Part shown: in pieces, positions 1 to 64,000 of the stretch | Layout of the letters: every line of letters begins with the position of its first letter | Position numbering within the stretch: position 1 is the first letter of the stretch | Assembly: GCA_003278305.1 (NCBI GenBank) | Contig: QCFU01000008.1 | Location: 1 to 64,000, forward strand | Reading direction: 5' to 3' | Source of the DNA: Prochlorococcus sp. AG-363-M21 | GTDB taxonomy: Bacteria > Cyanobacteriota > Cyanobacteriia > PCC-6307 > Cyanobiaceae | DNA length: 64,000 nucleotides | The notes under the pieces: generated by a model | Told to the model about the DNA's origin: nothing | The model's database searches: none | Seen by the model: only the letters and a program-made list of their open reading frames with translations | Position numbers and translations under genes: made by a program

Positions 1-49
1 AGCAAAAACAAAGTCAAAGGTTCAAGATTAATAATCCTTGCTTTTGCAT

Positions 50-391
50 ATGTCTAAAAAGTATCAATCAACAGGGTTAAATCAGAATTTTGCAAATGTG
101 TTAATTAGATTAGAATTATGGGTTGAAAATCCATGGCGAAGATATTCATTGCTTTTAATACTTTTTTTTGGAGGATTTGTTATAGGAACTTCATTAGGAA
201 TGATTAATGGTGTTTTAGCTTTAATGGATAATATTGGTGCATTTGTTGTTGTAGCTCTAATTGAAATTATGATTAGATTAAGGAGTAAAATCTCTTTTAA
301 TAAAAAATATCATTTTCTTTTGCAAGTCATTGATTCAACTAGAATAGGATTGATATACGGATTATTCATGGAAGGATTTAAACTTCTTTAA
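50..391 (+). CDS. Ycf20-like (DUF565) membrane protein
   Basis: A small predicted membrane protein of about 113 residues. The segment WRRYSLLLILFFGGFVIGTS followed by GVLALMDNIGAFVVVALIEI matches my memory of the Ycf20/DUF565 family of cyanobacteria and plastids, which has a conserved NPWRR motif and two to three membrane helices. The biochemical role is not established; plant Ycf20 homologues are linked to photoprotection. I chose the ATG at 50 because the upstream in-frame TTG at 38 adds only four residues. It converges with pyrB, with stops 13 bases apart, so it is not in that operon. The family call comes from motif recognition, not a search. Confidence 0.75.
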   Translation: MSKKYQSTGLNQNFANVLIRLELWVENPWRRYSLLLILFFGGFVIGTSLGMINGVLALMDNIGAFVVVALIEIMIRLRSKISFNKKYHFLLQVIDSTRIGLIYGLFMEGFKLL

Positions 392-403
392 AATGTAGAA
401 GAA

Positions 404-1420
404 TTATTTTGCAGCAATAATTAGATATAGAAGAGCCATCCTTATAGGAATTCCATTAGAAACTTGTTTATCAACTAAGCAAATCTCTTTATCATCAAGT
501 ACCTCGCTACTCATTTCTATCCCTCTATTCACAGGACCTGGATGTAAAACAGGTATTCTATTTGAGCAAAATTTCAGATGCTTATGGTTAATCCCAAATT
601 CACGATGATAGGTGTCAAGATCACTCAAAAGATTTTCAGCCATTCTTTCTTTTTGGATTCGTAGTGTTATTGCAGCATCTGATTTATTTAATGCTTCTTT
701 TAAAGATCTACTAATTGATATTTGACCACGATGTTGTATTGGATCTTCTAGTTGTCCAGGGGGCGGAGTTTTTGTAAATTCACAGAATTCTTCTGGTACA
801 AGTGAAGGTGGGCCGCAAAGTACAACATTTGCACCACAAGCAGTAAGACTCCATAAGTTAGAACGTGCAACTCTTGAGTGAAGAACATCTCCAATAATTG
901 CAATTGTTTTGCCTTTTAAAATCGATGGATTTACTTCTTCTGGATTAAAAAATTTTGCCAAAGTAAATAGATCAACCAAGGCTTGACTTGGATGGCTATG
1001 TAGACCATCTCCTGCATTAAGTATGGAGGTTTGTTTGCCAAGCATTTTAAGATGATTAGCTATTTGCTTGGGTACACCTGTTGAGCTATGACGAACAATA
1101 AGAATATCTGCTCCCATTGCAACATATGTCAATGCAGTATCTAAAGGTGACTCGCCTTTAGATAAGGAGCTGCTAGAAGGAGAAAATGTTTGGACGTCCG
1201 CTGAAAGTTTTTTTGCTGCTAATTCAAAACTGCTTCTAGTTCTTGTGCTTGGTTCGAAAAATAAAGTAGCGACAAATCGACCTTGTAATGCGGGTAGTTT
1301 TCTAGAGCCAGATTTAGGAATAGATTTAAAACGATTTGCTAGTTCTAGAACACTTATGTAGTCCTCTAAAGAGAACTCAGATAAATCGATTACGTGATTA
1401 TGCTTCCACATTTGTTTCAT
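404..1420 (-). CDS. pyrB: Aspartate carbamoyltransferase catalytic subunit
   Basis: Catalyses carbamoyl phosphate plus L-aspartate to N-carbamoyl-aspartate, the committed step of pyrimidine synthesis, in the cytoplasm. The carbamoyl-phosphate site STRTRSSFE is present near the N-terminus, followed by [18 protein letters not shown] and the C-terminal [11 protein letters not shown] motif. The length of about 338 residues fits the catalytic chain, and no regulatory chain gene is adjacent. The frame is open back to an ATG at 1447. I prefer the ATG at 1420 because it overlaps the mpg stop as ATGA, which suggests translational coupling, and because cyanobacterial PyrB proteins start just before the [10 protein letters not shown]-type segment. 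It is therefore probably the second gene of an mpg-pyrB operon. Confidence 0.95.
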
Positions 1421-2043
1421 GAAGACTCTTGAAGAGTTGGATACCATGCTTTTTCAGTAGTGGGTGTTCTGTCCCCTTTGGCTCGTTTGCTGATACTTCT
1501 ACTTTCTTTGAGATACCACCTCCAGGGTAATTCCTTGGCTTTGGATACTCCTATTCGTGTTGTTTGGATTGTTTTCATATTCTGAATTGATTTTCCTTTT
1601 GCTATCCATAAACCATTCTTTAAAGAGAGAGCTAAGTTGTTGTGACTTTTATTTAATCCAAATTTTTGAGCTAATAACCCTGGTCCAGCGGAGATACGCT
1701 CTTGTTCATTGGGCAAGGCAATTGATCTAAGAAGCACTCCATTGCCCTGACCCATTTTGCCGGTGACTATATTCACACAATGATAACTTCCATAAATTAA
1801 ATATATATATAAATGTCCTGGTGGACCAAAAAGAGTTTCATTTTTAGGCGTACGATTTTTATAACCATGACATGCGGGTTCTGATTCGCAATAAGCTTCA
1901 GTCTCTACAATTACTCCCCATAACAATTTTTGATTTGAAATTCGCTTGACTAGTATAGAGCCAATTAAATCAGGGGCGACGAACTCTGCAGGTCTAGAAA
2001 AAAAGTCAATTGTTAAGGGAAGATTACTTATTGGAGTTTTAAA
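1417..2043 (-). CDS. mpg: DNA-3-methyladenine glycosylase (MPG/AAG type), 5' end disrupted or non-canonical start
   Basis: A base-excision repair enzyme that removes alkylated purines. The sequence shows [19 protein letters not shown], then the family core GVIVETEAY (catalytic Glu), DxxCH-like [22 protein letters not shown] and GVLLRS. The coding frame continues upstream of the first usable start (TTG at 1926) and covers the conserved FFSRPA segment, but no ATG, GTG or TTG lies between that TTG and the in-frame stop at 2044-2046. An ATG at 2045-2047 sits one base out of frame and hits a stop after two codons. Either a rare start such as ATT is used, or a one-base insertion has disrupted the gene just after its start. 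The downstream frame is intact and overlaps pyrB by ATGA. The coordinates given are the open frame back to the stop. Confidence 0.8.
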
Positions 2044-2156
2044 TCATAGTTATTAGGTATTTTGCCAAAACATGGCTCTGAAAACTACAAAAATCAATTA
2101 ACATCTATAAAATATGGATTACATTTTACAATAAACCTTATCTTTCTAATAAAGCT

Positions 2157-2933
2157 TTGAAAGAGTTGAGTCATCTTGAAATTCCTGCTCGCTTAGATCT
2201 TTGTAGCTGGCCAGAAGTTGAAAAATATTTAGAGCATTGCAAAGGAATTATCTTGCCTATTGGTTCAACTGAACAACATGGGCCAACAGGAGCGATTGGA
2301 ACTGATGCTTTTACTGCGCAAGCAGTGGCATTAGAAGTAGGAAAGAGAAGTGGTGTGCTTGTTGCCCCTGCCCAAGCCTATGGAATGGCTGAGCATCATC
2401 TTGGGTTCCCCGGAACTATGAGTCTTAGGCCAAATACCTTATTAAATTTGATTCATGATCTTTTAGTATCTTTAGCTAGGCATGGGTTTGAAAGAGTTTT
2501 TCTTATAAATGGACATGGAGGTAATATTGCGACAGTTAAAGCTGCTTTCGCAGAGACATATAAGACTCTTTCGAATTCTGATTTGTTGACTTGTGAAAAC
2601 TTTAGATGCAAGTTAAAAAACTGGTTTATGGTTTCTGATGTATTTAAAAAGGCACAAGAACTTTATGGCGACAGAGAAGGGCAACATGCAACACCAAGTG
2701 AAATAGCAATCACATTGCATTTAGAGCCAAGCTTGCAACTCAAGCAAGTGCCATTGCCAGACCCTTCACCATCAGGACCAATCTATGGTCCAAAGGACTT
2801 TAGAGAAAGATATCCTGATGGAAGAATGGGCTCAGACCCTTATTTAGCTAAGTCCGTTCACGGTAAATTGTTGTTGGACAAGGCAGCTAATGCTTTGACT
2901 CAGGACTTATCGAATTTCTTAAAAGAATCATGA
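2157..2933 (+). CDS. Creatininase family amidohydrolase
   Basis: A predicted metal-dependent amidohydrolase of the creatininase/MftE superfamily, 258 residues. Family motifs are clear: [17 protein letters not shown] with metal-binding Glu, His and Asp near residues 38-49, [10 protein letters not shown] near residue 79, and FLINGHGGN near residue 120. The true substrate in cyanobacteria is unknown; creatinine is unlikely. The start is TTG at 2157, as no ATG or GTG lies between it and the upstream region. The next gene, gatC, starts within its stop codon (ATGA overlap at 2930-2933), so the two are probably cotranscribed and translationally coupled. The superfamily is well supported; the specific activity is not. 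Confidence 0.85.
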
Positions 2934-3223
2934 CGAAAATCAATTCAGATGATGTGCGCAAAGTCTCAAAGTTGGCACGGTTGGAATTACCAGAAGAGGT
3001 TATTGAAACTTATACAGATCAACTTGAAAAAATCTTGGAATATGTTGCACAATTAGAAAAGATAGATACAAATAATGTGCCTCCTACTACAAGAGCAGTA
3101 GAGGTTGTTAATGTCTTAAGAGAAGACAATATTGAACCAACAAATATAAGAGAGGAATTAATTGACTTGGCTCCAATTAGGGAAGGTGATTTCTTTAGAG
3201 TACCTAAGATATTATCTGATTAA
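2930..3223 (+). CDS. gatC: Asp-tRNA(Asn)/Glu-tRNA(Gln) amidotransferase subunit C
   Basis: The small subunit of GatCAB, which converts Glu-tRNA(Gln) (and in some bacteria Asp-tRNA(Asn)) to the amidated form used in translation. The 97-residue length and the segments [40 protein letters not shown] and [10 protein letters not shown] are typical of the family. GatC has no catalytic centre; it stabilises GatA and GatB, which are not in this window. It overlaps the upstream creatininase-family gene by ATGA. Its stop shares a palindromic TTAA with the stop of convergent crtR. Confidence 0.95.
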
Positions 3224-4308
3224 TTATTATCTCTGTCAGGGATAAGAGCTGTAGTATGTAATAGATTAATCCATTTTCTTCTTAACCTTTTACTAGGTAA
3301 TAACTTTGCAAAAGGTCTCATCTTGCTTCTATTTTTTTTATGACTTCTGATTCCTAAAATTACATCATAAAGAAAATTTAGTCCATCAGCTTTTGTTTCG
3401 AAAATACCCATTCGTTGTGGTGAACCTTTTTGATCTAATAATGGCTTTGTTGCTTCATATGCGGGTTTGTACTCAAACCACGGAATAGATGGCCACAAAT
3501 GATGAATAAGATGATAATTTTGGCCCATAATTAATATATTCATAACTTTACTTGGGTAAACCCTTGCATTTTTCCATTTGTTTCTTGCCAGGAAAGGACG
3601 ATGAGGGAGATAGTCAAAAAATATTCCTAGAGTTACCCCAACCATTAACGCAGGCCCAAACCAAAGGTTATAAATTACATTCATGAAATTGAATTTAATC
3701 CCAGCAAGAATGATGGTTAAGAATAATGATCGCTCGAGCCCCCACTGCATTAGTTCATACTTGCGCCATAATTTTCTTTCAAAGAAAAAATATTCATGAT
3801 AGAAAAATCTAGGGGCGATCAACCAGACAGGACCAAAAGTGCTCACTATATGATCAGGGTCATTTTTGGGGTCATTCACATGTGAGTGGTGTTGAAGATG
3901 GACTCTTGTGAAAACTGGAAAACTAAAACCCAATAGTATTGCTGCACCGTGACCCATTAATTGGTTTACCCATTTATTAGGATGAGCTGCCTTATGGCAT
4001 GCATCATGAATTACGGTTCCTTCCATATGTAGTGCGAGAAAAGCTATGCCCACTAGTAGAGGCAAGTAGAAGTGACCAAGTTTTATTGAAAGCCAATCTT
4101 GATACCAAGCCCAGACGGCTGTTCCTGCAAGAAGATATCCTCCTAAGAAGAGCCAAACAGTTGGATTCAAAATGCCAGGCGGGTCTAGATATTCTTTTAT
4201 AACTTTTTGCCAATAGTTGAATGAATGAAACTTCTTTGAGAAGTTGGGCTCGTCAAGCATCTGTATGCTGTCACTTATTAGATTTTGGTTCTGTTGCAAG
4301 TTGGCCAA
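3220..4308 (-). CDS. crtR: Beta-carotene hydroxylase (CrtR type)
   Basis: Hydroxylates beta-rings of carotenes, giving zeaxanthin in picocyanobacteria; a membrane di-iron enzyme of the fatty-acid desaturase superfamily. Three histidine clusters are visible: HDACHKAAH at about residues 101-109, HLQHHSH at about 137-143, and a C-terminal HLIHHLWP. Hydrophobic stretches near residues 50-68 and 80-95 fit membrane helices. The length of 362 residues is a little longer than the family norm, with a basic C-terminal tail. It is convergent with gatC and overlaps it by four bases. The 5' end faces the tRNA-Leu gene. Confidence 0.93.
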
Positions 4309-4333
4309 AACCTTTCACAAATTACTAAAGCAA

Positions 4334-4415
4334 TGCCCACCGGGAGACTTGAACTCCCACGACCGAAGTCACTGGTACCTAAAACCAGCGCGTCTACCAA
4401 TTCCGCCAGATGGGC
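4334..4415 (-). tRNA. tRNA-Leu (anticodon UAG)
   Basis: The reverse strand folds as a class II tRNA of 82 bases. The 5' acceptor arm GCCCATC pairs with GGTGGGC, followed by discriminator A. The anticodon stem CTGGT/ACCAG encloses the loop TTTAGGT, giving anticodon UAG. A variable arm and the T-arm GGGAG-TTCAAGT-CTCCC follow. No CCA is encoded. Part of this gene is repeated in decayed form about 135 bases away at 4515-4560. Confidence 0.95.
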
Positions 4416-4514
4416 TAATCGATTTCAGCAATTAAGCTTGGAATCTTTCAAGATTTTATCAGTTTAAAAGGCAATTTTTTAGCTTGGTTAGACACTCTGA
4501 ATTTAAACTTTTAG

Positions 4515-4560
4515 CTAAAACCAGATCGCCTACCAATTCTGTGAGGTGAGTCAATCGATC
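4515..4560 (-). repeat. Decayed partial copy of the tRNA-Leu 5' half
   Basis: This segment aligns without gaps to 4379-4424, the 5' half of tRNA-Leu(UAG) plus about eight bases of its upstream flank. By eye 35 of the first 45 positions match, including a perfect CTAAAACCAG block from the anticodon loop region and CTACCAATTC from the D-arm. The copy lacks the 3' half, cannot fold as a tRNA, and has mutations in the acceptor strand. The rest of the gap, 4425-4756, shows no credible ORF, repeat or terminator. Confidence 0.8.
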
Positions 4561-4756
4561 TCTAGTTTTGAGACTTGCTTTTTCCTGCTAGAAGACTATG
4601 AAAAAAGATGTTTATTTAAAAGCCAGAGTCTAGATTTTGTTGTTACATGATTTGTTTTTACTAACATTCCATATATTTTTGTGGTAAAAAAATCTTGGCT
4701 TTGATTTTTAAGATGTTTTGTCCAAGCTAAAAATAATCAAGCTTATTGTATAAGAC

Positions 4757-5299
4757 ATGATTGTATCTTCTATTGGATATCTCTATGAAATTCTTGGGCT
4801 AATTCTCTTGTCCCTCCCTTTGTTCTTTCAAGAGATAAGTCGACCTAGGGACTCTCTTTGGGGCTCTTTGATACTTGTTTTTGGATTGATATTGATTTTT
4901 GATTACGATCGTTTTTTTGGAGCTCCAAAATATGCTGTGATTTTAGGAACAGTAATTTTTATAAGGCTATTATTTGAAATTTGCCAATATAGATGGCAAA
5001 TGTTAACTGATGAAGAAAAGATAACTCTCAAATCCATTAAGAGATTTTTTAGCAGTTTTCAACAATCGTCGGCTGCTTTTGCAAAATTGGGAGCATTTTT
5101 TTTAGAATTACTTAAAATCCTTAGACCTAAACCAAAAGATAAAAATAAAAAATGGATTCGTCCTGATAATACTGACAAAGAGAATCCGTTAAAGAATGAA
5201 GTTTTAAACTCTCATCATGAAAAAGAATCTTTGGAATTTACCAGTCCAGATAAGAATTCATCACTAAGACAGGTAAATGGAGCCTCTGAGGATTCATAA
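4757..5299 (+). CDS. ycf66: Ycf66-like membrane protein
   Basis: A 180-residue protein with an N-terminal membrane region (three hydrophobic segments at about residues 7-24, 34-48 and 58-75) and a charged, low-complexity, probably disordered C-terminus rich in Lys, Asp and Ser. The N-terminal arrangement with a short loop containing SRPRD between the first two helices resembles the Ycf66 N-terminal domain of cyanobacteria and some plastids. Function unknown. It precedes ileS by about 20 bases on the same strand and may be cotranscribed. The family assignment comes from pattern memory and is moderate. Confidence 0.65.
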   Translation: MIVSSIGYLYEILGLILLSLPLFFQEISRPRDSLWGSLILVFGLILIFDYDRFFGAPKYAVILGTVIFIRLLFEICQYRWQMLTDEEKITLKSIKRFFSSFQQSSAAFAKLGAFFLELLKILRPKPKDKNKKWIRPDNTDKENPLKNEVLNSHHEKESLEFTSPDKNSSLRQVNGASEDS

Positions 5300-5320
5300 T
5301 CTTATTAATTAAATAAAAAC

Positions 5321-8227
5321 GTGACTCAGGAGAAACAGAAGGACGCTGAAAACCCTTCTTCTTACAAAGAATCTCTCAACCTATTAAAGACTGGTTTTGG
5401 TATGCGAGCCAATTCAACAGTTAGAGAGCCTGAAATTCAGAAGTTTTGGATTGAGAAAGGTATTGATCTTTCTCTTGGTAAGGAGAATAAAGGGGAGATA
5501 TTTACTTTGCATGATGGTCCTCCCTACGCAAATGGTGCTTTGCATATGGGTCACGCCTTAAACAAAGTCTTGAAGGATGTGATTAATAAATACAAAATAA
5601 TGAATGGTTTTAAAGTTCGATTTATACCAGGATGGGATTGTCATGGATTGCCGATTGAATTAAAAGTTTTACAAAAACTTAGTCAGAAAGAGCGCTTAGA
5701 TTTAAGTCCCATTTCTTTAAGAAAAAAAGCTGCCTTATATGCCAAGAATCAGATAGATAGTCAAATGCTTGGTTTTAAGAGATGGGGTGTTTGGGGAGAT
5801 TGGGAAAAACCTTATTTAACTCTGCAAAAAGAATATGAAGCAGAACAAATAAGAGTTTTTGGGAAAATGGCTTTAAAAGGATATATATATAGAGGCCTTA
5901 AACCAGTACATTGGAGCCCAAGTTCCAGAACTGCATTAGCTGAAGCAGAATTAGAATATCCAGAGGGGCATATTAGTCCTAGTATTTATGTTGGTTTTTC
6001 AGTCACTAAGATTCCTCAGGCGTTAGATGAGATTCTTATTGCTAAAGGATTACAACTTCCTCGTGATGAAAATAAGTTATCTAAAACTTTAAATCTAGCA
6101 ATTTGGACTACAACTCCATGGACACTCCCTGCAAATGTTGCTGTATCAATTAATGAAACTATTGAGTATAGTTTTGTTAGCAATAATTCAGAAAAAATAT
6201 ATATAATAGCCTCAGAACTTTTGTCTGAATTAGAGCAGAATTTTGATTGTAAATTCAATAACATTGCCTGCATTAAAGGCACACATCTTGTAGGCATATT
6301 ATATAAACATCCTTTTTTGGAAAGAATTAGTCCAGTTGTGATTGGGGGTGATTATATAACCACTCAATCAGGAACTGGCCTTGTCCATACAGCTCCAGGG
6401 CATGGAATGGATGATTTCGCTACAGGAATCAATAACAATTTGCCTATTATTTGCCCAGTTAATGAAAAGGGTATATTTACATCTGCAGCAGGAAGATTTG
6501 AAGGTCTTAATGTTTTAAAGGATGCCAATCAAGCCATTATTAATGAACTTAAATCTTTGAATTTATTATTGAAAGAAGTTCCATATGCTCATAAATATCC
6601 TTATGATTGGAGGACAAAAAAACCAACAATTTTTAGAGCAACTGAACAATGGTTTGCTTCTGTAGAGGGCTTTCGCGATAAAGCTTTGAAGGCAATTGAT
6701 CAGGTTGAGTGGTTGCCAAGAACTGGTAAGAAACGTATTTCCTCAATGGTTAAAGAAAGAGGAGATTGGTGTATTTCAAGGCAGAGAATATGGGGTGTGC
6801 CAATACCTGTATTTTATAAAAAAGATGGTTCGGATATATTATTAAATGAGACAACTATTAATCATATACAAAAATTATTTTCTAAATATGGAGCAGATAT
6901 TTGGTGGGAGTTTGATGAATCTAAACTACTTCCCCCAGAATTATCTTCTGAAGCAAATAACTGGCGAAAGGGTACAGATACTATGGATGTTTGGTTTGAT
7001 TCTGGGTCTAGTTGGTCATCTGTTATTGCATCTAAAAATGAACTTAACTATCCAGCTGATTTGTATCTTGAAGGGACTGACCAGCATCGAGGTTGGTTTC
7101 AATCCTCTTTACTAACATCAGTCGCAGCAAATGATAAAGCACCCTATAAAAAAGTTCTCACCCATGGATTTGCTTTAGATGAGAATGGCAGGAAAATGAG
7201 TAAGTCTTTAGGAAATATTATTGATCCATCTATAATTATTAATGGAGGTAGTAATAAGAAATTAGAACCTGCTTTTGGAGCAGATGTATTAAGACTTTGG
7301 GTTAGTTCAGTTGATTACTCTGCCGATGTTCCAATTGGTTCAAATATATTGAAACAAATTTCTGATGTATATCGTAAGGTGAGAAATACATCTAGATACT
7401 TATTAGGTAATTTACATGACTTTGATCCTTTAAAAGATTCAATTATATATAATGAACTACCTATCATAGATCAATGGATTCTTCACCGAACCTCTGAAAT
7501 AATAGAGGAAATTACCTTAGCTTTTGAAAATTATGAATTCTACAAATTCTTCCAACTCATTCAAAGCTATTGTGTTGTTGATTTATCAAATTTTTATCTT
7601 GATATAGCAAAAGATAGGCTTTATGTTAGTGCGCCTGATGATTATCGCAGGAGAAGTTGTCAGACAGTTATGGCTTTAATAATTGAGCGCCTTGCTTCTC
7701 TCATCGCACCTGTTTTATGTCATATGGCAGAGGACATCTGGCAAAACATACCATATGCATTAGATGAAGAATCTGTTTTTCAAAGAGGGTGGCCCAAAGT
7801 TACAAAACAATGGCAAAATAGTAATTTAAATTCTCCTATTTCTATTATCAGGGAATTGCGGACATCAGTTAATCGTGTCTTAGAGGAATGTAGAAATGAC
7901 CAAGAAATTGGATCTTCATTAGAAGTTGCATTAAGGATAGAACCTGATCAATCAACTCTTCTTGAAGCAATTAACTTTTTGTACGAACATGGTCATAAGG
8001 ATGTAGATAATCTTCGAGACTGGCTTCTTGTTTCTAATCTACAAATAGGAGGTGAACCTTGGGCAGAAATATTAAATAGTCAAAAGTTGGGTCTTGGTTT
8101 AATTGAAATTACTAAAGCGAGAGGACATAAATGTGCTAGATGTTGGCATTATGAGCCAGATATAGGCTCATCTAAAAAGCATGAAAAATTGTGTGCTAGA
8201 TGCATAGATGTATTATCAAGAATCTAG
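5321..8227 (+). CDS. ileS: Isoleucine--tRNA ligase
   Basis: Charges tRNA(Ile) with isoleucine. A class I synthetase of 968 residues, the usual bacterial length. The HIGH-type motif HMGH lies at about residues 75-78 inside [15 protein letters not shown]. The editing domain is in the middle, with [12 protein letters not shown] and [15 protein letters not shown]. The KMSKS motif is at about residue 625, and the C-terminal zinc knuckle has CARC twice (CARCWHYEP and CARCIDVL). The start is GTG at 5321; the N-terminal extension before the conserved [16 protein letters not shown] segment is common in cyanobacteria. Confidence 0.97.
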
Positions 8228-8244
8228 CTTTATTGGCTATTAAT

Positions 8245-8856
8245 TTAAAAATCTCCAGCTATTCTTCCTTGCTTTGGCAAACGAATAGCAATTATTTGCA
8301 ATATACCAATTGCATATGCAATTAATAAAATATATCCAATAAATCCCGCTATTGGTTCAGTCCAACTAGCTCCAAAAAGGAAATTAAATAAACTTTTTAT
8401 TAAAATATGGAGATTTTGTGGTCCTTCTTGCCATGCCAAGCAAAGGTTTCCATTGAGAGTCTTTATACAAGAAAGACTTTGAAATGTGAGAGTTAAATAT
8501 AGCAATGAATATATGCTAATAACACATCGCCATAGTTTTATTGAAAATGCAAGTGCTTTTCTATTTGATAAAGCTCTAATTTCATCATTTAAATCAGTCC
8601 AAAACCAAATCGAAATTAGGATTAATACTGGAGATATAAATGAGGTTAAATAGCCAATTGATCTATTGCCAGTAAGCAAAAGGATGCTAATCAAGATTAG
8701 GCTGGATACCTTTAAATAGATTGAAAGGAGTCTGATTATTGAGAACTCCTTTTTAATTGTTGCCCAAATCAGCAAAATTAAAGGAATTGTTAATCCAAAA
8801 GTGACTCCAAGTCTGTAAGTCAGCCAGACTAAAGTTCGAAACGAAAGATCTGTCAT
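8245..8856 (-). CDS. DUF3177-type membrane protein
   Basis: A 203-residue hydrophobic protein with about five or six predicted membrane segments. The start FRTLVWLTYRLGVTFGLTIPL and the C-terminal LPKQGRIAGDF resemble the cyanobacterial DUF3177 family as I remember it. No catalytic motif is visible. It converges with ileS (stops 17 bases apart) and diverges from trmB, with which it may share an intergenic promoter region. Function unknown. Confidence 0.6.
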   Translation of the reverse strand: MTDLSFRTLVWLTYRLGVTFGLTIPLILLIWATIKKEFSIIRLLSIYLKVSSLILISILLLTGNRSIGYLTSFISPVLILISIWFWTDLNDEIRALSNRKALAFSIKLWRCVISIYSLLYLTLTFQSLSCIKTLNGNLCLAWQEGPQNLHILIKSLFNFLFGASWTEPIAGFIGYILLIAYAIGILQIIAIRLPKQGRIAGDF

Positions 8857-8938
8857 TTGCTAACTCTAACTTGTCTGATTATCGATTTTTGCTTAGATCC
8901 CTTTAAGCTAACGAAAGTTATTCAAAATATTTTCGATA

Positions 8939-9601
8939 GTGCGTCAACATGTCAATCCATTAAGCCAATTCTTTCAACTTTATATTGAGATACCAAAACC
9001 AAATCAATTATTTGATGATAAAAATTTGCCTATTCATCTTGATATAGGGTGTGCAAAAGGTGGATTTTTATTTGATTTGGCTAAGTCTAATGGTGGATGG
9101 AATTTTCTTGGTATAGATATAAGGAATGCTTTGATAGATTTTGCAGAGAAAGAGAGAAAGAATTTAGAAATAAATAATTTGAGATTTATTTTTTGTAATG
9201 CAAATGTGAGTTTGGAAAATTGGCTATTAGCACTTGATAGTAATAAACTCGAAAGAGTTTCAATTCAGTTTCCTGATCCTTGGTTTAAAAGACGACATCA
9301 AAAAAGGAGAGTACTTCAACCATCTTTATTATTTGCCTTGGCTTCTGCAATGCCACAAGGCTCAGAGTTGTTTATACAAAGTGATGTTTATAGTGTGATT
9401 AAACCAATGATTGAACTTATCAAAAATAGTAATTGCTTTGATTCGTCTGATGAATTCGATAACCTTTGGTTAGCAGATAACCCATTTAATGTATATACAG
9501 AGAGAGAAATATATGCTTTAAAGAAAGGGCTTACAATATATAGAAGATTGTTTTACAGAAATAAAAGGATTCCAGAAAAATTTTCTATTTATTTCAACTG
9601 A
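8939..9601 (+). CDS. trmB: tRNA (guanine-N7-)-methyltransferase
   Basis: Methylates G46 in the tRNA variable loop using S-adenosylmethionine. The SAM-binding segment HLDIGCAKGGFLFDLA lies at about residues 33-48, followed by FLGIDIRN. The TrmB signature FPDPWFKRRHQKRRVLQP is at about residues 110-127. Length 220. The GTG start at 8939 is the first start in the frame with a sensible length. The last eight bases overlap the 3' end of convergent glmM. Confidence 0.95.
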   Translation: MRQHVNPLSQFFQLYIEIPKPNQLFDDKNLPIHLDIGCAKGGFLFDLAKSNGGWNFLGIDIRNALIDFAEKERKNLEINNLRFIFCNANVSLENWLLALDSNKLERVSIQFPDPWFKRRHQKRRVLQPSLLFALASAMPQGSELFIQSDVYSVIKPMIELIKNSNCFDSSDEFDNLWLADNPFNVYTEREIYALKKGLTIYRRLFYRNKRIPEKFSIYFN

Positions 9602-10970
9602 TAGTAGAAGCTGCAACCATTGCAATTTTAGAACACCAGTGCTCAACTTTAGATTGATTATTTGATTCAACCATTACTCTCAATAAAGGTTCTGTCCCAC
9701 TTTCTCTAATTAGAACTCTTCCTTCTCCTCCTAAATCGAACTTAGCTTCTTTGATTAGAGATTGGAACGATTCAGAGTCTTTCCAACTTGTGGTTGCAAT
9801 TTTCTTTTTTAAAGGGACATTTACTAATTTTTGTGGGTAAGGAGTGAAGCTTTTGTCCAACCATTCTGAGAAGTTTAGATTGGATTCCTTGCTTATAAAT
9901 GACATCTGTAATGCAGTTAAAAGGCCATCGCCACATAAGTCGTTGAGGCTAGTGAGAATATGACCAGATTGTTCACCTCCAAGGTCAGCCTTTGTATTAA
10001 CCATTGCTTTATGGACATGTTTGTCGCCAACTTTAGTCCTTTGCATAACTCCTCCTTTGGCTGTCCAAGCTTTTTCAAAACCAAGATTGGACATTGTTGT
10101 TGCAATAAGTCTATTTTCGAAAAGCTTGTTTTTTGCTTTTAGATAAGAGCCCCATAGATAGAGAATATGATCTCCGTTCATAATGCGTCCTTTTTCGTCA
10201 ATAGCTATTACACGATCTGCATCTCCATCAAATGCAAATCCCATCTTTGCATTGTTTTCTAGAATTGCATTTTGTATAGGTTGTAAATTAGTTGAACCAC
10301 AACCTACGTTGATTTTTGATCCATCTGCTGTCCCATTGATTACAAAAACTTTTGCTCCTAAAGCTTGAAAGATTTTTTCTCCAAGGATTGTTGCTGATCC
10401 CCAGCAAAGATCTAAAACAATTGGAATATTGTATAGATCTTGATTACCAATGCTGTCTAAAAGACTCCTTTCATAAATATTTAATAAATCAATCCTTTGG
10501 TATTTTTTCCCAAAGCTTTTAGTAGAAAAATCTTTCTTTTGAAGCCGTTCTTCAATAAATTCTTGATCCTTGAGACTGATTTTATTTCCATCAAATCCAA
10601 ATATTTTAATCCCGTTATCGCTTGGCTGATTATGACTAGCGGATACCATCAGACCACCTGCTGCTGAAAATTTTTTAATTAAAAGAGGAATTGCAGGTGT
10701 TGGGCAAATTCCTATTTGCCATACTTCTTTCCCTGCAGCAGTAAGACCTGCTGTTAAAGCTGCGGTAATCATTGAAGAGCTATTGCGAGAATCTTCACCT
10801 ATAAGTACAGGTCCAGTTTGTGAAAGTAATTCTCCACAGCTTTGACCAATTTGTAATACGAGTTCTGGCTTGAAAACTTCTTTTGCATTCCCTCTTATTC
10901 CATCAGTGCCAAAGATGGTATTTTTGACTAAAGAGCTTTCACCAATGTCATGCTTTGCATTGTTGCTCAT
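9594..10970 (-). CDS. glmM: Phosphoglucosamine mutase
   Basis: Interconverts glucosamine-6-phosphate and glucosamine-1-phosphate on the way to UDP-GlcNAc for peptidoglycan and LPS. An alpha-D-phosphohexomutase of 458 residues. The N-terminal FGTDGIRG motif, the phosphoserine loop MVSASHNQPSDNGIKIFG near residues 107-124, the metal-binding DGDADR near residue 253, GGEQSGH near residue 335, and the C-terminal phosphate loop LIRESGTEPLLRVM are all visible. It converges with trmB and diverges from txlA. Confidence 0.97.
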   Translation of the reverse strand: MSNNAKHDIGESSLVKNTIFGTDGIRGNAKEVFKPELVLQIGQSCGELLSQTGPVLIGEDSRNSSSMITAALTAGLTAAGKEVWQIGICPTPAIPLLIKKFSAAGGLMVSASHNQPSDNGIKIFGFDGNKISLKDQEFIEERLQKKDFSTKSFGKKYQRIDLLNIYERSLLDSIGNQDLYNIPIVLDLCWGSATILGEKIFQALGAKVFVINGTADGSKINVGCGSTNLQPIQNAILENNAKMGFAFDGDADRVIAIDEKGRIMNGDHILYLWGSYLKAKNKLFENRLIATTMSNLGFEKAWTAKGGVMQRTKVGDKHVHKAMVNTKADLGGEQSGHILTSLNDLCGDGLLTALQMSFISKESNLNFSEWLDKSFTPYPQKLVNVPLKKKIATTSWKDSESFQSLIKEAKFDLGGEGRVLIRESGTEPLLRVMVESNNQSKVEHWCSKIAMVAASTIS

Positions 10971-11069
10971 TTTAAGAGTTAATCAAAGCTAAATTGAAAA
11001 TGACAATAGCCTATTAAGCATTAAATTCTTTCATAGAAATGCCAAAGTGACTTTTGGAACAAACTTGAT

Positions 11070-11627
11070 ATGACTAATAGCTCTCCAACAAAAAGTCCAT
11101 TATCTAGCTTTCAGCGAATTCTTGTATTGATATTTGCTATTGGCTTGGCTGGTGTGCTTTTTGTTTTGCGAGCGGGGTTAAATTCTCGTCAAACTCTCTC
11201 TGAATTAGCCAGAAGATCCTTGGAACCAGAGGTTGCACTTGCTAATAATAAACCAACTATCTTGGAATTTTATGCAGATTGGTGTGAGGTCTGCCAAGAA
11301 ATGGCGCCTGCCATTATTTCTGCAGAAAAACTAAATCGGGAAAAACTTGATATTGTTTTGCTCAATGTTGATAATCCTAAATGGTTAGACTTGATATCTC
11401 TTTACTCTGTTAATGGAATACCTCAGATGAACTTTTTTGATCAATTTGGTGAATTGCAAGGAAAGTCAATAGGGCTTAGAAATTTAGATGAGATTATGTT
11501 GATTTCAGATTCTTTAATTACTAATAATCAATTACCTGAATTTATAGGGATGAATAGAGAATTAAGGCAATCTTCTATTACAACTAAAGATAGTTTAAAG
11601 GTGGTTAAGCCAAAAAGTCATGGATAA
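11070..11627 (+). CDS. txlA: Thioredoxin-like membrane-anchored protein (TxlA/HCF164 type)
   Basis: A membrane-anchored thioredoxin-fold protein of 185 residues. It has an N-terminal hydrophobic anchor at about residues 16-34 and a thioredoxin domain with the redox motif WCEVC (Cys72 and Cys75) preceded by ILEFYAD, as in the TxlA/HCF164 family. Family members act in disulfide reduction outside the cytoplasm or in the thylakoid lumen, for example in cytochrome biogenesis. The later GIPQMNFFD corresponds to the cis-proline loop. It converges with thyX with four bases between the genes. Fold certain, exact role inferred. Confidence 0.9.
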   Translation: MTNSSPTKSPLSSFQRILVLIFAIGLAGVLFVLRAGLNSRQTLSELARRSLEPEVALANNKPTILEFYADWCEVCQEMAPAIISAEKLNREKLDIVLLNVDNPKWLDLISLYSVNGIPQMNFFDQFGELQGKSIGLRNLDEIMLISDSLITNNQLPEFIGMNRELRQSSITTKDSLKVVKPKSHG

Positions 11628-11630
11628 ATA

Positions 11631-12266
11631 TTATAACCATTCAAGTGCCTTTGAAACTATCGGAAACTCCTTACTGAAAATTGATTTGCATTCATTAGCT
11701 ATTAACATATGCTCTTTTTGTGTGCCATGTGAAGACCTTAAGTTGATATAATGTATCCACGATCTACATGAACCAGACATATATATTCTTGTAGGAGTGG
11801 CTATTGGCAGAACAAACCTTGCACATTCTTTAGCTATCCCTGCATCGAGCATTTCTTGATATAACTGTATACTTTGCTTGAAACTAAAGTTAATCTTTTC
11901 TTCAAACTTTAAAATAATATCTTTAGGAAGATCGGATATTGAATTCTGTCTGTTTTTATTATCTTGTCTTCTTAATTCTGGTATAGGTATTTCTCCAAGT
12001 TGGGAGCTATCGGCATACCTTTGTGAAAACTCTTGGAAGGTAAATGACCTGTGACGTAATATCTGAGCTGCTATGCCTCTATTTGTCTCTATTTGAAGAG
12101 TCATAAAAGCTTGCTCAAATACACTCCAATGTTCGTGCTTAATGCAATATCTAAGAAGTTTAGAAAAGTCTTCGTTCTCTTGATTTTTTGGATTGCTAAC
12201 TCTGGCTATATAAGCCATAGTTTTTTCAGCATCTGGGGTAACGCTTACCAGATGAACAGAGTTCAT
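11631..12266 (-). CDS. thyX: Flavin-dependent thymidylate synthase
   Basis: Makes dTMP from dUMP using FAD, NADPH and methylenetetrahydrofolate. The ThyX signature RHR-x7-S is present at residues 71-81 (RHRSFTFQEFS), followed by QRY. The C-terminal half contains ARFVLPIATPTRIYMSGSCRSWIHYI, typical of the family. Length 211. It follows dcd by two bases on the same strand, so the two probably form one operon making dUMP and then dTMP. I saw no thyA in the window. Confidence 0.96.
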   Translation of the reverse strand: MNSVHLVSVTPDAEKTMAYIARVSNPKNQENEDFSKLLRYCIKHEHWSVFEQAFMTLQIETNRGIAAQILRHRSFTFQEFSQRYADSSQLGEIPIPELRRQDNKNRQNSISDLPKDIILKFEEKINFSFKQSIQLYQEMLDAGIAKECARFVLPIATPTRIYMSGSCRSWIHYINLRSSHGTQKEHMLIANECKSIFSKEFPIVSKALEWL

Positions 12267-12268
12267 AA

Positions 12269-12862
12269 TTAAATTTTGGCTAATGTAACTTCCTCTGGTT
12301 GGAATTGATATTTGCCTTGCCGGTCACTATAGGTTGTTTCACATGGGTCTCCTTCGAAAAATAATAATTGGCATATGCCTTCATTTGCATAAACCCTGCA
12401 ATCAGCCCCTGAGCTATTGCTGAATTCTAATGTTAAGTGTCCTTCCCAACTTGCTTCTGCAGGGGTTGTATTTACTATTATTCCCAGACGTGCGTAAGTG
12501 CTTTTCCCAAGGCAGATAACAGTAATATTACTGGGAACTTTCATCCTTTCTAAAGCAACTCCTAGGCCATATGAATGTGCAGGAAGGATAAAATATTTAC
12601 CATCTTCATCTTCATTTAATGGTGTTTTTTCTAAGTTTGCAGGGTTGAATCTTTTTGGATTCATCACAGTTCCTGGTATATGTCTAAAAATGAGAAACTC
12701 TTTTGCAGATAAGCGCAGGTCATAACCATAAGAAGAACATCCAAAACTCAAAACAGGGTGTGTTTTACTTTTTTGGTCAAGATGTCTTACTAAACGTTTC
12801 TCAAATGGTTGAAGCATTCCTGCTTCAGCTTGTTGGGCAATCCAGCGATCGTTTTTAAGCAT
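12269..12862 (-). CDS. dcd: dCTP deaminase
   Basis: Converts dCTP to dUTP, the main route to dUMP for thymidylate synthesis. The sequence has SFGCSSYGYDLRLS near residue 40, FILPAHSYGLGVALERMKVP, the substrate-binding GKSTYARLGI, and TPAEASWEGHLTLEFSN with the catalytic Glu. Length 197. It overlaps the stop of the upstream cobO-like gene by one base and is followed by thyX after two bases, so coupled expression of the three genes is likely. Confidence 0.95.
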   Translation of the reverse strand: MLKNDRWIAQQAEAGMLQPFEKRLVRHLDQKSKTHPVLSFGCSSYGYDLRLSAKEFLIFRHIPGTVMNPKRFNPANLEKTPLNEDEDGKYFILPAHSYGLGVALERMKVPSNITVICLGKSTYARLGIIVNTTPAEASWEGHLTLEFSNSSGADCRVYANEGICQLLFFEGDPCETTYSDRQGKYQFQPEEVTLAKI

Positions 12863-13470
12863 TATTTAGAGCAACGAAGTTCAGTGACTTGATCAGCCAT
12901 TGCGATCACCTTAGGCGGTATTGAGGGACCTGTAAGAATTACATCTATTGAACTCAGACGATCTTCTAGAGTAGAAATTAACTCTTCTTCTTCTAGTAGA
13001 CCTAATTGAATTGCCAACCCTATTTCATCTAGGATAAGTTTTTGGATTGTTTTTCTTAATAATCTATCTTTACAAATTTGCCATATTTCTCGAATAGCGT
13101 CTTTCGCTTCAAGAAATTCCTCTGATTCTGGATCCTTGGCAATTGTTTTGTGTCCTAGAGAATAGGGCAAATTCGGTCTGATCCAAGAGAGCTTGCCACA
13201 TAGTTTTATAGCTTTAGTTACACCTTGCTCTACTCCACCTTTTAAAAATTGCGCGATAAGAACTTCGCTTCCCAGTCCGGCGGAACGTAAGGCCTCGCTA
13301 AGAACAATAGGAAAACTTCCTCTGTAAGAGGTCATATGAACTTGAATCTGCCCTTGTGGCGCAACCAGTCGGAGATTTGCTTTTTGAGTTGATCCATTAC
13401 CATTGAATTTACCTAAGTCTCTTAAATTTGAGACTTCGTCTTGATTTAGGTAGCCAGTGCTTGCAGTCAA
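12862..13470 (-). CDS. CobO/BtuR-like corrinoid adenosyltransferase homologue with altered P-loop
   Basis: A 202-residue protein of the CobA/CobO/BtuR family, which adenosylates cobalt in corrinoids using ATP. Matching segments are GQIQVHMTS, EALRSAGLGSEVLIAQFLKGG, LILDEIGLAIQLGLL and VILTGPSIPPKVIAMADQVTELR. The family's Walker A loop (GNGKGKTT) is replaced by SYRGSFPIV, so the P-loop lysine is absent where it is expected. It may be a divergent active enzyme or a paralogue with another role. It sits directly upstream of dcd and thyX. Prochlorococcus is known for a corrinoid-dependent ribonucleotide reductase, which would make a link to dNTP synthesis reasonable, but that is inference. Confidence 0.8.
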   Translation of the reverse strand: MTASTGYLNQDEVSNLRDLGKFNGNGSTQKANLRLVAPQGQIQVHMTSYRGSFPIVLSEALRSAGLGSEVLIAQFLKGGVEQGVTKAIKLCGKLSWIRPNLPYSLGHKTIAKDPESEEFLEAKDAIREIWQICKDRLLRKTIQKLILDEIGLAIQLGLLEEEELISTLEDRLSSIDVILTGPSIPPKVIAMADQVTELRCSK

Positions 13471-13710
13471 AAAATCGAAGCTGTTAGTTTCTTGAATTTA
13501 GCGCCAAGAAGTTAAAATTCAACAATTATGACACTATCTATAGTGTTTGCTTATTGTCTTCATCTTCTAACTTTTTTTATTGCCTAAGTTGTTTTGGTAA
13601 GGTTTTTTCAAGAAAAATTGAAAGCTCGGTACTCAAAGTTTCAGAAAGTCATTATTGCTACAAGTTTTTTTTTGATCCCTCCTTAGCGTCATTTCAATTA
13701 TCTTGCCAAT

Positions 13711-14448
13711 ATGGCAACTGCTGCTGGTGGCTTTGGCCGCCATTTAAATCAGCATTCTGGGTCTCAACAGCAGGCTCAAAATAGTACTTTTGATGACTCA
13801 CCCGCCAAGACTTTGGTTGATGTCATGAGAGGGCTTGATGGTGCTTTGAATGAGTTTGTAGAGCGCTCAAAAACAATCTTTTTCCCTGGAGATCCAGCAG
13901 AGAGGGTTTATTTAATAAAACGTGGAGCTGTTCGATTAACTAGAGTTTATGAATCTGGAGAGGAAATTACTGTTGCTTTATTAAGGGAAAATAGTTTGTT
14001 TGGAGTTCTTTCTTTGCTGACTGGAGACCGGTCAGATCGTTTTTATCATGCTGTCGCATTTACAAGAGTTGAGATGATCTCGGCACCAGCAGCATCTGTA
14101 AGAAATGCTATTGAGGGAAATAGTATGGTTGGCTTGCTTTTACTTCAGGGTGTTTCTAGTAGGGTTTTGCAAACTGAAACCATGATTGAAACGTTGACTC
14201 ATAGAGATATGTCATCGCGATTAGTGAGCTTTTTATTAGTTCTTTGTAGAGATTTTGGCGTTCCTGATGCTAAGGGGATCACCATAGATCTTCGTCTGTC
14301 ACATCAATCCATTGCTGAAGCAATAGGTTCTACAAGAGTCACTATTACTCGTTTGCTTGGTGATTTAAAGAATCTAGGATTGCTTCAGGTTGATAGGAAA
14401 AAAATAACTATTTTTGATCCTATTGCACTTGCTAAACGTTTTAATTAA
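13711..14448 (+). CDS. ntcA: Global nitrogen regulator NtcA
   Basis: A CRP/FNR-family transcription factor that responds to 2-oxoglutarate and binds GTA-N8-TAC boxes of nitrogen-control genes. The cyclic-nucleotide-like domain covers about residues 50-140 ([20 protein letters not shown], then [12 protein letters not shown]), followed by the dimerisation helix. The helix-turn-helix [20 protein letters not shown] is near residues 196-215 and matches NtcA closely. The N-terminal 30 residues are Gly/Gln-rich and probably disordered. The 240-base region upstream contains no perfect NtcA box that I could find, so autoregulation is not shown. It diverges from the cobO-like gene. Confidence 0.97.
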
Positions 14449-14505
14449 AAAATCTCTATTAAAGAATATAATTATAAGAATAACTAATAATGATAAGAAT
14501 TTATT

Positions 14506-15435
14506 GTGACAGGCTGGTCGTTAATCATTGTTCTAATTATTCTTGGCGGTATAATTTCAACGTTAGGAGATTTTTTAGGGAGTAAAATTGGCAAGGCAAG
14601 GCTGAGTATTTTTAAGTTAAGGCCTAGAAGAACTGCTGTTTTGATCAATATTCTTACTGGGAGTCTTATTAGCTCACTTTCTTTAATGTTTGTCTTATCA
14701 GTTAATAGGCAACTAAGAGATGGTTTGTTTAGGCTGAATGATATCAAGGCTGAATTAAAGGAAAAGAAAAAAGAAAAGGAAATTTTAGAAAAGAGGATTC
14801 AGAAAGAGAGAAAAGATTTTCTTGTTTTAAGGCAAGGACAAGTGGTTATTGCTAGTGGTCAGACTTTGGCATTAATGACTATTCAATCTAAAGATAAATC
14901 AAAAATAAAAAGTGAAATAGAAAGACTAATGAGTCTTGCTAATTATAATGCATACCTCCAAGTTAAGCCTGGATTACGGCCAAAGGAGAGATTGCTGAGA
15001 ATAAGAAAAGATTATATTCAAATGTTGGAAGAAAAGGTTTCGGATGACAATAAATGGGTTGTCAGAATACGGTCTGCACAAAATGTCATTTTAGGAGAAG
15101 ATTATTTTTATGTTTTTGTTGACCCTATCTTAAGTAAAAATATTGTCAAAAAGAATGATGTTATAATAAGTAAAACATTTAATCGCAAAGAATTAATTTC
15201 AAGTTCATTTGATAGAAACATAAAGATACTTTTGGACTTAACACTTGCAGAAATCAAAAGAAAAGGTTCCTTTATTTCTGAAATACAATTTGACTCTAAC
15301 TCGATTAGATCTTTGCGTAGTCAAATTAGAAGAAGTGATCTTGAGTCTATAGTTCTGGAAACGATATCATTAAAAGATAGTGAGATGGCAGATCAAGTAT
15401 TTGTCGTCATTAGCCTTAATAATGATATTAATTAA
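14506..15435 (+). CDS. DUF3084 protein
   Basis: A 309-residue protein with two N-terminal membrane segments (about residues 4-22 and 46-66) separated by GSKIGKARLSIFKLRPRRTA. A Lys/Glu-rich coiled coil follows at about residues 80-112, then a soluble C-terminal domain. This layout matches the cyanobacterial DUF3084 family. Function unknown; the coiled coil suggests a structural or tethering role. GTG start at 14506. The YqgF-like gene follows after 13 bases, so the two probably share a transcript. Confidence 0.75.
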   Translation: MTGWSLIIVLIILGGIISTLGDFLGSKIGKARLSIFKLRPRRTAVLINILTGSLISSLSLMFVLSVNRQLRDGLFRLNDIKAELKEKKKEKEILEKRIQKERKDFLVLRQGQVVIASGQTLALMTIQSKDKSKIKSEIERLMSLANYNAYLQVKPGLRPKERLLRIRKDYIQMLEEKVSDDNKWVVRIRSAQNVILGEDYFYVFVDPILSKNIVKKNDVIISKTFNRKELISSSFDRNIKILLDLTLAEIKRKGSFISEIQFDSNSIRSLRSQIRRSDLESIVLETISLKDSEMADQVFVVISLNNDIN

Positions 15436-15448
15436 GTAACTTTATACC

Positions 15449-15892
15449 TTGAATAATATTATTGCTATTGACCCAGGTACAAAAAAATGTGGTTTATTAA
15501 TTGCAGATATTTCAAGGAGCCATCTGATCGATGCCAAGGTAGTAACTAAAGATGAAGTAATTAATTTAATAGTTCAGTGGTCAAATCAATATTCATTTCA
15601 ATTAATTATTATTGGAAATGGTACAAATAGTAAATATTGGGTAGAGAAACTTGAGAAGAACAAATTATCTCCTATTGAGCTTGTGGAAGAAAAAGGAACA
15701 ACCCTTAGAGCGAGAACTAGATATTGGGAAATTTATCCTCCTGGTTTTTTCTTGAGCTTAATTCCCAAGGGAATGTTGCTTCCACCAAAGAATTTAGATT
15801 CAATTGCTGCTTTGGTTTTATTAGAAGATTACTTGCAAAAAAAACTTTCTTTCTCTGATAATTTAAGCTTTAAAATTTGGCCCGAACAGTAA
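15449..15892 (+). CDS. YqgF/RuvX-like RNase H-fold protein
   Basis: A 147-residue protein. The start MNNIIAIDPGTKKCGLLIAD is the usual first strand and catalytic Asp motif of RuvX/YqgF and RuvC-like nucleases. A later EEKGTTLRARTRYWE (acidic residue, then basic) and NLDSIAALVLLEDYL (C-terminal Asp) fit the rest of the fold. It differs from standard YqgF, so it may be a cyanobacterial paralogue rather than the pre-16S rRNA nuclease itself. TTG start at 15449. The 3' end overlaps the convergent DUF3146 gene by 23 bases. Confidence 0.7.
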   Translation: MNNIIAIDPGTKKCGLLIADISRSHLIDAKVVTKDEVINLIVQWSNQYSFQLIIIGNGTNSKYWVEKLEKNKLSPIELVEEKGTTLRARTRYWEIYPPGFFLSLIPKGMLLPPKNLDSIAALVLLEDYLQKKLSFSDNLSFKIWPEQ

Positions 15893-16127
15893 ACTTATAA
15901 TCTCCACCTGGTTCAAGGTAATAGTCAGTTTGAATTAAATACTTTAATAAGGCATCTTCTATAAGAGCTCTGCCAAAGGGGGGATTAACCACTAATCTAC
16001 CTTGACTAAAACTCCATATAAAATCCCATTGAAAATCACCAGCATATACTTCACCTTTTATAGATTGACTAGAGAAGTTTTGACTATGTATCTTGAGGTG
16101 CGCTGTAGTCCTTGGAGGTAAATTCAT
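15870..16127 (-). CDS. DUF3146-type small protein
   Basis: An 85-residue soluble protein. The segments TTAHLKIHSQNFSSQSIKGEV, FQWDFIWSF and YYLEPGGDYKFTVRAKF resemble the cyanobacterial DUF3146 family as I remember it. No catalytic motif is evident and the function is unknown. It lies 13 bases downstream of pth on the same strand, so it is probably the last gene of a pth-containing transcript. Confidence 0.65.
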   Translation of the reverse strand: MNLPPRTTAHLKIHSQNFSSQSIKGEVYAGDFQWDFIWSFSQGRLVVNPPFGRALIEDALLKYLIQTDYYLEPGGDYKFTVRAKF

Positions 16128-16140
16128 CTTATTAGATATT

Positions 16141-16746
16141 TTATGTAGGCTTGAATGAATTTAGTTGATTAATACCTATTTGCAGTCCATGATTTTTGAT
16201 CAATTCGATACCTTTTAATACTTCTTCTATAACCTCATCAATTATTTGCTCCTCGGAAGAATTAAATTTACCTAAAACATGCGAAACGGTAGTTCTTTTA
16301 CGATCTTCATTAATAGTGCAAGGGTGTCCGATTCCGATTTTCAACCTACAAAAATCTTGAGTGCCAATGTGATGAATAATGCTCTTTAGACCATTGTGAC
16401 CGCCGGAGCTTCCTTGAGTTCGAACTCTGAGTTTGCCCAATGGAAGGTCAATATCATCTACAATTATCAAAATTTGATTGCTTTTGCAATTAAACCATTC
16501 CATCGCAGAGCGGATAGATTTCCCACTTTCATTCATGAAAGTATTAGGCATCAGAAGCTTTTGTTTTGTGACTCCTGACCCTATATCAGCAACTTGAGCA
16601 AATATTTTTTTGTTGGTTTTAAATTCAGTTGAATACTTCGTTGCAAGCCTTTCAAGCGTCATAAAACCAACGTTATGACGAGTTTTCCTATAAGAGGAAC
16701 CAGGGTTCCCTAGGCCTGCTAATAGCTTGAATTTATAATTATTCAT
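16141..16746 (-). CDS. pth: Peptidyl-tRNA hydrolase
   Basis: Releases peptides from prematurely dropped peptidyl-tRNA. Motifs: LLAGLGNPGSSYRKTRHNVGFM at the N-terminus with the catalytic His (position near 24), LLMPNTFMNESGKSI, IIVDDIDLPLGKLRVRTQGSSGGHNGLKSI, and RLKIGIGHP. Length 201. The upstream neighbour on this strand is the decayed tatA, then psbH. Confidence 0.96.
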   Translation of the reverse strand: MNNYKFKLLAGLGNPGSSYRKTRHNVGFMTLERLATKYSTEFKTNKKIFAQVADIGSGVTKQKLLMPNTFMNESGKSIRSAMEWFNCKSNQILIIVDDIDLPLGKLRVRTQGSSGGHNGLKSIIHHIGTQDFCRLKIGIGHPCTINEDRKRTTVSHVLGKFNSSEEQIIDEVIEEVLKGIELIKNHGLQIGINQLNSFKPT

Positions 16747-16814
16747 CCAAGCTGATGAAATGGATCAATGGGTTGCTTTCTTTAAATCTTATTTCCCTTA
16801 AAGCTTTTTGGGTA

Positions 16815-17010
16815 GATATAAATTTTTTAGATCTCTAATCCCTATGCTCCTGTTCATGTAAGAGATGCTGAGTTGGTTTTTAATCTTTATGAGAAAGTTA
16901 ATTATTCCCGAGACTTGCACTGAGCTCGGGAAGAGGCTTTTCTCAAAAATATGTAAATCATCAGAAATTATGATGGCCATCCCTGGCAATCCAACTCCAA
17001 ATATATTTAA
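16815..17010 (-). pseudogene. tatA: Decayed tatA (Sec-independent translocase TatA) remnant
   Basis: Read on the minus strand from 17010, the frame gives (L)NIFGVGLPGMAIIIS, which matches the TatA N-terminus MNIFGVGLPEMAxI. The first codon is TTA where a start codon is expected. The membrane segment then becomes DDLHIFEKSL in place of a hydrophobic xALLVFGPKKL. A frame change near 16931 is needed to read PELSASLG, matching the TatA hinge LPELGxSLG, and a stop follows within a few codons. Further downstream a shifted frame reads LKTNSAS, similar to the amphipathic LKSFQSAS. Start loss, an internal indel, a stop and loss of the helix all point to a dead gene. The 3' limit is approximate. Confidence 0.8.
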
Positions 17011-17041
17011 AAATTCTTGGTTATTCGATTTTTAAAAAGAA

Positions 17042-17245
17042 TTAGTTGATACCGTTCCAATCAACTGAGAAACCCTGTAAAAGAAGTGATTGGTTGTAAA
17101 TCTGTAAAAGTATGACAAGAAATACTAGTAGCAATACACCTACAAATGCCATGACAGGGACTGCTCCCCATCCTGCGACAACTTTTCCTTGGCCAGAATT
17201 GCCAATTGATTTTAGTAGAGAGCCAAGAGGTGTTTTTTGTCCCAT
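17042..17245 (-). CDS. psbH: Photosystem II protein PsbH
   Basis: A small PSII core subunit next to CP47, needed for stable assembly and repair. 67 residues with one membrane helix at about residues 29-48 ([20 protein letters not shown]), the N-terminal [14 protein letters not shown] segment and the conserved VAGWGAVP just before the helix. It is oriented opposite to psbN, as in most cyanobacteria. The downstream tatA on the same strand has decayed. Confidence 0.97.
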
Positions 17246-17322
17246 TTTGAATGTTGTTCCTCAGTTAATGAACAATTTTGGATATTGTATGGGAAATCTG
17301 TTCACACCTGTAAAAATTTTTG

Positions 17323-17463
17323 ATGGAAACTTCATCTCCAGCAATGTTAATTGCCGTCACTTTGGTAGTAGTTTTATTTGGACTGACTGGATTTGGAGTG
17401 TATACAGCTTTTGGCCCTCCTGCTCAGCGATTGGATGATCCTTGGGATGATCATGATGATTAA
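17323..17463 (+). CDS. psbN: PsbN protein
   Basis: A 46-residue protein starting METSSPAML with a single membrane helix (LIAVTLVVVLFGLTGFGVYTA) and the conserved FGPPAQRLDDPWDDHDD tail. PsbN is an assembly or repair factor for photosystem II rather than a core subunit. It starts 77 bases from the start of psbH on the opposite strand, the usual divergent arrangement. Confidence 0.96.
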   Translation: METSSPAMLIAVTLVVVLFGLTGFGVYTAFGPPAQRLDDPWDDHDD

Positions 17464-17593
17464 GGAAATATTAGAAAACCTTGATTTTTCCTAAATTCAG
17501 CATCGAATCATTTCAATCATGGTAAACATTGTTGTTAATTTGCCCTCAAGGCCCCATAAGATACCTTTGTTTCTATAGAAGCGGACGCTATTC

Positions 17594-17722
17594 ATGCTTG
17601 CCTTAAAGATTTCCGTATACACGGTCGTCTTCTTTTTTGTTGGAGTCTTCCTGTTTGGTTTCTTAGCTAGTGATCCAACAAGAACGCCTGCTAGAAAAGA
17701 TCTAGAAGGGCCTCAGGATTAA
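17594..17722 (+). CDS. psbI: Photosystem II reaction-centre protein PsbI
   Basis: A 42-residue single-helix subunit of the PSII reaction centre, next to D1. The sequence [19 protein letters not shown], then [18 protein letters not shown] is diagnostic. It follows psbN by 130 bases on the same strand. Confidence 0.97.
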
Positions 17723-17838
17723 TTGAATCTTTTTGATTTGTGATTAAATCCAAATACTGATCTTAAATAGCTCAGTATTTCATTGGATTATGCAAATATA
17801 TAGCGTCGACAACTTTTTTTTGACGGCGAAATTATCTA

Positions 17839-20034
17839 ATGCTTGGATTTGGTGCTAAGGAGTTATTAGTTGCGGTTTTTTCATTACTTACCGTAGCTAC
17901 CCCTTTTAGGGTGACTACAAATGGAAAGTTTTTTCCTTTGAGGATAGAAAAGTACAAAGCTAATTCTTTTAAAACTGTTAGTTGTACCAAGCTTCCAGAT
18001 TCTTCGGTTCAATCAGATAATCAAGTTAACTCTTCTGATGCAAATACTTCACTTTCATTGCAAGAAGAATCTTCTAAATTGCAGGAAGTTGAGTCTAATG
18101 AGGTTCTTTCTGCAGATAAAACCTTCGACCAAAAAGATTCTTTAGAGGAGATTCAGGCTCAATCAGATAAGTTGCTTGAGTTAGATATTAGTTCTGAAAG
18201 TCAGTACATGAAGACGGGGAATATATTTGTTGCAGAGGGTGACGTAAGAGTTACTGTAAAAAATGGAATTATCAAAGCAAATTATATAGAATTTGATAAA
18301 GATAATAATATTTTAACTGCAAAAGATAATGTAGTTTTTGAGCGAGGATCTCAGTACTTTCAAGCAAGCTTTTTTAAATATGATTTAACGAGCCAAAATG
18401 GATTTATTAGAGATGTATATGGGGTTGTTAGGTTAAAATCATTGGATCAAGATTTAGGGTTAGAAAATAAACCTTCAATGATTGATAATTCTACAAAAAT
18501 ACAACAAAAAGTAATCTCTAAAAGATATGAACCGTGGGGTAGTATGTCATTGCAAAGAGGAGGGCTATCGAACTCTAGATTAGATCCTTATGGAAAAAAT
18601 AGATTTATTAATAAACCTATTAATAGTTGGAGGTTGCAATCAAAATGCATAGTCATTAATAAAGAGGGTTGGAAATCTAATGAAATTAGTTTCACTAATG
18701 ATCCAATTAGTCCTTCTCAGAACAGGTATCTTGCGAAAGAAGTTATAGCTCAAGAAGATAAAGATGGAATATTAATTGTTACATCGAATAAAGGAAGATT
18801 TATCCTTGAAGAGAAACTTAAAATACCTGCAGGCTCTAGAACCTATAGTACTAAGAAGAGTGAGAAAAGAAGATTAATATATGCCTATGATCAAAAAGAT
18901 CGTGATGGATTCTATGTAGGAATTGAGTCAGAGCCAGTACAGCTAGGTGAAAATTATGAGCTTACTATTCAGCCACAAATTCTTTTGCAAAGAGCTTTTC
19001 TTTCGAAAACAAATTCATATGCTGATCCTGACTCTTCGATAATAAGTGAAAAAGTAAAACGAACTGCCTATCTTTCAGATTTATTTGGTTTAGAAGCAAC
19101 TTTAACTGGCAAAGTATTTGATTGGGATTCTGAATTAGTCGCAGATATCAGTACTTTTAATACTGAAAGATTCTTTTATGGAAGTAGATATTCAGCTAAA
19201 TTAAAAAAGAAGATTGAAATAAATGGCATTGAAGATATCGAGGCTAATTTGTTTGCTGCTTATCGTGAAAGATCTTGGAATGGAAGTCTTGGGGAAAGTG
19301 ATATTTATAGATCTTTTGGAGGGTTTTTAGAAAAGACCGGTGGTTGGATAAATGGAAAGACAGATTTCAAATATGCTTTAGGCTCGGGAGTTGGATATTA
19401 TCAGGCGGAAAAACTAGATGAAGTTGATTTAACGAGTGCTGCAAAGTTGAGTTTATATTCTTCTTTGTCTGCTGAATACCCCCTAATTCCATTTAAGTCA
19501 TCTATTTCTTCAAGGGCCTATTCTGCAAGCTCCAGTGCACTTCCAATTAAATCAGGATTATTTTTACATTCATTTTTAGAAGGTGCTAATTATTATTATG
19601 ATAATGGTAAGAATCAGGCTTCTGTAACAATAGGAGCAGGCCCAAGGCTTACATTTGGCAACTTCAAAGCCCCTGTTCTTGACTTTACAAGTTTATCTGT
19701 TATCCCAGCTGTGACATTTAAAGCTGGTGAAAGTCCTTTTAAATTTGATAATGCAACTGATTTGCGGAAATTGTCTTTTACTTTAAATCAAAGACTGATT
19801 GGACCTTTAGTCTTTAACGGTGCTTATGATATTAATATTGATTCTGATTCTGATCAATATGGTGATGTTATAAATGCCAAACTTTCTGTATTAATTGAGA
19901 AAAGATCTTATGGTTACGGAATATTTTATGATATACAAAATCAAGGAGGTGGAATAATGTTTAGATTGAAAGGTTTTGACTTTAGTGGTCCTGGCGAGCC
20001 GTTTGTTAAAACTGCAAGTAACTTTAATAAATGA
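17839..20034 (+). CDS. LptD-like outer-membrane protein (OstA/LptA-like domain plus DUF3769 barrel)
   Basis: A 731-residue protein. An N-terminal hydrophobic segment (about residues 7-22) could act as a signal or anchor. A Ser/Asp/Gln-rich low-complexity linker follows at about 55-125. The segment near residues 125-190 (VAEGDVRVTVKNGIIKANYIEFD, then NILTAKDNVVFERG) is an OstA/LptA-like repeat fold that binds lipid A in other bacteria. The C-terminal 350 residues are rich in alternating aromatic and polar strands, such as SKTNSYADPDS, SLSAEYPLIPF and SYGYGIFYDIQNQGGG, consistent with a beta-barrel of the cyanobacterial DUF3769 type. The likely role is LPS insertion in the outer membrane. Confidence 0.75.
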   Translation: MLGFGAKELLVAVFSLLTVATPFRVTTNGKFFPLRIEKYKANSFKTVSCTKLPDSSVQSDNQVNSSDANTSLSLQEESSKLQEVESNEVLSADKTFDQKDSLEEIQAQSDKLLELDISSESQYMKTGNIFVAEGDVRVTVKNGIIKANYIEFDKDNNILTAKDNVVFERGSQYFQASFFKYDLTSQNGFIRDVYGVVRLKSLDQDLGLENKPSMIDNSTKIQQKVISKRYEPWGSMSLQRGGLSNSRLDPYGKNRFINKPINSWRLQSKCIVINKEGWKSNEISFTNDPISPSQNRYLAKEVIAQEDKDGILIVTSNKGRFILEEKLKIPAGSRTYSTKKSEKRRLIYAYDQKDRDGFYVGIESEPVQLGENYELTIQPQILLQRAFLSKTNSYADPDSSIISEKVKRTAYLSDLFGLEATLTGKVFDWDSELVADISTFNTERFFYGSRYSAKLKKKIEINGIEDIEANLFAAYRERSWNGSLGESDIYRSFGGFLEKTGGWINGKTDFKYALGSGVGYYQAEKLDEVDLTSAAKLSLYSSLSAEYPLIPFKSSISSRAYSASSSALPIKSGLFLHSFLEGANYYYDNGKNQASVTIGAGPRLTFGNFKAPVLDFTSLSVIPAVTFKAGESPFKFDNATDLRKLSFTLNQRLIGPLVFNGAYDINIDSDSDQYGDVINAKLSVLIEKRSYGYGIFYDIQNQGGGIMFRLKGFDFSGPGEPFVKTASNFNK

Positions 20035-20054
20035 AAGTTTGAGTAATTATTTGA

Positions 20055-20684
20055 TTAATCAATATCAAATTCAAAATAGTTGAGGTATGGAATTTGTTTG
20101 GCAATAGACTTAATTTTTGACTTTTGAGAGATTAGTAAAGAAGTTGCATCCCATTCTCCTGAAATCAATATCTCAGATGCACCTTTTTCCATCAAGGTAT
20201 TCCAAGATTGACTTTTAGACCTCAATATTTTTGAAGTGATATCAAACTCATAATTTTCTTGCGGGCCTTGTTCAACTTCTTTTTGCAGTTTGGATATATT
20301 TAACTCTGACATTCGTGCGCAAGGGATTCCTATGCTTAAACAATTACCATAAAAAATTTCTGCAAAGCTTTCTCCTATGATTAATTTAATACCCCATCTT
20401 AAAAGGGCTTGAGGTGCATGCTCTCTACTAGATCCACATCCAAAGTTCTTATTGACAATTAAGATTGATGAACCTTGGTTTATATCTACGTCAAAAGGGT
20501 GAGTTCCTTTTCTTTCCTTTCTATCATCTGCAAATACCTGATCCCCCAAATTATCAAAATTGACGCATTTAAGAAACCTTGCAGGAATAATTCTATCAGT
20601 ATCAATATCATCTCCTCTTAGGACAATGCATTGACCAGATACTTTTTTAATTGAGCCTTTTGGAAATTTAATAAGATTGTTCAT
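20055..20684 (-). CDS. leuD: 3-isopropylmalate dehydratase small subunit
   Basis: Together with LeuC it isomerises 2- to 3-isopropylmalate in leucine biosynthesis. Motifs: GDDIDTDRIIPARFLK near residue 24, and NFGCGSSREHAPQALLRWG near residue 80, the swivelling-domain loop that contributes to the active site. Length 209, slightly long at the C-terminus. It lies 17 bases downstream of leuC on the same strand, so a leuCD operon is likely. Confidence 0.95.
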   Translation of the reverse strand: MNNLIKFPKGSIKKVSGQCIVLRGDDIDTDRIIPARFLKCVNFDNLGDQVFADDRKERKGTHPFDVDINQGSSILIVNKNFGCGSSREHAPQALLRWGIKLIIGESFAEIFYGNCLSIGIPCARMSELNISKLQKEVEQGPQENYEFDITSKILRSKSQSWNTLMEKGASEILISGEWDATSLLISQKSKIKSIAKQIPYLNYFEFDID

Positions 20685-20701
20685 TTTTCCTCTTGTATGA
20701 G

Positions 20702-22105
20702 TTATATCATTTTTCTGACATCTGTTACATGTCCAGTTATAGCTGCTGCTGCTACCATCGCAGGACTCATTAGTAATGTTCTCCCTTGGGCTGAACCTTG
20801 CCTTCCTTTGAAATTGCGATTACTCGAGCTTGCACTAATTTGATTGCCTTCTAGACGATCAGGGTTCATTGCAAGACACATTGAGCATCCAGGTTCTCTC
20901 CATTCAAACCCAGCATTTTTGAATACATCATCTAACCCTTCTTTTTTCGCTGCATTGGCAACTCTCTCTGAGCCAGGGACTACAAAAGCTTTAATCCCTT
21001 TGGCAACTTTTTTGTTCTTTGCAATTTTAGCCGCTGCCTGAAGGTCACTTAGGCGACCATTTGTGCAACTGCCAATAAAACAAACATCGATAGGTAAACC
21101 TTTAATTGGTTGTCCTGGCTTGAGATTCATATAGCAATAGGCTTCGTCTGCAATTTGTTGATCATTGGGATGTAGGCATTCTTTCTTTGGTATTGACTCG
21201 TCAATACCTATCCCTTGCCCTGGAGTTATTCCCCATGTAATTGTCGGTGATATTTGTGAAGCATCAAAGATAACTTCATCATCAAATACTGCATCTTTGT
21301 TTGATGCTAAGGTTCTCCACCAACTTATTGCTTTTTCCCAATCATCTCCTTTTGGCGAATATTCCCTTCCTTTTAGATAAGTATATGTAGTTTCATCTGG
21401 ATTGATATATCCGCATCTTGCTCCAGCTTCAATAGCCATATTGCATATAGTCATTCTTTCTTCCATTGATAATTTTGCAATTGCAGGACCTGCAAATTCA
21501 TATGCATACCCAACACCACTTTTAACTCCAAGTTCTCTTATTACATGAAGGATTAAATCTTTAGCAAAAACACCTTGCGCCAAAGCTCCCTCCACCCAAA
21601 TCCTTCTAACTTTCAGCTTATTTATTGCCAGGCTTTGGCTAGCAAGTACATCTCTTACTTGACTTGTTCCTATTCCAAAAGCAATTGCTCCAAAGGCTCC
21701 ATGAGTAGAAGTATGGGAATCTCCACAGACAACTGTCATGCCTGGTTGAGTTAGGCCTGTTTCAGGTGCAATCACATGAACTATTCCTTGATTGCCTGAA
21801 TTTATATTAAAAAGTTTGATTTTATGGCGTATACAATTTTTTTCTAGAGTCATTAGCATTTCTTCTGCTAAAGGATCTAAGAATGGTCTTTTTTGATTAA
21901 TTGTGGGAACTATATGGTCAACGGTTGCATAAGTTAGTTCCGGGTATAAAACATTTAGGTTTTTTTCTTCTAAAGCAGCAAATGCTTGAGGACTTGTGAC
22001 CTCATGGACTAAATGCAGCCCTATAAAAAGTTGGGTGGAATCTCCTTGCAGTTTTTTGACTGAATGTAGTTCCCACACCTTGTCGTAGAGTGTCCCTGAG
22101 CTCAA
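20702..22105 (-). CDS. leuC: 3-isopropylmalate dehydratase large subunit
   Basis: The aconitase-family partner of LeuD, carrying the [4Fe-4S] cluster. Motifs: [23 protein letters not shown] near residue 135, [10 protein letters not shown] near residue 345, and [16 protein letters not shown] near residue 405, which supply the cluster cysteines. Length 467. It is followed closely by leuD and preceded by cinA, all on the minus strand. Confidence 0.97.
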
Positions 22106-22131
22106 CGATTGAAATCCAAATAATATAGACC

Positions 22132-23400
22132 TTAAGCCTTTTTGAGAAGAATTAACCTTAGTTCGTTCAATGCTCTCATAACACTCAACTCTTGGATTTC
22201 AATTCGATCTCTATGAGAGCCAAAATTTACAGAGATTGAGTTAAGGAGATTTGGACCAGCTATTCCAAATTGAACAAATCCAATGGGTTTTTGTTCTGTG
22301 CCCCCTGAAGGGCCTGCAATACCACTGATTGCGATAGCCCAATCTGCGTCAAGTTTCTCTTTCGTCGCTATTGCCATAGCTTTGGCCACTTCTTCGGAAA
22401 CAGCCCCATGATGATTAATTAATTCTTTATTAATACCTAAAATCTCCTGCTTGGCAAAATTGCTATATGCAATGATGCCTCCTTTAAAAACATTAGAAAC
22501 CCCTGGGATTGAGGTGAGATTATCTCCAAGTTTTCCTCCTGTGCAAGACTCTGCAACTGCAAGAGTCTCTTTCCTTTCTTCTAATAAAGTAATGATTGTT
22601 TCAGCTAAAGTTTTTTCATTTTTGCTAAAACACTTATCACCTGTTCTCTTTATTAATTCTGACAAAATTGGCTTTATTAGATTATTTGCAGACTCAAGAT
22701 CTGGCCCCTTCGCTGTGATTCGTAATTTCACTTCTCCTAATGATGCATAGGGAGCGATAATTGGATTTTTTATCTCAAGTAAGTCTCTAATTTTATCAGC
22801 CAATAAAGATTCACTAATGCCAGTAAAACTTAATGTTTTTGTAGAAACTATCTCATCAACCGTGATATTATCTTTGATCCATTGTATTACAGTATTATTC
22901 CACATATTTTTCATTTCAAATGGTACACCTGGTAGAGTAATAATTGTAAAATCTGTAATAGGAGTCCAAATCATACCAGGCGCAGTTCCTGTTGGGTTTG
23001 GTATAATTAGTGAGTCTTTTGGGAAAAATGCCTGCTTAAAGTTGCTTATTGGAATATTGGAATTGGAGGATTTAAATTGATTCTTTATATGTAAAGAAAT
23101 TGCTTTAAATTCTATTAATGGACTGCAAAATGCTTTTGCTATAGATTCTTTAGTTAGATCATCAGGAGTAGGCCCCAGGCCTCCAGTGGTGACAATTAAA
23201 TTACATCTTTTGGAAGCTTCTTTGATAAATTTTTGGATATTTTTTGAGTCATCTCCTATCACAGTTTGACGGAGATGCCTTAACCCTATTTTAGAGAATT
23301 CTTTTGCTAGCCATGTTGCATTTGAATTTAATGTATTACCAGAGAGCAACTCTTCTCCTATGCAAAGTATCTCAGTGGAATTATGAATTTTTTTGAACAA
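22132..23400 (-). CDS. cinA: CinA-like protein (molybdopterin-binding/NMN amidase)
   Basis: A two-domain protein of 422 residues. The N-terminal MoCF-type domain includes [38 protein letters not shown] and LPGVPFEM. The C-terminal nicotinamide-mononucleotide deamidase domain includes [19 protein letters not shown] and [18 protein letters not shown]. Characterised family members salvage NMN or hydrolyse ADP-ribose. It lies six bases downstream of glyA. Confidence 0.93.
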
Positions 23401-23406
23401 TTGAAG

Positions 23407-24666
23407 TTAAGAGTTTAATTTATAAAGAGGGAATAGTTTGCATAATTCCAATACACTGTCTTTGCATTTTCTCTGCATATTGGTGTCTTTTGGATTTAAT
23501 AAACAATCTGCTATTAAGTTGCCAACTTTAGAAAATTCTTCTGCTTTGAATCCACGTGATGTTAAAGCAGCACTGCCGAGCCTTAAACCACTAGTTACAA
23601 AAGGAGATTCAGGGTCAAAGGGAACAGTGTTTTTGTTAGCTGTAATATTTACTTCTGCTACAAGTGTGTCTGCTTCTTTCCCAGTCATATTAATGCTTCT
23701 TAGGTCTAGTAGCACAATATGATTATCTGTTCCATTGCTTACAACCGATATTCCTCTGTCTTGTACTTTGTCTGCCAATGCCTTTGCATTAGTTAGAACT
23801 TGCCTGCTGTATTCATTGAATTCAGGCTGAAGAGCTTCTTGAAAGGCAACAGCTTTGGCGGCAATAACATGTTCTAAAGGCCCCCCTTGCGTGCCAGGGA
23901 AAACAGATTTATCTAACTTCTTTCCTAGTTCTTCGTTGTTCGAAAGTATGAGCCCTCCGCGAGGGCCTCGAAGCGTTTTGTGTGTTGTTGTAGTCACCAC
24001 ATCACAATATTCTATTGGATTGGGATGTAAGCCACTGGCTACAAGTCCTGCTATATGAGCTATATCAGCCATTAGATATGCTCCAATTTCATCTGCTATT
24101 GATCTAAAAGCCTTGAAATCAATAACTCGGGGATACGCTGAATAGCCGCAGATAATTAATTTTGGGCGATGTTTAAGAGCAAGTTCTCTAACTTTGCTCA
24201 TGTCTAAAATATGAGTTTTTTCATCGACTCCATAATGAATTGCCTTAAACCACTTACCACTTACGTTGACAGGAGATCCATGAGTTAAATGACCTCCATG
24301 TGATAAATCCATTCCTAAAATAGAATCGCCTGGCTGCAGTAAAGATAGAAAAACAGCAAAATTGGCTTGAGCTCCACTATGTGGTTGGACGTTCGCCCAG
24401 GCAGCATTAAAAAGTTTTTTGGCTCTCGTTATTGCAAGTGACTCGATGGAATCAATATATTCGCAACCTCCGTAATAGCGTTTTTTAGGAAGACCTTCTG
24501 CATATTTATTTGTTAGGACTGAACCTTGTGCCTCCATTACTGCTCTAGAGGTAAAGTTTTCGCTTGCAATAAGCTCTAAATGAGTTTCTTGTCTATGTAG
24601 TTCTTGATTGATTAAATCAGCTATATCTTTATCTACGTTTTCCAAGGTTGAATTAATCAAAATCAA
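23407..24666 (-). CDS. glyA: Serine hydroxymethyltransferase
   Basis: PLP enzyme interconverting serine and glycine with tetrahydrofolate; the main one-carbon source. 419 residues. It has [20 protein letters not shown] at the N-terminus, [24 protein letters not shown], and the PLP lysine in [16 protein letters not shown] near residue 230. It starts after the tRNA-Arg gene on the same strand and is followed after six bases by cinA. Confidence 0.97.
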
Positions 24667-24787
24667 TCTAGAAGTCCTCCTGGTATAAGTTCTAGTCTTG
24701 GGATAGTAGTCAAATGTCTGCAGTTTTGAGAAAAATCTTCTTGTTAATTTCCTTTTTAGATGCTGATCTCAGCAAAAATCATATAAA

Positions 24788-24861
24788 CGCGCCTGGAGAG
24801 ATTCGAACTCCCGACCCTCTGATCCGTAGTCAGATGCTCTAATCCGCTGAGCTACAGGCGC
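24788..24861 (-). tRNA. tRNA-Arg (anticodon ACG)
   Basis: The reverse strand forms a standard 74-base cloverleaf. The acceptor GCGCCTG pairs with CAGGCGC, discriminator G. The D-arm contains TAGCTCAGCGGATTAGAGCA. The anticodon stem TCTGA/TCAGA encloses CTACGGA, giving anticodon ACG. The T-arm reads GGGAGTTCGAATCTCTC. No CCA is encoded. Confidence 0.96.
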
Positions 24862-24953
24862 AATAAACAATTAATAAGAACTTATTTAGGGCCCCTTAGT
24901 CAACTATATGGATCTATTGCACGTCAGAATTAAATAAATATACAGAACTTTTT

Positions 24954-25202
24954 ATGCCAATTCGATGGTACGGAACAGGAGATCAAACAGATCCAATCTA
25001 TTTGCACTTTTCCCGAATAGTTAATTTGACTATTCATTTCATGGCGTTTGCTGCCCTCAATAGTGGCCTTTGGTTTTTTCAGAACCTTAAGCATTCATTG
25101 CCTGAACTGAAATGGTTAACAGCTTTTTGGCTGATTTTGCTCTTGATACACCTTGGATTTGTCATTATCAAAAGACCTGCCTCAAGTAAAGAACCGTCTT
25201 GA
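24954..25202 (+). CDS. Small two-helix membrane protein, unknown function
   Basis: An 82-residue protein with an N-terminal soluble part starting MPIRWYGTGDQTDPIYLHFSR and two predicted membrane helices (about residues 24-44 and 54-72) ending in a basic tail. I do not recognise a named family. Its position just upstream of the DUF3181 gene and its regular codon use suggest a real, probably conserved, picocyanobacterial gene. Confidence 0.65.
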   Translation: MPIRWYGTGDQTDPIYLHFSRIVNLTIHFMAFAALNSGLWFFQNLKHSLPELKWLTAFWLILLLIHLGFVIIKRPASSKEPS

Positions 25203-25257
25203 TGCATCTGAGGGGAGTAATTCAATTAAATTAAATTCTGATTTAGGAGGACCTTTT

Positions 25258-25548
25258 ATGGGAATGCAAGATGAAGACCTTAGAGAACTTGAACGAAATA
25301 TCGCTGATCGTATTTATATACGAGTTGAGAAATGGAACCTTTATCTAGGAGATGCTGGCTTGTCAGATATCTTGGCTATTGAATGCAAAGCTCATTTGGA
25401 TAAAGGGCCAAGTGTTGCTGCTAAAAAAGCTTTAGAGGCAGTTCAAGTCAAATTGGGAGGAGGGAATATTCAATTACCTTTGATTCAATTGATTTCTTCT
25501 GGACAAGTTTTTGACCTTGAAGAGATTTTAGGTACCTACTGCAGATAA
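25258..25548 (+). CDS. DUF3181-type small protein
   Basis: A 96-residue soluble protein starting MGMQDEDLRELERNIADRIYIRVEKWNLYLGDAGLS, which resembles the cyanobacterial DUF3181 family. Function unknown. The frame is open upstream to a TTG at 25153, but a strong AGGAGG ribosome-binding site lies at 25245-25250, seven bases before the ATG at 25258, so I take that as the start. The longer frame would overlap the preceding gene by 50 bases. Confidence 0.75.
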   Translation: MGMQDEDLRELERNIADRIYIRVEKWNLYLGDAGLSDILAIECKAHLDKGPSVAAKKALEAVQVKLGGGNIQLPLIQLISSGQVFDLEEILGTYCR

Positions 25549-25566
25549 GGTTAATGTAATTACTCT

Positions 25567-25833
25567 TTGATTGTGCTGATAATTGAGGTTCTCAATGCTA
25601 GAGAGGTCGTCCGCAAACGCGTAGGAAAACTAGGGGAAAGACTTATTGGCAAAGTGGTTGATGCGGATAAGCAAGTAGAAAAGGCTTTAATGCAGGAAAT
25701 GGAAGCAGCATTTCAGGAATTTGGAATTGAAGCTAGAATCCTTTCAGTTCAGGGACCTAGAATTGAGGATGCAAAATATTTACAATTGCCATTAGATATA
25801 AGGCATGAGAAGAAAGTTCAACTTAAGAACTAA
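25567..25833 (+). CDS. Conserved-looking small protein, unknown function
   Basis: An 88-residue, highly charged protein with a short hydrophobic start (MIVLIIEVL) and then a helical, Lys/Glu-rich body with the segment VGKLGERLIGKVVDADKQVEK. I do not recognise it. It starts with TTG at 25567 or GTG at 25573, 18-24 bases after the DUF3181 gene, and ends overlapping the 3' end of convergent murJ by 11 bases. Codon use matches its neighbours. Confidence 0.6.
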   Translation: MIVLIIEVLNAREVVRKRVGKLGERLIGKVVDADKQVEKALMQEMEAAFQEFGIEARILSVQGPRIEDAKYLQLPLDIRHEKKVQLKN

Positions 25834-27445
25834 TTAATATTCCTTTAATAATATTCAAAACTTTATTCATTTCTTGAATATTAAGTATTCTTCCAGAAAC
25901 AAGGAATCCGATAATTCCAGTTAAAGAAGGAATGATTATTTTTAATAATTGTATGATTATATTATTCCCAAGATATATGCTCATTGTGTCATTTGTTTTC
26001 AAAGCAATTATTCCTGAAATGATTCCACAAACTAAAAGTTTGCAGAAATCTATTGCCCATTGTTTTATAGGAATAGTTCTTGAAAGCTTATTGTTTAATT
26101 TTAATAAGAGTATTACACAGCTAAAAATATTTACACCAATTGTTGCCAAAACAAGTCCTCTGGCTCCAAAATTGATTGGGTTAATAAGACCAAAAGGTAA
26201 TGAACTTCCTATGAGTAACCAATCTAAAATAATATTTAAGACTATACCTATTATTGAGATTCTTAAAGGCACTACTGCATCGCCAAGAGTATAAAATACT
26301 CTTACTAATAAGTCTCTGCAAAGATATGCTGGCATCCCTACTCCATAGATAATTAAAAGTCCTCCAACAACATCTATTGCTCTTGAATCAAATGCACCTC
26401 TTCCATATATAATATTTACTATTGAAGGCCCTAATGTAATAAAAATCGATCCTAATGCAATCATTGTTCCAGATGAAATAATTAAGCCTTGCCTGACTTT
26501 GTTTATGAATTTTTTCTGATCATTTTTATTTGCTAATTTAGATAAGACTGGAAGAAGAGGTAATATTAAACCGCTTGATATAATGCCTAGCGGAGTCTGA
26601 ACTAAAAAGTTTGCATATCCTAGGCCTGCAGCCGCACCAGCTATACTAGAAGCAAAGAATAAATCAGTTATTACATTGATTTGTAGCATTCCTGATGAAA
26701 GTGTCGCAGGTGTAAGAACTCCCCAGATTTCCTTTACGCCTGGGTGCTTTAAATCAATTTTTAGATTAAATCTGAATAAATCTTTTTTAATTAAAGAAGG
26801 AATTTGAACGACCCATTGGGTGAAAGCTCCTATTAAGGTTGCTTGTGCTATTATTACTCCACCTTTTATTGCAAGTTGGATTGGATCTGTATCAACAAAT
26901 GATTCTTTGGTAAGCCAAAATAATCCCACTCCGCAAATCACAGTAAAGCTGGAAATTATTGGAGATATAGTAGTAATAAAAAATGTATTTTTTGCGTTTA
27001 ATGAGCCAAATCCAATTCCTATTAGTCCTGATAAAGGGATTATAGGAGACATTATTTTGAGTTGAACTACAGCAATATTATGTACTTCTTGTTCTAAGCC
27101 AGGGGCTATAAGTTTAATGAGAGGATCAGAAAATAAAAAGAGGAATCCACCAGCAAACAATAATAAGAAAGTGATTGATAAATTGATTGAATTAATTATG
27201 TAAGCACTTTCTTTATTATTAGTTTTACTTAGAACAGTTACTACTGCATTATGTAAAGGTCCATTAATACCACCAATAAGAATAAGGAAAAAGCCTGGAA
27301 TTACATAAGCATAATTATATGCGTCATATGCAGCACTAATTCCAAAGGCACCAGCAATTACAAGTTGGCGCGCTAATCCTCCAAATTTACTTAGAAGAGT
27401 GCCGAAACTAATTATGAGGGCTGTTTTGCTAAGAGACTCCTTCAT
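25823..27445 (-). CDS. murJ: Lipid II flippase MurJ (MviN)
   Basis: An integral membrane protein of 540 residues of the MOP exporter superfamily that moves lipid II across the inner membrane for peptidoglycan synthesis. About 14 hydrophobic segments are visible along the whole length. The N-terminal region SFGTLLSKFGGLARQLVIAGAFG and the segment YGRGAFDSRAIDVVGGLLIIYGVGMPAY match MurJ. It diverges from sfsA. Confidence 0.92.
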   Translation of the reverse strand: MKESLSKTALIISFGTLLSKFGGLARQLVIAGAFGISAAYDAYNYAYVIPGFFLILIGGINGPLHNAVVTVLSKTNNKESAYIINSINLSITFLLLFAGGFLFLFSDPLIKLIAPGLEQEVHNIAVVQLKIMSPIIPLSGLIGIGFGSLNAKNTFFITTISPIISSFTVICGVGLFWLTKESFVDTDPIQLAIKGGVIIAQATLIGAFTQWVVQIPSLIKKDLFRFNLKIDLKHPGVKEIWGVLTPATLSSGMLQINVITDLFFASSIAGAAAGLGYANFLVQTPLGIISSGLILPLLPVLSKLANKNDQKKFINKVRQGLIISSGTMIALGSIFITLGPSIVNIIYGRGAFDSRAIDVVGGLLIIYGVGMPAYLCRDLLVRVFYTLGDAVVPLRISIIGIVLNIILDWLLIGSSLPFGLINPINFGARGLVLATIGVNIFSCVILLLKLNNKLSRTIPIKQWAIDFCKLLVCGIISGIIALKTNDTMSIYLGNNIIIQLLKIIIPSLTGIIGFLVSGRILNIQEMNKVLNIIKGILISS

Positions 27446-27526
27446 TAGTGATGTGGTATCAACAAAAACAATTGATTACTCTTGAGTTTGATGCTTTGAA
27501 TGTATTGCAATAGCAATATATTTCTC

Positions 27527-28288
27527 ATGATAGGAAAAATTCTTCAGACTTTTCCTGAACTTGATGAGGGAATTCTGATCAAGAGATATAAACGTTTTTT
27601 TGCGGATATAAGGCTGAAGAATGGCGAAACTGTCACAGCTCATTGTGCAAATACAGGTCCTATGAATGGAGTTATTCGAATAGGGCAGAGAGTAAGACTT
27701 AGGAATGTCGATTCTCCCACTAGAAAACTAAAATGGTCTTGGGAGCAAGCGGAGGTTGTAAGTTCTGATGGTGCTTCTTGTTGGGTTGGTATTAATACTG
27801 CTTTGCCAAACAAAATAGTTCGGAAAGTTATTGAGGCTGGTTTTTTAAATATTGAATTAGGGCATATTTCGGAAATAAAAACTGAAGTCAAATATGGGAA
27901 TCAAGGGAAAAGTAGAATCGACTTGTTTCTAAGGCCTGGTAAATCAAATCCTGATCAAAGGAATATTTACCTTGAAGTAAAAAATACGACTTGGACTGAT
28001 CGAGATTTAGCACTTTTCCCGGATACGGTTACTCAAAGAGGTCAGAAACATCTAAAAGATATGATAGGTGTATTGCCTGACTCAAGAGCAATACTTGTAC
28101 CTTGTATTAGTAGAAATGATGTAGCATCATTTGCCCCTGGAGATTCTGCTGATCCAAAATATGGAGAACTTTATAGACTTGCACTAAATTCGGGAGTTGA
28201 AGTTTTTCCTTGCTGTTTTGGTTTTTTTGCTAGCCATATAACTTGGGAGGGATTGAGACCCTTCAGAAAGTCGCAATATTCAAGCTGA
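27527..28288 (+). CDS. sfsA: SfsA family protein
   Basis: A protein of the sugar fermentation stimulation family, about 253 residues. Motifs: LIKRYKRFFADIRLKNGE, TVTAHCANTGPMNGV near residue 40, EVKNTTWTDRDLALFPDTVTQRGQKHL near residue 150, a PD-(D/E)XK-like core, and PKYGELYRLALNSGVEV. The molecular role is uncertain; nuclease or DNA-binding activity has been proposed. The frame also has an ATG nine codons upstream at 27500, but the ATG at 27527 gives the usual family N-terminus. Confidence 0.92.
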   Translation: MIGKILQTFPELDEGILIKRYKRFFADIRLKNGETVTAHCANTGPMNGVIRIGQRVRLRNVDSPTRKLKWSWEQAEVVSSDGASCWVGINTALPNKIVRKVIEAGFLNIELGHISEIKTEVKYGNQGKSRIDLFLRPGKSNPDQRNIYLEVKNTTWTDRDLALFPDTVTQRGQKHLKDMIGVLPDSRAILVPCISRNDVASFAPGDSADPKYGELYRLALNSGVEVFPCCFGFFASHITWEGLRPFRKSQYSS

Positions 28289-28344
28289 AAACACTTTTAT
28301 TTGTAGTAAGAAAAGCCTAATCAACTAAACAAAAAATTAAATTC

Positions 28345-28358
28345 GTATAAATCATTAC
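28345..28358 (+). promoter_or_regulatory. NtcA-binding box upstream of amt
   Basis: GTATAAATCATTAC is an exact GTA-N8-TAC match. Its centre at 28351.5 would place a class II transcription start near 28393, with the AT-rich CATATTTGTATTT at 28381-28393 in the -10 region. That start lies downstream of an in-frame candidate start at 28386, which supports the amt start at 28446. NtcA itself is encoded in this window. Confidence 0.8.
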
Positions 28359-28445
28359 TGGCTGATTCAAGAAATTTGTCCATATTTGTATTTGTACTGG
28401 CCAAATTCATTTGAAATTGGCTCTTTTGCAGTTTTTAGTGTTTCT

Positions 28446-29876
28446 ATGACAACTGTCTTGCAAAAGCCTCGAACTCGTAAATTCAAGCGACTTCAAGAGG
28501 CAAGCCTTATAGAAGGTCCAATGCTGCTTCTAAAAAGCATAAGAGGTTTCAATTCTCAGCGATCATTGATTTGGTTGGGATGTGTTCCTCTTGCCTTGTT
28601 TGGGTTAGGTCTTTTTAATCTTTCAGCACATGCGGAAGATTTTGCTTTAACTACTCAAGCTCTTGCTGACAACCTATGGATTATGGTTGCAGCAGTACTT
28701 GTAATTTTTATGAATGCTGGTTTCGCAATGGTTGAAGCCGGAATGTGTAGGCAAAAAAATGCGGTAAATATTCTGGCAAAGAACCTAATAGTATTTACTC
28801 TTGCGGTATCTGCTTATTGGTTCATTGGTTACAAGTTAATGTATGGAGAGGGATGGGCTATACCTGGGGTTTTGAAATTAGGAGGACCATTTTTTGATCC
28901 AACCCCGACTGATGCATCTGCGTTGGTTCCAAGCATTGACTTCCTTTTCCAAGCTGCTTTTGCTGGAACAGCCGCAACAATTGTTTCAGGTGTAGTTGCA
29001 GAGAGGATTAAGTTTGGGGAGTTTGTCGTTTTTTCATTAGTTCTTACAGCTGTTATCTATCCTGTTGCAGGATCTTGGCAGTGGAATGGAGACGGCTGGC
29101 TTGCACAGCTTGGTTTTTATGATTTTGCAGGATCTACACTTGTTCATTCAGTTGGTGCTTGGGCTGGTTTGATTGGTGCAATTGCGTTGGGCCCACGTAT
29201 TGGTAAATTTTCTGGTGGCAAAGCCCAAGCTTTACCAGGTCATAATATGGCCATAGCAACTCTTGGCGCTTTAGTACTTTGGATTGGTTGGTATGGTTTC
29301 AATGGTGGTTCAGTACTTGCTTTTAATGAAGCTGTTCCTTATGTAGCAGTTACAACTACTCTTGGAGCTGCTGGCGGAGGTATTTCAGCGACATTGCTTA
29401 GTCAATTAAATACTGGCAAACCAGACTTAACGATGACTATTAATGGCATTTTGGCAGGACTTGTTAGTGTTACAGCTGGCGCAGATGGCTTTAGCTTGTG
29501 GGCTGCTTGGGTTGTTGGGGCTATAGGTGGATTATTAGTAGTATGGTCTGTAGCTTTTGTAGATGGGCTCAAAATTGATGACCCTGTGGGGGCTGTATCT
29601 GTACATGGAACTTGTGGCGTTTGGGGAACACTTGCAGTGGGTGTCTTTTATGCAGATAAAGGATTTCTAGCTGGAGGTAATTTTTCTCAATTGTTTACTC
29701 AAGCTATTGGGGTAGCAAGTTATGGAGTCTTTACAATAGTGACTTGCTGGCTTGCATGGTCTATCATTGGCGCTCTTTTTGGTGGTATTCGTGTTACCGA
29801 AGAGGAAGAGCTTCAGGGGTTAGATATAGGAGAGCATGGGATGGAAGCATATCCAGATTTTGCTTCTGCTAAATAA
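28446..29876 (+). CDS. amt: Ammonium transporter (Amt family)
   Basis: A channel for ammonium uptake across the plasma membrane. From the ATG at 28446 it has 476 residues: an N-terminal basic stretch, a signal-like hydrophobic segment ending AHAEDF, then about eleven membrane helices. Family motifs include NAGFAMVEAGMCRQKNAVNI, DFAGSTLVHSVGAWAGLIGA with the first pore His, NGGSVLAF and DPVGAVSVHGTCGVWG with the second pore His. The longer frame from 28386 would begin upstream of or at the inferred transcription start. The NtcA box upstream implies induction under nitrogen stress. A strong terminator follows the gene. Confidence 0.96.
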   Translation: MTTVLQKPRTRKFKRLQEASLIEGPMLLLKSIRGFNSQRSLIWLGCVPLALFGLGLFNLSAHAEDFALTTQALADNLWIMVAAVLVIFMNAGFAMVEAGMCRQKNAVNILAKNLIVFTLAVSAYWFIGYKLMYGEGWAIPGVLKLGGPFFDPTPTDASALVPSIDFLFQAAFAGTAATIVSGVVAERIKFGEFVVFSLVLTAVIYPVAGSWQWNGDGWLAQLGFYDFAGSTLVHSVGAWAGLIGAIALGPRIGKFSGGKAQALPGHNMAIATLGALVLWIGWYGFNGGSVLAFNEAVPYVAVTTTLGAAGGGISATLLSQLNTGKPDLTMTINGILAGLVSVTAGADGFSLWAAWVVGAIGGLLVVWSVAFVDGLKIDDPVGAVSVHGTCGVWGTLAVGVFYADKGFLAGGNFSQLFTQAIGVASYGVFTIVTCWLAWSIIGALFGGIRVTEEEELQGLDIGEHGMEAYPDFASAK

Positions 29877-29897
29877 GTCGGTTTAAAATTAAATTTT

Positions 29898-29927
29898 AAA
29901 AAGCCTGGCTTTTTGCCAGGCTTTTTT
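29898..29927 (+). terminator. Rho-independent terminator of amt
   Basis: A perfect nine-base-pair stem, AAGCCTGGC at 29901-29909 and GCCAGGCTT at 29915-29923, encloses a five-T loop and is followed by a run of T. It starts 22 bases after the amt stop and ends before ispH. Confidence 0.92.
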
Positions 29928-29979
29928 GTTATTTCCTATAGTTAATAATAGAGTCTATTTATTCAAGCAGCTACATCGA

Positions 29980-31194
29980 ATGGATACTCAAGCTTTTAAA
30001 AGGTCGCTGCATCATTCTGATAGATACAATAGAAGAGGTTTTGAGTCGCCTGCCAAAAGAGCTCAAGCGCTTGAGAAGGCCTATCAAAGCAATTTGATCG
30101 CTTCAATTAGAGATAATAATTATGTCCTTGAGCATGGCAATCTACGTGTCAAGCTTGCAGAAGCATTTGGGTTTTGTTGGGGAGTAGAGAGAGCCGTTGC
30201 AATGGCTTATGAAACAAGAAGACATTATCCAACAGAAAACATATGGATTACTAATGAAATAATTCATAATCCATCAGTTAATGATCATTTGAGGAATATG
30301 AATGTTCGATTTATTTCTGCTGAAAAAGGGATAAAAGATTTTTCTTCAATTAAGGAAGGAGATGTTGTAATTTTGCCCGCATTTGGGGCGACAGTTCAAG
30401 AGATGAAACTTCTTCATGAAAGAGGTTGCCATATTATTGATACAACTTGTCCTTGGGTGTCAAAAGTTTGGCATACAGTCGAAAAGCATAAAAAACATGA
30501 ATTTACTTCTATTATTCATGGAAAAGTAAAACATGAGGAAACTCTAGCTACAAGTTCTTTTGCAGGAACTTATCTTGTTGTTTTGGACCTTGAAGAGGCT
30601 CAATATGTGTCTAATTATATTTTAGGGAAAGGAGATAGAGAGGACTTCCTCAGACGATTTTCTAAAGCTTCTTCCAAAGGTTTTGACCCAGATAGAGATC
30701 TTCAAAGACTTGGTGTTGCAAATCAGACAACTATGCTAAAAAGTGAGACGGAAGAAATTGGAAGATTGTTTGAAAAGACAATGTTGAGTCGGTATGGACC
30801 AGCTGATTTAAATGAACATTTTTTAGCATTTAATACCATTTGCGATGCAACTGAAGAAAGGCAAGATGCAATGTTCTCATTGGTAGATGAACCATTGGAT
30901 ATGCTTGTAGTTATTGGTGGTTTTAACTCTTCAAACACTACTCATCTTCAGGAGATTGCAATAAGTAGAGGCATTCGATCTTTTCATATAGATGCACCCG
31001 AAAGGATAGGAGAAGTGTTAAATACAATCACTCATAAACCCTTGGGTGATGACTTAGTTACTGAAGAGAACTTTTTACCTTCTGGCAAAGTACGAGTTGG
31101 AATAACTTCAGGTGCTTCTACTCCCGATAGAGTTGTTGAACATGTTATCCAAAAACTAATTAAGCTAACTGAAAATAAAATTGAGACCAATTAA
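29980..31194 (+). CDS. ispH: 4-hydroxy-3-methylbut-2-enyl diphosphate reductase
   Basis: The last enzyme of the MEP isoprenoid pathway (LytB), making IPP and DMAPP with a [4Fe-4S] cluster. The three cluster cysteines are visible in [21 protein letters not shown] and [14 protein letters not shown]. It also has the long cyanobacterial/plant-type N-terminus with KAYQSNLI and an insert including [24 protein letters not shown] chose the ATG at 29980 (404 residues) because the upstream TTG at 29926 lies inside the amt terminator. An inverted repeat overlaps its stop. Confidence 0.96.
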
Positions 31195-31212
31195 GCTATC
31201 TGAATTGGTCTC
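31183..31212 (+). terminator. Stem-loop at the 3' end of ispH
   Basis: A perfect ten-base-pair stem, GAGACCAATT and AATTGGTCTC, with a ten-base loop. The ispH stop codon lies within it. The following sequence TTAAAATATTG is only weakly T-rich, so it may act as a weak terminator or mRNA-stabilising hairpin. Confidence 0.55.
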
Positions 31213-31325
31213 TTAAAATATTGAATTTTGTAGAAATAAATTCACTTAGAGATTGAAAAAAGGTTTTCTTTTGAAACTTTATTTGCAGATAAAGAACTAA
31301 TATAGGTTTCTAATGCTTAGAAAAG

Positions 31326-31883
31326 ATGTCTGAATTGGAACAATCAAATCAAAAGAAATCGGTTTCTTCAAGGGATAATCAACCTCAGAAGGTAGAAGTG
31401 GTAGTGGCTAATCCATCTGGTGAGGCTGAAGTCAATATTCTTGGAGAATTGGCGATTTTTATTCTTAGAGTATCCTTTAGCCTTTTCATGATTCACCATG
31501 GACTAGAAAAACTTCAGGATCCTGAAGGGTTTGCAGAATTTGTTGTCGGTAAATACTTTCCCTTTTTGCCTGGAGATCCTGTGATTTGGACATTTGCTGC
31601 AGGGGTTACACAAATTTTATGTCCTATAGGCCTAGCTATAGGAGTTTTTGCAAGAATTTCAGCATTAGGGCTTCTTTCTACTATGTTATTTGCTATTTAT
31701 TTTCATCTTCTGGATACAGGATTGGAAGGATTTCCTTTTGCAGTAGTTGAACAACATAACTATGCATTCGAATTATCTGCAATATACGCTTCAATCTCAC
31801 TGTATTTTGTTTTTGCTGGCCCTGGCAGATTATCTGCGTTTAAAAAGAAGAATAAAGTTACTTATTATCCAAAAGGGGAATAA
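31326..31883 (+). CDS. DoxX family membrane protein
   Basis: A 185-residue protein with a charged, soluble N-terminal 40 residues followed by four hydrophobic segments. The segment RVSFSLFMIHHGLEKLQDPEGFAEFVVGKYFPFLPG and the later LLSTMLFAIYFHL are typical of DoxX/DoxD-like proteins. Proposed roles of the family include redox homeostasis; the specific role here is unknown. It converges with purH, with 43 bases between stops. Confidence 0.8.
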   Translation: MSELEQSNQKKSVSSRDNQPQKVEVVVANPSGEAEVNILGELAIFILRVSFSLFMIHHGLEKLQDPEGFAEFVVGKYFPFLPGDPVIWTFAAGVTQILCPIGLAIGVFARISALGLLSTMLFAIYFHLLDTGLEGFPFAVVEQHNYAFELSAIYASISLYFVFAGPGRLSAFKKKNKVTYYPKGE

Positions 31884-31926
31884 GTAAGCAAACTTAGGAA
31901 AATATTCTTCAAGATTATGCTTTGAT

Positions 31927-33483
31927 TTAGTGAAGGAAATGTCTTCTTCCAGTTGTAATCATAGATAAATTAAGTTCATTACATGCCAATATTGATGCCT
32001 CGTCTTTAATACTTCCACCTGGTTGAATAATTGCCTTGATTCCATATTTAGAAGCCAATCTTACGGTGTCATCAAATGGCAAGAAGCCATCACTTGCAAG
32101 AACTGCTCCTTTTGCTTTTGCTCCAGCTGCCTCAAGGGCTATTTTTGCGGCTCCCACTCGATTCATTTGACCTGCGCCTATGCCAATTGTCTGACCTGAG
32201 TTGGCAACAACTATTGCATTAGATTTTACATGCCTAACTATTCTCCATGCGAATTCAAGATCTTGCGTTTCTTTAATATCAGGCTTGCTTTCTGTAACTA
32301 TTTCCCAGTTTGCTTGGTTTACTTTCAAATCATCAATTTCTTGCACTAAAACCCCACCTAATATGCTTCTAAAGTTATCTCTACTACAAGCAATAATTGA
32401 CTCTTTTGTGAGTTTTAATAATCTAAGGTTTTTCTTTTGGCTTAGTATTTCTTGAGCATTATCATCAAATCCTGGGGCAACAATACATTCTAAAAAAAGA
32501 CTTGATAATTTATTAGCAGTTTCAAGATCTACAGATGAATTAAGGGCAACAATGCCTCCGAAAGCACTTACTGGGTCTCCAGCAAGTGCTTTGCAAAATG
32601 CTAAGTCTAATGTTCTGTCTATTGCTACCCCGCATGGATTTGTGTGTTTAATAATTGCTGCTGCTTTTGTATGTTTTTGATTGACATCTTCTTCCCCATA
32701 GTCAAACTCGCGTATTATTGATATCGCTCCATCTAGATCAATTAAATTATTTGTGCTTAGTTCTTTTCCTTGTAGTTGATTTGCATTACCCCAGCCTTGA
32801 TTTAGATAGCTAAACCAACCTGCTTTCTGGTGGGGATTTTCTCCATACCGTAAAGTTTGCTTTAATGGGATTGATAGTTGATAAGAATGTTTTTCTGGTT
32901 CGATTTTATGTTTCATCCATTGGCTTATTGCTATGTCATAATCTGCTGTGTGTTCGAAAGCCTTAAGAGCAAATTGTTGCCGTTGTTCCTTTGAAATTTC
33001 CCCAACTTTTAAAGAATTCAGTAATAACTGATATTGATTTGGATTAGAAAGAACAATTACAGAATCATGATTTTTAGCTGCTGCTCTCAACATTGCAGGA
33101 CCACCTATATCAATATTTTCGATTGCTTTTTCCCATGAAACATTTGGAGCTGAAACTGTTTCTTTAAACGGATATAGATTTACAATAACTATATCTATAT
33201 GTTGAATTCCATTTTTTATAAGATCATAGGAATGTGAAGAGTCATCCTTTTTTGCAAGAATTCCTCCGTGTATTTTGGGGTGAAGGGTTTTGACTCGCCC
33301 ATCAAGTATTTCTTGATACCCTGTGTAATCTGCAACTTTTGTAACTGCAATGCCTTCTTCTTTCAGAAGTTTTGCAGTACCACCACTTGAAATAATTTGA
33401 AAGCCATGCACCTCACTTAAAGCTTTAGCAAAAGCAGCTATGCCTTTTTTTTCAGATACACTAATTAGTGCGATAGGTGCCAT
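31927..33483 (-). CDS. purH: Bifunctional AICAR transformylase/IMP cyclohydrolase
   Basis: Catalyses the last two steps of IMP synthesis. 518 residues. The N-terminal MGS-like cyclohydrolase domain has [18 protein letters not shown] and [16 protein letters not shown]-type motifs ([16 protein letters not shown]). The C-terminal transformylase domain has [21 protein letters not shown], and near the C-terminus [13 protein letters not shown] and [12 protein letters not shown]. It diverges from the esterase gene. Confidence 0.97.
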
Positions 33484-33543
33484 TGGTTAATAAAAAAGAC
33501 GCTTTTAGAAGTTAACTTACGCAGAAGAAGATCAATTTGCCTA

Positions 33544-34152
33544 ATGAATGAAGAACTTATTAGCTTTTCTATCCAAAATGCTACTCATAGATTAATTCTC
33601 TTGCATGGTTGGGGTGCAGATGCAGGAGACTTACTTCCATTTGGTCAAGAATTAGTTGGATCTATTGAAAAAAAAATCGAGTTACTTTCGTTAAATGCTC
33701 CTGATCATCACCCTCAGGGGGTAGGAAGGCAATGGTATAACCTTTTCCCTACAGACTGGAGTCAAGCGTCTGTTTCAGTAGAAATTTTAAAAAAACGTCT
33801 AATTGAGCTGTCTTCAGAAGACATGCCTTTAAGCAAAACATTTTTGTTGGGATTCTCTCAAGGAGCTTCAATGGCATTGGCAAGTGGTTCGTGTCTTCCA
33901 TTTGCAGGATTAATTTCTTGCAGCGGCTTTCCTCATCAAGGATGGAACCCTACTTCGAATTGCCCACCTGTTTTATTGATCCATGGTGAGCAAGACCCTG
34001 TTGTTCCTATTAAAGCTTCACAAAGGATTGCAGATTTATTAGAAATAAAACAATTAAAATATGAATTTACTTCTTTTCAAGGAGGGCATGAAATCCCTGA
34101 TCAAGCTATCAATAAAATAACAAATTTTATTGATAGCTTGGTGCAAACCTAA
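33544..34152 (+). CDS. Alpha/beta-hydrolase, carboxylesterase/phospholipase family
   Basis: A 202-residue esterase of the type related to YpfH and acyl-protein thioesterases. The catalytic triad is visible: nucleophile Ser in LLGFSQGASMAL near residue 106, Asp in LIHGEQDPVVP near residue 153, and His in FQGGHEIP near residue 182. The oxyanion-loop motif LHGWGADAGDLLPF is near the N-terminus. The substrate is unknown. Confidence 0.88.
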   Translation: MNEELISFSIQNATHRLILLHGWGADAGDLLPFGQELVGSIEKKIELLSLNAPDHHPQGVGRQWYNLFPTDWSQASVSVEILKKRLIELSSEDMPLSKTFLLGFSQGASMALASGSCLPFAGLISCSGFPHQGWNPTSNCPPVLLIHGEQDPVVPIKASQRIADLLEIKQLKYEFTSFQGGHEIPDQAINKITNFIDSLVQT

Positions 34153-34160
34153 GACTTTAA

Positions 34161-34529
34161 TTAAACAAAAGCATATTCATACTCTTCGATCTCTTCCCAA
34201 TCATCAGCTGAAAGCTCAAGGCCATTAAACATATTATTTTCACCTACAATTTCTACTATTCCTCTAAGGGATGGGAATAAGAAATGATTCTCTTCTGCGT
34301 ATTGTGCGCTAAATAATCCTTTCTCGCCCCAGAAAAAGCGATCAGTAGTGTGTTCATTGCGCCTTACATTAACAATAGCTGGAGCAGTTAATGCCGCCTC
34401 TGCTATATAACGTCGAGCTGCAGTGACGGGTTTATGTTGTCCAGTTTCAAGATGAAAAGTTTGCACATGAGCCATTACTCTTTGACCAGCCAGACGTCTC
34501 CGGCTAATTCTCTTGCGCTTTTTAGACAT
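34161..34529 (-). CDS. DUF3155-type protein
   Basis: A 122-residue protein. The basic N-terminus MSKKRKRISRRRLAGQRVM is followed by ETGQHKPVTAARRYIAEA and an acidic C-terminus ending DDWEEIEEYEYAFV, which resembles the cyanobacterial DUF3155 family. The strongly basic first 20 residues would suit nucleic-acid or ribosome contact, but no function is known. Confidence 0.7.
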   Translation of the reverse strand: MSKKRKRISRRRLAGQRVMAHVQTFHLETGQHKPVTAARRYIAEAALTAPAIVNVRRNEHTTDRFFWGEKGLFSAQYAEENHFLFPSLRGIVEIVGENNMFNGLELSADDWEEIEEYEYAFV

Positions 34530-34655
34530 AAGATAAAACTCCTTTAGGAGCGTAAATGAACTTAAATGGGAGGCCTAAAAGTGATCAGAAGCAGGTTGAT
34601 GTTGTTTCAGCAAAGAAATAATCTGGTAATCACTAGACTGAACAGCCTCATGATT

Positions 34656-34811
34656 TCATATGGTTGGAATTTGTGAAATCATTGCTTTTAATCGAATCAG
34701 ATAGCCACTCTCAGGGGACCCATCAACCTCTGATATAGCCTTGGCAACTGGATTTTGCCAACCAGGCTTTGGAGAGACTTGAGCTAAGACTCTGCAGATG
34801 CCTTTGATCAT
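34656..34811 (-). CDS. Small ORF of 51 residues, unknown function
   Basis: An ATG-to-TGA frame inside the 358-base gap between the DUF3155 gene and the histidine kinase. It encodes MIKGICRVLAQVSPKPGWQN, then PVAKAISEVDGSPESGYLIR and LKAMISQIPTI. The composition is that of a normal soluble protein with Gly, Pro, Trp and mixed charge, unlike the low-complexity AT-driven ORFs elsewhere in intergenic DNA. No strong ribosome-binding site is visible, which is common here. The rest of the gap (34530-34655 and 34812-34887) shows nothing I can name. Confidence 0.6.
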   Translation of the reverse strand: MIKGICRVLAQVSPKPGWQNPVAKAISEVDGSPESGYLIRLKAMISQIPTI

Positions 34812-34887
34812 TATCTTAATACTTTTTTTTGAATTATCAAGTTTTTGGTACTTCCAATTTGCTCATAAAGTTGTTGAATAGAAAGTT

Positions 34888-36006
34888 ATGCAATTCTCGA
34901 ATCGCTTCCTAAATCTTGTTCAGCATGAATTAAATGGGTTCGATTCCATTGCTGAATTGGAAAACCTTGTCATATACGTTGCGCATACTCGAAATGAAGG
35001 GACTCCTTCTTTGGAGGTGGTTGGTCAAATGCCTCGTAATTCCAGTAAGGCTTTCCCCCCAATTGAAAATGACCCTGATTTGCAGCTACCTTCGCCCGAT
35101 AGAAGGTGGTATCCCTTACAAGATGGCTCGGTTTTGCTTGGCGTTATTCGGGCTGAGAGATTTAGTTCTGAAGATCAATGGCCAGAGGAACTTGATCAAA
35201 AACTTCAATCAAGTTCTTTGGTTTTGTCTAATTGTTTAAGTTTAGAGCTTGACAGAGCAAGGATTTTGGATGAACTGAGTCACCAAAAAGAACAAATCAG
35301 GATGCTTGTGCATCAGTTAAGAAACCCTTTGACTGCATTGAGGACATACGCGCAGTTATTGCTTAGAAAAGTTGATCCTGAAGGCACTCAAAGGGACTTG
35401 GTAGAAGGTTTGTTGAGCGAACAAGCTCAATTTAATAAATATTTATTAGCTTTAGATCAGTTAAGTCAAGTTCAAATTAGTAACAAAGTCATTAGTTCTA
35501 GCAGGTTATTAATGCCGCCTTTGTTGCCTCAGGCAAAAACTCTTGATCTTCTAGCATTGCTTGCACCGTTAATAGACCGTGCTGCTGTTACTGCGAGATT
35601 ACAAAAACGTCAATGGCATGATCCTGGGGAAATGCCTGATTGGATTAAAGTTCCAAGGCCAGCTTCAGAAGGAGTAATTGTAGAGATAGTTGCGAATCTT
35701 TTAGAGAATGCATTTAGATATAGTCCTGTAGGAGCATCGATTGGATTATTATTTCTGGAAGATGGCTTATGTGTATGGGACTCTGGAGACCCAATAGATT
35801 TCGAAGATAGAGAAAAGATTTTTTTAGCAGGATTTCGTAGTAAGAAAGTTGCAGAATCTAAAGGTTCTGGCTTGGGACTTATGCTTGGCAGGAAATTTGC
35901 CGAGCAATTAGGAGGAACGTTGGAATTAAACCTAAAGCCACAAGAACTCGACTATTCTTTACCTGCTGAGGGCAATGCATTTGTTCTTAGAATTCCATTA
36001 ATATAA
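34888..36006 (+). CDS. Sensor histidine kinase, Hik2/CSK-like
   Basis: A soluble kinase of 372 residues with no membrane segment. The N-terminal 120 residues form a probable GAF-like sensor domain. The H-box HQLRNPLTALRTYAQLLLRK is near residue 142. The ATPase domain has the N-box EIVANLLENAFRYSP near residue 268, VWDSGDPID (G1) and KGSGLGLMLGRKFAEQLGG (G2). The H-box wording resembles Hik2 and the chloroplast sensor kinase CSK, which report plastoquinone redox state or salt. No response regulator is adjacent, so its partner is encoded elsewhere. Its 3' end overlaps cobS by nine bases. Confidence 0.85.
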   Translation: MQFSNRFLNLVQHELNGFDSIAELENLVIYVAHTRNEGTPSLEVVGQMPRNSSKAFPPIENDPDLQLPSPDRRWYPLQDGSVLLGVIRAERFSSEDQWPEELDQKLQSSSLVLSNCLSLELDRARILDELSHQKEQIRMLVHQLRNPLTALRTYAQLLLRKVDPEGTQRDLVEGLLSEQAQFNKYLLALDQLSQVQISNKVISSSRLLMPPLLPQAKTLDLLALLAPLIDRAAVTARLQKRQWHDPGEMPDWIKVPRPASEGVIVEIVANLLENAFRYSPVGASIGLLFLEDGLCVWDSGDPIDFEDREKIFLAGFRSKKVAESKGSGLGLMLGRKFAEQLGGTLELNLKPQELDYSLPAEGNAFVLRIPLI

Positions 36007-36783
36007 AATTAAAGCCAAAGCAAATAGCATAAATGTCTCTACCAAAACGACGCATGCACCGTATGTGTCTCCACTATGACCTTCAAAGTAATTTGCTAAT
36101 AAATTAGGTATATAAATTGAAGGTATAATTCCTGAAAGACTTGCAACAATTATTTTAATACTAAAAACCATTTCCATCGGAAATATGTATATCGCAAATA
36201 TCATAAAAAAGAGGATTATAAATGATACTTTTGATTCTTTAATAAAACCTTTCCAATGTTTATGGTGGAAACTAGGATTAATTTTCCTATGCAAATAAGG
36301 AAAATAATTAATTGCCAAGATGGTTGAAAATCTACCCCAGAAAGATGATATTATTATTGCAATTGGTGCAAACGTATTTAATTTATTTAATGATGCTAAT
36401 TGAATGAATAAAATGCTAACTAATGATAATAATCCAATAGATCCGATTCTGCTGTCTTTCATTGCTTTAAATCTTTTCTCTTTGCCAGCAGCAAATCCAT
36501 CTGCAGTATCAATTAGGCCATCAAGGTGAAGTCCACCAGTGATAAAGATATTTGTTGAGATTATAAAGAATGGTAATATTTCTTTTGAGAAACCAGCTTT
36601 TTCAAGAAGTAACCATATTGAGCTTTGTATGACACCTAAAAGAATTCCTATTAAGGGAGCAAACCGAGCAATTCGATTGAAGCTTGGATTTATTTTTGGG
36701 ATTTTCGGTAAGGTCGTGTAAAAAATCCACCCTCCTGCAAAATCTTTTAACCACTTTGGCGAGATCAGGATAAATAGCCTCAC
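35998..36783 (-). CDS. cobS: Adenosylcobinamide-GDP ribazoletransferase
   Basis: The membrane enzyme joining adenosylcobinamide-GDP and alpha-ribazole (or adenine nucleoside for pseudocobalamin) to finish the nucleotide loop of B12-type cofactors. 261 residues with several membrane helices. The signature GGLHLDGLIDTADGFAAG near residues 83-100 is diagnostic. It shows that this organism makes its own corrinoid, consistent with the cobO-like gene at 12862-13470. It diverges from tgt. Confidence 0.93.
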   Translation of the reverse strand: MRLFILISPKWLKDFAGGWIFYTTLPKIPKINPSFNRIARFAPLIGILLGVIQSSIWLLLEKAGFSKEILPFFIISTNIFITGGLHLDGLIDTADGFAAGKEKRFKAMKDSRIGSIGLLSLVSILFIQLASLNKLNTFAPIAIIISSFWGRFSTILAINYFPYLHRKINPSFHHKHWKGFIKESKVSFIILFFMIFAIYIFPMEMVFSIKIIVASLSGIIPSIYIPNLLANYFEGHSGDTYGACVVLVETFMLFALALILY

Positions 36784-36858
36784 AGCTCAATGCAATAACA
36801 ACGTAGGTTGTTTTATGGCTAAAGCTGTAAAAGCTTTGTGATTTTTCTAGAGGTCGAA

Positions 36859-37977
36859 TTGTTTACTTTCGAAATTAAATCTCATTGTTCAAGAACCCGA
36901 GCAAGAGTTGGTTCTTTTAAAACGCCTCATGGAGTCGTTGAGACCCCTCAATTTATGCCCGTAGGAACTTTGGCTACAGTTAAAGGCTTGTCTCCTTTGC
37001 AGCTAGAAAACTTGGGGGCTCAGACAATTCTTGCTAATACTTATCATCTGCATCTTCAGCCTGGGGAGAATGTTGTTGAATCTGCTGGTGGTATTCATAA
37101 ATTTATGAGTTGGAATAAGCCAATACTTACCGATTCAGGAGGATATCAAGTTTTTAGTTTGAGTAAGTTAAATAGGATTGATGATTATGGAGTTTCTTTT
37201 AGGAATCCAAGAGATGGAAGTCATATTGATTTAACTCCAGAAAAGGCAATAAAGATTCAAATGGCTTTAGGTTCTGATATTGCTATGGCTTTTGATCAAT
37301 GTCCACCCTATCCAGCTACTGAAAATGATATTGAAGAAGCTTGTAGGCGAACTCATGATTGGTTGGAAAAATGTGTCTCTTCCCATACCAAGGAAGATCA
37401 AGCTTTATTTGGAATTGTCCAAGGAGGTTGTTTTGTTGAGCAGCGTAAAAGGAGTGCAAGTATTGTTTCAAGTTTTGATTTGCCTGGCATTGCAATTGGA
37501 GGAGTTAGTGTTGGGGAATCAAGTGATTCAATTAATAATATTGTTAAGCAAGTAACTCCTCTTTTGCCAGTTGAGATCCCTAGATATTTGATGGGCATTG
37601 GGTCGCTTAAAGAAATGTCAAATGCTGTTGCAAGTGGGATAGATCTCTTTGATTGTGTTTTGCCAACAAGATTAGGTCGCCATGGCACCGCTTTAGTTAG
37701 AAATGAGAGGTGGAATATTCGTAATGCATCCTTTAGAAATGATTACGAACCTTTAGATCCAACATGCAATTGTGAAGTCTGTAAAAGCCATAGCAGAGCA
37801 TATCTTCATCATTTGATTCGTAGTGAAGAGCTTCTTGGGCTAACGCTTTTGAGCATTCACAATCTTAAAAATTTAATTCGTTTTACTCGGTCAATGAGGC
37901 GAGCAATTTGTGACGGATGTTTTTCAGAGGATTTCGCTCCATGGCAGAAAGACTCCATTGCGCATTACACGTGGTAG
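36859..37977 (+). CDS. tgt: Queuine/preQ1 tRNA-guanine ribosyltransferase
   Basis: Exchanges guanine 34 of GUN anticodons for preQ1 in queuosine synthesis. Motifs: [33 protein letters not shown], the substrate Asp in [12 protein letters not shown] near residue 90, GIVQGG, the nucleophile Asp in [18 protein letters not shown] near residue 270, and zinc ligands CNCEVC with the later HNL. I prefer the TTG at 36859, giving FTFEIKSHC as in the family; a GTG at 36838 adds seven residues. Confidence 0.95.
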
Positions 37978-38010
37978 CGTCTCTTGCAAACATCAATGAA
38001 TTATTTAGGG

Positions 38011-38154
38011 ATGGCATCGCTTACCCTCGACTTGCTTGCTCAATTGCCTGAGGCCTATAGGATCTATGCTCCTACGGTGGATGTGCTCCCATTAATACCT
38101 CTTCTTTTCTTTTTGCTTGTTTTTGTTTGGCAAGCTGCTGTAGGTTTTCGTTAA
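38011..38154 (+). CDS. psbK: Photosystem II protein PsbK
   Basis: A 47-residue single-helix PSII subunit. From the ATG at 38011 it reads [21 protein letters not shown] with the cleavable leader followed by the conserved [22 protein letters not shown]. An in-frame ATG at 37996 would add five residues. It follows tgt by 33 bases, as in other Prochlorococcus, and is followed by a hairpin terminator. Confidence 0.96.
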
Positions 38155-38231
38155 TTCATTTATTTGATTAAGTTTCTCTGATTGAGTAACTTTCGAATAT
38201 TTAAATTAATTGGAATCCAGAGGTATGGGAT

Positions 38232-38264
38232 TAGTCCTAAGAGTTTTTCTTAGGACTACTTTTT
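38232..38264 (+). terminator. Rho-independent terminator after psbK
   Basis: A ten-base-pair stem TAGTCCTAAG and CTTAGGACTA (38232-38241 and 38249-38258) with a seven-base loop, followed by CTTTTT. The T run is on the plus strand, so it acts for psbK rather than the convergent oxidoreductase gene. Confidence 0.85.
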
Positions 38265-38277
38265 CCTGCTTAGATTA

Positions 38278-39282
38278 TTAGATAGGCTTTTGTAATGAGA
38301 TCCCTTTTGAGGGACTCTCTACAGCCTTTTCAATTAAATCTGCGAGTACTAGGGCCCTTGATGCTTGAAGGCCGTCTACTGCAGGCGTCTCTAGGCCTCT
38401 TACGCATTGCAGGAAGTGCTCTAGTTCAGCATATAGAGGTTCGATTGACGTAGTCGATACTTCTTCTACATAGCCATCATTTCGATATACCAATTCTCCA
38501 TGATCCGCTGAGTACCTTTCATGAGAACGACGATGAATATGCAAAGTGTGATTTAAAAAATCAGTTTCAACAAGACTTTTTTTGCAATGTGCACTGAGGT
38601 TTCTAATCTTTTTATGTGTCATCTTGCTTGCTGTAAGACTAGCGATTACACCATTTTCAAAACCTAGAGTTGCATTTACATAATCCATAGGGCCTTTGCC
38701 GCTACAACCGCCTACTGCCGCTAATTGGACTACATGCGAATTAGCTAGCTCTAGAACAAGATCAAGGTCATGAATCATTAGATCTAAAACTACTGATACA
38801 TCATTAGCTCTTTCCGCATAAGGACTATGTCGTCTTGCTTCTAAAACAACAACTTCTTCAGTTGCTACGACTTTTATTAATTCCTTAAAAGCTGGATTGA
38901 ATCTCTCAATATGCCCTACTTGAAGAAGGCAGTTGGCTTTGTTTGAAGCTTTGATTAGATCTGATGCTTCAAGCTTACTTGCTGCAATTGGTTTTTCTAT
39001 TAGCACATGCTTCCCAAGCTCAAGGCAATTAAGGCCAACTTGATGGTGGAGCAAAGTTGGAACTGCAATACAAACTGCTTCAACTTCTTTTAAAAGATCT
39101 TTGTAGTCTTCATACCAATTGCAATTGAATTGTTCGGTTGCAAGTTTTCCACGATCTTTGTCAGGGTCGGCAACGCCAATCAATTCAGCATCTTTTAATA
39201 GGCTTAAAACACGGGCATGATGCCATCCCATGTTCCCTATTCCTATTACCCCAACCTTTACAGGGATTATGTTGGGGGTCAT
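38278..39282 (-). CDS. Gfo/Idh/MocA family NAD(P)-dependent oxidoreductase
   Basis: A 334-residue dehydrogenase. The Rossmann start VGVIGIGNMGWHHARVLS is at about residues 10-27. The family motif LIEKPIAASKLEAS, with the EKP lysine, is near residue 95, and HLERFNPAF-type GHIERFNPAF near residue 122. MIHDLDLVLEL near residue 168 includes the catalytic His. The family acts on sugars or sugar derivatives; the substrate is unknown. Confidence 0.88.
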   Translation of the reverse strand: MTPNIIPVKVGVIGIGNMGWHHARVLSLLKDAELIGVADPDKDRGKLATEQFNCNWYEDYKDLLKEVEAVCIAVPTLLHHQVGLNCLELGKHVLIEKPIAASKLEASDLIKASNKANCLLQVGHIERFNPAFKELIKVVATEEVVVLEARRHSPYAERANDVSVVLDLMIHDLDLVLELANSHVVQLAAVGGCSGKGPMDYVNATLGFENGVIASLTASKMTHKKIRNLSAHCKKSLVETDFLNHTLHIHRRSHERYSADHGELVYRNDGYVEEVSTTSIEPLYAELEHFLQCVRGLETPAVDGLQASRALVLADLIEKAVESPSKGISLQKPI

Positions 39283-39316
39283 TTTAAGCGATGCATTTAT
39301 TCAATGAGAATATCCT

Positions 39317-40606
39317 TTACTGCTCTTTTTTAGGGAACTTTTTTTCTAAGATTATTTTTACACAATCAATTCTGGGCCCTTTCATAGTACTGATTTCGTA
39401 ACGTGTTCCTTTATCTATAAGAGTTTGGCCTTTAATAGGCACCTGTTGAAACTTTTCTAATAAAAAACCAGCAAGTGTGTAGTAGCTACTATTTTCTGGT
39501 ATTTCTAAATTAAGTTGTCTATTGAGATCAATTATTTCTAAGTCACCAGTTGCAATCCACCTTCCTTTGGTTGTGTCAAGTGGTTTTAAATTAGGTTCTT
39601 TTCTTAAAGGATCAATTTCTTCTCCAACAATTTCTCCAGTTAAATCGGTAGCAGTTATCAGACCTTCTGTTCCACCATGTTCGTCAATGACTAGTAAAAA
39701 GGGGTTTCCATTACGAATTAGAGGTAATAGTTTTTCGAGAGTGCATGTTTCTAGAACTTTTGGCACAGATTGTACATATCTTTTTAATTTTGTTTCAGGC
39801 TTTAATTCCCCTTTAGAAATAGGTTCGGCTAATTGACGCAGATCTAAAACCCCAAGAATATTATCAAGTGACTCTCCAGTGACTAGGAATCGTGCATGTT
39901 TAGTTAAATGAACTTTTTGCATTAATTCAGCGAATTCAACATCTTGTGAAAGAGTTGCCATTTTTGAGCGTGGAATCATGATTTCTCTCACTTGTGTATC
40001 TCTTAGCGAGAAAACGCCTTCAAGGATATTTCTTTCATCTGGATGAAGTCCTGTTACTCGTCCCGATTCAATTAAAGTTTCTAATTCTCTAGCTGATAAA
40101 GCAGACACCAGTGATGTCCATTGAGTATTAACCCCAACTGCGTTGAGGAGTAAAGATGCAATTTTTTCTAGTAAAGATAAAATCGGTGAAATTATCTGCA
40201 TTGATATTTCAATCAGAGGTGCAAGTTTTAAAGCAGCTTTCTCAGGTCGGTTAAGGACTAATCCTTTGGGGAGCAGTCCAGCAACTAATGTTGAAAGAAT
40301 GATTATTGATACAAACAGAGTTAAAGCGGTAAGTTGATTTGTTTTTTCGTTGATTACCCATAAATTATTTGCGAGTGCATGCGATAACCATCCAATTGCT
40401 ATAAAAGACATGGTTAACCCAAGCTGGGTAAACATTAATGTTCTTTTAAGTTTTCGCTGCAATCTTTGAATTGCTTTTGAGCCAACTTGTTTTTCTTTTA
40501 TTAATCTCTCTACTTTGCTTGGTCTTAGCCGCAAAACAGACAATTCTCCTGCAGCGAAGAAAGCTGCAAAGAATAATAGAATTCCTAGTAAAAAAAACCT
40601 CATCAA
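39317..40606 (-). CDS. CorC/HlyC-type membrane protein with DUF21 and CBS domains
   Basis: A 429-residue protein. The N-terminal DUF21 (CNNM) membrane domain covers about residues 1-180 with hydrophobic helices. Two CBS domains follow, starting at REIMIPRSKMATLSQDVEFAEL, with FLLVIDEHGGTEGLITATDL in the second. The C-terminal CorC_HlyC domain is at about 350-425 (GDLEIIDLNRQLNLEIP). Family members are proposed magnesium/cobalt efflux proteins. It lies 34 bases downstream of tRNA-Met on the same strand of transcription. Confidence 0.87.
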   Translation of the reverse strand: MMRFFLLGILLFFAAFFAAGELSVLRLRPSKVERLIKEKQVGSKAIQRLQRKLKRTLMFTQLGLTMSFIAIGWLSHALANNLWVINEKTNQLTALTLFVSIIILSTLVAGLLPKGLVLNRPEKAALKLAPLIEISMQIISPILSLLEKIASLLLNAVGVNTQWTSLVSALSARELETLIESGRVTGLHPDERNILEGVFSLRDTQVREIMIPRSKMATLSQDVEFAELMQKVHLTKHARFLVTGESLDNILGVLDLRQLAEPISKGELKPETKLKRYVQSVPKVLETCTLEKLLPLIRNGNPFLLVIDEHGGTEGLITATDLTGEIVGEEIDPLRKEPNLKPLDTTKGRWIATGDLEIIDLNRQLNLEIPENSSYYTLAGFLLEKFQQVPIKGQTLIDKGTRYEISTMKGPRIDCVKIILEKKFPKKEQ

Positions 40607-40615
40607 GTTGTGAAA

Positions 40616-40688
40616 TGGGGGTGGCGAGGATCGAACTCGCCTAAGGCGAATTATGAGTTCGCTGCATTCACCAGATTGCTACACCCCC
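40616..40688 (-). tRNA. tRNA-Met (anticodon CAU)
   Basis: The reverse strand folds as a 73-base tRNA. The acceptor GGGGGTG pairs with CACCCCC, discriminator A. The anticodon stem GCGAA/TTCGC encloses CTCATAA, giving anticodon CAU. The T-arm is GGCGAGTTCGATCCTCGCC. The first base pair is G-C, so this is not the initiator. A tRNA-Ile with lysidine at C34 also has CAU; this one looks like elongator Met but I cannot fully exclude the Ile form. Confidence 0.9.
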
Positions 40689-40805
40689 TATTTAAAGGAT
40701 TTTCAAAAGATCTGGTTTCATTTTGAAGACCTTTAGGTGAATAATAATTAGTAGGAAACAAGTTGAAGTAACTCAATGTTTCAAATTAAAAATTAGACTT
40801 CGAGA

Positions 40806-41390
40806 ATGAATAATCTTCTCAAATCTAAAGAGGCTTGTAAAGACAAGCTTTTAGACCTTCTTGCAGCTAATGCATACAAGCATGGTGATTTTATTTTATC
40901 TTCCGGCAAAAAAAGTAATCATTATGTCAATTGTAAGCCCGTTACTTTATCTGGGGTTGGATTGAGCTTAACCAGTAACTTGTTATTGAGTCATGTTGAA
41001 GAAGATTCTGTTGCTGTTTCGGGGCTTACTCTTGGGGCTGATCCTTTGGTAAGTGGAGTTGCGATTACTGCATTCAATCTTGATCGGGAACTTGAAGCAT
41101 TGATAATTAGGAAAGAGGCCAAGGGGCATGGAACATCTGCATGGATTGAAGGACCATCTATCCCTGATGGATCCTTGGTCACTGTTCTGGAAGATGTAGT
41201 AACTACAGGAGCCTCTTCTTTAAAAGCAGTTTTTCGATTACGTGATGCAGGTTATTCCATAAATAGGATAGTTAGTATCGTTGACCGAAATGAAGGGGGC
41301 GCCCAAATGATTGAAAAAAATGGAATTGAATTAATTAGTCTTTTTTCTATAGATGAAGTTTCTTCTCGTTCAAGAGAGCTCTTCAAGTGA
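40806..41390 (+). CDS. pyrE: Orotate phosphoribosyltransferase
   Basis: Forms OMP from orotate and PRPP in pyrimidine synthesis. 194 residues. The N-terminal segment GDFILSSGKKSNHYVNCKPVTL and the PRPP-binding VTVLEDVVTTGASSLKAV motif near residues 120-137 are clear, with KEAKGHGTSAWIEG as the flexible catalytic loop region. Its stop overlaps the GTG start of ygfZ (GTGA), suggesting coupling. Confidence 0.96.
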   Translation: MNNLLKSKEACKDKLLDLLAANAYKHGDFILSSGKKSNHYVNCKPVTLSGVGLSLTSNLLLSHVEEDSVAVSGLTLGADPLVSGVAITAFNLDRELEALIIRKEAKGHGTSAWIEGPSIPDGSLVTVLEDVVTTGASSLKAVFRLRDAGYSINRIVSIVDRNEGGAQMIEKNGIELISLFSIDEVSSRSRELFK

Positions 41391-42229
41391 ATTTTTCAAG
41401 AGCTTTATTATGGGACTTAACTTTGCCTGAATTTAGAATTACTGGCGAAGGAACTAGAAAATTTCTACAAGGTCAAACAACAGCTGATTTCCTTTCTGTT
41501 ACTTCAACGCATGAAGTTCAAACTTGCTGGTTATCCCCTACTGGTCGATTAAGAGCTTTATTGGAAGTGAAATTAGTTCCTCAAGGAGCAGAGTTTGTAA
41601 TTCTTTCTGGAAAAGAGAAAGATGTAATTAATGGATTGGAACGAGTCATATTCCCTTCGGATAAAGTAAAAATTGAATCTTGTGGAGAGATTAGAAGAGT
41701 ACAAAAAATTTCGTTCCAGGAGTCTTGGCAAGGAACTCCTTTTAAATGGCTTTCTATTGATCAGTCGCTTCCTAATGATTTGAAGGAATTCTCCTTAGCT
41801 AATGATACTGAACTTGAGATTTGGAGATTACATCAAGGCTTGCCAATGTTTGAAAGAGAGTTCAATGAAAATACCAATCCATATGAATTAGGTCTTTCTA
41901 ACTTAATTAATCACACAAAAGGCTGTTACCTGGGACAAGAAACTATGTCCAAATTAAAAAATGTTGGATATACAAAACAAGAATTACGCTTTTTTAGTTC
42001 ACAAGTACCTGTCGATATACCTGAAGGCCTGATCAGTAAAAATATTAAAAATGATATGAGAAATATTGCTGGAAAAATAACATCATTTTTGATATTAGAT
42101 TCTGGTTATTTAATAGGACTAGCATTAATTAGAAAAGATTTTTTAGCAAAATCACTTTTCCTAGAATCTAGCCCATTAATCGGTATAGATATAAATATCC
42201 CAATTGGCTTTAGTAAATTAAAAAATTAA
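41387..42229 (+). CDS. ygfZ: YgfZ/GcvT-like folate-binding protein
   Basis: A 280-residue protein related to the T-protein of glycine cleavage. The YgfZ signature KGCYLGQET with its conserved Cys is at about residues 179-187. The segments FLQGQTTADF near residue 24 and WLSPTGRLRALLEV also fit. YgfZ proteins support iron-sulfur enzymes such as MiaB in a folate-dependent manner. GTG start, coupled to pyrE. Its stop shares TTAA with the convergent gene. Confidence 0.9.
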   Translation: MNFSRALLWDLTLPEFRITGEGTRKFLQGQTTADFLSVTSTHEVQTCWLSPTGRLRALLEVKLVPQGAEFVILSGKEKDVINGLERVIFPSDKVKIESCGEIRRVQKISFQESWQGTPFKWLSIDQSLPNDLKEFSLANDTELEIWRLHQGLPMFEREFNENTNPYELGLSNLINHTKGCYLGQETMSKLKNVGYTKQELRFFSSQVPVDIPEGLISKNIKNDMRNIAGKITSFLILDSGYLIGLALIRKDFLAKSLFLESSPLIGIDINIPIGFSKLKN

Positions 42230-43674
42230 TTAGATAGCATCCAATTAGTAATCTTTAAAGTTGCCAGGCAATCATCTTTATTGTAATCCAAAATTTTTTG
42301 AAGTAATTCTTCTTTCACTTTTTTCCGTTTTATAGATCCTTTATATTGACGCCACCATAAGAGTGCTTTCGAACCATCAGCATTGGCGTCTTCCCATTCG
42401 AATCCAACCCATTTGGAGACTGTCTTTAAACTATAATTTCTTAAGGGTAAAATCCAATTTTCTCTAACTATTTGATGAATATCAATAAACCTTTCCTCAA
42501 TAATATCTCTAGCTTCTTTTCCATCACCTATCTTTTCTGTCATTTTTAATATTGTTAAAGCTTCTGTTTCCCCATAATGCAGTATTGGCCAGTCAGGATA
42601 ATGCTCGAATTCCTTTTTAAGATAATTCCAGCAACCAAATTGATCAAATTTGTCAAGATAAACTTGACTTTTATACTCTGAATCTTTTATATTTAATAAT
42701 CCATCTAGTGATCTTTTGACTATTAGAATTCCATGTAGAAAATTATGATTTTCATCTGGGTCTGATTCGATATCGTAGATTAATACTCCTGGTAAATTAT
42801 TTAATCTTCTAAGAGGTCTGCTTTTTGTTAACTTTAACGGTTCAAGACTAGTTTGAGACTTTGCTTGCATAATTAGATCTTTTGCAATGATGCCATGGTT
42901 TTTTTTTAAAGACACCAGTCTTGTGTTTAATGATTTTGGATTTATTCGAGCAAGATTATTTATATTTTTGATGCCAACTAATTCCAGTACTTCTTTCCTT
43001 TTTGCGCCAATTCCACTGACTTCACTTAGCTCTCCTTTTGCCAATGCTTCTTGATCACAGAATTTCTTCCATGAACAAATAGAACATTTTTTCCTATCAT
43101 AGGTTAATGGGGGTATCGAATCTTTAGTAATTGTTTTGCTAACCTTTCTTATTGAATCTTCTAACTGGGCCTTATTCTTTGATGAAATAATTAATTTTTG
43201 AATTTCTAACTTTTCTGATTTTAATGAAATTGCCAAACATTCATTAACTGGGGCATTCTGTAAATCTTGTAATAATACACTCCATAGAGTAAGTATAAGC
43301 CTATGGTTCTGAGTAAGATTTTTGCCTTGCTTCACAATGATTGGCCTATATTTAAAATCACCCCAACAACTTTGACCTTCGATTTTCTGAACTAATGTTG
43401 GGCGTGCTTCAATTAATTGATCATTAGAGCTTTTACCTTGGAGCCTCAAAGTCATAACATTTTCATAACCTTTTTTGCATGCGTCAATTCCCAAACCAGG
43501 CTTTGCTTTGCAAAATGCTATTAAACTTTGGTATTGATTATCTAATAAAAGACTCCTATGTGAAGACCATCTTCTTTGACTTTTTTCTTGAAATAGATCT
43601 AACCATGCTTTCCGTTTGCATCGCATCCAATTACTCAGTAACCGATCTGTAATAATTATTTTTTTGTTAACCAT
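42226..43674 (-). CDS. TM0106-type RecB/Cas4-like protein with RNase H-like exonuclease domain
   Basis: A 482-residue protein. The N-terminal half resembles the RecB/Cas4-like TM0106 family: ITDRLLSNWMRCKRKAWLDLF near residue 8, and the cysteine cluster CSICSWKKFC near residue 198, which with the N-terminal Cys could hold a [4Fe-4S] cluster. A helix-hairpin-helix-like stretch SEVSGIGAKRKEVLELVGI follows. The C-terminal third is an RNase H-like (YprB type) domain with DIESDPDENHNF and LDYNKDDCLATLKI. The expected D-x-K core of the nuclease half is not obvious. The role is probably nucleic-acid repair or processing, by inference. The 297-base gap upstream (43675-43971) is described separately. 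Confidence 0.75.
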   Translation of the reverse strand: MVNKKIIITDRLLSNWMRCKRKAWLDLFQEKSQRRWSSHRSLLLDNQYQSLIAFCKAKPGLGIDACKKGYENVMTLRLQGKSSNDQLIEARPTLVQKIEGQSCWGDFKYRPIIVKQGKNLTQNHRLILTLWSVLLQDLQNAPVNECLAISLKSEKLEIQKLIISSKNKAQLEDSIRKVSKTITKDSIPPLTYDRKKCSICSWKKFCDQEALAKGELSEVSGIGAKRKEVLELVGIKNINNLARINPKSLNTRLVSLKKNHGIIAKDLIMQAKSQTSLEPLKLTKSRPLRRLNNLPGVLIYDIESDPDENHNFLHGILIVKRSLDGLLNIKDSEYKSQVYLDKFDQFGCWNYLKKEFEHYPDWPILHYGETEALTILKMTEKIGDGKEARDIIEERFIDIHQIVRENWILPLRNYSLKTVSKWVGFEWEDANADGSKALLWWRQYKGSIKRKKVKEELLQKILDYNKDDCLATLKITNWMLSN

Positions 43675-43847
43675 ATTTTTACGTTAAATACCTATTTAGA
43701 ATTAGAAACTTCTTTAGTCGATTCATGCACTGATGACTGGATAGAGGTATGAGGGTTGATTTTACATTGGAAAGACTTGCCGCTGAAGTTATTGCTTCTA
43801 ATTGGAACGAAGCTTATCCCAAAAGATAAGTCTAATTTGACAATTGT

Positions 43848-43864
43848 TAAGCTAAATTAGCTTA
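43848..43864. repeat. Perfect 17-base palindrome upstream of rdgB
   Basis: TAAGCTAA, a central A, then TTAGCTTA form a perfect inverted repeat with eight-base arms. It lies 108 bases upstream of the rdgB start in a gap without a convincing gene. It could be an operator or part of a weak hairpin; there is no T run for a terminator. A 26-codon frame at 43749-43829 lies just before it. Confidence 0.5.
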
Positions 43865-43971
43865 TGCATAGTCTTTCGGGTACTAAATCTTTACTGATGG
43901 TTCATTGTGATTCTTCTAGTAAAGGGTAAATAATATAAACCTTGAAATGACAATACTATCTTCGGAACTTT

Positions 43972-44595
43972 ATGAATGAAGGCAATCAAAGCTCATGGCA
44001 AACCTTAGTTATAGCAACTAGTAACTTGGGAAAGATTGCTGAGTTTAATACATTTTTCTCATCTTTATCACTAAGAATCGTTAAGCAACCTCAAGGATTA
44101 GAAATCAATGAGACAGGCAAGACGTTTGCTCAGAATGCTCGATTAAAAGCTTTAGCTGTTGCTAAGTTGACTGGTCAATTATCTCTTGCAGATGATTCTG
44201 GGTTAAGTATTCATGCCTTAGGAGGAGCTCCGGGCATCTATTCTGCACGATATGCAAATACTGATCAGGAGAGAATTAATAGAGTCCTTCAGGAACTAGT
44301 GCCTTTTAGGAATAGAGAAGCTGCATTTTGCTCTGCTTTGTGTCTTGTCTCACCACAAGGAGATGTTTTGGTTGAAGTTGAAGGTATCTGCGAGGGAGTA
44401 ATTGTTGATGAGCCAAGAGGAAATAATGGTTTTGGTTATGACCCGATTTTTGAAGTCAAGTCGATTGGCTTAACATTTGCTGAAATGGACAAAGAACAAA
44501 AAAGTTCATTAGGTCATAGAGGCAAGGCAGTTAAGAAGTTATTGCCCAAAATGAGTGAGCTTTTACAAGCCTACTCAATGGGAAAATATAATTAA
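43972..44595 (+). CDS. rdgB: Non-canonical purine NTP pyrophosphatase (RdgB/HAM1)
   Basis: Removes ITP, dITP and XTP from the nucleotide pool. 207 residues. Motifs: VIATSNLGKIAEFN near residue 13, LADDSGLSIHALGGAPGIYSARYA near residue 76, and RGNNGFGYDPIFEV near residue 150, then LGHRGKAVKKL. Its stop shares TTAA with the convergent carotenoid oxygenase gene. Confidence 0.96.
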   Translation: MNEGNQSSWQTLVIATSNLGKIAEFNTFFSSLSLRIVKQPQGLEINETGKTFAQNARLKALAVAKLTGQLSLADDSGLSIHALGGAPGIYSARYANTDQERINRVLQELVPFRNREAAFCSALCLVSPQGDVLVEVEGICEGVIVDEPRGNNGFGYDPIFEVKSIGLTFAEMDKEQKSSLGHRGKAVKKLLPKMSELLQAYSMGKYN

Positions 44596-46085
44596 TTTGC
44601 GTCAGCCCAACTGCCATGCAAACCATGAGGAATTGCAAGTGGCACTTCTAAAACAGCCTCTTCACTTAAGTCATTAGCTTTTAATACGATCAAATCATTG
44701 GCTTTTCTGGCTCCATTCCATATTAAAACTAAAATCCAACCATTATCTTCTATAGATGAGGACTTGTCAGGGACCATAAGCGGTTCACTTACAAAGCCTC
44801 TAGGTCCAGCTGACCAAATGACTTCCTTTCCAGAAACTAGGTCAAGTTTCTTTATGCATTGAAGAGGTGCGTTTCCCTTTGGTTGTTGAGCGGTAGCCAT
44901 CCATGCATATCTTGCAGATAAACCTATTTTTATTGGATTGACCATTGCAAACTCACAACATTGGTTGCTTAATGATTGGATCTCAAATGTTTTATTAGAT
45001 AAGTTCAACCTGCATCTTTTTAGAATGCCCTCTGGAATTGTACTGAAATCAATTTCTCGGAAATTTTCGTTTGGTTTAATTGAAGGGAAATCATCATAAA
45101 AAATACTTTCTAAAATGATTTCATTGTTATCTTCCCAGGCATTTAAATGGTGAAAAACAAATCCATCTGGGGCATCAAATATTTGTGGCTTTTGTTTAGA
45201 GAAAGATCCGGAGTCTCTTGGAATGATCCAATACTTAGCTTTGCCTTTTGGATTAGAAGATATACATTGAGCAGCACCTTTTTGGCCTAATAGAAAAGGA
45301 AGAGGGTTAAATTGAATTGAATTTTGAAGAAAGATTGCCCAATTGGGTGTAATCGCAAAATCATGTAGAAAAGCAAAACCATTAAAATTATCTTTTCGCT
45401 CACTAATAAGATTGCCAGCATTTTTACCAGTAGTCGCAAATTCCATTAAACGAATTGTGCTTTTAGGACCTGTTGTAACTCCAAAAGTCACCATTTTAGG
45501 TTCTTTTCCGTTGTGCCCAGGGTCAAAACGAGGATGGGCACTGAATGCTTCTCCCTTTTTCAGGGTATTTTTAAGAGTAGATATCCCTATGGTCCTTAAA
45601 TTCTCTGGATCAAGTGAATGAGGGCTTGATGCTTCCCATAGAGCTAATAATTCGCCTCCAAGCTTTACCACATTAGTGTTTGCAATATTTTTTAAACGTG
45701 TGTCAAATGCATTGTTTAATACTCCTCCTGCCTTTTGAGTGCCAAAGACTCCTCTGTATAAAAATTTCCCTGCCTTTTCTTCTTTTTCCCATTCTTTTGT
45801 TCTAACAAATTTATTTGTAAAACTTACAATCCCCTTTTTGAATTCCATTGCAGATATCATTCCGTCTCCATCAAAAGGATGATGCACCCATTGGTTATTT
45901 CTTTCTAATCTTCCTGGCCCATTCCTATAGAAAGTTCCTTTTAAACTTTGAGGTACTTTCCCTTTAATTACCTTTAACTCAATTTTGGTTAATTCTTTCT
46001 CTACGTTGCAGTAAGAACTTGCCCAATCTTCTTTGTTAAAGGGATGCGGAGAAATTTGGAAATTAGATGATATTTGGGATTGCAT
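44592..46085 (-). CDS. Carotenoid oxygenase (RPE65/CCD family)
   Basis: A seven-bladed propeller iron enzyme that cleaves carotenoids or apocarotenoids. 497 residues. The four iron-binding histidines are expected in AHPRFDPGH, FLHDFAITPNW, FHHLNAWED and IPHGLHGSW, all of which are present. The N-terminal region GTFYRNGPGRLE and HPFDGDGMISAM is typical. Related cyanobacterial enzymes make retinal from apocarotenals; the substrate here is not known. Confidence 0.9.
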   Translation of the reverse strand: MQSQISSNFQISPHPFNKEDWASSYCNVEKELTKIELKVIKGKVPQSLKGTFYRNGPGRLERNNQWVHHPFDGDGMISAMEFKKGIVSFTNKFVRTKEWEKEEKAGKFLYRGVFGTQKAGGVLNNAFDTRLKNIANTNVVKLGGELLALWEASSPHSLDPENLRTIGISTLKNTLKKGEAFSAHPRFDPGHNGKEPKMVTFGVTTGPKSTIRLMEFATTGKNAGNLISERKDNFNGFAFLHDFAITPNWAIFLQNSIQFNPLPFLLGQKGAAQCISSNPKGKAKYWIIPRDSGSFSKQKPQIFDAPDGFVFHHLNAWEDNNEIILESIFYDDFPSIKPNENFREIDFSTIPEGILKRCRLNLSNKTFEIQSLSNQCCEFAMVNPIKIGLSARYAWMATAQQPKGNAPLQCIKKLDLVSGKEVIWSAGPRGFVSEPLMVPDKSSSIEDNGWILVLIWNGARKANDLIVLKANDLSEEAVLEVPLAIPHGLHGSWADAN

Positions 46086-46170
46086 TAATAATCTTATTTT
46101 TGTTTTTAATACTCGCTTATTCTTCTTTGAAGTGCGAGTTAGATTGAATAATTTGGCAAGTAATAAGAAT

Positions 46171-46788
46171 TTATTCCACTGTCCCGGCTTGTTCGAGAAT
46201 TCCTTTGCTACTTGGAATAACCTTGCCTCTGCGTGGATCTAATTCTGTAGCCATTCTTAAAGCTCGAGCAAATGCTTTAAAGCAAGCTTCCACAATGTGA
46301 TGTGAATTCTTACCGTCAAGTTGCCGAATATGGAGAGTCAGCCCCGAGTTGTTTACAACTGCAATAAAGAACTCTTTTACTAGTTCTGTTTCGTAGCAAC
46401 CTATTCTCTGTGAAGGGATATCTAAGTTGTAAGTAAGGTGAGGACGACCAGAACAATCCATGACAACTTGAACTAAAGCTTCATCTAAAGGAGCTGAAAA
46501 ATGACCAAAGCGATTAATGCCTGATCTGTCCCCTAAAGCTTGGGATAAAGCTTGCCCTAATGCAATGCCAACATCTTCATTGGTGTGATGATCATCAATA
46601 TGAGTATCACCTTTGGCATCTATTTCCAGATCAAATAACCCATGACTTGATAGTTGATGAAGCATATGATCTAGAAAAGGAACCCCTGATGATATTTTGC
46701 ACTTACCAGTCCCATCGAGATTTATTCGAACTGATACGTTCGTTTCTTTAGTTACTCGATGGATTTTCCCTTGCCTTGTATTAGTCAT
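46171..46788 (-). CDS. hisB: Imidazoleglycerol-phosphate dehydratase
   Basis: Histidine biosynthesis, monofunctional plant/cyanobacterial type of 205 residues. Metal-binding motifs [13 protein letters not shown] near residue 39, [18 protein letters not shown] near residue 61 and the C-terminal [15 protein letters not shown] near residue 162 are present. It lies 36 bases downstream of fabI on the same strand. Confidence 0.96.
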
Positions 46789-46824
46789 AACCTTAATTCA
46801 ACTAAAAATATGAGTAAAGTCAAA

Positions 46825-47607
46825 CTACATTCCATTAATGCAATATCCAGCGTCAACGTATATGGTTTGACCAGATATTCCACTTGAAAGATCACTAAGC
46901 AAAAAAGCTGCAGTATTTCCAACTTCAGTTTGTGTCACTGTCCTTCTTAGGGGAGCTTTTTCTTCAACATTATGAATCATGTCAAGAATTCCTCCAATAG
47001 CAGAACTGGCAAGTGTTCTGATAGGACCTGCACTGATTGCATTAACTCTTACCTGCTGATTTGGTCCTAATTCAGCAGAAAGGTATCTCACGGAAGCTTC
47101 GAGAGCTGCTTTTGCTACTCCCATCACATTGTAATTAGGAATTGCTCTCTCTGAACCCAAATAAGTAAGAGTAATAACGCCAGCCCCCTTGCTAAAAAGT
47201 GGTTTTGCATGTCTACATAATGGTGCTAGTGAGAATGCACTGATCTCAAGAGCTCTGCTAAACCCTTCGGCTGATGTGGCACTGTAATCACCAATTAATT
47301 CCTCTTTGCCAGCAAATGCAAGACAGTGGACTAAACCATCTAATTGTCCCCATTCCTTTTGAATAGTTGTGAATACATCTTCAATTTGAGAGTTATTTTG
47401 AACATTTAAGGGAAGGAACAAACTTGGATTTAGAGGAGAAGTCAGTTCTCTAACTTTTCCTTCAAAGCGTCCTTTCTCGTCTGGAAGATATGTGATGCCT
47501 AGTTCTGCGCCAGCGGCATTTAATTGCTGAGCGATGCCCCATGCTATTGAACGATTGTTAGCGATTCCTGTAACAAGAATTTTTTTGCCGCTTAGATCTA
47601 GAAGCAT
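46825..47607 (-). CDS. fabI: Enoyl-[acyl-carrier-protein] reductase (NADH)
   Basis: The last reductive step of fatty acid elongation. 260 residues, SDR fold. The N-terminal cofactor motif KKILVTGIANNRSIAWGIA and the active-site YNVMGVAKAALEASVRY with the Tyr-x6-Lys spacing are characteristic of FabI, with LTYLGSERAIPNY before it. C-terminal GISGQTIYVDAGYCINGM also fits. Confidence 0.96.
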   Translation of the reverse strand: MLLDLSGKKILVTGIANNRSIAWGIAQQLNAAGAELGITYLPDEKGRFEGKVRELTSPLNPSLFLPLNVQNNSQIEDVFTTIQKEWGQLDGLVHCLAFAGKEELIGDYSATSAEGFSRALEISAFSLAPLCRHAKPLFSKGAGVITLTYLGSERAIPNYNVMGVAKAALEASVRYLSAELGPNQQVRVNAISAGPIRTLASSAIGGILDMIHNVEEKAPLRRTVTQTEVGNTAAFLLSDLSSGISGQTIYVDAGYCINGM

Positions 47608-47715
47608 CTGGAAGGAATATAAAAATAGATATATCTATTCTCTCTTAAAAAGGGGACGCATTTTCAGTTTTTAGGCCAATATTTTTAAAAGCTTGAATGA
47701 CATTAATTCAAATTT

Positions 47716-48342
47716 ATGAGTAGAACTGAATCTACAATGCTTCCTTTAGGAACTTTATTACCTTCGTTTGATTTGCCTATTGTTAATAGACCAAACTTAC
47801 TAGGAGGAAACGAATCGAATGACTGTGCTTTTGAGAAACTTACAGATAAAAATTTTATTAAGAGACCTTTGCTAATAATGATCATTTGTGCACATTGCCC
47901 CTTTGTGAAGCATATTGAGTTGGAAATTACGAGACTTCACAAGGGATATGGTGAAAATGTTGATTTTCTTGCTGTTTCATGTAATAGCCTTTTAACTCAT
48001 CCTCAAGATGGACCTGACCACCTCAGAAGACAGGCTGAATTAAATGGTTGGTTGTTCCCTTATCTTTTTGACTATGAACAAGAGTTCACAAAATTATTAA
48101 AAGCTTCTTGTACCCCTGATTTCTTCTTATTTACTCCCTTGTTGGATTGTAAACAGAAGTTGTTTTATAGAGGTCAGCTTGATAGCAGTAGGCCTGGGAA
48201 TGATATTCCACTCACCGGTAATGACCTTCGGATTGCAATGGATGCAGTTTTACAAAAGAGGAATATTTATTTTGAACAAAAACCTTCTATTGGATGCAAT
48301 ATAAAGTGGCATCCTGGAAATGAGCCTAATTGGTTTGATTGA
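47716..48342 (+). CDS. Thioredoxin-fold redoxin (AhpC/TSA-like)
   Basis: A 208-residue protein with a peroxiredoxin/thioredoxin-like core. IICAHCPFVKHIE near residue 55 holds a CxxC motif (CAHC), followed by FLAVSCNSLLTHPQDGPDHLRRQA and CTPDFFLFTP. This fits the thioredoxin-family proteins with a CxxCPFVKH signature. It probably acts on peroxides or disulfides; its specific partner is unknown. It diverges from fabI. Confidence 0.82.
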   Translation: MSRTESTMLPLGTLLPSFDLPIVNRPNLLGGNESNDCAFEKLTDKNFIKRPLLIMIICAHCPFVKHIELEITRLHKGYGENVDFLAVSCNSLLTHPQDGPDHLRRQAELNGWLFPYLFDYEQEFTKLLKASCTPDFFLFTPLLDCKQKLFYRGQLDSSRPGNDIPLTGNDLRIAMDAVLQKRNIYFEQKPSIGCNIKWHPGNEPNWFD

Positions 48343-48394
48343 GTTGAGAAATATTTTTTGATACTGAGCTACGTAAAGCTTTAATGTGCTTTTT

Positions 48395-49594
48395 ATGCAA
48401 GTACCTCCATTTAGCCTTAACGAACAATTGTCCCAAATAGGACAAGACCTAGATACGGCAGTTGCGAAGACACTTCGTAGTGGCCAATACATAGGAGGTC
48501 AGCAAGTTGAACTGTTTGAGAAATCATTTTCAGAAACAATAAATGTCCCATATACCGTTTCTTGTAATAGTGGAACAGATGCATTAGTACTTGCTCTTAG
48601 AGCATTAGATATAGGGCCAGGCGATGAAGTGATAAGTGTTTCTTTTAGCTTCTTTGCTACTGCTGAAGCCATTAGCAATGTAGGCGCAAAGCCCATTTTT
48701 ATAGATGTGAATTCTAATGATTTTTTGATAAATCCAAATCTGATCGAAGATGCAATTACTTCATCAACAAAGGCAATTCTTCCAGTTCATCTATTTGGGA
48801 ATCCTGTAAATATGGATGCAATAATGTCTATTGCAAAAAAACATGGACTAAAGGTAATAGAAGATTGCGCTCAGGCAGCAGGATCTTATTGGAAAGGAAA
48901 GTCTTTAGGAAGTATTGGAGACATAGGTTGTTTTAGCTTTTTCCCTACAAAAAATTTAGGAGCCGCTGGAGATGGAGGTGCTGTTACGACAAAAAGTTTG
49001 GAACTTGCAAGACGAATGCGGGATCTTTCTATACACGGTATGCCTAAAAGATATTTCCATACTGAACTGGGTTATAACAGTCGATTGGATGCTTTACAGG
49101 CAGCTGTCTTAAATGTGAAATTGCCTCTTTTATCTTCTTGGGTGGAGCAACGCAGAAAGATTGCGCTTAATTATATAAAAAATCTAAAAGACTTATCAGG
49201 CATAGAGCTGCCAAAAGATTCTTCAGTTAATGGAACAATAAATTCATGGAATCAATTTGTTATCAAGGTGAAAAATTATGATATTAATAAAGATTCTTTA
49301 CGTGAAGAGTTTATTGCCATACCAAATCAGATCAGAACATATTTGCCTGACAGTAGGTGTAGAGACTTGCTGAGACAGAACCTCTCAGATAAAGGAATAA
49401 ATACAATTATTTATTACCCTATACCAATACATTTGCAGCCAGCTTATTCACAATTAAAAGGTAAATCTCATTCATTGATTAATTCTGAATTGTTATGTAG
49501 CCAGGTTCTTAGCTTGCCTATCTTCCCAGAGCTTAGTATTGAAAAACAAGATTATGTTGTTCAGTCCATAAAAGATTTGATAAATTGTCAATGA
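48395..49594 (+). CDS. DegT/DnrJ/EryC1/StrS family aminotransferase
   Basis: A PLP-dependent sugar aminotransferase of 399 residues from the ATG at 48395; a GTG three codons earlier is also possible. Motifs: YTVSCNSGTDALVLALRALDIGPGDEVI near residue 55, VIEDCAQAAGSYWKGK near residue 155, the PLP lysine in FSFFPTKNLGAAGDGGAV near residue 185, and LGYNSRLDALQAAVL. Such enzymes make amino sugars for surface polysaccharides. No other sugar-nucleotide genes are adjacent, so the product is unknown. Confidence 0.9.
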   Translation: MQVPPFSLNEQLSQIGQDLDTAVAKTLRSGQYIGGQQVELFEKSFSETINVPYTVSCNSGTDALVLALRALDIGPGDEVISVSFSFFATAEAISNVGAKPIFIDVNSNDFLINPNLIEDAITSSTKAILPVHLFGNPVNMDAIMSIAKKHGLKVIEDCAQAAGSYWKGKSLGSIGDIGCFSFFPTKNLGAAGDGGAVTTKSLELARRMRDLSIHGMPKRYFHTELGYNSRLDALQAAVLNVKLPLLSSWVEQRRKIALNYIKNLKDLSGIELPKDSSVNGTINSWNQFVIKVKNYDINKDSLREEFIAIPNQIRTYLPDSRCRDLLRQNLSDKGINTIIYYPIPIHLQPAYSQLKGKSHSLINSELLCSQVLSLPIFPELSIEKQDYVVQSIKDLINCQ

Positions 49595-51084
49595 AGATTT
49601 CTTTTGAAATTTTTATAGATTTCCCTGAATTTTGATTGTTGATAATTATGATTAATAATAGGTTTTGGATAACCTCTTCTTTCAGGACCACCAATACTGC
49701 CTCTTATTAGATCTTCTGGGGATACATTGCTAAGTTCAGGTATCCATCTTTTAATGTATTTTGTTAATGGATCAAATTTTTTTGTTTGTGTATGAGGGTT
49801 AAATATACGCAGTGGCTTTGTATCTACTCCTGAGCTTGCTCCCCATTGCCATCCTCCATTGTTCGCGGCTAGATCACCATCTACTAAATATTTCATGAAA
49901 ATATTCTCTCCAAATTTCCAATCGCATATTAAGTCTTTAACTAAAAATGAGGCAACTATCATTCTGCAACGATTATGCATCCAACCAGTATGTTTGAGTT
50001 CTCTCATTGCAGCATCAATTATAGGTATACCTGTTAGTCCTCTTTCCCATAATTCAATCCATTTATAATTATTTTCCCATGGAAACTTTTCCCATGATTT
50101 TCTGAATGCTCCTTTTGCAAGCTCTGGAAAATGATAAAGAGAGTGCTGGTAAAATTCTCTCCATATAAGTTCATTTTGCCAAACATTAATTGACTTTATT
50201 ATTGAATTATTGGAACAATCTAACTTTAATTGCTCCGATAATTCCCAAGCTCTTCTTATACTAATAGTTCCTATATTTAACCCAGCACTGATTTTTGAAG
50301 TTTGTTTCTGATATGGAACATCTCTTGTTAAGAAATAATTATATATAGCACCAGAATTAAAAAAATCTTCAAGTTGAAGATTGCTTTTCTGTTCGCCTGG
50401 AATACATGGGCAACTGTCCGAACTTTCAAAAAAACTTTTATTGATAGAGTCCTTAATTATTTTCTTGGCATTTTCACTATCATCTTTTAGAACCAAATCG
50501 ACTTTTTTAAGTTCTTTTTTCGAATCATCATCTAGGTTCATAGATATTTTATTATTATCTTGTTTATTATAATTTTGATGACTAGAGTATTGAGCAATCC
50601 AATTATTTTTGAAAGGAGTAAATATTTTGTATGGCTTATTTTCTTTGCTTTTAATATTCTCAGGTTCGATTATTAAATTATCCCAGGATTTAAATGTCTC
50701 TATGCCTAATAGATTAAGCTTATTCTCAACTTCGAGATCTCTTCCCCTTTCATATGGCTCGATATTAATATTCCAGAAAACTTTATTTATTTTTAAAGTA
50801 ATTGCAAGCTTAGGTATTATATTTAATGGATTCCCTTTTAAAATATACAGCTTGGAATGATTTTTGTTTAACCAGTTTTTCTCTAATTCTAGTAGGCTCT
50901 TATATATGAACCATTCTTTTGCAGGAGATATTTTTTGGTTTTGTATTTTTGGTTCCAATATTAAAGGGTCTAGAATATACACTCCAAATGTGAAATGATC
51001 TTTTCTTATTGCTTTTGCAAGACCTATATTATTATTGATTCGCAAATCTTTTCTATGCCAAAATAAACAGCGCTTCTTAGTCAT
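49588..51084 (-). CDS. phr: Deoxyribodipyrimidine photolyase (class I)
   Basis: Repairs UV pyrimidine dimers with FADH- and blue light. 498 residues. The N-terminal photolyase domain starts CLFWHRKDLRINNN. The C-terminal FAD domain has WQNELIWREFYQHSLYHFP, GIPIIDAAMRELKHTGWMHNRCRMIVASF and WQWGASSGVDTKPLRIFNP. It overlaps the 3' end of the convergent aminotransferase gene by seven bases and the 3' end of the upstream Nudix gene by eight. Confidence 0.95.
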   Translation of the reverse strand: MTKKRCLFWHRKDLRINNNIGLAKAIRKDHFTFGVYILDPLILEPKIQNQKISPAKEWFIYKSLLELEKNWLNKNHSKLYILKGNPLNIIPKLAITLKINKVFWNINIEPYERGRDLEVENKLNLLGIETFKSWDNLIIEPENIKSKENKPYKIFTPFKNNWIAQYSSHQNYNKQDNNKISMNLDDDSKKELKKVDLVLKDDSENAKKIIKDSINKSFFESSDSCPCIPGEQKSNLQLEDFFNSGAIYNYFLTRDVPYQKQTSKISAGLNIGTISIRRAWELSEQLKLDCSNNSIIKSINVWQNELIWREFYQHSLYHFPELAKGAFRKSWEKFPWENNYKWIELWERGLTGIPIIDAAMRELKHTGWMHNRCRMIVASFLVKDLICDWKFGENIFMKYLVDGDLAANNGGWQWGASSGVDTKPLRIFNPHTQTKKFDPLTKYIKRWIPELSNVSPEDLIRGSIGGPERRGYPKPIINHNYQQSKFREIYKNFKRNLH

Positions 51085-51646
51085 TTGCTTGTCTTAGAAA
51101 TTGACTTGCCCTATGCCATGCAGTAATACTTTTACCGTCTAAAGCTTCGTCCCCGGAAGAAATACAATTTTCAAATTCTTTTTTTGTCATTTCTAAGACT
51201 TCAATATCCTCATCATCATCACCAGTAGGTTTGAGGTCCATTTCTTTTAAATCTCGCGCTAAAAAGATATGAATTTCTTCATCTGAATAACCTGGACAGG
51301 GAAGCATGATTCCTAAGGAATCCCATTTAGATGCTTGATAACCTGATTCTTCTCCTAGTTCTCTTTGTATAGAAGATAGAGGATCCTCACCTTGCTCAAG
51401 CGTGCCCGCAGGAAATTCTAGGATTCTCCTTGAGACTGCAAATCTATATTGTCTAAGAACAATTATATTTCCATTTTGTTTAATTGGAATTGCCAAGGCA
51501 GCTCCAGGGTGGCGAATTATTCCAAAAGTCTTTTCAAGCCCAATCGGAAGTTCAATGCGGTTAACTTCAAAGCGAATCTTTTGAACATCAATATATCTTT
51601 TGGTTTCTAATAATTTTGATGGTTCTTTAGAAGCTAATGGTCCCAT
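51077..51646 (-). CDS. Nudix hydrolase (ADP-ribose pyrophosphatase-like)
   Basis: A 189-residue protein with a perfect Nudix box, GTLEQGEDPLSSIQRELGEESGY, fitting GX5EX7REUXEEXGU, at about residues 80-102. The preceding IIVLRQYRFAVSRRILEFPAG is typical of ADP-ribose pyrophosphatases. The gene overlaps the start of the photolyase gene by eight bases, and the two are probably cotranscribed, which would link nucleotide-sugar cleanup to DNA repair only by position. Confidence 0.93.
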   Translation of the reverse strand: MGPLASKEPSKLLETKRYIDVQKIRFEVNRIELPIGLEKTFGIIRHPGAALAIPIKQNGNIIVLRQYRFAVSRRILEFPAGTLEQGEDPLSSIQRELGEESGYQASKWDSLGIMLPCPGYSDEEIHIFLARDLKEMDLKPTGDDDEDIEVLEMTKKEFENCISSGDEALDGKSITAWHRASQFLRQAND

Positions 51647-51719
51647 AAGTAAGAATTAATTCACCTCATAAAGAATTTATGTCGCTAGGAAGAACTATGT
51701 CCACTTTGTTTGAATGATT

Positions 51720-52301
51720 CTATATTCCCCAGCCTTGTTGATCAGGTAGTTGCTTTATTCGAGAACCTTTCTTTGACAATGCAGCAGCTAAAGGAGTAAT
51801 TACAAAATTTCTTTCAATAAGTCTAGGATGGGGGAGTGTAAGGTTTTTATTATTGATTTGTAGACTTCCCCACGCAAGGAAATCTATATCTAAAGTTCTG
51901 GGGCCCCATTTTTTTAAAGAATTTTTTCTATCTCTACCAAATTTTTCTTCTATTGCTAGAAACTTATTTAATAAATCTAAGGCTGCTTTTTCTGAGGGAA
52001 CTTGTCTTAAAAGTTTTTTACCTTCTACCAATAGAACAGCATTAATAAAATCGGGCTGGTTCCCATCCTCTCCTATGGGCTCAGTTTCGTATAAAGGAGA
52101 CCAGTACCAATCAAGATTGTTTTTGATTGAATTCAGGTCATCATTTAAAGAGTAAGTGGACTTGATCCATTGACAAATTTCATCTTCTAGAAGAGGGCGT
52201 ATCTTTATTAGAGTTAATTTAGGAGTACCAAAAGTGCTTGGTAAATTAGCACCTAGAGCAATTGCGAGGGTGCTAGGAGTGGAATAGTTCAAAGCAGACA
52301 T
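51720..52301 (-). CDS. folK: 2-amino-4-hydroxy-6-hydroxymethyldihydropteridine pyrophosphokinase
   Basis: HPPK transfers pyrophosphate from ATP to the pterin in folate synthesis. 193 residues. ALGANLPSTFG at the N-terminus, SPLYETEPIG, FLAIEEKFGRDRK and the signature KKWGPRTLDIDFLAWG near residue 140 are present, with LPHPRLIERNFVITPLA following. It diverges from chlD. Confidence 0.95.
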   Translation of the reverse strand: MSALNYSTPSTLAIALGANLPSTFGTPKLTLIKIRPLLEDEICQWIKSTYSLNDDLNSIKNNLDWYWSPLYETEPIGEDGNQPDFINAVLLVEGKKLLRQVPSEKAALDLLNKFLAIEEKFGRDRKNSLKKWGPRTLDIDFLAWGSLQINNKNLTLPHPRLIERNFVITPLAAALSKKGSRIKQLPDQQGWGI

Positions 52302-52350
52302 TCACTCATTGTCCTAACTGGTGTCAAAATGATCAGATTACGGAGCGAAA

Positions 52351-54471
52351 ATGGTTTCAAGAGGTTCTAAAGCCACTGTAGATAGTTCTATTTCTTTGTC
52401 TAAGGATAAGGATATAGACAGGCGAGCATTTCCACTGGCTGCAATTACTGGTCATGGGACTCTTAAACTTGCTTTATTACTTGCTGCTGTTGATCCTGGA
52501 TTGGGCGGCGTTATTATTGCTGGAGGGAGAGGTACTGGAAAATCAGTCTTAGCAAGGGCATTGCATGATCTTCTTCCAGCTATTGAGGTTTTAAACATTT
52601 GTACTGATAATTCATATAAGGGACCTGTTCCGATAGGACTTAACCTTGACCCTAAATATTCTGACGAATGGGATGAAGGTACTAAATCTTCAATTGCTTT
52701 TTTAAGGAGTTCACAAAAACTGGATTCAGATGCTGATCTTCCTTCGAAGGTTATTAAGGCTCCTTTTGTTCAGGTTCCACTTGGAGTGACTGAAGATCGA
52801 CTTGTTGGTTCAGTAGATGTTGCAGCGTCTTTGTCTAGTGGGAGTGCTGTCTTTCAACCGGGCTTGCTCGCTGAGGCTCATAGAGGAGTGCTTTATATAG
52901 ATGAATTAAATCTTTTAGATGATGGAATTGTAAATCTAATGCTTGCAGCTGTTAGTGCTGGAAATAATCGAGTAGAGAGAGAAGGCTTAAGTCTTATGCA
53001 TCCTTGCAAGCCTTTATTGATTGCAACTTACAATCCTGAAGAAGGCGCTGTAAGAGATCATTTGTTAGATCGATTTGCAATTGTTCTATCAGCTGATCAG
53101 ATTATTTCGAATGAACAAAGAGTCGAAATTACGAAATCTGCTATTGCTTTTGGTCAATGTAGTGAGACTTTTTATCAGAAATGGCAAGAATCTACAGAGG
53201 CTTTAGCAACTCAATTGTTGTTGGCAAGGCAATGGCTCCCTGATGTAACAATTACAAAGATTCAAATAGAGTATTTAGTTAAAGAGGCTATTAGAGGTGG
53301 AGTAGAAGGCCATCGGTCAGAGCTTTATGCAGTTCGCGTTGCAAAGGCAAATGCTGCGCTTTCTGGTAGAGACAAGGTTGATGCAGATGATTTGCAAACA
53401 GCAGTTCGTCTAGTTATTGCACCTCGTGCATTACAACTTCCTCCAAATGAAGATCAAATGGAGCCTCCTCCTCCTCAGGATCAGCAGGCGCCACCTGAGG
53501 AATCTTTAGATGATGAAGAACAAGAACAAGAGCAAGAGCAAGAAGAGACTCCTGAAGAGCAGGCTGCGCCTCCTATCCCTGAGGAATTTATGCTTGATCC
53601 CGAGGCTTGCGCGATTGATCCAGACCTTTTGCTATTTTCTGCTGCTAAGTCTAAAAGTGGTAACAGTGGAAGTAGGGCTGCAGTATTAAGTGATAATCGA
53701 GGCAGGTATGTAAAGCCAATTCTTCCAAGAGGCCCTGTTTCAAGGATTGCGGTAGATGCAACCTTGAGAGCTGCAGCTCCATATCAGAAAGTTCGCAGAG
53801 AGCGTGAGCCTTCTAGGAAAGTGATAGTAGAAGAGAGTGATCTGAGAGCAAAACTACTTCAAAGGAAAGCAGGAGCACTTGTGATCTTCTTGGTAGATGC
53901 GAGTGGCTCCATGGCTTTAAATCGTATGCAAAGTGCAAAAGGTGCATTAATACGATTATTGACAGAGGCGTATGAAAATAGGGACGAAGTTTCTTTAATA
54001 CCTTTTAGAGGCGAGCAAGCAGAGGTTTTACTTCCCCCCACTAGGTCAATAACCGCAGCGAAGCGAAGATTGGAAACAATGCCTTGTGGTGGTGGATCCC
54101 CTTTGGCTCATGGTTTAACGCAAGCTGCACGAGTTGGAGCAAATGCTTTAGCTACAGGAGATTTGGGTCAAGTAGTAGTAGTGGCTATTACAGATGGCCG
54201 TGGGAATGTTCCTTTGGGGACTTCTTTGGGACAACCACAATTAGAAGGAGAAGAACCTGTGGATTTAAAGCAAGAAGTACTTGATGTCGCGACTCGTTAT
54301 AGAACTTTAGGAATTAAGCTGTTAGTTATTGATACTGAAAGGAAATTTATTGCTAGTGGAATGGGAAAAGACTTAGCGGAAGCTGCAGGGGGTAAGTATG
54401 TACAGCTTCCTAAAGCAAGTGATCAAGCAATAGCCTCAATCGCAATGGATGCTATTAGCGAGGTTAAATAA
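52351..54471 (+). CDS. chlD: Magnesium chelatase subunit D
   Basis: With ChlI and ChlH it inserts Mg into protoporphyrin IX, the first committed step of chlorophyll synthesis. 706 residues. The N-terminal AAA+ domain (about residues 25-345) has [17 protein letters not shown] (Walker A) and [20 protein letters not shown] (Walker B). A Pro/Gln/Glu-rich linker at about 366-415 follows. The C-terminal integrin-like VWA domain, with the metal site [14 protein letters not shown], covers about residues 510-700. It converges with the MlaD-like gene, ten bases apart. Confidence 0.97.
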
Positions 54472-54481
54472 TTAAATAAAT

Positions 54482-55327
54482 TTATCTATATATATCATCA
54501 AATAATTTCCCTATACCTAAAGCAGCTTTTTGTATTGCATCTGTGAACTCCTCGTTATTAATTATCTTTGCCAAATCAGTGCTAAGCTTATCAAGCTTAA
54601 CAGCTACTGAGCTAACTGAACCTGCTGTGGTTTTTATGTTCTCGAGTGTTTCTGGATTATCTATTGTTGATAAAATATTATTTATATGAATCATACTTTT
54701 CTGCATTTCAATTAATATTGGCCTTGCTCTTGCAACCTCTTGCTTAGATAAATCAATTAGCTCATCTAAATTTTCTTGAGTTTCATCAAATTGTTTTATA
54801 GAATTAGCCATTCTGTTAATTATCTCTTGTTCATCTGCTTCATTTAAGATCTGATTTAATTCTTCAGTAAGCCTGGATATACTTTCCATTTTATAGCCTT
54901 TGATTGTTTCATTATTGCAGATTACAATTTTTGATGGACAGTCCTTGCTTGTGGGCATTGCTTTAAGGTCTTTGATTACTTTGCCTTTACTCTCTAATGC
55001 AACTTCGATATCCCCACCTAATAGTGAACGACTAACAACTTTTGCAACAACAGGTTTAAATAAAGTTAGATTTTCATTGTGAATATTTATTCTTGCTTGT
55101 ATGTATTCTGGTGTAAATGATATTTTCTCAATAGCTCCAACATGTATACCTCTAAAAGTTACTGGAGAGCCCTCTGAAAGGCCTCTTGCATCATTGAAAT
55201 TAGCAGTTATTTTCCAATTGCCAGTATTAATTCGGAAATCTCGCAACCATAAAATAGTACCAGAAAATATTATTAATCCTCCTAACAGAGAGAACCCTAC
55301 AAATGCATCTCGTAAACTTCTTTTCAT
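54482..55327 (-). CDS. MlaD/Mce-type substrate-binding protein of a lipid ABC transporter
   Basis: A 281-residue protein with one N-terminal membrane helix (about residues 10-28), then an Mce domain (NFNDARGLSEGSPVTFRGIHVGAIEKISFT at about 42-72), and a long helical, Glu/Asn-rich C-terminus that may form a coiled tunnel. It resembles MlaD and plant TGD2, which move phospholipids between membranes. It lies four bases downstream of the ATPase gene on the same strand; the permease is elsewhere. Confidence 0.88.
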   Translation of the reverse strand: MKRSLRDAFVGFSLLGGLIIFSGTILWLRDFRINTGNWKITANFNDARGLSEGSPVTFRGIHVGAIEKISFTPEYIQARINIHNENLTLFKPVVAKVVSRSLLGGDIEVALESKGKVIKDLKAMPTSKDCPSKIVICNNETIKGYKMESISRLTEELNQILNEADEQEIINRMANSIKQFDETQENLDELIDLSKQEVARARPILIEMQKSMIHINNILSTIDNPETLENIKTTAGSVSSVAVKLDKLSTDLAKIINNEEFTDAIQKAALGIGKLFDDIYR

Positions 55328-55331
55328 AGAT

Positions 55332-56147
55332 TTAAAGCAAATCTGGTTTCATTGGACCATTTAGGCTCCCAGTGCGAAATTGTTCAATATAAGGATTAGT
55401 GCTTTGTTTAAACTCTTCTATAGAACCATCCCATTTTACTGAACCACCATAAATCATTAATACTCTTTCAGCTGCTCTTTCAATAGTGCTCATAACATGA
55501 CTAACTACAATTGAACAACCTTTAGCCATATTTGTTGTTTTCACAATAAGATCTTCAATTCTTGTGCAGGCTATTGGGTCTAATCCTGCAGTTGGTTCAT
55601 CAAATAATAGCAATGGCATGGAAGAAGATTCTTTTTGGTTTGGGGAATTTATTAAAGCTCTTGCAAAACTTACTCTTTTTTGCATTCCTCCACTTAATTC
55701 TCCGGGGTATTGATTTTTAATATCGTAAAGCCCCACTTCTTCTAAGCATGAAATAACTATTTCTTGAAATTTCTTTTTACTTATTGATTTGTCTTTTCGC
55801 AGAAGAAATCCAACATTCTCTTCTATTGTTAATGAGCTTAAAAGAGCTGGATTTTGAAAGACAAATCTTACATCAGGAGGATTTACTTGATCTAGGCGAA
55901 GATACTTTTGATCATTACCAAATAACTTAAGCTTGCCACTAGATGGAAGTATTAAACCTGCTAACAGTCTTAAAGAGGTTGATTTTCCACACCCAGAAGG
56001 ACCAATTATTGCAATTTTTTCTCCAGGTTTCATTAGTAAGTTGAAGTTATTTAATACAGGCTGAGAATTCCATTGCATGCATACTTTCTCGATTTCAATT
56101 ACTGGTATTGGCATTTTAGAGGAGTTGTTAAATCTTGAATCTTCCAT
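55332..56147 (-). CDS. ABC transporter ATP-binding protein (MlaF/TGD3 type)
   Basis: A 271-residue ATPase. Walker A IIGPSGCGKSTSLRLLAGL near residue 51, the signature ELSGGMQKRVSFARAL near residue 155, Walker B LLLFDEPTAGLDP near residue 185 and the switch His in VVSHVMSTIERAAERV are all present. The DPxAC segment after Walker B and the Mce-type neighbour support a phospholipid transporter (Mla/TGD) rather than another ABC class. Confidence 0.93.
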   Translation of the reverse strand: MEDSRFNNSSKMPIPVIEIEKVCMQWNSQPVLNNFNLLMKPGEKIAIIGPSGCGKSTSLRLLAGLILPSSGKLKLFGNDQKYLRLDQVNPPDVRFVFQNPALLSSLTIEENVGFLLRKDKSISKKKFQEIVISCLEEVGLYDIKNQYPGELSGGMQKRVSFARALINSPNQKESSSMPLLLFDEPTAGLDPIACTRIEDLIVKTTNMAKGCSIVVSHVMSTIERAAERVLMIYGGSVKWDGSIEEFKQSTNPYIEQFRTGSLNGPMKPDLL

Positions 56148-56212
56148 CTAGGAACACTTTAAATGGAATGTTGAGGAACTTCCCTTAGAGTTCTTGTAAT
56201 CTGTTAGAGATT

Positions 56213-57640
56213 TTGTTTTTGTCTTCGCCTTATAAGCCATTAAGGAAAAGAACTCAAAGGAGGCAAAGGGCTTATCGTGGGCATTTACTTATTCTAAGGA
56301 TATTAGCCAAACTAGACTTTTTAGGTCGTTTTAAAAGAGCTATTCGTTGGCTTTTGCCAGGATTAGTTGTTAAAAGATGGGTTGTCACATCTGGCATTGG
56401 TTTCATACTTGCTTTGCTTGGTGCTGCTATTTGGTCTGATTTAAGGCCCATTTACTGGGCTATAGAATCTCTTTTCTGGTTTTTAGGCCTTATAACTTTT
56501 TTGCCGACAAGTATCATTGGACCAATCATTCTTTTTGTTGGAATAGGGACCTTATTATGGGGTCAAAGTAGGAGTTTTGAATCAGTTCAAAAAGCAGTTG
56601 CACCCGATAAAAATGCTGTTTTAGTAGATGCTTTGCGAGCCAAGAGTAAATTAAATCGTGGACCAAATATTGTTGCAATTGGAGGAGGAACAGGTCTTGC
56701 CTCTTTACTTCAAGGTCTTAAAAGATATAGCAGCAGAATTACAGCTATTGTGACCGTTGCAGATGATGGAGGGAGCAGTGGTGTTCTTAGGCGGGAATTA
56801 GGAGTGCAGCCACCTGGAGATTTAAGAAATTGTCTTGCTGCTTTATCAAATGAGGAGCCTTTACTTACAAGACTTTTTCAATATCGATTCCCTTTAGGTT
56901 CAGGATTGGTAGGTCATAGCTTTGGAAATCTTTTTTTATCTGCCTTGACCTCTATTACAGGAAATATTGAAACTGCTATAACTGCTTCTAGCCGAGTTTT
57001 AGCTGTTCAAGGTCAAGTTGTTCCAGCAACTACAGCAGATGTTCGTTTGTGGGCAGAATTAGAGAATGGTGAGCGCATAGAAGGCGAGTCTGCAATTGGT
57101 ATGGTTTCAAATCCAATCGTTAGAATAGGCTGCTATCCAGAACAGCCTCCTGCTTTGCCAAGTGCTTTAGAAGCTATAAGAAATGCTGAATTGATTTTGC
57201 TTGGGCCTGGAAGTCTTTATACCTCACTTTTACCCAATTTACTTGTGCCAGAAATTGTTGAAGAAATTCAAAAAAGCAAAGCACCAAAACTATATATCTG
57301 TAATTTGATGACTCAACCAGGAGAGACTGATGGATTAGATGTAGTTGGACATTTAAGAGCAATTGAGTCTCAACTTGCTAGCCTAGGAATTACGAAAAGG
57401 ATTTTTAATTCAATTCTTGCACAAGAAAAACTTCCTTCCTCGAGGCTAGTTAATTATTACCGATCAAAAGGTGCTGAGCCGGTTGAATGTGATCAAGCAA
57501 CACTTATCAAATTAGGATATAAAGTCTTTCAAGCGTCTTTACATTGGGGTTTAAGAGCCACCCCTACATTGCGTCATGATCCTAAAAGATTATCATTAGC
57601 AGTCATGAGATTTTACAGGAGATATAAAAGGGAGAATTAA
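56213..57640 (+). CDS. YvcK/CofD-like protein (gluconeogenesis factor family)
   Basis: A 475-residue protein. The N-terminal part has a basic segment and two to three membrane helices at about residues 60-125. The C-terminal UDP-sugar-binding YvcK domain follows: [19 protein letters not shown] near residue 160, [29 protein letters not shown] near residue 180, GHSFGNLFL, and [16 protein letters not shown] near residue 330. YvcK proteins affect cell shape and central carbon flux. The start is a TTG or nearby codon at 56213. The stop shares TTAA with ndhJ. Confidence 0.88.
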
Positions 57641-58179
57641 TATGCGTCTTGCATTTCATAAAAATCAGGTTGAATATAATCTTTTCTCAGGGGCCAGCCT
57701 TTCCAATCTTCTGGCATAAGTAATCTTTTGGGATGTGGGTGACCTTCAAAATTAATACCAAACATGTCATAGGTTTCTCTTTCTTGCCAATCACTACCTT
57801 TATAAATTTTATATAAACTTGGAACGGTTAAATCTCCTGTTCTATCTAAAAATACTTTTAGTCTTACTTCTCTAGGCTTCTCATCTTGGTTAATATCTTT
57901 GATTTCAATTAAATGATAAAAACAAACTAATCTTTCTCCAGGGCCTTCATCGTATCCGCCTTGACATTGAAGGTAATTAAAACCATTTTTATTTAAAGTC
58001 GAAGCAACCTGAAGCAAAGACTTTGCTGGTACTTCGATAACCTCTACTCCAATATTGTCTGGTTCACAAATATTATGACTTAATCCACTATGAGTTAATA
58101 GCTTGCTAATAGGTCCAACTTGTGGCTTTTCCTCTTCTTGCTCTGCAATGATTTTTTTGTCTTTAGGTGATTCAGTCAT
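57637..58179 (-). CDS. ndhJ: NAD(P)H-quinone oxidoreductase subunit J
   Basis: A hydrophilic subunit of NDH-1 (respiration and cyclic electron flow around photosystem I). 180 residues. [35 protein letters not shown] at the C-terminus is diagnostic (complex I 30 kDa family). The N-terminal 25 residues are charged and variable. It follows ndhK by 13 bases in a ndhC-ndhK-ndhJ operon. Confidence 0.96.
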
Positions 58180-58192
58180 TTTTAGTAATTAC

Positions 58193-58915
58193 TTAATAAG
58201 TTTCTTCGATTTTTTTCTTTTCGCTTTTTAGCTCGACTTGAAGAGAAGGAGAAAGTGCTTTCTTTTGGGAGTCTGCATTTAGGTATTCTCCCGTAATTAT
58301 TGGAGCTACTTTTTTCAGTTTATGAGGAATAGAAAAGTAACGGTGAGTTTGATTCATTTTCCCCCTTTCTTGATAAGATTCATTTCCAACTTTTTTGCGC
58401 AACTTTATAACTGCATCAAAAATAGCTTCAGGACGAGGGGGGCAGCCAGGCAAATAAAGGTCTACTGGGATTAGTTTATCTACACCTCTAACTGCTGTTG
58501 GAGAATCAGCGCTAAACATTCCTCCAGTGATTGTGCAAGCACCCATGGCTATTACATATTTTGGATCAGGCATTTGCTCATAAAGACGAACTAATGCTGG
58601 AGCCATTTTCATTGTAACTGTGCCAGCAACTATTAATAAATCGGCTTGTCTAGGAGAGCTTCGCGGGACTAATCCAAATCTGTCAAAATCAAATCTTGAT
58701 CCGATTAGAGCTGCAAATTCAATAAAACAGCATGCTGTTCCATATAAAAGTGGCCAAAGACTGCTCAACCTAGCCCAATTGTGTAGATCATCCAGACTTG
58801 TGAGAATAATGTTTTCACTTAAGTCATTCGTCACACTTGGGGCTCCTATTGGCCCACAAGTGGCTGCACGGATGTCTCGGATAGCTTCGGCTTCAGTGGA
58901 AGGAAGATTTTTCAA
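58193..58915 (-). CDS. ndhK: NAD(P)H-quinone oxidoreductase subunit K
   Basis: The iron-sulfur N2-cluster subunit of NDH-1 (PSST homologue). 240 residues. Cluster cysteines are in [12 protein letters not shown] near residue 60, [11 protein letters not shown] near residue 125 and [10 protein letters not shown] near residue 155. The C-terminal 60 residues are a charged, variable tail. It lies three bases after ndhC. Confidence 0.97.
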
Positions 58916-58918
58916 GAG

Positions 58919-59281
58919 TTAACTCCATTCAAGTGCACCTTTTCTCCAAGCATATGCTAATGCAACTATTAAGATTGAGATGAATATCAGTGCCTCTATA
59001 AAAGCTAATAAGCCAAGTTTGTGGAATGCAACTGCCCATGGATATAGGAAGACAGTTTCTACATCAAAAATTACAAAGACCAAAGCAAACATGTAATAGC
59101 GAATATTGAATTGAATCCATGCACCCCCAATTGGCTCCATGCCAGATTCGTATGTAAGCTCTCTTTCCCCAGGCTTGCTTTTTGGAGAAATTAATTTGTT
59201 TGTGATTAGTGCTAAAGCTGGCACAGCACTTGATATCACGAGGAATCCTAGGAATGCGTCATAACCTTGGAGTGAAAACAT
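58919..59281 (-). CDS. ndhC: NAD(P)H-quinone oxidoreductase subunit 3
   Basis: A membrane subunit of NDH-1, 120 residues, three helices. The conserved [28 protein letters not shown] loop and [16 protein letters not shown] are diagnostic for ND3/NdhC. It is the first gene of ndhCKJ and diverges from rubA. Confidence 0.97.
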
Positions 59282-59351
59282 TAGTGATGAAAACCTTTAT
59301 TATTAGTTTGACACTCACTTAAGAGTAGTTTCATAGATAGAGTTATGTTGT

Positions 59352-59801
59352 GTGAGACTACAAACTGTGAGTGATGAAAATGAAAATGCGTTAGATACTG
59401 AAAAAGCCAAAGAAAATGGCAGACTCATGTCTAATGCAGATGACTATAAAAGCCAAGCCTCATCTTCTCTGCAAGTTGATGATTTGGCGAGCCACAGATT
59501 CGAATGTCGAGGCTGCGGCTATGTATATGATCCTAAAGAGGGATTGAAGAAGTTCAACATATCTCCGGGAACTTCTTTTTTTGAAATTGATAAGGACACT
59601 TTTAAATGCCCAGTTTGCAGAGCAGGGTTAGATGCGTATAAGGATATTGGCGCTAAATTTCAACCAAGTGCTGGCTTTGAGGAAAATGTCAGTTATGGCT
59701 TTGGGTTTAATACTCTTCCTCCTGGGCAGAAAAATGTTTTAATTTTTGGAGGTTTAGCCTTCGCTGCAGCTTGCTTTTTATCTCTTTACTCCTTGCATTA
59801 A
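59352..59801 (+). CDS. rubA: Membrane-anchored rubredoxin (RubA)
   Basis: A 149-residue rubredoxin involved in photosystem II assembly in oxygenic phototrophs. The iron site uses CRGCGYVYDP near residue 54 and CPVCRAG near residue 94. A C-terminal membrane helix (about residues 130-148) anchors it. The N-terminal 45 residues are charged and variable. Starts at GTG 59352, GTG 59367 or ATG 59427 are all possible. It is followed after nine bases by ycf48 and then psbEFLJ, the conserved cyanobacterial order. Confidence 0.94.
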   Translation: MRLQTVSDENENALDTEKAKENGRLMSNADDYKSQASSSLQVDDLASHRFECRGCGYVYDPKEGLKKFNISPGTSFFEIDKDTFKCPVCRAGLDAYKDIGAKFQPSAGFEENVSYGFGFNTLPPGQKNVLIFGGLAFAAACFLSLYSLH

Positions 59802-59810
59802 CTTTTAATT

Positions 59811-60830
59811 ATGAATCGTTTTTTTAACTCCTTTTTAAACTTGATCTTGATAGTGGTGATTGGGTTTTCATTAAGTGGTTGTGTTTCTACTACAAGACTT
59901 CCTTTCTTGGCTCAAAGTCCATGGCAGGAGATTCAGCTTGACAATGATGCTAATCCATTAGATATAGATTTTATTGATCAAGATCATGGATTTTTAGTTG
60001 GTACTAATAGATTAATATTAGAAACTACTGATGGAGGAGTGTCTTGGCAGGAAAGGAATTTAGATTTGCCCAGTGAAGAAAACTTTCGTTTGATAAGTAT
60101 TGATTTTAAAGGTGAAGAAGGTTGGCTGGCTGGTCAGCCAGGTTTAGTTATGCATACTGAAGACTCTGGGAAAACTTGGAATCGATTAGTACTTGGCAAT
60201 AAATTGCCAGGAGACCCCTATTTGATAACTACTCTTGACCAAGATTCTGCTGAGCTTGCCACTACAGCAGGAGCGATTTATCAAACTACTGATGGAGGCT
60301 CGAACTGGGAAGGAAGAGTTTCAGATGCTTCTGGTGGTGTTAGAGATTTAAGAAGAAAAGATGATGGATCCTATGTGAGTGTTAGTAGCCTTGGTAACTT
60401 CTTTGTAACTTTGCAGCCACAAGATGCAGTTTGGAAGCCTCATCAAAGAGCTAGCAGTAAACGAGTTCAAACTTTAGGGTTTCAACCAAATGGACAATTA
60501 TGGTTGCTGTCTAGAGGTGCTGAGATACGTTTTAACGAAAATCCAGATGATGTTGAAGATTGGGGCAAACCAATAATTCCAATTGTTAATGGATACAATT
60601 ACTTGGATATGGCATGGTCCCCTGATGGAGATATATGGGCAGCAGGTGGAAATGGAACACTTTTAGTTAGCAAAGATCAAGGAAAATCATGGGAAAAAGA
60701 TCCAATTGGAGAAAATACTCCAACAAACTTCATAAGAATATTTTTCAGAGAATTTTCGGATAAAAATCCTCCAAAAGGCTTTGCTATAGGGGAAAGAGGG
60801 CATATTTTGAGGTGGGTGGGATACACATAA
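59811..60830 (+). CDS. ycf48: Photosystem II assembly factor Ycf48 (HCF136)
   Basis: A beta-propeller lipoprotein in the thylakoid lumen that binds precursor D1 and helps form the PSII reaction centre. 339 residues. The N-terminal signal ends with the lipobox-like SGC near residue 24. BNR-type repeats such as [39 protein letters not shown] and [12 protein letters not shown] are spread along the sequence. It sits in rubA-ycf48-psbEFLJ. Confidence 0.97.
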
Positions 60831-60930
60831 AATACCTTGAATTGCACAACGCTCTGTAACCATGCAGCAAAAACCTTCCCTAACTTCATGGCAGTCTTGA
60901 TATGATTTTTCAGCTAATACGCGTGAGGCT

Positions 60931-61179
60931 ATGGCTGCCGGCTCCACCGGGGAACGCCCGTTTTTTGAGATCATTACCAGTGTCCGTTATTGGATCATCC
61001 ATGCGGTAACTCTCCCAGCAATTTTTATTGCAGGATTTTTATTTGTGTCTACAGGACTTGCCTATGACGCATTTGGGACACCTAGACCAGATACCTATTT
61101 CCAGGCATCTGAATCTAAAGCTCCAGTAGTGACTGAGCGCTTTGAATCTAAGGCTCAACTTGATTTGCGCCTGAAATAA
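60931..61179 (+). CDS. psbE: Cytochrome b559 alpha subunit
   Basis: The PSII core haem-binding subunit. 82 residues. [39 protein letters not shown] contains the haem-ligand His (IIHAV, near residue 23) and the single helix. C-terminal [13 protein letters not shown] is typical. First gene of psbEFLJ. Confidence 0.98.
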
Positions 61180-61182
61180 CCC

Positions 61183-61329
61183 ATGACAAATTCTTCTTCT
61201 CCACTACAGGCTGTTGAAACACGCGCCTATCCAATTTTTACTGTCCGCTGGCTTGCAGTTCATGCATTAGCTATTCCGACGGTTTTCTTTCTAGGTGCGA
61301 TTGCAGCTATGCAATTTATCCGTCGTTGA
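61183..61329 (+). CDS. psbF: Cytochrome b559 beta subunit
   Basis: A 48-residue partner of Psb[37 protein letters not shown] includes the haem-ligand His (LAVHAL). It starts three bases after psbE. Confidence 0.98.
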
Positions 61330-61350
61330 TTCATCGACTAAAATTTAGCT

Positions 61351-61470
61351 ATGCAAGTTAATGAAAATCCAAACAAGCTTTCGGTTGAATTAAACCGAAC
61401 CAGTCTTTATTTAGGCCTTTTGCTTGTTTTTGTTTTAGGGATTTTGTTCTCAAGTTACTTCTTTAATTAA
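61351..61470 (+). CDS. psbL: Photosystem II protein PsbL
   Basis: A 39-residue PSII subunit, [20 protein letters not shown] followed by the helix [19 protein letters not shown]. It is involved in PSII dimerisation and protection of electron flow. It lies 21 bases after psbF. Confidence 0.98.
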
Positions 61471-61482
61471 ATTCTTCTAACC

Positions 61483-61677
61483 ATGAGCAAACTAAAGGGA
61501 CCTGATGGTCGACTTCCAGACAGGCTTCCAGATGGACGACCAGCTGTATCCTGGGAACGACGCTGGACAGAAGGCACTTTGCCTTTATGGCTAGTTGCTA
61601 CTGCTGGTGGGATAGCTGTTATTTTCGTTTTAGGGATCTTTTTCTATGGTTCTTATACAGGAGTTGGATCAGCTTAA
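61483..61677 (+). CDS. psbJ: Photosystem II protein PsbJ
   Basis: A 64-residue PSII subunit with a single helix ([23 protein letters not shown]) and the conserved end [10 protein letters not shown]. The charged N-terminus [20 protein letters not shown] is common in marine strains. Last gene of the operon. Confidence 0.97.
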
Positions 61678-61700
61678 GATTTGATCATTCTAGTTTTAAA

Positions 61701-62648
61701 CTAGTTTTCAATAAATTCTCCCCAGTAAGTTTTAGTAAATAAATTAATTTTTTTTCGGGTTTCACCTGGGACCATTTCTTTAGATGTCATAAGGCTGTTT
61801 TCTAAAGCCTTATGAGCATTGCTTTTTGGTCTTATAACAGATATCCTCTCAGCAGTTGCTTGGACTATCTCCCGAGCAATTTTTGCGTTTGAATGAAGAT
61901 TTTCAAGCACCATATCAACATTGACATTTTCATGACCTTCATGCCAACAGTCATAATCTGTTGCCATAGCTAATGAGGCATACGCGATTTCTGCTTCTCT
62001 AGCTAGTCGTGCTTCAGTGTGATTTGTCATTCCAATTACATTGCAACCCCAGCTTCTATAGAGATTTGATTCTGCTCGTGTTGAAAATGCAGGTCCTTCC
62101 ATTGCTAGATATGTTCCGCCTCTATGCAGTTGTCGACCCTCAGGCATGATTTTTTCACCTTGCTCAGCCAAAATTCTTGAAAGACTTGGGCAAAATGGAT
62201 CTGCCATAGTTACATGCGCAACGACACCTTTTGAAAAAAAAGTCAAAGGCCTTTGATGTGTTCTATCAATAAATTGATCAGGGACAACCATGTCCAATGG
62301 TCGAACTTCTTCCTGAAGAGAACCAACTGCGGAAGGCGAAAGTATCCATCTGACATTTAAAGATCTAAGTGCCCAGATATTTGCTCGATAAGGAACCTCT
62401 GTGGGAGCAAAAGTATGATACCTGCCATGCCTTGCTAAGAAAACAATTTCCATGCCTCCGAGCCTGCCTAAACGCAGCTTGTCAGAAGGTTTTCCAAAAG
62501 GGGTTTCAATTTCAAGTTCTTCGACATTTTCAAGATTATTGATTGAATAGAGTCCACTTCCACCTAATACTCCTAGTCTTGCATTATCTAAAAATTTAAA
62601 ATCTGATCCTTTTTCTGCAACTTCTGAAGAGACATGTTGACTAATCAT
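61701..62648 (-). CDS. mtnP: S-methyl-5'-thioadenosine phosphorylase
   Basis: Splits methylthioadenosine, a polyamine and ethylene-pathway by-product, to adenine and methylthioribose-1-phosphate. 315 residues, purine nucleoside phosphorylase fold. GVLGGSGLYSI, FLARHGRYHTFAPTEVPYRANIWAL, and the methionine-salvage motif MEGPAFSTRAESNLYRSWGCNVIGMTNHTEARLAREAEI are present. Its start overlaps the divergently transcribed selD-like gene by 15 bases. Confidence 0.95.
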   Translation of the reverse strand: MISQHVSSEVAEKGSDFKFLDNARLGVLGGSGLYSINNLENVEELEIETPFGKPSDKLRLGRLGGMEIVFLARHGRYHTFAPTEVPYRANIWALRSLNVRWILSPSAVGSLQEEVRPLDMVVPDQFIDRTHQRPLTFFSKGVVAHVTMADPFCPSLSRILAEQGEKIMPEGRQLHRGGTYLAMEGPAFSTRAESNLYRSWGCNVIGMTNHTEARLAREAEIAYASLAMATDYDCWHEGHENVNVDMVLENLHSNAKIAREIVQATAERISVIRPKSNAHKALENSLMTSKEMVPGETRKKINLFTKTYWGEFIEN

Positions 62649-64000
62649 CTTGTTTTAGCTGGTGGTGGTCATACCCATGCATTAGTTTTGCATCGTTGGG
62701 CAATGAGCCCTCATTTGAAACCAAAGGGTATGGTTACTTTAGTAAATAGGCATAGTAAAAATATTTATTCAGGCATGTTTCCTGGTGTTATTTCAAAAAA
62801 ATATAAATTTGAAGATATTGCAATTGATTTATCTTTTCTAGCAGATGCTGCAGGCATAACTTTTGTGAAGGCAGAAATAATTGGAGTAGACCCTTCGAAA
62901 CAGTATTTAATTTTAGATAACAGATCATCAATACATTTTTCACACTTGAGCCTTGATGTTGGATCTGAAACTGCGTTGAACCTTGATCAAAAAAAATTAG
63001 TTCACAACACAAAAGGATGCTCTATAAAGCCATTTTCTAATTCAATTAAATGGATTCAAGAGTTTGATTCGGATATTCAAGAGGAGATTCAAAAACCTAT
63101 AACGATTATTGGTTCTGGTTTATCTGCTATTGAGATTGCATTGTCATTACGGAAAAGATGGCCTAAACGGCAGTTGAATTTGCAAGCATACGAAGGCAAA
63201 ATTGATCAAAGTTTTTCCAAGATGTTGATCAGTTCGAAGATTAACTTTATTTCTACTAAAGAAAAAGTGCTATGCCCTTCTTTGCTTTGTACCGGAAGTA
63301 AAGCACCTCTATGGCTTAAAGAAAGTGGTTTTCTTGTAAATCCCGTTGGGAGAGTTTTTACTTTGAAGACTCTCCAAGTAATTAATTTTCCTTATATTTT
63401 TGCAGTCGGTGATTGTGGAGTTGTTAAAGACTTTGAAAGGCCGCCATCAGGCGTTTGGGCTGTAAGTGCGGCTCAACGATTAGCTGAAAATATTGAAAGA
63501 TCTTTAAAAGGATTAAAACTATTAGAATGGGAACCGAAATCGAATGCCTTGCAACTAATTGGTATGCATTCCAATTCAAAGTTTTCTTTGGCTTGGGCAG
63601 TTTGGGGTGGAAAGGTTATTGGACCAACTTCATGGCTATGGAAGTTGAAAAATAGAATTGACAATAGATTTATTGAGAAATTTAAGTTCTTTGAAGCAAT
63701 GCAGTCTCAAGAAGAAGGTACTAATAAGTCTTGCAGAGGTTGTGGAGCGAAAATAGGAGCGAATGTTTTAAGTGAATCTCTTGAAAGTGCTGGTTTATTT
63801 GATTTAGCTAATCAACCAGAAGATGCGGCTATGATTTGTCCCTCATCTAATCTGGATGCTTGGGTTCAAAGCGTAGATGGTTTCCCCGCATTAGTTGCAG
63901 ACCCCTGGTTAAATGCCAGGCTAACAACTTTACATGCTTGTTCAGATATATGGGCTGTTGGAGCTAAGGTCAAATCTGCTCAAGCAGTCATTACTCTTCC
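62634..64000 (+). CDS. selD: FAD-dependent oxidoreductase/selenophosphate synthase (SelD) fusion, 3' end beyond the window
   Basis: The visible 455 residues join two domains. The N-terminal part is an NDH2-like flavoprotein (LVLAGGGHTHALVLHRWA with the first FAD loop; GSGLSAIEIALSLRKRWP near residue 160; FAVGDCGVVKDF near residue 257). The C-terminal part begins a SelD domain at about residue 364 with SCRGCGAKIGANVL. This holds the reactive Cys and Lys of the SelD GCxxK motif, with Ala replacing the second Cys of the E. coli type. The SelD part continues with MICPSSNLDAWVQSVDGFPAL. ATG start at 62634; it overlaps mtnP divergently by 15 bases. The rest lies beyond the window. Confidence 0.88.
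   Translation, partial: MLTNHLVLAGGGHTHALVLHRWAMSPHLKPKGMVTLVNRHSKNIYSGMFPGVISKKYKFEDIAIDLSFLADAAGITFVKAEIIGVDPSKQYLILDNRSSIHFSHLSLDVGSETALNLDQKKLVHNTKGCSIKPFSNSIKWIQEFDSDIQEEIQKPITIIGSGLSAIEIALSLRKRWPKRQLNLQAYEGKIDQSFSKMLISSKINFISTKEKVLCPSLLCTGSKAPLWLKESGFLVNPVGRVFTLKTLQVINFPYIFAVGDCGVVKDFERPPSGVWAVSAAQRLAENIERSLKGLKLLEWEPKSNALQLIGMHSNSKFSLAWAVWGGKVIGPTSWLWKLKNRIDNRFIEKFKFFEAMQSQEEGTNKSCRGCGAKIGANVLSESLESAGLFDLANQPEDAAMICPSSNLDAWVQSVDGFPALVADPWLNARLTTLHACSDIWAVGAKVKSAQAVITL

Follow-up and report, generated by a model that had tools for sequence, protein, structure and literature searches.

The window, by which we mean the whole 64,000-nucleotide stretch of Prochlorococcus sp. AG-363-M21 DNA analyzed here, carries a tRNA-Leu(UAG) gene between a desaturase gene and ycf66, the divergent neighbor that served as a landmark (Table 1). 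The distance between ycf66 and the tRNA is 341 bp, and no genes except short mechanical ORFs were found in this interval. A second, decayed copy of the beginning of the tRNA is placed 136 bp upstream of the intact gene and has the same orientation. It comprises tRNA positions 1–37 (4515–4551) and the adjoining upstream flank (4552–4560).

Table 1. Features of the tRNA-Leu(UAG) locus in the window
Feature	Position	Strand	Basis
Desaturase gene (crtR of the earlier note)	3220–4308		Pfam FA_desaturase
Intact tRNA-Leu(UAG)	4334–4415	-	ARAGORN; Rfam tRNA, 51.9 bits
Flank of intact tRNA, phage attP type (GCTTAATTGCTGAAATCGATTA)	4416–4437	-	16/22 to phage L112
Putative 99-bp scar, resembling phage int-attP left arm	4416–4514	-	Pairwise score 55 to L066
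Extended -10-like box TGATAAAAT, 37 nt upstream of tRNA	4453–4461	-	Presumed promoter role
Displaced, decayed tRNA 5' half (tRNA positions 1–37, ending in anticodon)	4515–4551	-	Repeat with flank, 35/46
Flank of displaced half, phage attP type (TCTCAAAACTAGAGATCGATTG)	4552–4573	-	17/22 to phage L066
ycf66	4757–5299	+	Pfam Ycf66_N

The half-copy is real and not a product of chance. The segment 4515–4560 is identical to 4379–4424 at 35 of 46 positions; the last position is mismatched, hence the count of 35 over the first 45 positions given in an earlier note on this DNA also holds. The best other copies of 4379–4424 in the 64 kb have 24 matches (same strand) and 26 matches (opposite strand), and the best of 5,000 first-order shuffles of 4425–4757 reached 27/46. 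Compared without gaps to the consensus half, the displaced half has 29 identical positions of 38 and lies 205 bp from the ycf66 start. In a local comparison the repeat breaks off in the anticodon, and no 3' half of the tRNA follows the fragment.

This half of the gene is a known target. The T7-like cyanophages P-SSP7 and S-TIP37 integrate into tRNA-Leu, and their attP is the first half of tRNA-Leu (PMC8776855). In P-SSP7 the 5' half is located downstream of int without a 3' half, and its anticodon is read as that of the UAA isoacceptor. The past integration proposed by the earlier note is thus supported. The note was also right that the copy is a 5' half with its upstream flank; its remark that this is unlike a classical attachment site does not apply to T7-like cyanophages, whose attP is the first half of tRNA-Leu.

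A scan of viral contigs (IMG/VR) for the Leu(UAG) 5' half yielded 72 stretches. Close to the match, ARAGORN predicted a tRNA in 30 of them and none in the other 42; a P-SSP7-like integrase was detected (tblastn, E 0.01) in 40/42 of the tRNA-less stretches vs 0/30 of those bearing a tRNA. Several phages have the same attP half (GCCCATCTGG...), and in many phages with a Leu(UAG) half, flanks such as CAATCGCTGAGATCCCTTG precede it. Flanks of the phage kind also adjoin the 5' end of the intact tRNA in many hosts and in the window. The strict flank plus half pattern (at most 3 mismatches) occurs in 26 of 400 family genomes and in 14 of 59 genera, with 0 hits for the reversed control; this count covers the strict flank pattern alone. 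The library used for arm comparisons had 19 phage arms; L100 and L123 were excluded because they carry other tRNA sequences, as were stretches that were short or nearly identical. It should be mentioned that the tRNA 5' half recurs left of attP, inverted and imperfect, in the arms of L066, L089, L129 and L065 (AACCAGTGTGTCTACCA in L066; 0–4 of 500 shuffles as good); at that level the copy was not significant in the other 15 of the 19 arms or in P-SSP7.

The published accounts on which we drew describe intact prophages of the T7-like cyanophage group as absent from cyanobacterial genomes. We found one integrated phage in the family genome G336. Its contig C12 (52,265 bp) contains a T7-like phage of ~45.5 kb, at about 2,570–48,124, between the displaced and rebuilt halves of tRNA-Leu(CAG). 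The nine phage proteins scanned fall into integrase, RNA polymerase, terminase, internal virion, tail, head assembly, head-tail adaptor, DNA polymerase and primase/helicase families. One end of the phage has int, then the phage flank, then an intact tRNA-Leu(CAG) (2526–2610) with one extra base absent from the displaced half. At the other end, near 48,124, murA and a region with the host promoter come before the tRNA 5' half; the empty site, with murA, a similar region and an intact tRNA, is present in all five siblings. The murA side alone of the phage junction is confirmed by the siblings. On the far side, none of the five sibling loci aligns to the 2.5 kb that follow the tRNA, and the fasciclin-like gene located there was found in one sibling of five (G169), ~52 kb from its tRNA. 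This side is therefore not syntenic with the siblings, and a rearrangement or a chimeric contig is possible.

The phage flank (AGGCAGGGGCTTGAGATC) recurs in G336 as an exact 18-bp copy ~240 bp past the rebuilt tRNA (L191:2270–2287), and this copy may be a second remnant on the far side. A second integrase of this genome is on contig C48 (one tRNA scan and one sequence scan). Integrase matches in G035, G180, G263, G048 and G260 were set aside, as no linked tRNA-Leu was present in the stretches examined.

In the window, the sequence that adjoins the 5' end of the intact tRNA resembles a phage int-attP arm, a likeness that we regard as moderate. None of 3,000 shuffles was as good as the score of 55 between the 99 bp and the L066 arm, and 8 of 3,000 were so after removal of the last 14 bp; the best of the 1,292 other 99-mers of the window scored 53, barely below. 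With a hidden Markov model (HMM) of six phage arms, the 99 bp ranked next after the tRNA, at E 0.052; without the flank E was 0.29. With a model of six g11 host arms, the window arm was the top match at E 0.53. The first profile search, which pooled all phage spacer types, was weak (E 5.7e-5 in G066 and 7.3 in the window).

The flanks of both copies are of the phage type. The match of the displaced half to the L066 flank was equaled by 2 of 127,956 22-mers of the window and by 1 of 20,000 letter shuffles, and that of the intact tRNA to the L112 flank by eight window 22-mers; the latter flank differs from the phage flank pattern at 3 positions at most. Candidate -10-like boxes at comparable distances are seen in phages L066 (38 nt), L089 (39 nt), L112 (37 nt) and L129 (39 nt); other phage types differ. 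Since the flank of the fragment is itself phage-like, the displaced half is probably phage-derived too, which would imply two rounds; the event recorded in the window was probably at least the second integration at this locus. After the displaced half no phage right arm is recognizable in the window (46 of 100 shuffles as good). The window may be classed as an integration scar whose right arm was perhaps lost by deletion, a class assignment made by analogy with relatives.

The earlier note also considered tandem duplication and later decay; in this reading the 5' half would have been copied along with the flank upstream of it, and no phage would have taken part. The arrangement itself would suit this: 136 bp separate the copies, which form a direct repeat with similar short flanks. 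However, a duplicated unit of 136 bp predicts likeness of the whole upstream region, and such likeness is absent: comparison of the 99 bp between the copies with the sequence upstream of the fragment stayed at shuffle level (z 0.49; 158 of 500 shuffles as good). Besides, these 99 bp resemble a phage arm, and fresh cases in relatives hold phage arms. We consider duplication improbable.

The interval between the tRNA and ycf66 was compared in 121 family genomes, which are not independent of each other. Of these 120 were tested, one having been dropped for a too short upstream stretch. G033, G074 and G319, in which the pattern found no tRNA, were dropped before the counts, and G276 (no match) and G247 (too near the contig end) are also outside the sample. 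The interval is 52–95 bp long in 29 genomes (17 genera), which carry another flank, and longer than 100 bp in 67 genomes (19 genera); ycf66 is missing from the stretch in the remaining 24. Similarity to phage arms at the 1-in-100 level was observed in 1/29, 28/67 and 3/24 genomes, respectively, and 8 of the 67 genomes with long intervals, the window's included, have a significant displaced half.

This distribution bears on the possibility that phages captured host flanks, so that a shared arm would say nothing about integration into hosts. Shared flanks alone give no direction, and the window-specific statistics are modest. Yet the short-interval genomes, with their other flank, come out at 1/29 on the arm test, and the closest arm matches in genus g56 accompany enlarged intervals, with displaced halves in four of six. 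Flank capture is therefore very improbable.

In g56 the interval is 200–203 bp with an intact tRNA in 26 of the 34 genomes tested, 211 and 215 bp in two and 428–1,217 bp in six. In four of these six, displaced halves are found 201–203 bp from ycf66, where the siblings keep the tRNA; none was detectable in the other two, G399 and G414. No other genus is as clear. In G305 the halves are 233 bp apart, and the right and left arms that lie between them match phage L112 at 31/46 positions and at 114 of 132 aligned bases, respectively. The right arm of G312 matches L089 (105/119), and left arms match L064 in G187 (86/114) and in G414 (77/108) and L112 in G323 (76/102). Matches to L112, L089 and L064 point to at least three phage types in g56.

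Besides the window's genome, a displaced half was found in eight family genomes (G066, G014, G027, G085, G187, G305, G312 and G323). Those of G066 and G027 lie at 50 and 54 bp, near the tRNA position of native-type genomes. The sequence after the displaced half is similar to phage right arms in G066, G085, G305, G312 and G323 (0 of 100 shuffles as good in each) and not phage-like in G014 (70 of 100); the left arm is not phage-like in G085 (88 of 100) or G027 (65 of 100). A candidate half in G259 passed the shuffle test with a score of 11 over 18 columns (cut-off 13) and was taken as chance.

Two further peculiarities of this gene were observed. The acceptor stem and 3' half of tRNA-Leu(UAG) in G085 (L011/L219) and G027 (L019) (GCGGATG...CATCCGCA) are unlike those of other genomes, as if the whole tRNA gene had been exchanged. 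In 12 genomes of genus g17 (L220–L231) the flank of tRNA-Leu(UAG) is AT-rich, of neither native nor phage type, and the anticodon arm differs (CGCGAGTTTTAGG).

The earlier note had named absence of the fragment from every relative as evidence against its proposal. The fragment is undetected in the genus mates G001 and G002, yet displaced halves are present in the eight other family genomes. The intact tRNAs of the two genus mates are 207 bp (G001) and 203 bp (G002) from ycf66, vs 205 bp for the fragment; as their intervals do not align to that of the window (z <1.8), these distances are at most consistent with displacement.

Instead of a T7-like phage, a different integrative element might have left the scar, such as a tycheposon or a small satellite with the same integrase type. 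Some scars hold an ORF without any phage match, as in G187, and the whole phage is known only from G336, at a different tRNA-Leu. Against this, the arms of G187, G305, G312, G323 and G414 match attP arms located beside P-SSP7-like integrases, and the interval in the window contains neither cargo nor integrase. We regard such an element as quite unlikely. As to the ORF of the G187 scar (L213:665–1024), it encodes 119 aa, and a related but broken ORF occupies this locus in G414 (L259). Among 17 genomes searched it was found only in these two, and comparison with PHROGs, phage records and viral contigs gave no match.

The island or transposable element suggested by the earlier note is not supported for the window, where ycf66 and the tRNA are only 341 bp apart and no integrase of the type searched for was found in its genome (~70% complete). 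A tycheposon at the locus was rejected, as no cargo gene lies between the tRNA and ycf66 and no tyrosine recombinase of the type searched for was found. An intact T7-like prophage was rejected as well: the copies are separated by 99 bp only, with no phage genes or integrase between the halves, and the P-SSP7-like integrase had no match in the window's genome, which is ~70% complete.

Thus, the fragment is very probably the old 5' half of tRNA-Leu(UAG), displaced by integration of a T7-like cyanophage that was then almost entirely lost. This explanation is built on the phage attPs, one integrated phage, the scars of several relatives and the arm-like sequence in the window, all of which were observed directly. 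The products of integration are seen in G336 and G305, and relatives give a clearer picture of the process than the copy in the window, which is old and weathered. The phage attP carries the first half of the tRNA, preceded by an arm with a promoter-like box. The tyrosine integrase would cross over at the anticodon-loop end of the 5' half, cutting away the existing promoter and 5' half towards the ycf66 side; phage arm and phage 5' half would then be joined to the host 3' half, so rebuilding the gene. In the window, 4334–4378 would accordingly represent the 3' half of the old host gene and 4379–4415 a 5' half contributed by the last integrating phage. Nearly the whole phage would later have been lost, leaving the displaced half, free to decay, and ~99 bp of left arm, which probably persisted because the promoter of the tRNA now lies in it. 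From the sequences compared we infer the promoter function, the deletion step, selection to keep the arm and the number of rounds.

More tentatively, and with a likelihood a little below even, it can be proposed that lytic T7-like phages repeatedly and heritably took over an essential host tRNA gene, fixed events swapping its promoter and first half for viral DNA, and that the scars record cells escaping infection. A working lytic prophage kills its host, so only integrations without lytic genes would survive, and the scars would then be records of escape. If true, this would explain why short scars are common and intact prophages almost never seen. Together with the one integrated phage with both halves, the scars make stable integration of lytic phages testable from genomes. 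The scars suggest, moreover, that in some lineages viral promoters drive a core tRNA gene of an abundant phytoplankter.

Integration of T7-like cyanophages at tRNA-Leu and the occurrence of 5' fragments as a minority among tDNA islands are already known. In the literature covered, which left most subscription journals and bioRxiv records outside, no paper reported, by title or abstract, 5'-half scars that are inherited, a replaced promoter or a cyanobacterial genome carrying an integrated T7-like phage. The closest systems are P-SSP7 and S-TIP37, which share with our case the P-SSP7-type tyrosine integrase and the rebuilding of the tRNA on integration. Their integration is described as transient, without formation of stable lysogens (PMC8776855), whereas the scars found here are inherited; P-SSP7, moreover, carries the half of another tRNA-Leu. 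The MIT9313 pseudo-tRNA-Met near a putative P-SS2 site is comparable in having partial tRNA copies by a putative cyanophage site, but concerns a siphovirus and another tRNA, with degraded transposases nearby (PMC2784084). Prochlorococcus tycheposons are likewise associated with tRNAs in the same bacterial group; they are cargo-bearing islands with their own recombinase, and the window interval has neither (PMC10872708). In tRNA-dependent lysogeny a phage also enters a host tRNA and phage DNA takes over part of the supply, but in that system the phage supplies a complete tRNA, with no rebuilding of the one it enters, while here it would bring the first half and probably a promoter (PMC10865867). 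Finally, the tDNA islands of Islander resemble the window in combining an intact tRNA with a displaced fragment of the same orientation, a 5' fragment lying upstream; among 3,919 islands the fragment is 5' in 159 and 3' in 3,760. Islander demands an integrase and at least 2 kb, so a finder of this type filters out scars of the window's size and would miss them (PMC4383910).
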